A stretch of DNA of 33,674 bases from a virus. The notes beneath the pieces were generated by a model, which saw only the letters and a program-made list of their open reading frames with translations, was not told where the DNA came from and did not search any database. A program made the translations under genes and the position numbers. This document shows positions 1-33,674 of the stretch, piece after piece. The stretch is taken from IMG/VR virus record IMGVR_UViG_3300034092_002087, positions 1-33,674 of that record; one strand, 5' to 3'. The stretch's first letter is position 1; each line of letters starts with the position of its first letter.

Positions 1-347
1 GCTGCTACTTGGTTTACCAGGGCTGTTTTACCAGTTCCTGATTGACCAACTAGATACGTAGTGTCTCTTGACGTTATTGCCTGAAGTAGCTGTACTAGCT
101 CTTCTTTTGGAAAGACATAGTTTGGATTCAAACTAGGAGTCAGAACTCCAGGAGTTGCAAAGCCAGTAACCGCGATATCTAAGTAAACTGTATTTCCCTT
201 CGAGTCTTTTACAGACTCTCCCTGGCTCATCTTTACGCCAGTATCAATCTTAAACGTATCTCTTACGGAGAATGACTTAGTCTCTCTATTAGCTCTGTGT
301 GGAACAACAGAAATAGCAGCATGAGAGAGCTGTGTGTGGATGTCCAT
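1..347 (-). CDS. CobS-like AAA+ ATPase, N-terminal part (partial)
   Basis: The gene starts at the ATG at 345-347 and runs off the left edge of the window after about 115 residues. The translation ends in a clear Walker A motif, GQSGTGKT, at residues 101-108, preceded by a hydrophobic strand (TYLV). Roughly 100 residues ahead of the P-loop, including the segment PNYVFPKEELVQLLQAI, resemble the N-terminus of the CobS/MoxR-type AAA+ ATPases that are common in tailed phages. In those phages the role is usually unknown; true CobS is a cobaltochelatase subunit. The ATG shares one base with the TAA stop of the upstream gene, so translation is probably coupled. Walker B, sensor and arginine-finger motifs lie outside the window, so the family call is provisional. 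The P-loop itself is certain. Confidence 0.7.
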   Translation of the reverse strand, partial: MDIHTQLSHAAISVVPHRANRETKSFSVRDTFKIDTGVKMSQGESVKDSKGNTVYLDIAVTGFATPGVLTPSLNPNYVFPKEELVQLLQAITSRDTTYLVGQSGTGKTALVNQVA

Positions 348-790
348 TATAGTATGTCCCACTCCGTTTGTTCAACTATCGTCGGGGTCTCTAGGGTCTT
401 GCGAGTTCGTACGTATTGGGTTTGTCCGTTGAGGAAAGACAGCTCGGTACCTGTAGGCACAGCTACGAGTGCACCTGACAAGACTATAGGTAAAGTGTCA
501 CGCTCGTCAAGGTGGCGAGAGTGCACCTCCACATTATGTTCACGCAACAGCGTGCGAATACGACTAACTGCAGCTTTTATGCTGGGCATCTCTAAGTCGT
601 ACTCCAGGAGTTTAACGTTCGAAGGCAGTATCCAACCAGCAGGAAAGTTGTACTTGTTACCGTGAGACAGTAGTACAACCAACTTGTTTGCCTTTGCCAG
701 GGAATCTACTACTTCGTGATGCTTTTCATTCTCAGGAAGTACGGTTGGGTCCTTGACAAACACGATGCGGTTTAAAACGTGATCTGCCAT
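347..790 (-). CDS. hypothetical protein, replication block
   Basis: This is a 147-residue protein that I do not recognise. The start is the ATG at 788-790, which has GGAG eight bases upstream and overlaps the end of the primase gene by 19 bases. The frame stays open upstream to a TTG at 826, which would overlap the primase much more. The protein looks soluble, mixed alpha/beta and charged, with no membrane segment, signal peptide or Cys motif. A hydrophobic strand (KLVVLLSHG, about residues 36-44) and a helical charged segment (SIKAAVSRIRTLLREH) are visible. It lies between the primase and a CobS-like ATPase in a coupled gene string, so a part in DNA metabolism is possible but rests on position alone. 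Confidence 0.75.
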   Translation of the reverse strand: MADHVLNRIVFVKDPTVLPENEKHHEVVDSLAKANKLVVLLSHGNKYNFPAGWILPSNVKLLEYDLEMPSIKAAVSRIRTLLREHNVEVHSRHLDERDTLPIVLSGALVAVPTGTELSFLNGQTQYVRTRKTLETPTIVEQTEWDIL

Positions 791-1851
791 TTGCTGTACT
801 CCAAAGTATTGTATGTATCCACACAATCCTCTAGTGCCAGCTTAAGCATATCAGCACCGTTAATTTCTGCAAGTGTGTTACCTGCATCCATGTGTGCAGG
901 CCAGCCGGTCATGCGACTAACATACACTTTTCGGAAGTGCATGTGCAAGTCTGGCACTGCACGCATTATCTCTTTGCGTGCATCTCGCCTATCCCAGAAC
1001 ACTGTGACCTCTTCAACTCCCCATGACTTTAGGAGCAAGATCTGTTCTAGTGAAATCTTTTTTGAAAAAGTGGCGTATGATGATGTTTCTGGAATTCTAC
1101 GAACCGCAAGCGCGTCAAGAACTCCTTCAACAAGTATAGCATGATTTCCATACGGACGTACATACGGCCAAAAAGTTTTTGCTAGCTCTGATTCCGGCGC
1201 TGAGAGGTACTTATCGCTGCCTGCGTAGGCTGGATCAATGACTCTAGCCTGCCATGACACGAGGGAATTGTCGCCACCATAAATAGGAACAACCACACGA
1301 CGACCAATATTGCCTCTTCGTTTTCGTTTTGAATCATATACAGCACACGAATGTTCTGGTACGTAATGAAACCGTACTGCCTTTATTTCTTTTTCAGTAA
1401 TGCCACGAGAGATCAAGTAATCCCAGAATGGAGCGTTTTGTTCGTCTCTAGAAGTGAGAGGCTTGCACGCACTTGGAAGACTGCGAATAGTTTTGATGGG
1501 AGTGATTACTACCGGCTCGGATATCTTTGTCTCGTCCAGTTGCTGGATTAAGCACATCGGGTCGTCAGGTGTGGTACGTGCGTACTCTTGCACCAAACGT
1601 TTGATGGCTAAGTGCTTAGGCGTGTTCTCTGCCTTTGCTACAAAATCAAAAGTGTCGTACTTACCCGAAGAGAAACCACATTTGAAGCAATTAAACTTTC
1701 GCTTGGTCGGATTGACGTACAGCTTGAAGTCATTGTCGCCACAAGCAAAGCAGCAAACACGAAGCTCCTCGCTCGGTGTGTGCTTCACGTCCAATGTAGC
1801 GTGGAGGTATCCGTCCCAGTCAAAGTCTTCTTGAACTCTGCGAAACAGCAT
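772..1851 (-). CDS. DnaG-like DNA primase with zinc-binding and TOPRIM domains
   Basis: This 359-residue primase would make RNA primers for the phage fork. The N-terminus carries a zinc-binding domain with CFAC at residues 34-37 and CFKC at 55-58. A TOPRIM fold follows: the acidic EGVLDALA motif at 242-249 and a DRRD pair at 287-290 match the metal-binding E and DxD-type positions, although the second motif is not the textbook DxDxxG. At about 360 residues it is shorter than cellular DnaG and seems to lack the C-terminal helicase-binding domain. I chose the ATG at 1849-1851 because AGGAG sits five bases upstream and it follows the preceding stop by 17 bases. The open frame continues upstream to 2016, but that part overlaps the previous gene. 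The DnaB-like helicase gene lies two genes upstream. Confidence 0.88.
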   Translation of the reverse strand: MLFRRVQEDFDWDGYLHATLDVKHTPSEELRVCCFACGDNDFKLYVNPTKRKFNCFKCGFSSGKYDTFDFVAKAENTPKHLAIKRLVQEYARTTPDDPMCLIQQLDETKISEPVVITPIKTIRSLPSACKPLTSRDEQNAPFWDYLISRGITEKEIKAVRFHYVPEHSCAVYDSKRKRRGNIGRRVVVPIYGGDNSLVSWQARVIDPAYAGSDKYLSAPESELAKTFWPYVRPYGNHAILVEGVLDALAVRRIPETSSYATFSKKISLEQILLLKSWGVEEVTVFWDRRDARKEIMRAVPDLHMHFRKVYVSRMTGWPAHMDAGNTLAEINGADMLKLALEDCVDTYNTLEYSKWQITF

Positions 1852-1867
1852 GAAAACTCCTAGTGGC

Positions 1868-2329
1868 TCAAAGAGGTTCTGGAGGCATCGGAGATACTCT
1901 CTGTTCGTGAGGCAGGATGTAAGGACTCTCCCATATTCGCTTAAAAGGAATCTTCTTTGCACATTGTCCACAATCCGCGTGCAAGAACTTAGAAGACCTA
2001 CGATCCCACGCAGCACTAGATTGCACGGCTCCGTACACAGCTGTTCCCTTGTCGTCTTGTGAAAGGTAAGCGAACGCCACTTTCAAATTGTTCGCGTAAT
2101 GTGCAACTACGAACTGGTAGAATCCGCAACGCGCACACTGTAGCGCACCAGCGGGAAGTTTACCAAGCACCACTTGTAGGTCGTACACACAATTGTGACA
2201 AATCACTTTGTCACTGTTATCTGACTTCACCGCTAGCTTTTCTACTTTAGTTCCACAAAAGCTGCACTCGTGTTCTTCGTTGACGGCAGTTAACATTTGT
2301 TTATGCGCCCAGGTTAGAAAGTCAGTCAA
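1868..2329 (-). CDS. small protein with four CxxC pairs (zinc-ribbon type)
   Basis: The protein has up to 153 residues and four CxxC pairs: C22-C25, C44-C47, C65-C68 and C120-C123. Eight cysteines spaced this way suggest two structural zinc sites, as in zinc ribbons or HNH-type and recombination-mediator proteins. No catalytic motif is visible, so function is unassigned. The frame begins at a TTG (2327-2329) inside the TTGACTGA overlap with the end of the DnaB-like gene. A more conventional ATG at 2294-2296 would remove 11 residues and keep all cysteines, but it has no better ribosome site. The gene sits between helicase and primase, so a helper role at the fork (for example binding single-stranded DNA) is possible by context only. 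Confidence 0.75.
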   Translation of the reverse strand: MTDFLTWAHKQMLTAVNEEHECSFCGTKVEKLAVKSDNSDKVICHNCVYDLQVVLGKLPAGALQCARCGFYQFVVAHYANNLKVAFAYLSQDDKGTAVYGAVQSSAAWDRRSSKFLHADCGQCAKKIPFKRIWESPYILPHEQRVSPMPPEPL

Positions 2330-3725
2330 GGACTACATCACCAGTTGCAAAATCAGGAATTTGAGCAAGCTCTTCGTGACGTTCGCCTGCTTCGATCTCC
2401 TCCACAGTAGCACTCGCCTTTCCGCTCTGCAAAGCGGAGTCTTTAACAGGACCAGCGTAGAACTGCATGTGCCCGAAATCTGTGGCAATTTTCACAGTGC
2501 GAAGCGCAGGACCATTTCGGTTCTTGTTTATGAACAGGCGCATGACCCCGTCTTCCTTCTCATCCTTGGTCTGTGCCAAGATAATTGACATGTCAGCAGT
2601 GTATAGGCGGGAGATAGACCCTCCAATTCCCGTCTCGTCTGCTGTCTCCATTGCCATACCAGAGCGGTTAAGCTGCAGAGCGGACCATATGCGCGTGTTA
2701 AACTCCTTTGCCATACCTCGCGTAGCCTTAGCCACGGCCGCTTGCTCTTGGTTCACGTCACCGTAAGTGCGATGAGGCTTCATCAAATCTAGGTAGTCAA
2801 TGATGACCAATCCAGGCGTAACACCAATAGACGCTAGTTGCTTGTAGTGCGCTTTAATAGTGTGGATGGTGGCCTCATCTTCTGGATACTCCTTGATTAT
2901 GAGGTTGTTACCGAAGCGTTGGTGATACCCATGAAGCTGCTTGTACGCAGCGTCGTTCATGGATTTCAAATCGTTAGGCTTGATGTGACAAAACAAGGAG
3001 TCAAATCGGTCAGCGATGTCTTCTGCAGACAGCTCCAGTGTATAGTAAACGACCTGTTGGCCAAGAAGGATAGCCACACGACCTAACCATTCAAGGAAGA
3101 TGGACTTACCACGACCTGAGCCGCCGATAATCAAGCCCATCTGCTTGGTCTTAAGACCACCAAAAGTAAGCTCGTCAAGCTCGGCAATACCGGTTGACAG
3201 CTTTCTTTCTTCCTCCCGAACTAGTCGGTTGTTTAGGCGTTCTTCAAACTCTTTGAAGTAGTTCGTACCTACAGTAAGCACGTCCATTCCTGTGTTACGT
3301 GCCTTTTCTACAACCTGAACTACCTCATCCCAGCGTTCTTCCTTTATCAAGTCCAATGAGTCAAGGATAGCCTGCTTCATGGACTGCGTGCGAATGAACT
3401 TAGCAAACGTATCTTGTATGTGCTGTTCTTCGAACGGTAACGGAGGCTTTACGATGTGAGCGTAATAACTCGCGACCTTGTCAACCTCGGACTCTTTGAT
3501 GACTTTGGTCTTCGCTGCTTTGATTAGCTCTTCACGAAGCGTAATCGGAGTAAGCGGAATATGGGCTGTCTTTATTTGTACAAAGTACCACTGCAATGCT
3601 CTGTTTGCAAAATGGGAAGCATCTACAGTTTCTCCAGCTATCTCTCGAAAAGAAGAGTTAGCCAACATGTAGGAGAGTACCCGTGTTTGGTACTCTTCCG
3701 TATACATCAGGGGATTTTCAGCCAT
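2322..3725 (-). CDS. DnaB-like replicative helicase
   Basis: This 467-residue RecA-fold hexameric helicase would unwind the phage replication fork 5' to 3'. Residues 1-150 form the DnaB N-terminal helical domain (EEYQTRVLSYML at the start). The C-terminal ATPase has Walker A GGSGRGKS at 201-208, the catalytic glutamate in YTLELS near 231, Walker B LVIIDYLDLM at 306-315, and the LQLNRSG sensor segment at about 350-356, all typical of DnaB and phage gp41-type helicases. The length is normal for the family. The ATG at 3723-3725 overlaps the previous gene by eight bases (ATGGCTGA). The gene is followed at once by the CxxC protein and the DnaG-like primase, a standard helicase-primase arrangement. 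The identification is firm. Confidence 0.93.
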   Translation of the reverse strand: MAENPLMYTEEYQTRVLSYMLANSSFREIAGETVDASHFANRALQWYFVQIKTAHIPLTPITLREELIKAAKTKVIKESEVDKVASYYAHIVKPPLPFEEQHIQDTFAKFIRTQSMKQAILDSLDLIKEERWDEVVQVVEKARNTGMDVLTVGTNYFKEFEERLNNRLVREEERKLSTGIAELDELTFGGLKTKQMGLIIGGSGRGKSIFLEWLGRVAILLGQQVVYYTLELSAEDIADRFDSLFCHIKPNDLKSMNDAAYKQLHGYHQRFGNNLIIKEYPEDEATIHTIKAHYKQLASIGVTPGLVIIDYLDLMKPHRTYGDVNQEQAAVAKATRGMAKEFNTRIWSALQLNRSGMAMETADETGIGGSISRLYTADMSIILAQTKDEKEDGVMRLFINKNRNGPALRTVKIATDFGHMQFYAGPVKDSALQSGKASATVEEIEAGERHEELAQIPDFATGDVVLD

Positions 3726-4353
3726 TAGACTTGACTTTCTTCCACAAGGGGTCTGCGTTCAAGAACTTATCTGGAAATACAGCTAGACCGGGAAGAACTA
3801 AATTACGGTACACTTCTTCTCTAGACATCTTTTGTGCCCGCATCAAATCAGTCATTTGCTTTTCACACCTACGAAACAAATCACCAATAGGTATGTTCGC
3901 CTCTATATTGGAAGTTCGCACCTGTACAGGTTTTACTGATGCAGCGCGAACAACTGCTGCATCAGTAGTCAACTGCACTGGCTTTGGTGCTGTACGAAAC
4001 TTCTCGTGAAACCAAGTAAACTGTGCACGTAAGAAAGTCTCCAAGTCAACTCCTGAGGCTTTCAGAGCTGAAGTAACACGCTTCCAAAGCGACAAGCCCT
4101 TTGGAGTGAAAGCTTGTCCAGTCATACCGTGGTATGGCTTGCGTGTGTACTCTTCCAATAAACGGTAATACGCCGAACGGGCACAATACTCTTCCAGGTG
4201 TTCAGTGTGGAGTTCCGTCTCTCCATTAAGCAATGCGCTAGTTTTCGTGGCGATATTTGCCACCCTGCGCTCATGGTTTTCAGTAGCTGCAATGCTGCGG
4301 TTCAAGGTTGCAAGGCGCTGCGCCTGAACCATGGCGATTATATCTACACCCAC
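3718..4353 (-). CDS. hypothetical protein upstream of the replicative helicase
   Basis: This 211-residue protein is not recognised. I start it at the GTG at 4351-4353 because the bases just ahead (AAGAGGTGACT) form a strong Shine-Dalgarno site built into the end of the J-domain gene, two bases after that gene's TGA. A later ATG at 4330-4332 is possible, and the frame is open upstream to 4458. The protein is basic and probably alpha-helical, with an N-terminal charged region and a C-terminal helical segment (GDLFRRCEKQMTDLMRAQK). It has no membrane or cysteine motifs. Its place directly before the DnaB-like gene, with which it overlaps by eight bases, is where some phages encode a helicase loader. 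That is a positional guess, not a sequence match. Confidence 0.75.
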   Translation of the reverse strand: MGVDIIAMVQAQRLATLNRSIAATENHERRVANIATKTSALLNGETELHTEHLEEYCARSAYYRLLEEYTRKPYHGMTGQAFTPKGLSLWKRVTSALKASGVDLETFLRAQFTWFHEKFRTAPKPVQLTTDAAVVRAASVKPVQVRTSNIEANIPIGDLFRRCEKQMTDLMRAQKMSREEVYRNLVLPGLAVFPDKFLNADPLWKKVKSNG

Positions 4354-4355
4354 AG

Positions 4356-4724
4356 TCACCTCTTGGTCATGAGAGTTTCGTACGCTGTTTTTGCTCGCAT
4401 GAACGCTTCGGAGTCCCCCCCGTGGTCCGGATGCAGTATCTTTGCGAGTTCCCGCCAAGCGGCCTTTATAATAGCCGGTGGGGCAGTGGGTAGCAAGTGA
4501 AGAACCGCGTAGGGGTCGGAAGGCTGTTCAGTACTAGCTGCGGCTGAGGCATCTATCTGCCTAATACTGTCTACATACTTTTCGTGCACATACCATACCC
4601 CGTTCACCATATTACGGTATGCATTGGGTATGGAGTACTTTATGTAGCGGAGTACTAGCTTGGTGGGGTGTGATACTCTCCACCAACCAATCCAGTCTCC
4701 GGATTGTATTGGCGTCAAGTCCAT
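4356..4724 (-). CDS. J-domain protein with HARP-like N-terminal segment
   Basis: This is a 122-residue protein. The C-terminal half (about 69-119) is a J domain, starting DPYAVLHLLP and carrying the HPD signature at 98-100 followed by HGGDSEAF. J domains stimulate the ATPase of Hsp70 (DnaK), so it probably recruits the host chaperone. The N-terminal half (about 15-55), with HPTKLVLRYIKYSIPN followed by VWYV, resembles the short HARP-type annealing-helicase accessory repeat, in which a proline-containing loop is followed by a Trp strand. That second match is weaker. The ATG at 4722-4724 has GAGG about ten bases upstream and overlaps the previous gene by ten bases. Position among replication genes suggests a role in remodelling replication complexes, as DnaJ does for lambda, but this is inference. 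Confidence 0.8.
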   Translation of the reverse strand: MDLTPIQSGDWIGWWRVSHPTKLVLRYIKYSIPNAYRNMVNGVWYVHEKYVDSIRQIDASAAASTEQPSDPYAVLHLLPTAPPAIIKAAWRELAKILHPDHGGDSEAFMRAKTAYETLMTKR

Positions 4725-5131
4725 CGCAGCGATACCTCTTCGGTAGTGCGATAATTTCTGTTGTGGCTACCGATCGCTATTTGCGTAGGTCTGTACGGAT
4801 TCTGAGGCTTTCCAGGAAAGTTTACTTTAGACAGCCTGCGGAGTCTAGACAACGCCAAATACGGAATGTCCACCGGCAGGGGAGACGACACTGCCATGGC
4901 GTAGCGGTTCATTTCTTGAACCTCCACACTCAGAATGCCTTGTGTAACGTCGTTGTGAATAAGAAGACCAGTGAACTTGCTTAGGTCGTCCAGGCTATAT
5001 CTAGCTGGTGTACTAGGTACATAACGAAAAGGCATGCCTGTAGCTGCGTTTCGGTCTTTTCGCAACGCAAACCCCAACTTCATCCAGCCGAGAAGTTCAT
5101 CTCCTGGGCGGAGGTCCGTTACTTTCAGCAT
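4715..5131 (-). CDS. hypothetical protein, replication block
   Basis: This 138-residue protein is not recognised. It is basic in its second half (SRLRRLSKVNFPGKPQNPYR) and opens with LRPGDELLGWMKLGFALRK, which could form a small beta domain. No membrane, cysteine or nucleotide-binding motif is present. The ATG at 5129-5131 has a GGA six bases upstream and overlaps the end of the helicase gene by 35 bases, longer than most overlaps here. An internal ATG at 5083 would shorten the protein to 122 residues. It lies between the SF2 helicase and the J-domain protein and is part of the same coupled string. Confidence 0.7.
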   Translation of the reverse strand: MLKVTDLRPGDELLGWMKLGFALRKDRNAATGMPFRYVPSTPARYSLDDLSKFTGLLIHNDVTQGILSVEVQEMNRYAMAVSSPLPVDIPYLALSRLRRLSKVNFPGKPQNPYRPTQIAIGSHNRNYRTTEEVSLRWT

Positions 5132-8100
5132 CTTGCGTCCAAATCTTTCTTACTAGTGCTACATCAGGCCCACTCTGAATCAGAGGAAAACACTCTTCCT
5201 TCTTGTAGTCTTCCCAACGCTCCAAACTATGCTTGAGCAGGTAATCATTGGTGAAGTTGGCAAACTCTACTGCAATTAGTTTGCTGCCTCGCAAGCCTCT
5301 ACCCAGGCGCTGCATGGTCTTGATCCGGCTCTTACGGGATCCGGCTAAAATGAGAGCATCAATTGTAGGCACGTCCACGCCTTCATCAAGGATTGTACTT
5401 GCCACTAGTACTGGCAACTTTCGCTCACCGAAGTCTTTTAGCGCATTGGCACGAACTTCCGTAGCTTCTTCACCATGGATAAACAAGTGCGGGATGAATA
5501 CATCTCCAGTAGCTGTCCACAAAGCCTGGTCGATTGCTTTGCCATGCTCAATCTGCTCACACAGAATCAGCGTACTCAACCCAACCTCTTGAAAAACCTT
5601 TGTCCATTCAACGATGAGATTGAGTGCATTAGGATTGTCCACTACCCCTTGTTTGTAGGCAGACGCATACGCCAGTTTCTTGGGTAGAACAGGCGCGGTT
5701 ATCTTCGAGAAGATAACATACGTTTTAGCGCTGATACCGTTCTCAACCAAGAACTTGTTAGGGATGTCCACAATGACAGGACCAATTGTCGCAAGAAGGC
5801 GTAAGTTAGCGCCATCGGTACGGTCCATAGGAGTGCCACTAAGGCCGTACCTGTAGTTAGCAGGACATGCAGTACAAACATCATACCAGGTTTCACTACC
5901 TGCATGATGGCAGTTATGCGTGAGCAGTCCATTCGCAACAAACGTATGGTCTTCCTCTACTTCGAACTCTACGGTGTTCAAGGACAGTCCTGTGTCAACT
6001 TTCGTAACTAGTACGGGACGAGCGTTTACACTACTGGCGATAGCGGTCACCTCTGAATCGAACACAGACGGAAGTCTGCCGTGTCTCTTAGAAGCCAACT
6101 GCTTTCTTGGCAAGAAGCCAGGGCACAAACTGGAAAACTCAGTTGTGGACACACTGGGGACTACCACTCTGTATCCAGGATTCTGTTGTGACTTCTTAGG
6201 GCAGACTTGCAGTCTAGCGGCAATATTATTGTCCCGCAAAAATCGCTGTAGGGCAACCATCAACGCATAGCAAGTGGTTTGTATACCACAACGATTGCTC
6301 TTAAGGTCAACAAAGCCCTTAGCGTCGAACAACCCAGAAATATAAGACCGCATGTTAGGATGCAGAGGCAAATGCTTATACTTGTTCTGCCGAACGCTAA
6401 AGCCCAAAGCAGCCAAGTCCAACAGGAAAGCATCTGAGGAAACGGTAAGTGTGTGACCACCTCGGGCATTTGTGGACACGCACGTTGAGGAATCTGGATA
6501 TGCCTTAGTAAGCAAAGAGGGCACTACTGTTTCCCAGAACTCGAAGTCTTTCCTGTAGGAAAAGCGGACCTTGTTCGTGCTGTGCCAATGTCCACCACCA
6601 GCAAACAAGCCTGCCAAATATGCGGAAAGGCTGAAATCAGCCAAGGGCCTAGAGGGAGACATGCGTTCTAGCAGAACATCGTCAACACTAACGCTATCTG
6701 CGTAGATATAGGTAAGCTTGCCGTTACGAACAACGGCTATTGGGTGCTCCACAGAGCACAACAAAGAGAGCCCATCACTTGCGTGCAGTTTGACGCCCTC
6801 TCTTGTGTGGGTGGTAACTCGCGTGACCGGCTTCATTCCGGAATGAGTTACAACTACATCTCCTACCTTGATATCCTTGGCGTAGGAATACCCAGATTCC
6901 GTGGAAATCACAGAGTATTCGTCCACACATTCGTCCACGAAAAGAACTTCGCAACCCTTGAGAAGGTCCTGGCACGACTGTTGTTCAAAACGAGACTCAA
7001 GCGTGTCAACGGTGGCGATTGTAACCCAGGTTCCTGGATTCCAAACTCCATCTCCGACGATTCCAATTTCCTCTTCCGTTGCTCCCAAGCGCTTCATGAA
7101 GCGTGCACGGGACTGATGCAGGAGTTCCCTGGTGGTGACCATGAAAATAGTAGGCATTTCAAGATAGCGTGTAATTGCGCACGCCACCTCGGTGTTGTGT
7201 GTTACTGTGAAATCACCCAACAGGAATCTACCGTCTCCATCTAGAGTGAACCCCGCGTAGTCACCTACACCAAGCGGCTCAACGCGAAAACCAGTGTTCA
7301 GGCGATAAGGTTGTTTGCGCTTCTTAGCTTGCTTTCGAGGAAGACGCGTAGGGATCTTGTGTAGGTCGCCGTAAATGTGAAGCCTGTGGTAAGTGACACC
7401 GTTCACGACCTTCGGCTTCACATTCACTCGAAAGCCTAGCGAACGAGCAAGATCCCGAATACCCTCAGCGTAAGTAGCTCGTACTTGCGTGATCTCAAAC
7501 CACTTAGAGTTCACCTCCAAGTGGCCGTCAGTATCCAACAAGCCTGCAAGAAACAGTAGGCGCACACGCTCACTTCCGCGAAGACAAGACAGTGGCAGAG
7601 TGGAAGCATCTCCGCACACCCTACGCATTTCCGTGAGTAGAGGATTCGTCTCCCCACGAGGAGTAACAAGAGCATAGGTATCTGCTCGTCCTGAAGACTC
7701 GGATGCATACTTGATGAGATTCAACGACCAAGACTTGCAGGTGTCGGAAAGCAGGTCCACGATCTCTGAATCCATCATGGTAACTTGCACGCCCTGCTTA
7801 AGGTCCTTGCGCCCGTCTCCAAACCACACACCCAAGAAATACGGGTCAATCGAAGGATCCGGAATAGCCGGATAGTTAACGCCCGTGCTGAACTGTTTCA
7901 ACAGTCTGCGACGATTCGTAGACAACTTAAAGTACTCGGGAAGCTCAATATCTACAACTTCGTTGGCGTGCTTACCGGTACGTCTAGAGTCACGCAGTGT
8001 GAGAACGTGAACATCGTTGCAAATCCAGGGGTCACCTAGATTAGGTACAATCCTGTACATAGGCCCGGTGCCCGTACAGGTACTCTGAACGGCGCGCGGA

Positions 8101-8615
8101 AGCGAATCTGGACCCATCAACAGATTGCCCACGCGAATGTTCTTCGCGGCGGCTACACTCCCGTCGAACAGCATCACTGGAGTGTCAGGATGCAAACACT
8201 TACCTGCGTTTGTAGCCATGCGAAGGACACCACGCTTGGCTTCAACTGCCTTCTTTGCGGCCTCCAGTTGGTACGCGTACTTGCCATCCATTCGCACGCC
8301 CACAAGATCAAAGGATCCACTCCTGGGCTGTGGAGAAGTGCGATGATCGGTAACGATTACATTGGCTCCAGCTAGCTCGCACGCTTCTTTCACCAAGCTT
8401 AGCAGACCTGTGGGAAACGTCTCAGACGTAAGACGGAACAGGTGCTTACGTCCATCCCACACGCCCTTACGATATGACTGGGAAAACTGCGCACCCTCTA
8501 CTGGATACGAAGTGACCATACGTACAGCAGACTTTGGGTAGGGTCCGCTGATCTTGGAAGTGGGACCATACACGTCGATGTGTACGTCTGCGGTCACTGA
8601 CGACTCCTCACTCAT
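5097..8615 (-). CDS. UvsW-like SF2 DNA/RNA helicase precursor containing two inteins
   Basis: The 1172-residue precursor should splice to a helicase of about 498 residues, the usual size of UvsW/RadD-like phage SF2 helicases that remodel forks and R-loops. Extein motifs in order: a Q-motif-like YAYQLEAAKKAVE (113-125), motif I ATNAGK/T split by intein 1 after K139, motif Ia FMVTTRELLH (491-500), motif II DE/CHH split by intein 2 after E562, motif III LSGTPM (925-930), motif V ASTILDEGVDVP (1072-1083) and motif VI QRLGRGLRG (1102-1110). Each extein sequence becomes a normal motif only after splicing, so activity must depend on both splicing events. The ATG at 8613-8615 overlaps the preceding stop as ATGAGTGA. 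UvsW-like is inferred from motifs and extein length; a related RadD or type III-like helicase is possible. Confidence 0.9.
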   Translation of the reverse strand: MSEESSVTADVHIDVYGPTSKISGPYPKSAVRMVTSYPVEGAQFSQSYRKGVWDGRKHLFRLTSETFPTGLLSLVKEACELAGANVIVTDHRTSPQPRSGSFDLVGVRMDGKYAYQLEAAKKAVEAKRGVLRMATNAGKCLHPDTPVMLFDGSVAAAKNIRVGNLLMGPDSLPRAVQSTCTGTGPMYRIVPNLGDPWICNDVHVLTLRDSRRTGKHANEVVDIELPEYFKLSTNRRRLLKQFSTGVNYPAIPDPSIDPYFLGVWFGDGRKDLKQGVQVTMMDSEIVDLLSDTCKSWSLNLIKYASESSGRADTYALVTPRGETNPLLTEMRRVCGDASTLPLSCLRGSERVRLLFLAGLLDTDGHLEVNSKWFEITQVRATYAEGIRDLARSLGFRVNVKPKVVNGVTYHRLHIYGDLHKIPTRLPRKQAKKRKQPYRLNTGFRVEPLGVGDYAGFTLDGDGRFLLGDFTVTHNTEVACAITRYLEMPTIFMVTTRELLHQSRARFMKRLGATEEEIGIVGDGVWNPGTWVTIATVDTLESRFEQQSCQDLLKGCEVLFVDECVDEYSVISTESGYSYAKDIKVGDVVVTHSGMKPVTRVTTHTREGVKLHASDGLSLLCSVEHPIAVVRNGKLTYIYADSVSVDDVLLERMSPSRPLADFSLSAYLAGLFAGGGHWHSTNKVRFSYRKDFEFWETVVPSLLTKAYPDSSTCVSTNARGGHTLTVSSDAFLLDLAALGFSVRQNKYKHLPLHPNMRSYISGLFDAKGFVDLKSNRCGIQTTCYALMVALQRFLRDNNIAARLQVCPKKSQQNPGYRVVVPSVSTTEFSSLCPGFLPRKQLASKRHGRLPSVFDSEVTAIASSVNARPVLVTKVDTGLSLNTVEFEVEEDHTFVANGLLTHNCHHAGSETWYDVCTACPANYRYGLSGTPMDRTDGANLRLLATIGPVIVDIPNKFLVENGISAKTYVIFSKITAPVLPKKLAYASAYKQGVVDNPNALNLIVEWTKVFQEVGLSTLILCEQIEHGKAIDQALWTATGDVFIPHLFIHGEEATEVRANALKDFGERKLPVLVASTILDEGVDVPTIDALILAGSRKSRIKTMQRLGRGLRGSKLIAVEFANFTNDYLLKHSLERWEDYKKEECFPLIQSGPDVALVRKIWTQDAESNGPPPRR
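5913..6929 (-). mobile_element. intein 2 in helicase motif II (DECH), with degenerate endonuclease motifs
   Basis: This element codes for residues 563-901 (339 residues). Block A is CVDEYSVISTESG with Cys563 as nucleophile. Block B is CSVEHPIAV (His624). Block F is EFEVEEDHTFVANG and block G is LLTHN, with His900 and Asn901. The +1 residue is Cys902. Removing it joins VLFVDE to CHHAG, restoring a DECH box. The LAGLIDADG positions are present but damaged: LAGLFAGGG at 667-675 has Gly where the first catalytic acid belongs, and ISGLFDAKG at 759-767 has Lys at the second. Splicing blocks look intact, so the expected state is splicing-competent but homing-dead. Confidence 0.9.
7194..8198 (-). mobile_element. 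intein 1 in helicase motif I, with intact LAGLIDADG endonuclease signature
   Basis: This element codes for residues 140-474 of the helicase precursor (335 residues). It begins with Cys140 (CLHPDTPVMLFDG, block A), has a His at 203 in the block B region (NDVHVL), and ends FLLGDFTVTHN with the penultimate His473 and terminal Asn474. The +1 extein residue is Thr475. Removing it rejoins ATNAGK to TEV, a complete Walker A motif. Two LAGLIDADG motifs lie between the splicing blocks: FLGVWFGDG at 260-268 and LAGLLDTDG at 356-364, both keeping the catalytic Asp. It should therefore be able both to self-splice and to act as a homing endonuclease. The block B residue usually Thr appears to be Asn, a tolerated variation. 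Confidence 0.9.
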
Positions 8616-9057
8616 GTGGTTTTAGTAGCAGGCTCTGTACGGGAATCAAGGTCGTCGAACGACTTAACGTCAGGTATTCCATCGTAGGAACCCAAGTGAA
8701 CGTCAAGCCTTCTCGCTGAAACTTTTTGAACGCAGACTGGTTTAGTGTCATCACTTTAGGTTCGCTTAGATTTCTGTCGAACACACCTGCTCTAATTGAA
8801 TTTGGCTTGTCTCTGTACTTAAAGTAAGCAACCAGTAATTGCGCTTCCGGTACTACGTAGGTGAAGAGGTAGTTAATTCTCTTAGCCAAAATATCCATAC
8901 AACCGACATTTGCAGGACAAATATCTGCCTTGAGGCAATGCAATGGCGCTACCTTGTCGTATTTCTCTATTAGGGTAAAGCACTCACCGTACACGTATTT
9001 AAGCGGCATAAATACGCTGTGCTTTTGAAAGACGAAAAACGCCAACGGCTGGGTCAT
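8608..9057 (-). CDS. hypothetical protein at the lysis/replication boundary
   Basis: This 149-residue protein is not recognised. The start is the ATG at 9055-9057, which forms an ATGA overlap with the stop of the endolysin candidate; a GTG two codons upstream is less likely. Three cysteines fall close together (HCLKADICPANVGC, about residues 40-54) ahead of an aromatic, partly hydrophobic stretch (INYLFTYVVPEAQLLVAYFKYRD). The C-terminal half is basic with a possible DNA- or RNA-binding character. No catalytic motif is visible. It directly precedes and overlaps the helicase by eight bases, so it probably belongs to the replication block although it is also coupled to the lysis genes. Confidence 0.72.
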   Translation of the reverse strand: MTQPLAFFVFQKHSVFMPLKYVYGECFTLIEKYDKVAPLHCLKADICPANVGCMDILAKRINYLFTYVVPEAQLLVAYFKYRDKPNSIRAGVFDRNLSEPKVMTLNQSAFKKFQREGLTFTWVPTMEYLTLSRSTTLIPVQSLLLKPHE

Positions 9058-9890
9058 AGACACGTTGCGCCGCGTTCCATCCTGTCAGCCATCTTTGAGA
9101 AAGAGGTCCACAGGCCTGGTGTCATGAAGTTCTCTGCCCAGCCAATTAGTGCTGGTATAGAGATTTCTTCGTCAATGAACTCTAAGAAGTGAGAATCCAG
9201 CTCTGTGGGAGTTTTCGCCCTAACTTTACCGTTTACCCGTGCATAAGCTCCAAAGTTAGGGACTAGGTCTATTACGTCCAGTCCTCCATGCTTCTCTATG
9301 AGCTTGTGAAAATCAGCGATAGAGGGCGCGACATTTTTGTCGTCAGTGTAGGTCTGTCCTCCCATGAATGACATACCAGGGAAATAAGTAGCGAGCGCCT
9401 TCGCGTACGCGTTAGTGGGGAACCACTTTAGGCGAACACCAGAGCCAAAAGTACTGAATCCGCAAACCCTGTACTTAAACCGTTCGCTCATTAATTTGAC
9501 TAGCTTATCTGCCCCTAAATCTGCTTTGCGCTTACCCACGCCAGTTGATTCCCTAGTAGGGTTTGCACCAAGCTCAGGGTCTAAGAGCGCATTGCCTAAG
9601 GTTCCTGCGCAATCGCGCATGGCGTCAGCAAACGCTTCTTCTCTGCCGAGCCAAGGGTAACCCCAGACGTAGGGTTGCAATCCTTCCTTGGATGCAGCTT
9701 CTACTAAAGATTTGCACACGTCTGGCTTGTTTATATATCTCAAGCCTTCTGGATTATCGTCCCAAGGTCCTGCGATAGCAATCCATTTAGCTCCATGTTG
9801 CCTGTGCTTCTTCATTAGCTGCGCAGGCGTGCCATGGTCCGCTTTAGAGTACTTACGCAAGTACAAAGCCAAGCCAACAGGCAAAATCAT
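9054..9890 (-). CDS. TIM-barrel glycoside-hydrolase-like protein, endolysin candidate
   Basis: The 278-residue protein shows a spacing of short hydrophobic strands and helices that fits a beta/alpha barrel: LALYLRKY, WIAIAGPWDD, PYVWGYPWLG, NALLDPELG, CGFSTFG, FMGGQTY, VIDLVPNFGAY and IPALIGWAENF. The strand ending in DPE (about residues 103-105) is where GH25-type muramidases place their acidic pair. There is no signal peptide, as expected for an enzyme released by a holin. Neighbouring genes encode membrane proteins of lysis type. The ATG at 9888-9890 has a strong GAGGAGG site and overlaps the previous gene as ATGA. Barrel architecture is likely; peptidoglycan cleavage is inference, and a non-lytic, virion-associated glycosidase remains possible. 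Confidence 0.55.
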   Translation of the reverse strand: MILPVGLALYLRKYSKADHGTPAQLMKKHRQHGAKWIAIAGPWDDNPEGLRYINKPDVCKSLVEAASKEGLQPYVWGYPWLGREEAFADAMRDCAGTLGNALLDPELGANPTRESTGVGKRKADLGADKLVKLMSERFKYRVCGFSTFGSGVRLKWFPTNAYAKALATYFPGMSFMGGQTYTDDKNVAPSIADFHKLIEKHGGLDVIDLVPNFGAYARVNGKVRAKTPTELDSHFLEFIDEEISIPALIGWAENFMTPGLWTSFSKMADRMERGATCL

Positions 9891-10285
9891 GGCTCCTCCT
9901 CGTTAGCTTGCGAAGACAAGTTTACGGTTATGTTGTTGGCTGCTAGAGCTTCTAACACGCGCGCCAGCTTGAACTCAAGCTGAATAATGCGGTCAGAGAA
10001 TACCTGTGTTCCCTCAGCTGCGCGCTTAGCGATAGTAGCCACCTCTGAAGCTGCAAGTGCGGCATTGTGAGCGTTGGCGGCTGCGCTTTCCGACCTAAAC
10101 ACAGACTTCTGCAACGAAGTCAGCTGTGCTCTGATTCCCTTTGCTTCTTCTTCATTTATAGGTAGCAAGGAAACCTTCTCTGATAAATCAGGGGTGATTG
10201 CCAAGCCGTTTGTGCGCTCCTTAAATAGACGCACAAATTCTTCGTCTTCTACCGAGGCCAACAGTTCTTCTCTTGTTCCAGTCAT
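9887..10285 (-). CDS. small soluble helical protein in lysis region
   Basis: The protein has 132 residues, starting at the ATG at 10283-10285, which overlaps the previous stop as ATGA. The frame extends upstream without a better start. It is acidic and mostly helical. The stretch from about residue 50 to 115 is Ala-rich with heptad-like spacing, suggesting a coiled coil (AAANAHNAALAASEVATIAKR, then RIIQLEFKLARVLEALA). It has no membrane segment or signal peptide. It ends in the acidic NEEEP, whose codons supply the ribosome site of the next gene. It is unassigned. Its place between a membrane protein and the endolysin candidate suggests an accessory lysis or virion role, but nothing in the sequence proves this. 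Confidence 0.7.
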   Translation of the reverse strand: MTGTREELLASVEDEEFVRLFKERTNGLAITPDLSEKVSLLPINEEEAKGIRAQLTSLQKSVFRSESAAANAHNAALAASEVATIAKRAAEGTQVFSDRIIQLEFKLARVLEALAANNITVNLSSQANEEEP

Positions 10286-10743
10286 TGAATACCTACTATA
10301 ATTCCGAGTACAACAGTTGCAATGGCGAACCCACCCGCCAAAGTCCAGGGCACCCACACCCAATCATTAGCTTCCTCTGTCGCTATTCTTAGCCTGTTTT
10401 CTTCTTCCCAAAGAGCTGTGATGCGTGAGCGATCTGCGTCCAGCAGGTGTACTTGTGCGTTACAGACGCTTAACGCGGATCTAAGTTCTACTGCTGTCAC
10501 AGTCAGTGCGCTGATCCTGGCCAGGTCCAGGTCGTGAGTGGCTGTGAGTTCCCTGAGGTCGTTATCCATGTGCAGTAGTTCTCGGTACTCCCCAAGATTG
10601 AAACCTTGAAAAGTTTCGCCCGAGACTGTTAAGCGCCTACCTGGAGGAAGGCGGTAACGGACGTAGTCTTGTCCCCAAGCCAAAGAAGGCATAAACCACA
10701 AGACTACAACCAATAAACTAACGAACGCGCGCATCGACGTCAT
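10282..10743 (-). CDS. exported coiled-coil protein with C-terminal membrane anchor
   Basis: This is a 153-residue protein. Residues 4-24 (MRAFVSLLVVVLWFMPSLAWG) look like a Sec signal peptide with a plausible cleavage site after AWG. No lipobox cysteine is present. The middle (about 55-120) is a charged helix-rich segment with probable coiled coil. The last 26 residues (VPWTLAGGFAIATVVLGIIVGIQ) form a transmembrane helix. The topology is a periplasmic coiled coil held by a C-terminal inner-membrane anchor. That is spanin-like in spirit but differs from classical o-spanins, which are lipoproteins. The gene starts at the ATG at 10741-10743 (or three codons later at 10734), overlapping the previous gene. 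With its neighbour it may form a two-protein envelope-disrupting pair. Confidence 0.65.
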   Translation of the reverse strand: MTSMRAFVSLLVVVLWFMPSLAWGQDYVRYRLPPGRRLTVSGETFQGFNLGEYRELLHMDNDLRELTATHDLDLARISALTVTAVELRSALSVCNAQVHLLDADRSRITALWEEENRLRIATEEANDWVWVPWTLAGGFAIATVVLGIIVGIQ

Positions 10744-11122
10744 CCCATGACTTCAAAGAGTCAATTATTTCTGAGTTTTTTAAGCCTTCCGCTTCGAGTA
10801 TATCCACTCTGCGGTCTAGCTCGGTTGCACGTCTTGTAGCTTCATTCGCTGCGGCGATGTGCTCTTCTTTTTTCGCCTCTAGCTTTTCTAGGTCTGCGTC
10901 CACTTCGTGCTTGTTCGCCTCTTCCTTAAGAAGGTCACGTTCGTGACGCAAGCTAGCAATTCGGCGCTGCCTAGATACTTCCCTAAGATAGATAGCAACC
11001 AAAGCTATTACTACAGCGACTACTGCCAGCGCACCAAATAAAAGCTTTCGCCAACCAGTAGGATTAGACGTGCGGTAGTCTTCAATGAACGTTAGAAGTT
11101 TGTCCATATCACAAAAACTCAT
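10718..11122 (-). CDS. membrane-anchored coiled-coil protein, i-spanin candidate
   Basis: The protein has 134 residues from the ATG at 11120-11122, which has AGGA just upstream and overlaps the previous gene by 14 bases. A second ATG at 11105-11107 is possible. After about 25 N-terminal residues there is one transmembrane helix (LLFGALAVVAVVIALVAIYL), followed by a long, highly charged helix (REVSRQRRIASLRHERDLLK and on to about residue 120) with strong coiled-coil character. This N-in membrane anchor plus periplasmic coiled coil is the plan of Rz-type inner-membrane spanins. Its location between the holin candidate and the endolysin candidate supports the call, but there is no family-specific sequence signature. 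Confidence 0.6.
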   Translation of the reverse strand: MSFCDMDKLLTFIEDYRTSNPTGWRKLLFGALAVVAVVIALVAIYLREVSRQRRIASLRHERDLLKEEANKHEVDADLEKLEAKKEEHIAAANEATRRATELDRRVDILEAEGLKNSEIIDSLKSWDDVDARVR

Positions 11123-11624
11123 CTTTCCTGGAACCACCAATCTGATCATCCTGCAGAGATATAGCGGTCAGAAGATTGCGAAGTATTGATGTATTCCTTG
11201 TGTCAAAGTGAGAAGGGATAGATTTCAGTACTTGCATTGTTTTTGTGACTCTAGCAGCGTAGGATGCGGGTGGCAAGTACACTTGTGTCCCCGCTGAATC
11301 CACCAAAGCACCACTAAGGGTAACAGCATAGTAAGCTCCTAACGTATGACGCGTAGTCAGAAGGTACACATATTGTGTAGTCACAACGTTAGCGTCTGTC
11401 GGAGGCAAAACCTCTAGCACACGTACTTCGTCTCCTGGCTTTGGCGTATCAGAGCGTAAAGCTATAGAGTAGTTATTTACGTCTAAGTATTCAGAATCGA
11501 CTCGTGCCTGAGCCGACAAATCTAGTCTAATCAAATCTTCAGCAATAAAGGTCGCAGATCCCACGGCAGGACCGGGGAGAAACATGGGAAGGTACCACGG
11601 TAACGGATTGGGTAAGATAGGCAT
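11109..11624 (-). CDS. small virion-type protein of unknown role
   Basis: This 171-residue protein is rich in beta-prone segments (AEDLIRLDLSAQARVDSEYL, VTTQYVYLLTTRHTLGAYYAVTL). It opens with a proline-rich segment (MPILPNPLPWYLPMFLPGPA) that is not a signal peptide. The C-terminal 40 residues look helical (TRNTSILRNLLTAISLQDDQIGG). The start is the ATG at 11622-11624, three bases after the previous stop, without an obvious ribosome site, so coupling to the upstream gene is likely. Similar Ig-like or adaptor folds occur in tail or fibre accessory proteins, and placement after the fibre agrees with that. No domain could be named. Confidence 0.62.
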   Translation of the reverse strand: MPILPNPLPWYLPMFLPGPAVGSATFIAEDLIRLDLSAQARVDSEYLDVNNYSIALRSDTPKPGDEVRVLEVLPPTDANVVTTQYVYLLTTRHTLGAYYAVTLSGALVDSAGTQVYLPPASYAARVTKTMQVLKSIPSHFDTRNTSILRNLLTAISLQDDQIGGSRKDEFL

Positions 11625-11627
11625 AAA

Positions 11628-12206
11628 TCACAGGATTATAGACACTTCAGGTTGAAGTATGGCTGAAGTGGCAGATACGGCCCAACCTATTTTAAGCGAG
11701 AGATTGCCTGTGCCGCTTGGTACTGTGCTCGTTATTACCCCTGCTGTTGTAGTGCTTAAGTATACAGGAGTATTAGCAGTTACAGAAAGTCCCGTGACTA
11801 GACCGGCTACTCGGATAGACGCACTAACTGTGCCTCCGCCGTTTCCGGTGCCACCCGTAACGCAAACACCTAGGAATCCCGGAGCAGCGTTTGCTACTGC
11901 GTTTGCGCGCCTACAACGACCTGAGACGGCACTTACGGCTACTGCCTGTCCTGGAGAGATAGTCTCACCGGACTCTATAGGTAGAGAAATGTTAGTGGCT
12001 GTGGTAGCCACTGCTATGACAGCTTCCCACAAAGAACCTGCTGTTGACCCGTCAGTTAGCCCGACTTCTTGAAATAGTTCGATTATTCGGTCTTTTATCT
12101 TTTCTAGGTTAACTGCAGAGAACTCGTTAGCGACCGGGGCGCGAATGTTCGTAAGAACCGTGCCTAGGTCACCGGCAGTCTTAGTAGGTATGGACGTAAT
12201 AGTCAT
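11628..12206 (-). CDS. Gly/Ala/Thr/Val-rich fibre-accessory or decoration-type protein
   Basis: The protein has 192 residues. Residues 1-75 contain a helical segment (VNLEKIKDRIIELFQEVG) that could trimerise or dock. Residues 80-190 are a beta-rich domain with phrases typical of phage decoration and fibre-tip modules: GETISPGQAVAVSAVSG, then ANAAPGFLGVCV, then TPVYLSTTTAGVITS, then LKIGWAVSATSAILQP. In related virion proteins this module forms a compact beta barrel exposed on the particle. The ATG at 12204-12206 overlaps the previous stop as ATGA. The location next to the beta-helix fibre suggests a fibre-associated or short tail-fibre component. The fold is inferred from composition and motif phrases. 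Confidence 0.65.
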   Translation of the reverse strand: MTITSIPTKTAGDLGTVLTNIRAPVANEFSAVNLEKIKDRIIELFQEVGLTDGSTAGSLWEAVIAVATTATNISLPIESGETISPGQAVAVSAVSGRCRRANAVANAAPGFLGVCVTGGTGNGGGTVSASIRVAGLVTGLSVTANTPVYLSTTTAGVITSTVPSGTGNLSLKIGWAVSATSAILQPEVSIIL

Positions 12207-12559
12207 GGTTCGTCATCCTCATCCAAGTCTTCTTTTGGTGCAGCAGATCGAGAACCGGATTTGCTGTCGCGTCCTAGCAAGCGCATCAAAGCTTTGTACG
12301 ACCACGAAGAACAAATACCTGCTACGGCACCGAATAGTAAGCGAGTTCCTATTTCCGCGCCGATCGACTCAGGCATTGGAAATATCGGAAGAGAAGCTAT
12401 TGCAGTGGCGACAATCGGCGCGTGAAACACGATAGTGCGCTGGTACCAAGCCTTAGCAACTAACTTTGGAAAAATAAGTTTGACCTGTTGGCCTAACGTA
12501 TAGACTAATACGCCAAGAAAAACGAAGGACCACCACTGTATCAGCTCTTCTGCAGTCAT
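12203..12559 (-). CDS. small membrane protein, holin candidate
   Basis: This is a 118-residue protein with three probable hydrophobic segments: WWSFVFLGVLVYTLGQ (9-24), IVFHAPIVATAIASLPIF (43-60) and a weaker IGTRLLFGAVAGICSSWSYK (about 70-90). A highly charged C-terminal tail ends in EDLDEDDEP. Size, multiple membrane segments and a charged tail are the standard pattern of a class I-like holin. It begins at an ATG at 12557-12559, six bases after the fibre gene, and overlaps the next gene by ATGA. Other lysis-type genes follow within 3 kb. Holins cannot be proved from sequence; an unrelated membrane protein is the alternative. Confidence 0.5.
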   Translation of the reverse strand: MTAEELIQWWSFVFLGVLVYTLGQQVKLIFPKLVAKAWYQRTIVFHAPIVATAIASLPIFPMPESIGAEIGTRLLFGAVAGICSSWSYKALMRLLGRDSKSGSRSAAPKEDLDEDDEP

Positions 12560-12565
12560 AAATCC

Positions 12566-15500
12566 TCATGTAAGCTTGTTGAAGTTGGTCAACGCAGCTG
12601 CTCCGTACGTCCAGCCACCAGCAGCTACAGCAGGGTTAATCGCGCCAGCCGTAACAGAGTCTCCAAAGGAGTTAGAATGTGCTTGTCCGTCTTGTATGTT
12701 AGCGGTCAGTATATTTAACTCGTAGTTAGACGCACCACCACTAGGACGAACTATATTGCCTACCACGTTAAACTGACGCCAGGTTCCAGCGAGCGTGCTG
12801 AGAAGCTCGATAGAACTCCCGGTAGCGAGAGAAGGCTCCATCCAGTCAACGAGATTATTGAGTACGGAGACTACTCTACAATCACGTATCAATATTGCAG
12901 GTCTTCCCGCTGAAACAGATCCAGTTTTTGCGCCAACCAGAGTGTTAGAGCACACAACTACACCACGAGTCTGTACTGGGTTGTTGTGTCCCTCAACTAA
13001 GATACCACTATGGCCCGCAGCCAACGTAGTTTCGCGTATTAAATTGTCTGAAATGCTAAGACCAGAAGAGTTACCACCCAGATAAGCGTAAACACCAACC
13101 CAACCAATATTGGAGTTCATTTCTATGCTGTTGTTCTGTACCTGTACACCTGCGATGGATGCAGCCGTTGTAGTGTCCCTTGTAATGATAATGCCGTGTA
13201 TGCCCCCTGTGGAGGAGCTAACAATTCGATTACCGATGAGCTGTATACCTGCACAGGAGTCGGAGATTAGCACAATGTGGCCAGACGCCAGTGCACCCGT
13301 TTCTCCAGCCTGAGAACAGATGTTGTTGTTAACCAGGATAGATGACTGCTGTCCGCGCAGCTTGATTAGCGCACCGTAGAGGTTTACGGCTGCTCCAGAC
13401 GCAGACGCTGCTCTGAATAGCCGATTGTGCCCAACTACCACGTTCTGGCATCCATTGAGCAATATGCTCACTCCTTCTCCGGAAGCATTATTTGTAGCAG
13501 TTTGTACAATCTGATTAGAAGACACGGATCCGCGCGATACTCCGCTGAAGTAAACACCGTAAGCACTTGTAGATGCTCCAGCCAAACCAGTACCAACAAT
13601 CGAGTTGCCTACTACCTCGAACTCAATGCCTGTAGCAGCCGAGGGGTTGAAGTATACACCAGCTGAATACGTTCCTGTGCCTTGAATGTCTCGGAATTTA
13701 TTGTTCTTTACCCTGACACTACCTGCCGATGGAGCAGTAGCTATTGAGCTGAATAAGACGCCGGATGCTTGTGTTCCTGTAAACAACCAAAATATGTTGT
13801 TCTCTATGGTAATGTCTACACACTGAAGTGTGTCCCAGGTAGCGTCAACGCCCACACGAACACCTGCTCCAACGTTGTTAAAGTTGGTAAAGTAATTCCT
13901 GGTTAGCTGAATATGACTGGCTGTGGGCGTAGAAAACAGGCGTAAACCGTACGCTACTACGCTAGAACCACCATTGTTGCCAAAGTTGTCAGTGATCATA
14001 TAATCTCCGCTAATCATGTTGTTAGCGGACGATCCAATGCGCACCATCTCAGCCAAACGGAAGCAGTTATTGCCCGTGAAGCGAATAGGCTTAGGAGTTG
14101 ATAAGCCGTCTGACGACAAACCGATTACGTAAGCACCAGTTGGAACTTCAATGTCGTTTCGCTCGACGCGGAGGTTAGACACTGTGCCAGCGGCGTTAGC
14201 GGATACTATGGAACCAGGATTTGCCTCAGTAAGCGCACCAACTCCAGTAACCTGGATGTAGCTATCGGCTACAGCAAAGTTAGAAAGGTTTCCAGTGCTA
14301 GAGAACAAAAATACGGCGCCATTTACAGCCAACGATGTGGCTGTTATGTAGCAACGCGAGAAGCACACTTCTGTGATTACTTGGGTAGAAGTACTAGCAA
14401 ACACAGACGAAGCCACAGTGATGTTACACCGAGAAACATTCAGGCTTTGAACTACGTCCGATACACCCCCAGCTAAGAACCCTATCCCTGAGAAGATGAA
14501 GCAGTCGTTGAGCGCTACTCCATTCATCGGGCAAGAGAAAGCTACCAAAGAGGATACGAACGAACAATCGTTGAATGAGGAAAGCGATAGCGTCCCTCCT
14601 CCAAGAGAAGACACGCAGGCAACTGCCGTAGAAGGAGAAAAAGATGTCCGGGACGCACGTATAGCGCCTGTGACTGCTCCGTTTATTCTCACTGAAGTAG
14701 TAATCACACAGTATTCAATCGTAGTTGTGACGCTACCTGCTACGTCAATTGCGGCAGCCAGTCCCCCAGCTGCCTTGGAGATTGTCATATTCCTGAAAGC
14801 ACAGGAAACGGTGACACTGAACGCAGGACCCGCTGCTGCGTTGTTAGTTATGTTTACTACGTTGTAGCCCTCACCTACAAAGGTGACTTGCTTACCAACA
14901 ACTACAGTGGATGCGAATGTGTATGTACCGCCTTTGACAAATACGGTACCTCCACCAGCAGGCAATGCGTTAATTGCAGCTATGAACGCAGCCTCCGTGG
15001 TGCCGTTAAAGTCACCAAACGTAGTGCTTCCATTGCCGATGGATACTGTGTTTGTCTTCGCTCCCTGAATAGAGCCAGCGCGGTCAAAATACCTTGGTCT
15101 AGCAGAAAAGGCGGAAGGAGGCGCAGAGGATACTATGTCTGGCCTAGGGTGACCAAACTTCATCTCTCTGAGCTGTGCGGAGAGATAGTCTATTTGGTCT
15201 TTTAGCGACCTGAGATTCAGGTCATCTCTTGCTCCAAATGTTTCTTTGGATTGAAGGAGACCGGAACCTCTAAGCTCATTAGCCTGCCACATTCGTTGTG
15301 CTGGATCTGGATGTCCAGGAGTGGCAAGCAGAGGGTCAAGCGTGGGGTCGGACGGGTCGGTTCGCTCGCGATAGATATTCGCTGTGCCGCTAGTTACACG
15401 TACTATTGCACCTGCTTGATGGGTAGATGCTGTGGCTACACTTAGCGTCAAGATTCCGTTGATACGGTCAACAGAAGTCACCGTACGAGCTTCCGGAACA

Positions 15501-16192
15501 GCACTGCCTACGTCAACGGTAACGTTAAACGGCGTAGTAGCGGGAAAGATCCTAGCGTCAACAACACGTAGGTTTACTGTACCTATAGCAGTATCGGCTT
15601 CAAGCACAGACGCGGCCGTAACCAAGGTCAGTCCGGGGTTTGCGCCACCCGTAATCTGGTTCGAAGCATCTGTGCGGAAGACGCCAACAGGTACTCGTAT
15701 GGAATTAGGGTTTGAACTTTGTTGGAATCCTGTGGTTGACACAGGAGTCACAACACGCCAGTCCGGTGTTATCCTGGTTGCTACGTTCAGGGTAAATTCA
15801 CTACCGTTGGGGTCTGGAGGATTTGGTATCGTGGGGTCCCAAAAGTACCTAGCGTCAGTGTCGCTTACAACTTCCGCGAACTCAATCTCGACATAGAAGT
15901 TTAAGTTAGACCCAGTAAGCGTGATCGACCTGGCATCGTTTGGTACTTCTTCGTTGTTTATCAGTCTGCCGTCACGGTCTACTGCGTTTCCGTTAAAGAT
16001 GGTGATTAAACCAGGGTTCGCAGTCTGGTCCTCCACACGAATACGAAAGCCATCCAGGATCCTAGCTCTGCGATCCGTGAGTTCTCTTTCTATGAAAAAC
16101 TTCTGGGTGTCCTGCGTATAAGTATTGGCGCCCAATACGTAATCAGGTAAGTCCAGACGCTCGCCAGGATGTGCTTTTAACGCCTTCGGCAT
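12566..16192 (-). CDS. large tail fibre/tailspike with right-handed beta-helix
   Basis: This 1208-residue protein is probably a trimeric receptor-binding fibre or spike. Residues 1-180 form an N-terminal particle-binding region (ILDGFRIRVEDQTANPGLIT, WRVVTPVSTTGFQQSSN). Residues about 200-269 hold a beta module also found in two baseplate proteins. A helical linker at 320-345 (LRSLKDQIDYLSAQLREM) looks like a trimer-forming coil. From about 390 a pectate-lyase-type beta-helix begins (AAINALPAGGGTVFVKGG followed by TYTF) and continues to about 1190 with repeated Asn ladders (NNIF, NNKF, GNSIV, SNQIV, NNNICS, GNRIVS, NNSIE, DNLIRE). No catalytic residues can be assigned, so enzymatic activity is open. 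The ATG at 16190-16192 has GAGGA eight bases upstream. Confidence 0.85.
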   Translation of the reverse strand: MPKALKAHPGERLDLPDYVLGANTYTQDTQKFFIERELTDRRARILDGFRIRVEDQTANPGLITIFNGNAVDRDGRLINNEEVPNDARSITLTGSNLNFYVEIEFAEVVSDTDARYFWDPTIPNPPDPNGSEFTLNVATRITPDWRVVTPVSTTGFQQSSNPNSIRVPVGVFRTDASNQITGGANPGLTLVTAASVLEADTAIGTVNLRVVDARIFPATTPFNVTVDVGSAVPEARTVTSVDRINGILTLSVATASTHQAGAIVRVTSGTANIYRERTDPSDPTLDPLLATPGHPDPAQRMWQANELRGSGLLQSKETFGARDDLNLRSLKDQIDYLSAQLREMKFGHPRPDIVSSAPPSAFSARPRYFDRAGSIQGAKTNTVSIGNGSTTFGDFNGTTEAAFIAAINALPAGGGTVFVKGGTYTFASTVVVGKQVTFVGEGYNVVNITNNAAAGPAFSVTVSCAFRNMTISKAAGGLAAAIDVAGSVTTTIEYCVITTSVRINGAVTGAIRASRTSFSPSTAVACVSSLGGGTLSLSSFNDCSFVSSLVAFSCPMNGVALNDCFIFSGIGFLAGGVSDVVQSLNVSRCNITVASSVFASTSTQVITEVCFSRCYITATSLAVNGAVFLFSSTGNLSNFAVADSYIQVTGVGALTEANPGSIVSANAAGTVSNLRVERNDIEVPTGAYVIGLSSDGLSTPKPIRFTGNNCFRLAEMVRIGSSANNMISGDYMITDNFGNNGGSSVVAYGLRLFSTPTASHIQLTRNYFTNFNNVGAGVRVGVDATWDTLQCVDITIENNIFWLFTGTQASGVLFSSIATAPSAGSVRVKNNKFRDIQGTGTYSAGVYFNPSAATGIEFEVVGNSIVGTGLAGASTSAYGVYFSGVSRGSVSSNQIVQTATNNASGEGVSILLNGCQNVVVGHNRLFRAASASGAAVNLYGALIKLRGQQSSILVNNNICSQAGETGALASGHIVLISDSCAGIQLIGNRIVSSSTGGIHGIIITRDTTTAASIAGVQVQNNSIEMNSNIGWVGVYAYLGGNSSGLSISDNLIRETTLAAGHSGILVEGHNNPVQTRGVVVCSNTLVGAKTGSVSAGRPAILIRDCRVVSVLNNLVDWMEPSLATGSSIELLSTLAGTWRQFNVVGNIVRPSGGASNYELNILTANIQDGQAHSNSFGDSVTAGAINPAVAAGGWTYGAAALTNFNKLT

Positions 16193-19100
16193 TCTGCGTT
16201 CCTCTCATCGCTTAGATATAAACGTGACCAATACGCCAGCAGCGCGTACTAGGTCTATCACGAACTTAATACGGTCTTCGATTGTAATGGGAAGACGTAG
16301 TGGGAAGTCAAAGCCATTTATTCGCGGGTAGTTAGTACCTACCGTAGGTGCAATAAACTCGGCCGACTGGTGGGTATTGTTGACCAATAGGTAGGGAGAT
16401 GTGGAAAGAGTGTTACCTGACTTACTAGTATAGCTGAAGTTTTCTTCCTGACCAGGGGTGAACTCTACGGCAGTGCCTGTTGGGTACGACCATTTTGTAC
16501 CGTGAGATATGGTTAGCTGATTCAACCCCGTATTATTATTTGTTACATGTACAAGCTCTTCGTACAAAGGACCGAGTCCCTTTCCTAGGCGTACGATGTA
16601 AGGGTATCCCGTAGTTGGGAAGTCAGAAGTATCGCTACACTGAATCACAGTAGCAGCGATTGCAGTCAGAGCAGACGTAGCACTACGCGCGGCACCCACA
16701 GCATTGCCAAAGTTAGCTACAGCGGTGCCACCATCGACAGAGAAGTCAGTTCCTGCAAGGCTTAACGAGACAGAAGTATACAGAGGACGAACAGTGTCGG
16801 CTGACGTTGATTGCGTTTCAGGTGCGTAAAAAGCTAGCCTGTCTGCAGCTGCAATGATACCTAGGTGATCGTCTCCTGTGGATGGAGCCACGCGTACCAA
16901 ATCGGACAGTAACACAATGCGGTCGCCTAGTGCATGTGGCGCAGTTGTACCAAATGCCAGGTTAAGCACTAAGCCTGGTCCGGTGCTGATTACTTCTACG
17001 ACTTCTACGACTGTGGGGCTCGTCCAAATCGCCACTCTGTATGTCCCAGCGTTTGGGAAAGCATTTGCTGGAGCCAGTGGTCCGCTCAAAGAAGCAACAG
17101 GTATGCTAGTGGAACCGACAGGCAATACTGCAGTGTTTACAGTAGTATAGGTGCGGCTCTTCAATGATACCTGCTGTACTGCAAGAGTCTCCCTGTTACC
17201 ACTATTTTCGCCCACAAGAATGTTGTATGGCGTAGCTAGCGGAAAAGCAGAGCCGTCTTCAAGTTCAAGCACAGAGCTACCTGCCAAGCGGTCAACGCTG
17301 AGGTTTGTTGGACCAGACAAATAGGTGGTAGCTGAGTTAGCTGCTACAGTCTGCTGCTTATGCACATGAGAATACAAATCCCAAACATAGGGACCTGCCC
17401 ATACGTCCGCTACCGACCAGGTATCACCGGACATGTAGTTCGCGTAAAAACTCAAAGTGTCGCCGAATAGAATTGGGCTTGTAAGAGGTCTTGCTAGCTT
17501 GAGTATGTTTTCTTCCCTAACCAGCATTCCGCGTACAACAGCACTAGGCAAAGCAGAAACGCCTAGAGTAAACGCGTCTACTACCGTGTAAGAGACCAGC
17601 GTTACTCCATCAATTCTCAAAGTTCCAGTAGAAGGAAACAGTGCTGTGCTGTTGACTTTTATGGAAGTGGCACCCGCTGCAGCCTCTGTGCTGATCCACG
17701 CGTGCGGATTATAATACGTATACCGTATGTTTCCTGGCGTATGCTCTAGTACGCCAACTAATGCAAACGAGTTGGTACTAACTACAGACGTGTCAGTACC
17801 GCCTGGGTAGAATGGAGCGTTTGCTGTTGAACTGCCTGCCCCTGCAGCGCGTATGTAGCTGGCGGATCGCAGGTCGTTCTCAAGTGCATCTGTTGGCAGT
17901 AGAATCTCAACGTGGTCAGCGTCTGACTGTATAACGTCCCAGCCTCCAGACTTAACCTGGACCTGTGCGATACAAACAGTTGTGCTGGGAATTAGTACAG
18001 AGAACTTAGTGTTGGCAGCAAATACCTGCAAGTTTGGCAATTCCTGCTTCATTAGCACTGAGTTGTCTGATTCCTGCGCTCGGATGTACTCAAAGTTAGC
18101 TATGAGAACAAACGTATCACCAGCTACGGGTGAAGCAGGTAAGGTGTTGAACAGAAAGAAGGTGGTAGTGTTGTTGCTAGCCACGTATCCTACACGTCCA
18201 GCTAGAGCTGCGGTTACGTTTCCATTAAATCTAATAGTGAATCCGCTATAGGGTGAAGTAGTAGGAAGGGGACCCGCAGTAACTACTGTTGTAGTTGTTC
18301 CTCCAGTGGCGGTAAGAGCGCCTGATACGTCTCCTGAAAGTATTCCTTTCTCTAGTGGAAGCGTTGACACGCTGTCCATGTTTAAGTAATACGCGTTAGA
18401 CTGTGATGCGGTCGCCGCTAGTAACGCATAGGCTCCAAGAGAGGAGTTCAATCCTGGGTGCGCGATAGGTGCTCCGTTTGTCAAAGAAATAAAACGAGCA
18501 GGAGCACTTGCAGCCGACTGGAATTCGTCAACATACTCATACTGCGTTCCCCTACCCACCACCACTGGATAAGTCGTGCCGACTGCAGTGGGGTCGGGAA
18601 ACCCGGAGGTGTCGCACACAGTCCTAGTCACCTCCAAGGCGTCAGTCGGACCTATCACACCCGTTTCCCATTCCGCATTTACGGCTGGGTGGTTAAACAC
18701 TAGAGGAGTGTCAAAGTACACTGTATTCGTGTACCGGTCGATGTAGCTATACCTTACTGTTTCCTCAGTCGGCAAGCCCTCGTCAATGACCATGGTGCCA
18801 ACCTGTGGAAACTGCTTCGTGCCTACCAAAACAGCGTGTTTGGCGCCAGAGAGCACGGAGTTGGCGAAAGAAGAGCATTGGGTTACTTTAGGCCCCAACA
18901 GAATAGTTAGGATATCTTCAAACTTGGTCTTAACCTGTTTGTACTGTAGCGATATTACCTTAACTAGCGCACGCCAAGTATCATCGTCGAACCCAAATGG
19001 AGGTCGCTGGATACCTAAGTTTGAGGAAACTACGTTTAAGTACTTTCCATCTGCGAAATCAAGACAAAGCTGATCCCGAAGCTCACCAATTGCAGACTGT

Positions 19101-20658
19101 GAAACAGAAGTGGTCATAACACCTGTACTAACGTGGCTCCTGAAGCATCAAACGGAACTGGGAGTTCCGATTCTAGCACAGTGACATTTGACGTAGGAAG
19201 CAGGACTCGGATGTCAGCTAATCCAGAGACTGTAAATGCATTGTCGATTATTTTGGACACTATAACATCTTGCCCTATGCGTAACGACGAAACATAGGAC
19301 TCAATTACGGAACGAACCAATGGTGCTAAAGAAGCCTCGCTAAACCCCTCAGCGGCCGTTATACTAGCGATTACATTGATTCTCTTGATTGTTGGCTGTT
19401 CCACTGAGAGGAATATTCCTGCCGCCTTAACACCAGGGAAGTTAACCGGGTCGTCCGGGTCGCCTTCCATGACTTTTTGTACCTGCGCAATTAGATTTGT
19501 GTAGTACGAATAATGAGCAACCAGCTTAGTGCCGGCTACGACTCCACCTACGTCGGTTAGCTGTAGTTCGCCAGTGCCTTTGTTTAGCTTGTAATCTACA
19601 TCGCGAACCAACAAAGACCAAATTCCTGAAGGCGGGCAAATCCATATACGCTCAGTATTTCGCACAACAGGAAAGTTAGTTAACTTAAATCTGCGTTGAG
19701 TAGCCTCTGCTGCGTCCGTGATTTGATCTACAAAGTTTATGATCGAACCCAAGGCGTGCGGAGACGTAGTGGACGAGGCTAGGGTAAGAACGCTACCGTT
19801 ATTTGAGATGTAGCTTACTAGTTCTATCGGATTTACGCCGTCAGACTCTATCAACACGTAACCAGAGTTTGGCCAGTCAGAAATGCTCACAGGTTGCAGT
19901 GAGCTACCGCCAAGCAGCACTGCAGACGCTAAAGAATCTGCAGGCAACCCAGAAGTGCGGGCTACTGACCCTGTACCGTCATCTACGTACAGTACTACTT
20001 CGTTGCTGGAAAAGTCTTCAACTAAGTTAGAAGATACAACGCGAGCCTGTGTAACTGGATCCGTAATCCCTATCGCAGCTGTCTTTACAGCTAGAGGAGT
20101 TCCACGGCTCAAAGACTGAAGCTGTGCCAGTGCGCGTGTCCTGAACTCTGTGTCTGTCTCACGGTCTAAACCGCCTGCTGCCTGAGAGACGTTCTGTACT
20201 CCTGCGCCTACAAACGGAGGAGAACTAGGAAACTGATTAATTCTACCTGCACCTATATTTCCGCTGCTGCCTGAGGTGCTACACCGGACGAATACTTCAT
20301 TAGATTCGTAATTTCCTTGTATGATAAACGCAGGTTCTACAGTGCTGTAGATCCTGGCAGACTCGGTCACGGTGGGAGGTGCTTGAAGCGTAGTACCTAT
20401 GGTGATGGTGCGAGCTGACGCGCTAGGGGGCAGCGGCGCGCTTAATGTTCCGCCAGTTACGAAAGAGATTCTGTCACCTATGAAAATCTCATAAGGGGTA
20501 GGTGCAGACAGTGTCAGTACGCCAGTGGTGGCATTGTTAGCTGTGACCAGAAGGTTCATCAGCCTCGCAGTACCTTCACCTACTCTTATCGTGTAAGGGT
20601 ACCCGCTAGTTGGAAACCTGCTGGTGTCAAATCCGGTGATAGAAGTAACTGCTGCGGG
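15386..20658 (-). repeat. recurring beta module in three tail proteins (protein-level repeat)
   Basis: A unit of about 65-75 residues with an FP or WP near its start, a G-Y or Y strand, a conserved T/S-L-T-L or similar strand and a late H-x-x-G recurs. Clear copies: fibre residues 200-269 (15386-15595), large baseplate protein near 90-155, 480-540, 660-740 and 815-890, J-like protein 107-175 (20452-20658) and 350-418 (19723-19929). Shared phrases include TSPHALGSIINFV and TAPHALGDRIVLL, and the pair DTSRFPTSGYPYTIRVGEG and DTSDFPTTGYPYIVRLGKG. This is a protein-level repeat; the span given covers all copies. Confidence 0.65.
16205..19117 (-). CDS. modular baseplate/tail structural protein with repeated beta domains
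   Basis: This 970-residue protein begins directly after the J-like wedge gene (ATGA overlap). Residues 1-80 are helical and resemble tail-protein docking regions (DDDTWRALVKVISLQYKQVKT). The rest is a chain of beta modules. Five copies of a unit with FP-x-x-G and later H-x-x-G features can be seen, near 90-155, 480-540, 605-660, 660-740 and 815-890. A different module with GNVTAALAGR occupies 267-343. The C-terminus (about 935-970) is a helical tail (LPITIEDRIKFVIDLVRAAG). It may be a baseplate arm that links wedge and fibre, which matches its place between them. No enzyme motif is present; function is inferred from order and modular design. Confidence 0.75.
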   Translation of the reverse strand: MTTSVSQSAIGELRDQLCLDFADGKYLNVVSSNLGIQRPPFGFDDDTWRALVKVISLQYKQVKTKFEDILTILLGPKVTQCSSFANSVLSGAKHAVLVGTKQFPQVGTMVIDEGLPTEETVRYSYIDRYTNTVYFDTPLVFNHPAVNAEWETGVIGPTDALEVTRTVCDTSGFPDPTAVGTTYPVVVGRGTQYEYVDEFQSAASAPARFISLTNGAPIAHPGLNSSLGAYALLAATASQSNAYYLNMDSVSTLPLEKGILSGDVSGALTATGGTTTTVVTAGPLPTTSPYSGFTIRFNGNVTAALAGRVGYVASNNTTTFFLFNTLPASPVAGDTFVLIANFEYIRAQESDNSVLMKQELPNLQVFAANTKFSVLIPSTTVCIAQVQVKSGGWDVIQSDADHVEILLPTDALENDLRSASYIRAAGAGSSTANAPFYPGGTDTSVVSTNSFALVGVLEHTPGNIRYTYYNPHAWISTEAAAGATSIKVNSTALFPSTGTLRIDGVTLVSYTVVDAFTLGVSALPSAVVRGMLVREENILKLARPLTSPILFGDTLSFYANYMSGDTWSVADVWAGPYVWDLYSHVHKQQTVAANSATTYLSGPTNLSVDRLAGSSVLELEDGSAFPLATPYNILVGENSGNRETLAVQQVSLKSRTYTTVNTAVLPVGSTSIPVASLSGPLAPANAFPNAGTYRVAIWTSPTVVEVVEVISTGPGLVLNLAFGTTAPHALGDRIVLLSDLVRVAPSTGDDHLGIIAAADRLAFYAPETQSTSADTVRPLYTSVSLSLAGTDFSVDGGTAVANFGNAVGAARSATSALTAIAATVIQCSDTSDFPTTGYPYIVRLGKGLGPLYEELVHVTNNNTGLNQLTISHGTKWSYPTGTAVEFTPGQEENFSYTSKSGNTLSTSPYLLVNNTHQSAEFIAPTVGTNYPRINGFDFPLRLPITIEDRIKFVIDLVRAAGVLVTFISKR

Positions 20659-20976
20659 CGAATCAGCGCCTGCTCTCGTACGAACTAGATTATTGTCGTA
20701 GAACTTTGCGCGAGCAGTTGCGCTTTGCGCCGATCTCCTGGTTAGCCCAAAATCTGCAAGACGCCTGTCTAAGTCTTCTCCGGAAGCCGTAGTAAACGAA
20801 AACAAGTCCAGCAGCTGTACCATCTGAAAGTACTGCTCGTCGTCCTCAAGAGCAGCAGCTTCCAGGATCGTACGTATGACAGACCCTACGTTGTAATCAG
20901 AGATAGCCGTACGAGATTGCATGTATGCAATCATGTCGTTCAGTATCTGTTCAAATGTACGGGGCTGAAAGCTCAT
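19114..20976 (-). CDS. baseplate wedge protein, J/gp6-like
   Basis: This 620-residue protein is a member of the Baseplate_J family (P2 gpJ, T4 gp6), which forms the wedge ring. The N-terminus has the characteristic start (FEQILNDMIAYMQSRTAI, then YNVGSVIRTILEAAALEDDE, then LDLFSFTTASGEDLDRRLADFG). The conserved core is split by an inserted beta module at 107-175. The later part shows NIGAGRINQF, GGLDRETDTEFRTRALAQL and TPLAVKTAAIG (about 240-302), all diagnostic. A second module lies at about 350-418, followed by the C-terminal domain. Family members without inserts are usually 300-400 residues, so the excess length is the inserted modules. The ATG at 20974-20976 follows the previous stop by two bases. 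Confidence 0.88.
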   Translation of the reverse strand: MSFQPRTFEQILNDMIAYMQSRTAISDYNVGSVIRTILEAAALEDDEQYFQMVQLLDLFSFTTASGEDLDRRLADFGLTRRSAQSATARAKFYDNNLVRTRAGADSPAAVTSITGFDTSRFPTSGYPYTIRVGEGTARLMNLLVTANNATTGVLTLSAPTPYEIFIGDRISFVTGGTLSAPLPPSASARTITIGTTLQAPPTVTESARIYSTVEPAFIIQGNYESNEVFVRCSTSGSSGNIGAGRINQFPSSPPFVGAGVQNVSQAAGGLDRETDTEFRTRALAQLQSLSRGTPLAVKTAAIGITDPVTQARVVSSNLVEDFSSNEVVLYVDDGTGSVARTSGLPADSLASAVLLGGSSLQPVSISDWPNSGYVLIESDGVNPIELVSYISNNGSVLTLASSTTSPHALGSIINFVDQITDAAEATQRRFKLTNFPVVRNTERIWICPPSGIWSLLVRDVDYKLNKGTGELQLTDVGGVVAGTKLVAHYSYYTNLIAQVQKVMEGDPDDPVNFPGVKAAGIFLSVEQPTIKRINVIASITAAEGFSEASLAPLVRSVIESYVSSLRIGQDVIVSKIIDNAFTVSGLADIRVLLPTSNVTVLESELPVPFDASGATLVQVL

Positions 20977-20978
20977 AC

Positions 20979-22868
20979 TCAGAACCTACGAAGTGCGAAG
21001 CTGGTGGAGAAGATATCCTGTGAGTTCTGCAGTAGAACATCAGCGGACACAGTTAAGGTATCGGCCACGACGTTGAAGGATAGTTGACGTACGGTATTTA
21101 CCCTGCGGTCGCTAATTAGCGTATTTATGGTGTTGATTCTAAGCTCGTTGAAACTTGAAGGAGTAGCCTTAGTTCCTATGGGGAACTTAGCACCAAATCT
21201 AGGATGTGCAGGCAGCTCTCCACGCTCTGTAATGAACTTTATACGTACAGCTTGTTCGACGTTGGGAATGCCTACTATAGAAGACAAATCACCACGCTGG
21301 TTAATTACTAGGTCGGTAAGCTCAGTACCACCTACGAATGTGGAACGAAGGCGAAGATCACGACCGTAAGAAAGCTGAACCGGTGTGTTTGCCTGTGCGT
21401 TTCCGTTAGTTTCATTGGTCGTCGGCTTCTGTGTTCCAACGGTCGCGCTACTCCTAGCCACCGCACTGTCCGCAGGGAAAAGTATGGTGTCCCCCGGAGC
21501 CAGCACACCAGGGGAAGCCACAGGCGCGGTAAATGGAGATCTTAAACGATTGAGGGCAACCAGTATCCGCCATCTAGATCGATCACCAAGCAATCTTGTT
21601 GCCAGGTCTCTGATGTCTTCTCCCTCTCCAACAGTGTCTGCGCCTACCGCTGCAGGGGTAGACTCATAGCCAATGTATGTCGGTGAGCTATCCGGTGCCC
21701 TTCTGGCAGTCGTTATAGTACCCGCAATCTCGTATATCGCTGAGTAGTTGTTTAAGATCAAGCCAACATCAGGGGTTGCAGATTCACTGGCAATGGGCTC
21801 AGACTGTATCTGAGCACAAACTATCTGAAGTCTACGGAGAGCACGGACAACTGAGTCTGCTGGTTCCGTTATCTCCGTTAACTGCGCGATGGCTACTTGC
21901 AAGTTAGTGGACAGGGTGGTGACTTGATTTAGCAAACCGCGCACTACTCCAAATGAAGTAGACTTAACCGCGTTCAATCCATTTATGACGCCAAGCGCGG
22001 GGCTAAGGATTGTGTTGCTAATGAAGGTAGAAAATCCTTGAAGCCGATTTAGCTGATTTGACACAGTAAAGAAGATGTTGAGTATGTTCTGTCCGTACTC
22101 CTGTACTCGTGATGCTATCCTTTGCCTTGACCGCGCGTCTTCTAGGGGATCTGGAGTCAGAGAGTATGAAAAGTCAAATCTTGCTAACGTCTTGAATGCA
22201 ATAGAGTACTCATATGTGAGGGGAGAGTTGGACCCTTGGGACAGCTTAAAGTCTTCCGGCTCGACAACCCAATAGTCCGCGTCCTTTAAGTTTCTCCACA
22301 ACATCACGACTCGGCCAGATAACGAATCACTGGCTTTTAAGTCAGAATACTTTCTAAATATATTACGCAGGAATATTATGTCATCATGACCTGTTTTCTC
22401 ATCCGGAGAGATGGTGCGTATGCTGGGTGATAGTCCGTTACCGAGCACCGCACTCAATTGAGTTTCTGTGACTCCCAATACAGGAATTGTAGTTGGGGCA
22501 ATCTTGTTTGGGCGTAATCCAGTTGTTCCAGAAATTCTAATAGCTTTCTGAATCGAGCCGTAAGATTCCACGTATTTGCCATGATCCTGTGTGTTGGATA
22601 TGCTTGTGGCAAACGGTTCGTCAAATTCATGAACCTTTGGTGGTACACGAAAGAAGTACTCAGCGTTTTTAGTACGCTTACCAGGGTCTAATTCAGCTTC
22701 AAGTATAGCGTCCGTATTCGTGTCATACAGACAGATCGAATACAAAGATTGAATTAAATCGGTAAGTTGTGCACCTTGAACAGCTCGTGCGCGTTCCTCG
22801 TCGGATAAGGTTACTACCGTATCACTAAACGCTAGTCCCAGAGTTGTCTGTGTGCGGCTAAATGCCAT
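20979..22868 (-). CDS. baseplate protein with LysM and gp25-like domains
   Basis: This 629-residue fusion contains three regions. Residues 1-400 resemble a tube-baseplate adaptor (YFFRVPPKVHEFDEPFATSI at 71-90, GKYVESYGSIQKAIRISGTT at 97-116), followed by a helical central stretch. A LysM-like domain at about 410-465 (GEGEDIRDLATRLLGDRSRW, ending APGDTILFP) recalls T4 gp53 and XkdP-type tail proteins. The C-terminus (about 500-625) is a GPW/gp25-like wedge and sheath-initiator domain (IPNVEQAVRIKFITERGE, ELRINTINTLISDRRV). In other phages these parts are usually separate genes. The ATG at 22866-22868 has AGGA eight bases upstream and lies four bases after the spike gene. Confidence 0.85.
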   Translation of the reverse strand: MAFSRTQTTLGLAFSDTVVTLSDEERARAVQGAQLTDLIQSLYSICLYDTNTDAILEAELDPGKRTKNAEYFFRVPPKVHEFDEPFATSISNTQDHGKYVESYGSIQKAIRISGTTGLRPNKIAPTTIPVLGVTETQLSAVLGNGLSPSIRTISPDEKTGHDDIIFLRNIFRKYSDLKASDSLSGRVVMLWRNLKDADYWVVEPEDFKLSQGSNSPLTYEYSIAFKTLARFDFSYSLTPDPLEDARSRQRIASRVQEYGQNILNIFFTVSNQLNRLQGFSTFISNTILSPALGVINGLNAVKSTSFGVVRGLLNQVTTLSTNLQVAIAQLTEITEPADSVVRALRRLQIVCAQIQSEPIASESATPDVGLILNNYSAIYEIAGTITTARRAPDSSPTYIGYESTPAAVGADTVGEGEDIRDLATRLLGDRSRWRILVALNRLRSPFTAPVASPGVLAPGDTILFPADSAVARSSATVGTQKPTTNETNGNAQANTPVQLSYGRDLRLRSTFVGGTELTDLVINQRGDLSSIVGIPNVEQAVRIKFITERGELPAHPRFGAKFPIGTKATPSSFNELRINTINTLISDRRVNTVRQLSFNVVADTLTVSADVLLQNSQDIFSTSFALRRF

Positions 22869-22872
22869 TTGT

Positions 22873-24348
22873 TCATCCTGTGCGCGTTGTTGTGGACACG
22901 GCCGCTGCCAAGTTTGCTACCAGGGTAGCTACCGCAGTGGTTACTGCAGTTGCGTAGGCAGCCTCTACGGTGGCAGTTGCAGCAGCGGCAGCCATGTTTG
23001 CTGCAAATGCAGTAAACGCATTTGTGAACGGAGTACCACCAACCACACCTCCAAGAGTGCCTGTACCAAGATTTACTCCTGTAGAGGTAACACCGATGGA
23101 GCCTGGTGTTCCAGAGCTGCCGCCTAAGGTCCCAGCAATAGATACTGTGCCGCCGCTAAGGCTGACTGAGCCGCCTGTCAGCGACAAGCTAGTGGTGCCG
23201 GTAACGTCTAGCGTACTAGAGCTGCCTATAGTCATTGGGCCAGTGCTGTTGATGTCAGCTTGTCCAGTGACTGTAACACCCAAGTTAGTAGAGATGGTAA
23301 GGTCTAATGAGCCAGTAATATCCAGGGATGCACTACCACCAACACTGCTCTCTAGGTTCCCAGATACATCTAAAGTTAGGTCTGTTCCTACTGTAAGTGT
23401 AGTATCTTCTTCTGAATTAAGCAAGATACTCTTGTTGCTTAGAAGCTCAAACTGTTCGGGTACTTCTATGCGTACCCTGTTTTTCTCCAAGAGAATGTAG
23501 GTATTCTCTTTGTCTGGGGGGGACCCAACGTTCGCTGGATTTGTTTGAGGTAGTTCCGCGTCAGACTCGTCAAGAATACCTACACCGTTTGTTGGGGCAT
23601 TCCAGTCCAACTCCAGGGTCTGTGAGGGCTTTATCCATGTCTTTATGCTGCCTCCTTCATCGTTGTTTAGGCTGCGCGGGAAACGCCCGTCAACCGGAGA
23701 CAATGGCGTGCCAAATGAAAGCGATGAATTAGCAAGGTATGTAGACAGGTATACGTTGCCTGTTTTGGTTACCACAAACTCTACACCATTTACACGATGA
23801 AAACTTCTACCTTCCTGGGATAGGTAACTAGGTGCTGTGGTATCACTAGGATTTGCATTGCCGCTGGTCGCAGCGTCGTACGGATTTTTTGGATGTGGCC
23901 ACCATCTAACGACAAAAGGATTGTCTAAACTTCCTCCCAAGAAACCCACAATACACCAATCACCGTCCAAATCATAAGGATTGATGTTGTTTATCTGATT
24001 GTTCCAATTCTGTCCCGTAACTACAGAAGAGCATCCTCTTGGTAGATTTTCGTGGTAGTCGTCAATACCACAATGCATGTCTGGTGTGATTATTACATTG
24101 TCCAGTACTAGATAAGAAGACCTTCCGTCCTCTACCACAAGAACACTGCAGGTGTGCAAATACCCGCGACGATCTGCTCGCTGGAAAGCAGACCGGTTTA
24201 CATTAGTATCGGAAGGGTTCACAGCTAGTACGACACCAAGTACAAGACGAGTAAAGTTTAAAGCAGAATAGTCACGAGGGTCCACAGTCAGAGACTGCTG
24301 TGTAGTGCCTCCGTAGAGGTTAACAATCCTGTTCCTACCTAACGCCAT
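22873..24348 (-). CDS. baseplate central spike (puncturing device) protein
   Basis: This 491-residue protein has an N-terminal region with an OB-like barrel (GDWCIVGFLGGSLDNPFVVRWW at 129-150, an outer-strand pattern like gpV and gp5). A middle part (185-310) is followed by a repetitive triangular beta-helix from about 315 to 430, with alternating T/V/D/S/G units (LTLDVSGNL, LDITGSLDL, VTVTGQADINSTG). This is the plan of membrane-piercing spikes of contractile tails. Unusually, the last 55 residues are an Ala/Thr/Val tail (NMAAAAATATVEAAYATAVT) and not the short metal-binding HxH tip. The gene starts at the ATG at 24346-24348, sharing TGATG with the hub gene, so hub and spike are translated as a coupled pair. 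Confidence 0.82.
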   Translation of the reverse strand: MALGRNRIVNLYGGTTQQSLTVDPRDYSALNFTRLVLGVVLAVNPSDTNVNRSAFQRADRRGYLHTCSVLVVEDGRSSYLVLDNVIITPDMHCGIDDYHENLPRGCSSVVTGQNWNNQINNINPYDLDGDWCIVGFLGGSLDNPFVVRWWPHPKNPYDAATSGNANPSDTTAPSYLSQEGRSFHRVNGVEFVVTKTGNVYLSTYLANSSLSFGTPLSPVDGRFPRSLNNDEGGSIKTWIKPSQTLELDWNAPTNGVGILDESDAELPQTNPANVGSPPDKENTYILLEKNRVRIEVPEQFELLSNKSILLNSEEDTTLTVGTDLTLDVSGNLESSVGGSASLDITGSLDLTISTNLGVTVTGQADINSTGPMTIGSSSTLDVTGTTSLSLTGGSVSLSGGTVSIAGTLGGSSGTPGSIGVTSTGVNLGTGTLGGVVGGTPFTNAFTAFAANMAAAAATATVEAAYATAVTTAVATLVANLAAAVSTTTRTG

Positions 24349-27300
24349 CAGTCAACGTCTCCAATGTTAAACGGATTTAGAATCTCAACCAGGCTAGATA
24401 CGTTGTGGCTAGCTTGTGGGTTTCCTTCAGCACCTGTTGCCAAGATTGATTCGGACCCTCTCAAACCAAGAGACTTCTCATTCGAAATCTGTTGTTGCTC
24501 AAAGGCACTTCGCATTTGACGTTCGAATTCGGCATCTACCTCTGCTGTGCTAGCTTCAATCACAGCTTCGTTATATCTTGTGCCAACAGATTGTTCTTCT
24601 CCCGTTCCAGCCCACCAACCGGTAGTGCCCTTTGTATCTACTTCGTTGATGTCCTCACCCGCTCTTGCGACAGCGCTCTGTACTTGTGCGCTAGGGTCAT
24701 CCGTTGCTCTACGCTGGATCTTCAACGAACGTCGCACAGATAGGGGGTCCGGTGATATGAAGAACGCGGCCAGTCGCGAGTTTGTTGTGCGCTGGGTTGA
24801 TGTAGCATTAAACGTATTAAGAAAGGGAAGAACGTACACAGGATAAGGGTTACTGGGCTGTCCACGAGTAACGTGAAGTGTGGTGGTCATTGGTTGACCA
24901 TAGCTCCAGTTATGGGCTACTCCTTCTACATAGAACGACATGTTTCTGTCAGGCAAATCCAACCTGTAACCAACCCTTATTTCTGGTGCTCCGCGCATTT
25001 CAATGCTGCCAGATAGGTACTCTAAGTTGTGCTGATACCAGTGATCGTTAAGCAATGCCCAACGTGCCAACGCCCTACGTGTATCGGGGGTGTCTACCTG
25101 CCCTGGAAAATATTCTCTTGTTGTGGACTCTCCAGGATCTGGTTCTGTACTCTGTTCAGTGGGAGCCACCGGAACTTCCGGCAAATCAGGAAACTCAGCT
25201 TCGTCACCAGGAAAAGTTGCCTCTGGTGGTGGGTCAAGTGCTGGAGAAGCTGCGTCTGCTGCGCTTGCCCCAACAGGCAATACCTTTCCCCATCGCTCGC
25301 GGAATACACGCACAGGGTCCTGGCTAATAGTAAGACTCTCTGAAGGATTTGCTGGGCGGTCGTTAGACACAGGAAAGCCTGCTGTAGCAGTTGCTTCGTC
25401 GCTAAAATAGTCCTGTGTTAAGTTAACTCGGTCAGAACTTGATGGATATACTCGCCCGTTTCTTACTACGTCGAACTCAAAGTGAAGGTGCACACCCTCA
25501 CAGTCGGTACTGCCTACAGTGCCTATCTGATCTCCAGCTCGTACATCTACTTCGCGGTATCTCCCTCCTCGTATGATTCTTTCCGAGGCGAAGGATGCTA
25601 ACCTAGAAGACCGAGATGTAGCCTGCAGATTGGTAGCTATAGAGTCTAGATGAGCGTACAAGGAATAAACGTCATCTGCCTCGTGATAGATCATGACCAC
25701 GTTTCCGTATCCGGTGCGTCCTCGCGTGCCGACCGGTGCAGCCATTACTACCTTTCCATCCCTAACAGCTCTAACAGGCGTGCCACGAGCAGCTTGAATA
25801 TCCACGCCGTTATGGAACCGCCAGTAGCGTACACCAGAAGCGGGCCTAGGATTAGACGGTTGATTATTTATGCGCCTAGAACCATCAAATGCCTTACGTC
25901 GGTACCACCATTGATTGCCCGGCGTAACAAAGCCTTGAGTATATCGGTCACTTGACCCTGGTTCCGGGAGCAACTCTACAGGCAAAACCGTGATTGATGG
26001 TGCAGGTGCAGGAGCTTCTGGTGCTGCGGGAGCGGACTCTTCGGCTTCTGCTTGGCTTGTCGGTGCCTGTGTCCTGTTGATTGTTGAATAAGAAAATCTA
26101 GCAAATCTAGTCGATAAAGTTCGTGTACGTAAGCCGTGACGAACAACATGTATAGGGGTAACAATAGGCAACAAATCCATCAGGAAGAATCGGCTGTCCT
26201 CACCCAAAAAGCCATCAGACCTAATTTCAAACAAGTTAAAGTGATCCGTATCACTTCTACTCAGTCGTGTAGTTAGGATCTCTGCATCATTCACCACAGC
26301 CACGTCTAAGTGTTTAGGAGCTGCTGCAGTGGAAGTTCCATTCCGAAGATCTGCTATGTTTATTCCAGGAATGGTGATTACGTGTCGTCCGGGTGTGTTT
26401 GGTCTGTTGCTAAAAATTGCACCAAACCACAGGTCACCAATGGTTTCTGTCTCAGGGCTGTCTGGTTCGCCTGTAACACTACGAGACCTTACGGTCAACG
26501 GTACGTTGCTAGCGTCCACTCTATTGATAGTAGAAAAAGGATATTCTCTCATCACCAACGCGGGCTGGTACAGCATTCCAGCTGTGCCACCTTCGCTGTC
26601 CGCAATGTTTCCTGAAAGGTCATCTGGTTCTGTAGAGAATCCAGTACCTGCAGTAAGTCCTCCGTCTCTGCTTACTGCTCTCAAGTCAAAAAATAGTTCG
26701 TTCACTATTTCGTTAGAAATAGAGTGCAGGAACGACATTACGTTGTCCTGACGTTCCCACATGGACATAGCTTGTGTAAACCCGTCTATTGCTTGACGCT
26801 CCAAGAACGTGGAGATGTCAATAATGTCCAAAAGAGTAGGGGGATATCCGGACAACGTAGTGTTGAGGATGTTGTATGCTTCCGCTCCTCTTTCCGTTTC
26901 CGCGCCGTTGTTTTCCTGAGCAGTGCTGGATCCTGGTGCCAGCGAACGTATTGCCTCGTTGCTAAAGCGGGTTCTGTCTGCTCTCGTCACACCCTCTGCG
27001 GTTGAATCATCTGGATTCACCAGAGAGGCAACAGGGGCTTCTATACCTAGCTGATTTCGTATGTTCTCTAGGTAGTTCGCGTATCCACCTTGATTGTTTA
27101 TGGCGTTCCTAACATCCTCTGGAAGCGTGTTGAGTATTTCCTCAGCCCTACGCTGACGTATGCGGTCTCTGACTCTTGGATTGTACGAGGTTGGAAGTAT
27201 GAATTGTGCACCAAAGCCCAGCAGCAGTAGCACGGTGTTAGTCACCAGCTCTGCTGGACCTCCGGACACTCTTAGTCCACGAGAACGAAGAGCTGCGCCT

Positions 27301-27767
27301 CCGATGTTAGCCGTGCCGTCAAAGACCCCGTCAAAGTCTCTGCGTCCTCCAAGGTGAGGGTTAAAGTATATTTGTGTGCGTTCTAATGCCTTTTGGAAGT
27401 CTGAGCACTGAACTGTGTATATGGTTGTAGGCTTTCCGCTAACTGCGTCTACTCTTCTAAGCTCTTCTAAGTGGTCTACAAAGCCAAAAAATACACGAGT
27501 CCAGCCTAAACCGTCTGCGCGGTCACAATATACGTTTATGTAATCATTGGGGTAAACCAAGTTCAGCAGGTTTCGTTCACCAGTTACTGCAAACGAACAA
27601 GTGCCAACTGACTTGATGTTCTTAGTCAGGGAGATGTTGACGACAGAGTTAGATAGGTTTGTTACGCCAGGGTATTGATGGCTGTGTATGAGGATCTTCC
27701 AACGTGTCCTATATCGCCGTATGCCATCCGGGCCTAACTCTCTGTTGATATACGTTATTGCGCTCAT
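24348..27767 (-). CDS. tail hub protein with embedded M23 endopeptidase domain
   Basis: This is a 1139-residue protein. Residues 1-560 resemble a gp27/gpD-type hub (INVYCDRADGLGWTRVFFGF, VQCSDFQKALERTQIYF, then a helical linker and a beta domain). Residues about 600-785 form a complete M23 (LytM/lysostaphin-type) metallopeptidase with FHNGVD (His652, Asp656), YAHLDS (His706) and VHLHFEF (His760, His762), the two zinc-ligand motifs and catalytic His of the family. After an acidic Pro-rich linker, hub sequence resumes at about 870 (RWALLNDHWYQHNLEYLSGS, VGYRLDLPDRNMSFYVEG), so the peptidase is an insertion and not a terminal extension. It probably cleaves peptidoglycan cross-links during DNA delivery. 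The ATG at 27765-27767 overlaps the tape-measure stop as ATGA. Confidence 0.9.
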   Translation of the reverse strand: MSAITYINRELGPDGIRRYRTRWKILIHSHQYPGVTNLSNSVVNISLTKNIKSVGTCSFAVTGERNLLNLVYPNDYINVYCDRADGLGWTRVFFGFVDHLEELRRVDAVSGKPTTIYTVQCSDFQKALERTQIYFNPHLGGRRDFDGVFDGTANIGGAALRSRGLRVSGGPAELVTNTVLLLLGFGAQFILPTSYNPRVRDRIRQRRAEEILNTLPEDVRNAINNQGGYANYLENIRNQLGIEAPVASLVNPDDSTAEGVTRADRTRFSNEAIRSLAPGSSTAQENNGAETERGAEAYNILNTTLSGYPPTLLDIIDISTFLERQAIDGFTQAMSMWERQDNVMSFLHSISNEIVNELFFDLRAVSRDGGLTAGTGFSTEPDDLSGNIADSEGGTAGMLYQPALVMREYPFSTINRVDASNVPLTVRSRSVTGEPDSPETETIGDLWFGAIFSNRPNTPGRHVITIPGINIADLRNGTSTAAAPKHLDVAVVNDAEILTTRLSRSDTDHFNLFEIRSDGFLGEDSRFFLMDLLPIVTPIHVVRHGLRTRTLSTRFARFSYSTINRTQAPTSQAEAEESAPAAPEAPAPAPSITVLPVELLPEPGSSDRYTQGFVTPGNQWWYRRKAFDGSRRINNQPSNPRPASGVRYWRFHNGVDIQAARGTPVRAVRDGKVVMAAPVGTRGRTGYGNVVMIYHEADDVYSLYAHLDSIATNLQATSRSSRLASFASERIIRGGRYREVDVRAGDQIGTVGSTDCEGVHLHFEFDVVRNGRVYPSSSDRVNLTQDYFSDEATATAGFPVSNDRPANPSESLTISQDPVRVFRERWGKVLPVGASAADAASPALDPPPEATFPGDEAEFPDLPEVPVAPTEQSTEPDPGESTTREYFPGQVDTPDTRRALARWALLNDHWYQHNLEYLSGSIEMRGAPEIRVGYRLDLPDRNMSFYVEGVAHNWSYGQPMTTTLHVTRGQPSNPYPVYVLPFLNTFNATSTQRTTNSRLAAFFISPDPLSVRRSLKIQRRATDDPSAQVQSAVARAGEDINEVDTKGTTGWWAGTGEEQSVGTRYNEAVIEASTAEVDAEFERQMRSAFEQQQISNEKSLGLRGSESILATGAEGNPQASHNVSSLVEILNPFNIGDVD

Positions 27768-29869
27768 TGCGGCCCGCCGGTCCTATCAACAATAGCACGC
27801 ACACTAGAAGGCACGTTCAACCCTTGTGCTACCAAGAATGCCAACATAGACCTAATTTCTCCAGAGGTATCAGTAGGTCCAGTTGCTTGGTCAAAGCCTA
27901 GGCGCCTGGCAAAGGCATCTGCTACGCGCAGCATGTCCACTTCATTGGACGTAGCGTAAACTGCGGGACTTCCTGGTTGAGCGGGGAATGAAACGCTAGG
28001 AGAAGTCATAGGCAAAGTGGACAGTCGATCTGCCTCTGCCATAAATTCGCCGTAATAACGACGTAAAGTAGGGTTATTCAAACGTTGGGCCAACTCTGGC
28101 GACACAGAGTCCTCAGGTAGAGGCCTGGATATGCCAAGGTGTTCTCCAACTTCTCTTGCTGTTCCTGCTAAGCCGAGTCTGTAGAGGTCCTCAACGCCAG
28201 CGGCATACTGACTACCGGACGTTTTGTTTCGTTTGCTTTGAAGCCAGGTTACTAGTTCACCCATGACAGTTGAAATCGTACGCAACACAGGGCGCATCTC
28301 TTCCATGAATGTCGCTAGTTCAGTCAAAACAGTGCGAACAGTGTCTATGTTTTGCGTGATGAACTCACGTAGTACATCCTGTATAGACTCTAGCGCGTCC
28401 TTTAACTGCGCACCGTTATCTATATTTTCATTCGCTATGCTCGCGGCTCTTCTAGACTCGTGAAGAAATTCGTCGTTACCACCACTAAGTAAGCTGCGGA
28501 TGTCACGAAGGATGTCCCGCTCAGACTCCAATGCTTCTCCCAGCACTGCTGTAGGGTCTTCTCCAGCTTTAATAGCTTTTTGTACCGCTTCTATTTGATC
28601 TAAAGTAAGCCTTCCTCCTAACATGACTTTTATGGCTCGGTTGGCTTCTTCTCCGCTTCCAGCAGCCTCATTAACTGTATCAATCATTTGTTTGATAAAT
28701 TGTGGGTCGCCCGCTGTTCCGCGCTCAAGTGCTCTTTCAGCCTCATAAAAGCTCTTGCCTCCTCCAAAGCCCATTGCATGCAAAGCCAAAGCCCGACCCT
28801 CTTCACCGCCACCAGGCGAAGTAAATCCCTCCTCCAAGGCGCTGGCTACAGCTGCGCCACGTGCACCTTGCAAACCAGAGACACCGCTCCTTGCTAGGGT
28901 AGACAAAAGCTGAGCGAAAGGAGCAGTAGAGACATCACCCGCAGCTCTTCCAGCTGCTTTGGACGTCAAGTCCATTACACCAGAAAGAAACTCTGGAAGC
29001 CTTGCTTTTTCTAGGCCCGAGGCAACTCCTGCTGCCATTGCCTTAGTCAAGTCTCTGTAACCAGCGCCTGTGCTAGTAAAGTCTTTGTAACCAGCCTGTC
29101 TCATCTGACCGAGCATCCCGGTCGTTTCGGATACATCCTGGCCCAAAACTCTAGATAACGCGAGAGCAGATCCTGTGCCTTTGTAGGACCCCGTTGCTCT
29201 CGAAGTCATAGCAGCAGCAGAAATTACTTCTTCTGGAGAATAGCCTAGAGCTTTACCAGCCCCTAGACGCAGAGACTTTATATCTGCAGCCGAGGCTCCA
29301 CCTCCTGCGTATCCTGCCAGCTTGGATAGCTGCTGTGCGTAGTTCCTGTACGACTCGTATTGCTCGCCTATGGCCCTAAAAGGCATTGCGACGAGACGAG
29401 TAAGGGCACTAACCGCAGAGGCAGCTAGCGTGCCCACGGCCGTAGACAGCACACCACCCAGAAGCGCACCAGCAGCCTGGCCCCATTCTCCCCTGTCTCT
29501 TGGCACGTTAGGTAGAAGCCGGTCCCTCAACCCTCCAAGAAAGCCGCCACTGAACGTGGAGCGTGATCTTCTCTCTTCGTTTGCGCGTAACCTAAGGCGT
29601 TCCCTACGTATCTTGTTCTCTGTAGCGAACAAACGATTGCGAGCTTTCAAGTCTTTCAGTTCTCGCAGAGCTTCTTTCTTCTTCTCTTCGCGCTCACGCT
29701 TTGCCTGATCCTTAATGGTCTTTGTAGTATCGGCTTCTTTCTTATTTTGGCTAACGGTTTGCTGATGGACCTTCTTAGCCTGTTTACCCATGGCCGCGAT
29801 GTCCTCAGCGGCTTCTTCGGCTCCGTGAGTCTTTACATTAACATTTACATTATGATTAGTTTCGGACAT
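27764..29869 (-). CDS. tail tape-measure protein
   Basis: This 701-residue protein sets tail length and probably leaves the tail ahead of DNA. The N-terminus has a long charged helix (about residues 28-105, rich in K, E and R: TKTIKDQAKREREEKKKEAL) followed by a hydrophobic, Ala/Gly-rich stretch (132-164, AAGALLGGVLSTAVGTLAAS) that could insert into a membrane. The remaining sequence is helical with Gly/Ser turns, standard for tape measures. At roughly 1.5 A per residue the length predicts a tail tube near 100 nm, an estimate only. It follows the tail chaperone genes by two bases, the canonical order. The ATG is at 29867-29869. Confidence 0.87.
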   Translation of the reverse strand: MSETNHNVNVNVKTHGAEEAAEDIAAMGKQAKKVHQQTVSQNKKEADTTKTIKDQAKREREEKKKEALRELKDLKARNRLFATENKIRRERLRLRANEERRSRSTFSGGFLGGLRDRLLPNVPRDRGEWGQAAGALLGGVLSTAVGTLAASAVSALTRLVAMPFRAIGEQYESYRNYAQQLSKLAGYAGGGASAADIKSLRLGAGKALGYSPEEVISAAAMTSRATGSYKGTGSALALSRVLGQDVSETTGMLGQMRQAGYKDFTSTGAGYRDLTKAMAAGVASGLEKARLPEFLSGVMDLTSKAAGRAAGDVSTAPFAQLLSTLARSGVSGLQGARGAAVASALEEGFTSPGGGEEGRALALHAMGFGGGKSFYEAERALERGTAGDPQFIKQMIDTVNEAAGSGEEANRAIKVMLGGRLTLDQIEAVQKAIKAGEDPTAVLGEALESERDILRDIRSLLSGGNDEFLHESRRAASIANENIDNGAQLKDALESIQDVLREFITQNIDTVRTVLTELATFMEEMRPVLRTISTVMGELVTWLQSKRNKTSGSQYAAGVEDLYRLGLAGTAREVGEHLGISRPLPEDSVSPELAQRLNNPTLRRYYGEFMAEADRLSTLPMTSPSVSFPAQPGSPAVYATSNEVDMLRVADAFARRLGFDQATGPTDTSGEIRSMLAFLVAQGLNVPSSVRAIVDRTGGPQ

Positions 29870-29871
29870 GC

Positions 29872-30381
29872 TCAGTCATCGTCATTTTCAGAAAACCCGA
29901 ACGTTGGCATGTTGCTCAGGTTTTCTAGGTTTGGAAGCGTAGGCTTGCGCCTATCGGAGACTGTAATACCTTCACGAGTTGCTTGCGCACTAATTTTATC
30001 AACAGTTGACTTCATAGACAACCCGGCGTACGGATCTTTAGCTCTCGCAGCTGCCTTAAGCTTCTCTATGTGACGAATGCTTTCTTCGTCGAACGCTTCC
30101 ATCAGGTCAGGTATCTCTCCGTCTGCAATCTGCGCCTCCCACCTGTCGATAAGAGTATCTCCTGTGTCTCGTAACTGAATCTCGCCCTTAGCGTTTCTGT
30201 GCGCTTCAATTGGCTTTTGCTCAAACTTATCTAACCAGAAATCCGTCAGAAGCTCAAATAGCGTGCTGTTTTGAAACAGCTCATGGTTCGAGGGCAGCCT
30301 GTACTTCTTGACCCACCACCGCGCGAGCGCCTCCAGCAGGGTTGGTTTCCTGAACATTTCCCGAGCCACTTCCTGCGCCAT
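29872..30381 (-). CDS. tail assembly chaperone, second frame
   Basis: This second open frame overlaps the first chaperone in a different frame and ends two bases before the tape measure. It stays open upstream to at least 30474, but sequence from 30474 to about 30390 is Ser/Arg-rich and looks untranslated. From about 30390 the translation becomes protein-like (MAQEVAREMFRKPTLLEALA, then WWVKKYRLPSNHELFQNS). An ATG at 30379-30381 exists, but GGAG lies directly against it with no spacing, so independent initiation is doubtful. The usual alternative is ribosomal frameshifting from the upstream gene. The relation between frames is +1 or equally -2. Role: chaperone for tape-measure packing, by analogy with lambda gpGT and P2 gpE+E'. 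The start is the weakest point. Confidence 0.7.
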   Translation of the reverse strand: MAQEVAREMFRKPTLLEALARWWVKKYRLPSNHELFQNSTLFELLTDFWLDKFEQKPIEAHRNAKGEIQLRDTGDTLIDRWEAQIADGEIPDLMEAFDEESIRHIEKLKAAARAKDPYAGLSMKSTVDKISAQATREGITVSDRRKPTLPNLENLSNMPTFGFSENDDD

Positions 30382-30474
30382 CTCCGTTATTGGTCGCTCG
30401 TTCAACCGCCCTACGGAGAAACGAGTTCTCGAATTCGAGAACCTCCTTGAATACCTTTCCGAGAAGATTAACAT
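30281..30474 (-). other. overlap of two chaperone frames; candidate programmed frameshift region (+1 or -2)
   Basis: Two frames are open together for 194 bases. The first frame has codons beginning at coordinates equal to 1 mod 3 and the second at 0 mod 3, so the shift needed is +1 (skip one base) or -2, not -1. No classical heptamer of XXXYYYZ form is evident. Protein-likeness switches from first to second frame near 30380-30395, around an internal GGAG. The first frame ends CCA TGA, a sequence of the kind that can slip +1, but that is downstream of the apparent switch. Confidence 0.45.
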
Positions 30475-30763
30475 CGTTAATCTTGTCTAAATCCCACCAA
30501 GGAGGAGATGACTTAATAGACAACTCTAGATGAGCTATCATGTTGTTGAAGTCATCCGTCTGCTCATCGACACCACGACCAGGATTATTTGAGTCGTAGT
30601 ACATGCCACCGTTCAGCTGGGCTTTTCGAACACCTAAAGCAGCGATGTCCCGAATAGAAAGCTTCTTGATGGTGAAATTACCTTGATATCTATGGTTCTC
30701 ATAATCCGAGACGTAGTCAATGGTAAAAGTCTTGGTTAAATTCTGTCTGGCGCTAACAGTCAT
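30281..30763 (-). CDS. tail assembly chaperone, first frame
   Basis: This 160-residue protein starts at an ATG at 30761-30763, preceded by AGAGGG seven bases upstream. A GTG at 30781 is less likely. The N-terminal part is folded (TKTFTIDYVSDYENHRYQGN, FTIKKLSIRDIAALGVRK) and its opening resembles tail chaperones of myophages. The C-terminus degenerates to a Gly/Ser/Ala tail (NNGDGAGSGSGNVQETNP) once the sequence overlaps the second frame, consistent with the real product often switching frames there. It lies between tube and tape measure, the expected site. It is the first gene after the 364-base non-coding gap and so is likely to have its own promoter. Confidence 0.8.
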   Translation of the reverse strand: MTVSARQNLTKTFTIDYVSDYENHRYQGNFTIKKLSIRDIAALGVRKAQLNGGMYYDSNNPGRGVDEQTDDFNNMIAHLELSIKSSPPWWDLDKINDVNLLGKVFKEVLEFENSFLRRAVERATNNGDGAGSGSGNVQETNPAGGARAVVGQEVQAALEP

Positions 30764-30820
30764 AAATTGTCCCTCTAGCACTAATCTGACACGCTTATCC
30801 CTTCAGTCAAGGGTATGCGT

Positions 30821-30849
30821 AGTATAAGCGACCCCGATATGCTGCACAA
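30821..30849 (-). promoter_or_regulatory. possible sigma70-type promoter for chaperone/tape-measure genes
   Basis: Read on the minus strand, TTGTGC (30844-30849) and TATACT (30821-30826) are separated by 17 bases, a fair -10 and a weak -35. It lies about 60 bases upstream of the chaperone ATG. Only the -10 resembles consensus well, so confidence is low. Confidence 0.3.
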
Positions 30850-30954
30850 ATGCAGCTTTTCTGGAAAGTCGCTAATAAGTCAAGCTAATTGCACGATTTC
30901 TAGCCTAGGACAAGCTGTTACTGCCTAGTTGGTTAGAGTATCGCACACTATACC

Positions 30955-30982
30955 TTGACATGTAGTAATATTGGCTTATGAT
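30955..30982 (+). promoter_or_regulatory. sigma70-type promoter sequence on the plus strand, antisense to the genes
   Basis: On the plus strand a perfect TTGACA (30955-30960) is followed after 16 bases by TATGAT (30977-30982), five of six matches to the -10 consensus. It points towards the tube gene, opposite to all genes here. The transcript would contain the 15-bp inverted repeat. This is sequence resemblance only. Confidence 0.4.
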
Positions 30983-31076
30983 CTTACTGAGCTGAATTTA
31001 GGGGTTCTATTTGAGGATCTGGATCAAGATCAAGATGGATCATCTGTCTAAGGATAGATCTATCTTTTCTGAGCGT

Positions 31077-31117
31077 ACTGTATAGGTACACCACCATATG
31101 TAGTGTACCCATACAGT
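31077..31117. repeat. 15-bp inverted repeat (hairpin) after tail tube gene
   Basis: The arms are ACTGTATAGGTACAC (31077-31091) and GTGTACCCATACAGT (31103-31117), complementary at 14 of 15 positions with the remaining pair a G-T or C-A depending on strand, and a loop of 11 bases. It begins ten bases after the tube stop codon. No T-tract follows on either strand, so it is not a classical intrinsic terminator. It may protect the 3' end of the tube message, act as a processing site, or bind a protein as DNA. Confidence 0.7.
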
Positions 31118-31127
31118 AACAGCTATT

Positions 31128-31553
31128 TCATGCAGGATTCTCAAACTCATCAAGAACACGAATAGACACAAATGTGACGTTCTCCTGTACTATGCCTCGT
31201 GCAGTGACGTCAAAAGAGTGACCCGAGCACCTGACTCCCTGGAACAGCGCCAGTGTCTGCCGTGTTACAGTATCCTGTATTGCTGCTTCTAAGTCACCAG
31301 AGGTGATGATCTCTTCCTGTCGTGGAAGAATTCCAAGCTTTTTAAGCGAGTTACCTACTACGCGGAAAACCTGAGCGTTGAGACTGGTACGGTACGCTAC
31401 CGGAACGAACTCCCGTACTTCTAGGAACTGAATGACGTCAACAGGCTCGTAGTCAATCATCTCTTCACCAGATACACCTCCTGCGAAGGCAACTGGTACC
31501 GAGTTGATTAAGAATACGGCTCGTGCTCCGCTGAAAGTATTAGATGCAGCCAT
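31128..31553 (-). CDS. tail tube protein
   Basis: This 141-residue protein is the likely major tube subunit through which DNA passes. It has the size and beta-rich pattern of gp19/XkdM-type tubes: an N-terminal strand-turn (NTFSGARAVFLINSVPVAFA), a middle loop (VDVIQFLEVREFVPVAYRTS), a helix (SGDLEAAIQDTVTRQTLALF), and a C-terminal strand pair (GIVQENVTFVSIRVLDE). The ATG at 31551-31553 has an excellent AAAGGAG site. It lies downstream of the sheath and one other structural gene and upstream of the chaperones, the expected order. The alternative is a sheath-associated tail-completion protein, but position and size favour the tube. Confidence 0.82.
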   Translation of the reverse strand: MAASNTFSGARAVFLINSVPVAFAGGVSGEEMIDYEPVDVIQFLEVREFVPVAYRTSLNAQVFRVVGNSLKKLGILPRQEEIITSGDLEAAIQDTVTRQTLALFQGVRCSGHSFDVTARGIVQENVTFVSIRVLDEFENPA

Positions 31554-31585
31554 GTTGAGCTATCTCCTTTAAGATAGGTAGCGTG

Positions 31586-31633
31586 TAAAGGAAGAGCCAT
31601 GATGGAGGGGACGACACTTGCACCCTTCCTTTA
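31586..31633. repeat. 9-bp inverted repeat in the gap before the tail tube gene
   Basis: TAAAGGAAG (31586-31594) and CTTCCTTTA (31625-31633) form a perfect stem with a 30-base loop, extended by GCG/CGC after a two-base bulge. The gap runs from 31554 to 31648 between the 412-residue protein and the tube. In the message, the stem lies just upstream of the tube ribosome site (AAAGGAG) but does not cover it. It may tune relative expression of the two genes. Confidence 0.5.
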
Positions 31634-31648
31634 CGCACTGCTAGTTTA

Positions 31649-32887
31649 TCACGTAGGTAGCACGAAAGCTACTACTGCGGCCTGAGCGGCACGTAAGACT
31701 TCCGCCAAAGCTCTGTTATCGCGTGCCTGGCCTCCTGGAGCAAACGTGTAGTTCCTGGACGCGTCACTTGAATCTTCGGGTACAGTAACTACTGCCGTCA
31801 CACCCGAACCCGGTGCCGAAGAGAATGGAGGTGCAATCTGTACCGTAGACTCGTCATTCGAGATAATCTTACGGATACCAAATCCAGTCACGTCGAGCTT
31901 CTGGTTCTTGAGTTCGTCAATACGGAGGTTCAAACCACGAGTATTGAGCTTGATAGCAGACGACGACGAGCCAGCAGCAGTTGTACCAGAGAACAGTCTA
32001 CTCTCTGAGATGGTTGCGCCACCTAGTTGCTGAACGATTCTTACTAGAGCATCAGCTACGATACGGCTGTCTCCGTAAACGTTTGCTGGTGGAGCGTTAG
32101 AGAACCCGAGGCGCCCCTGCAGTAGTGAGTTGATCGCGTTGTCTACAAACGTACCCTGTATGGTGTACGTGTCTCCTACTGCAGGAGCTGCAGGAAGTGC
32201 TCCAGTAGCGAAGTTCAGGGTGTTGGCATTGTTGGAGATTACAACAGCGCGACGTCCCGCAAGAGCAGCGGTTACGTTACCGGTGAACACTACAGTGTTA
32301 CCGACCTGCGTGTTAGCTACATACGCGCCGGTATCCGACAGGCTGGTAGCCGTGCCTCCAGTCGCCGTTAGGTTACCTGGAAGATTGAGGGCTAGCATGA
32401 GCAGCTCCAGCGCGGAGGCCATGTCCTGCGCACGCAGGAAGTTAAGCGGCAGCGTGTCTACGCCGCCTTCGCCGCCGCGACCACCACTCAGATGGGTGGC
32501 AGCGACTGCAGCTGACAGCGAACCTGTACCTGCGCCGGGAGGCACAACAGCAAGTACAAGCGCCGAAGCAGCAGCAGATGCGTTGATAGCGGCCGCAATC
32601 AACGTAGACGTGTTCGATGCGGGTACCAGCACGCCTGTGTTTACAGCAAGCGCGATACTGATTACCGAGCCGCTTACGCTAACAGTAAGGCCGCTCGTTC
32701 CAGATCCAGGAACTGTGACGGCTACTTGAATACTGTTGCCTCGCACTCCAGGATCCTGTGCAAGGATGCGAACTGCGGAGGTTCCCGAACCCAGCGTAAG
32801 CTCCGCAGCGGAGTAGCCAGGGCCGGTACGCAGAACGTCTCGGACTCTCTTCAGATACAGAGTTACGTCGGTGGCAAGTGCAGGCAT
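31649..32887 (-). CDS. structural protein encoded between sheath and tube
   Basis: This 412-residue Ala/Gly/Ser/Val-rich protein starts at an ATG at 32885-32887 with AAGGAG nine bases upstream. Residues about 25-137 form a beta-rich domain of a kind seen in phage virion proteins (ILAQDPGVRGNSIQVAVTVP, TSTLIAAAINASAAASALVL). Residues 173-247 are a module with GNVTAALAGR, shared with the large baseplate protein at 16205-19117. The C-terminal part (about 255-412) has a helical segment (SRIVADALVRIVQQLGG) and beta strands. In most contractile phages sheath and tube genes are adjacent, so this extra gene stands out. It may be a tail-surface or second tail-shaft component. No named family is recognised. 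Confidence 0.7.
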   Translation of the reverse strand: MPALATDVTLYLKRVRDVLRTGPGYSAAELTLGSGTSAVRILAQDPGVRGNSIQVAVTVPGSGTSGLTVSVSGSVISIALAVNTGVLVPASNTSTLIAAAINASAAASALVLAVVPPGAGTGSLSAAVAATHLSGGRGGEGGVDTLPLNFLRAQDMASALELLMLALNLPGNLTATGGTATSLSDTGAYVANTQVGNTVVFTGNVTAALAGRRAVVISNNANTLNFATGALPAAPAVGDTYTIQGTFVDNAINSLLQGRLGFSNAPPANVYGDSRIVADALVRIVQQLGGATISESRLFSGTTAAGSSSSAIKLNTRGLNLRIDELKNQKLDVTGFGIRKIISNDESTVQIAPPFSSAPGSGVTAVVTVPEDSSDASRNYTFAPGGQARDNRALAEVLRAAQAAVVAFVLPT

Positions 32888-32907
32888 GAGAAATTACTCC
32901 TTAACTA

Positions 32908-33674
32908 TTAAGCGGACTGTGTTGGGAGGGACAAGAAAATATCAATCAACTCGAAGTTGATTCCGGGAACAGGGAAGATACCTACGTTGAGCGTAAGGAT
33001 GTCTCCCGAAGAGAATACCTTTAGCCCGTAGTACGCACGAATCGTTGCGCCTGTTGCAGGGTCTGTTGAATCTACAATGATGTTCTGCTGTCTGTAGGTC
33101 TCTAGCAGCGTGCTAGCTGTGTCCTTCACAGATGCAATTGTCGCTGGTGTTGCTTTTCTGCCTGTGAACCTACGGTCGATCGTGGTGCGTAGCCCGTAAG
33201 CTACATGTCTAACTACATCGCGGATACTGCCTTCGCTGTACGCCAGATTGTCATCGCGTACCCACGTTGTCATATCGCGTACCCACTTCGTTCCCTGGCC
33301 AGGAATCGTCTCAGCGAACATCACTCCGTTTTGGATGAAGTCCCCTGAATCCGTAACATCAGAAGGATCCCACGAAGAATCCTGTGTCAGTGAAGATACA
33401 CGCAGGTACTTGTTTGTAAGCGGCTCGCCAACTTCATTGACGCCTAGGCGCATAGACGCGCCCATGACTGCCAACTCTCTTGGTCCTTTCTGTACTAGGT
33501 TGCCTGAAGATCCAACAATTGTTGGACTTTGTGCTACAAGTGCTACATCCGCATCGTTGACTACATTAGCCGCTGAAATTATCTGCGACTTATTGCCACG
33601 GAAACCTAGCCATCCGCCACGCTCCAGACCAGCTGCTCCGCGCGCCGCTGTTACGTGGTCCACAAGCTGGGCAG
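32908..33674 (-). CDS. tail sheath protein, C-terminal part (partial)
   Basis: The frame is open to the right edge, so the N-terminus lies outside. The 250-odd visible residues carry the conserved sheath C-terminus: TKWVRDMTTWVRDDNLAYSE, then RDVVRHVAYGLRTTIDRRFTG followed by RKATPATIASVK, and finally VGIFPVPGINFELIDIFLSL. The PVPGINF-type ending is characteristic of contractile sheath proteins, which polymerise around the tube and shorten on infection. A GTG at 33663 is not the real start since coding continues upstream (AQLVDHVT). The gap to the next gene is 20 bases and carries its ribosome site. This identification establishes the myovirus morphology. Confidence 0.88.
   Translation of the reverse strand, partial: AQLVDHVTAARGAAGLERGGWLGFRGNKSQIISAANVVNDADVALVAQSPTIVGSSGNLVQKGPRELAVMGASMRLGVNEVGEPLTNKYLRVSSLTQDSSWDPSDVTDSGDFIQNGVMFAETIPGQGTKWVRDMTTWVRDDNLAYSEGSIRDVVRHVAYGLRTTIDRRFTGRKATPATIASVKDTASTLLETYRQQNIIVDSTDPATGATIRAYYGLKVFSSGDILTLNVGIFPVPGINFELIDIFLSLPTQSA

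Follow-up and report, generated by a model that had tools for sequence, protein, structure and literature searches.

The gap between the tail tube and tail assembly chaperone genes

The window analysed here, 33,674 bases of a linear IMG/VR fragment, contains a 364-bp gap (30764-31127) that separates a tail tube gene from a tail assembly chaperone gene, both read on the minus strand. The tube gene (31128-31553, 141 aa) falls in PHROG 985, virion structural protein, and its identity, already asserted in an earlier note on this DNA, is upheld by a profile of the tube protein and its relatives, which matches the tail tube protein of PDB entry 8q01 with an E value of 3.9e-8. An AlphaFold model of the protein was poor (mean pLDDT 44.1) and was set aside. 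The chaperone gene (30281-30763, phrog_25000), for which relatives were found, starts with the ATG at 30763, and its frame overlaps a 200-aa frame on the same strand (29872-30474), as in the tail chaperone pairs made by programmed frameshifting. The order of genes is sheath, tube, chaperone and tape measure, with one extra gene between the sheath gene (32908-33672, minus strand, phrog_279) and the tube gene that comes after it. This extra gene (31649-32887, minus strand), coding for 412 amino acids, was matched neither by PHROG at E up to 0.001 nor by Pfam at E up to 0.01. The gap had been described as the only large one, and indeed the next gap between minus-strand genes in the list of open reading frames measures 95 bp (31554-31648).

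A search of 50,697 phage records with 28500-33674 gave no DNA match at the sensitivity used, the tube protein had no tblastn match among phages at 1e-5, and no relative was confirmed in the genome_contigs set. Likeness to the Herelleviridae is suggested by the tube profile match, by the gene order and by a helicase gene that resembles, among other matches, those of Twort-like phages (24-26% identity); no membership is claimed. Two closely similar records, contigs 44729 and 44678, show no differences from the window within 30764-31127. Elsewhere, 20 of the 22 differences from these near-identical contigs cluster at 29405-29770, in the tape-measure frame, and the match to contig 44678 breaks at 27815-28279, also in that frame, a pattern that looks like a recombination patch.

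A stem-loop follows the tube stop codon

Directly 3' of the tube stop lies a stem-loop (31076-31118, minus strand) of 18-19 bp including two G-U pairs, whose 19-nt arms (31076-31094 and 31100-31118) are 89% complementary. A 15-bp inverted repeat had been noticed at this place; the repeat is there, although larger than claimed. Its score of 16.6 makes it the top short-loop inverted repeat of the whole window (the next scores 11.8) and was reached by none of 1000 dinucleotide shuffles of the gap. The two arm mismatches turn into G-U pairs on the minus strand only (two G-U against no A-C), and the best-scoring stem reaches -26.2 kcal/mol on the minus strand versus -20.9 on the plus strand. The proposal that the hairpin belongs to a plus-strand RNA is not supported, as these wobble pairs work on the minus strand. 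The fold of 31071-31124 (z -6.45) has the stability expected of the stem-loop of an intrinsic terminator. The complete gap sequence has a more stable fold than its shuffles on both strands (z -4.81 on the minus and -4.08 on the plus strand), mainly because of this hairpin: once it is removed, z is about -2.7 on either strand.

No U tract occurs right after the hairpin on the minus strand, where the tail reads TACGCTCAGAAAAGA, or CAGAAAAG after the full stem, and for this reason its terminator score on that strand, computed with the d'Aubenton Carafa formula, is -9.6. Terminators free of a U tract have been described in mycobacteria, and these were not counted as evidence here. The window hairpin may therefore be a weak terminator or a barrier at the 3' end of the mRNA. 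A 16-base stretch of its arm was found in 14 IMG/VR stretches, but the hairpin is formed only in the near-identical L128 and L132, and it is consequently not a mobile repeat.

Hairpins and predicted terminators in related loci

Scans of IMG/VR with the tube protein gave 31 and then 59 loci, in overlapping sets, and scans with the chaperone gave 7 and 13. Strong repeats, defined by a score of at least 11 and a distance of up to 110 nt from the tube stop, were counted at 42 non-redundant loci, after leaving out loci identical to another over the stretch from 60 nt ahead of the tube stop to 120 nt past it, the near-duplicates L062, L055 and L089, and L086, whose contig ends within the tube gene; the control consisted of 238 stops of other mechanically listed open reading frames in the same loci. 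Such a repeat followed the tube stop in 14 of the 42 loci, against 6 of the 238 control stops, and scores of 14 or more were reached at five tube stops and at none of the controls. The other 28 loci lack a strong repeat after the tube gene, and two of the 14 repeats (L075 and L082) fall within the next reading frame.

When these 14 hairpins were taken together with that of Bacillus phage Goe2, 27 G-U pairs were counted on the strand of the tube gene versus 9 mirror A-C mismatches, an excess with p 0.012 after correction for composition. Within the group closest to the window, the hairpin sequences are unrelated to one another, which, together with the G-U bias towards the tube-gene strand, indicates that the hairpin acts in the tube mRNA; a bias of this kind would not be predicted by a signal at the DNA level or by a plus-strand RNA. 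Five of the close-group gaps hold a hairpin followed by a U tract, with sense-strand terminator scores of 36.7 (L042), 22.6 (L045), 16.0 (L047), 7.6 (L048) and 20.7 (L037), the scored hairpin of L037 coming after inserted genes and not after the tube gene. Further positive scores were obtained in L064 (39.3), L074 (21.9) and L087 (11.8).

Promoter-like sites ahead of the chaperone gene

Upstream of the chaperone start, the minus strand carries a predicted sense promoter (30783-30810) consisting of TTGACT (30810-30805), a 16-nt spacer and CAGATT (30788-30783), with TGn before the second box. This is the window's copy of a conserved site. In all six gaps scored (the window, L042, L045, L047, L048 and L037), the homologous site was the best sense site, formed by TTGAC(A/T), 16 or 17 nt and a TG-preceded second box just before the chaperone start; L051 was left out of the scoring because of its inserted gene. 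The shuffle p values were 0.246 for the window, 0.032 for L042, 0.006 for L045, 0.082 for L047, 0.018 for L048 and 0.104 for L037, so that the predicted promoters of the window, L047 and L037, taken singly, lie within chance. Since the single cases are not all significant, the weight of the case for a promoter here is in the shared position. A seventh close gap, the 82-bp gap of L050, has a weaker sense site (score 8.5, p 0.24). An alternative GTG start of the chaperone frame, at 30781, would sit upstream of the predicted transcript start.

The minus-strand promoter proposed in the earlier note, TTGTGC (30849-30844), a 17-nt spacer and TATACT (30826-30821), is present and is the second-best sense site of the gap (30821-30849), but it was not seen at the homologous place in relatives.

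Tail modules of cultured phages

A terminator, that is a hairpin and a T run, was found right after the tube gene in five of six cultured Herelleviridae (812, Goe2, VEfB7, LP65 and SPG24), and none at the annotated tube end of Enterococcus phage KEN16; Twort was left out of the scoring, an intron-encoded nuclease following its annotated tube frame. Behind the terminator, a strong sense promoter was identified in 812, VEfB7 and LP65 (reached by 0 of 300 shuffles in each), with no clear one in Goe2 and SPG24. The tail module of 812, vB_Lino_VEfB7, LP65, Goe2 and SPG24 consists of sheath and tube with the terminator straight after, and the chaperone and tape measure further on. The window resembles it in the order of these genes, in the hairpin at the tube 3' end and in the predicted sense promoter before the next gene, the latter with a p value of 0.25 on its own. 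It differs in several respects: the tube gene directly follows the sheath gene in the six cultured regions, whereas the 412-aa gene intervenes in the window; the gap of the window measures 364 bp; its hairpin is without a U tract; and its antisense promoter-like site is absent from the five cultured gaps.

Mapping of transcript ends in Listeria phage CKA15 (PMC12282133) has placed an intrinsic termination site behind the tube gene, and a start and an end on either side of the chaperone operon. The arrangement is like that predicted for the window in its termination site after the tube and its start site before the chaperone operon. It is unlike the window in that the boundary was mapped experimentally; the sections consulted describe no antisense transcript there.

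A probable boundary between two late transcription units

We consider it probable, from comparison of sequences, that two late transcription units, both read on the minus strand, meet in the gap, and that this boundary is of a known kind. This reading rests on the U-tract hairpins and promoters of relatives, the terminators of cultured Herelleviridae and the mapped ends of CKA15. The earlier suggestion that the gap divides sheath and tube from the downstream tail genes is thereby sustained, as relatives and cultured Herelleviridae again have the hairpin at this position and the promoter downstream, and the CKA15 ends agree; its description as a switch found no support. Comparison establishes, at the level of predicted features, where the hairpin and the shared promoter lie, the strand bias, and that cultured phages have this layout too.

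According to the mechanism that we propose, the upstream unit (sheath, 412-aa gene and tube) would end in the stable stem-loop that directly follows the tube stop codon. This RNA structure most likely halts RNA polymerase or slows it down, while shielding the 3' end of an abundant mRNA. We infer that the hairpin of the window, too, brings polymerase to a stop, its U tract having been lost or never acquired. The downstream unit, which includes the chaperone, its overlapping partner and the tape measure, would start about 20 nt before the chaperone ATG at its own promoter (30810-30783), which we likewise infer to be used. Such a boundary would be a simple way to achieve an output of tube and sheath far above that of chaperone and tape measure. 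A terminator-plus-promoter boundary mapped in one Listeria phage would then extend to far relatives found only in metagenomes, with unrelated hairpin sequences. The window's version of this predicted boundary is odd in having no U tract and in the antisense promoter-like site that it has in common with its closest relatives.

It is possible, though not probable, that the hairpin does not terminate transcription, which would read through, and serves only to stabilise the 3' end of the mRNA or as a processing site. The absence of a U tract and a free energy of about -26 to -32 kcal/mol would fit such a role, as would the sister clade L054-L063, in which a stem free of a U tract is found in the tube-chaperone interval, immediately upstream of the chaperone ribosome site. 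The five other close-group gaps, with a hairpin and a U tract before the chaperone, argue against it and for the transcription-unit boundary.

A conserved block and an antisense promoter-like site

The plus-strand promoter that had been proposed, TTGACA (30955-30960), a 16-nt spacer and TATGAT (30977-30982), exists and agrees with the consensus at 11 of 12 positions. No antisense site in the gap scores higher than this one (30955-30982), whose score was reached by 0.8% of 500 dinucleotide shuffles; a plain consensus scan of 28500-33674 gave 3 promoter-like sites versus 3.7 expected. The existence of a plus-strand promoter is partly supported, because the homologous TTGACA site is the best antisense site in five of the seven closest gaps (the window, L042, L047, L048 and L037), but it is missing in L045 and L050. 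The shuffle p values, which are not independent since the gaps are homologous, were 0.008 for the window, 0.040 for L042, 0.128 for L047, 0.004 for L048 and 0.046 for L037, against 0.180 for L045. None of the five cultured gaps has a significant antisense site (p 0.64-0.90).

The plus-strand TTGACA is the reverse complement of a block common to the gaps of five relatives (30953-30994 in the window, TCAG...GTCAAG on the minus strand), and a DNA pattern for the whole block returned six contigs, all already known. The TGTCAAGTGAC block could be read as a protein-binding site, an operator or activator site for the sense promoter, with the antisense TTGACA only its reverse complement, which we regard as unlikely. 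An inverted repeat, TGTCA-AG-TGACA, in L042 and L047, with TTGTCAAGTGAC in L048 and L037, and the retention of AGTCAAGTGAC without an antisense second box in L045 are points in its favour. The window, however, has TTGACA and an excellent TATGAT without the GTGAC half, and TGTCAAGTGAC occurs exactly once in the 169-kb relative G001, and is therefore not a repeated regulatory site there.

As for the smaller repeats pointed out in the gap, the 12-base palindrome GATAGATCTATC (31053-31064) is real but at chance level, as one turned up in 99 of 1000 shuffled gaps and there are ten in the window, while the GATC repeats are in excess (six, against a shuffled mean of 1.3). A GATC cluster lies at 31015-31060.

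A candidate short antisense-oriented RNA

From the promoter-like site and a terminator-like hairpin followed by TTTTCTG on the plus strand (31032-31066; best score -0.1, borderline, for 31034-31064), a candidate antisense-oriented RNA of about 84 nt (30989-31072, plus strand, with a putative start) can be predicted; in the window and its relatives, the predicted RNAs measure 67-97 nt. We think it quite unlikely that this promoter drives a short non-coding RNA that ends at the terminator hairpin and acts in trans or through collision with read-through polymerase. In its favour are the recurrence and the low p values of the site in four of the gaps (all but that of L047), a stretch after the second box that is alike between relatives by eye, and antisense terminator scores of 30.9 (L047), 14.2 (L048) and 12.4 (L037) beside the -0.1 of the window. 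The distribution of sites scoring 10 or more in G001 (169 kb, 88% coding) is also favourable: nine are intergenic, eight are sense within genes and only one of the 18 is antisense inside a gene, so that high-scoring sites lean to promoter-like places. Against it stand its absence from L045, L050 and the cultured gaps, the p value of L047, the non-independence of the homologous gaps, an antisense terminator score of -23.7 in L042, the fold of the candidate window RNA, no better than shuffles (z -0.89), and the poor second boxes of relatives, which have CAGGAT (L042 and L047), TACAGT (L048) and CATAAG (L037) in place of TATGAT.

The further claim that a plus-strand RNA would run antisense into the tube gene was not supported. 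The borderline terminator-like hairpin at 31034-31064 precedes the tube hairpin, and the RNAs predicted for the window, L042, L047 and L048 do not reach the tube frame. The conserved block of L011/L037 sits beside the chaperone gene, 4.6 kb away from the tube gene, behind inserted genes that include one for a 1078-aa protein, fibre-like by eye; there is thus no conservation of a tube-antisense function. The antisense promoter-like site stays with the chaperone gene even where other genes follow the tube.

We are equally doubtful of a wider version, in which a clade of uncultured large myophages would have a divergent promoter beside the chaperone promoter, giving a conserved non-coding RNA of 70-100 nt that runs back into a hairpin, either the one that ends the upstream unit or one beside it; convergent transcription would tighten termination of the very abundant tube/sheath message, or the RNA would act in trans. 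Were the antisense promoter real, it would constitute a conserved convergent-transcription element in the structural region of a lytic phage. Among the titles and abstracts listed for antisense RNA combined with tail tube and terminators, none describes an antisense RNA at this place. The OOP RNA of phage lambda is a short RNA directed against its neighbouring gene, starting at an intergenic promoter and ended by a terminator, and it overlaps the 3' end of its target gene. The candidate RNA would be like OOP in being short, counter-directed, expressed from an intergenic promoter and terminator-ended. It is unlike OOP in that the predicted window RNA would end short of the tube gene and that, in L011/L037, 4.6 kb separate the predicted RNA from that gene.

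Inserted genes and RNAs between tube and chaperone

It is rather improbable that most of the gap was left behind when a mobile gene or a tRNA cluster was lost. The same place is occupied in relatives by LAGLIDADG homing-endonuclease-like genes (L051:3452-4285 and L074:676-1644), a GIY-YIG homing-endonuclease-like gene (L063:3456-4148), an HNH-like gene below the Pfam cut-off (L072:3442-4131), four Rfam tRNAs in a 768-bp gap (L064:3599-4149) and the other genes of L011. In the window, however, no Rfam family reached threshold, with only weak unrelated matches at E up to 10, and ARAGORN found no tRNA, so that by these searches the gap contains neither a known RNA family nor a tRNA. By eye only, a stretch resembling a D-arm was seen on the plus strand.

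In the sister clade, a putative leader RNA was noticed just before the chaperone ribosome site of L054, L055, L056, L057, L060, L061 and L063 (for example L057:3462-3504), formed by GAGATCC, a stem and GTTCTC with a conserved lower helix. In its alignment, where the L055 row is two bases off register, 98.3% of cells are paired versus 34.5-52.5% in slid versions; shuffling gives a weak control (67 of 500), and a change on both sides is seen in a single pair. In L063, this leader RNA stays with the chaperone gene though the GIY-YIG gene sits after the tube.
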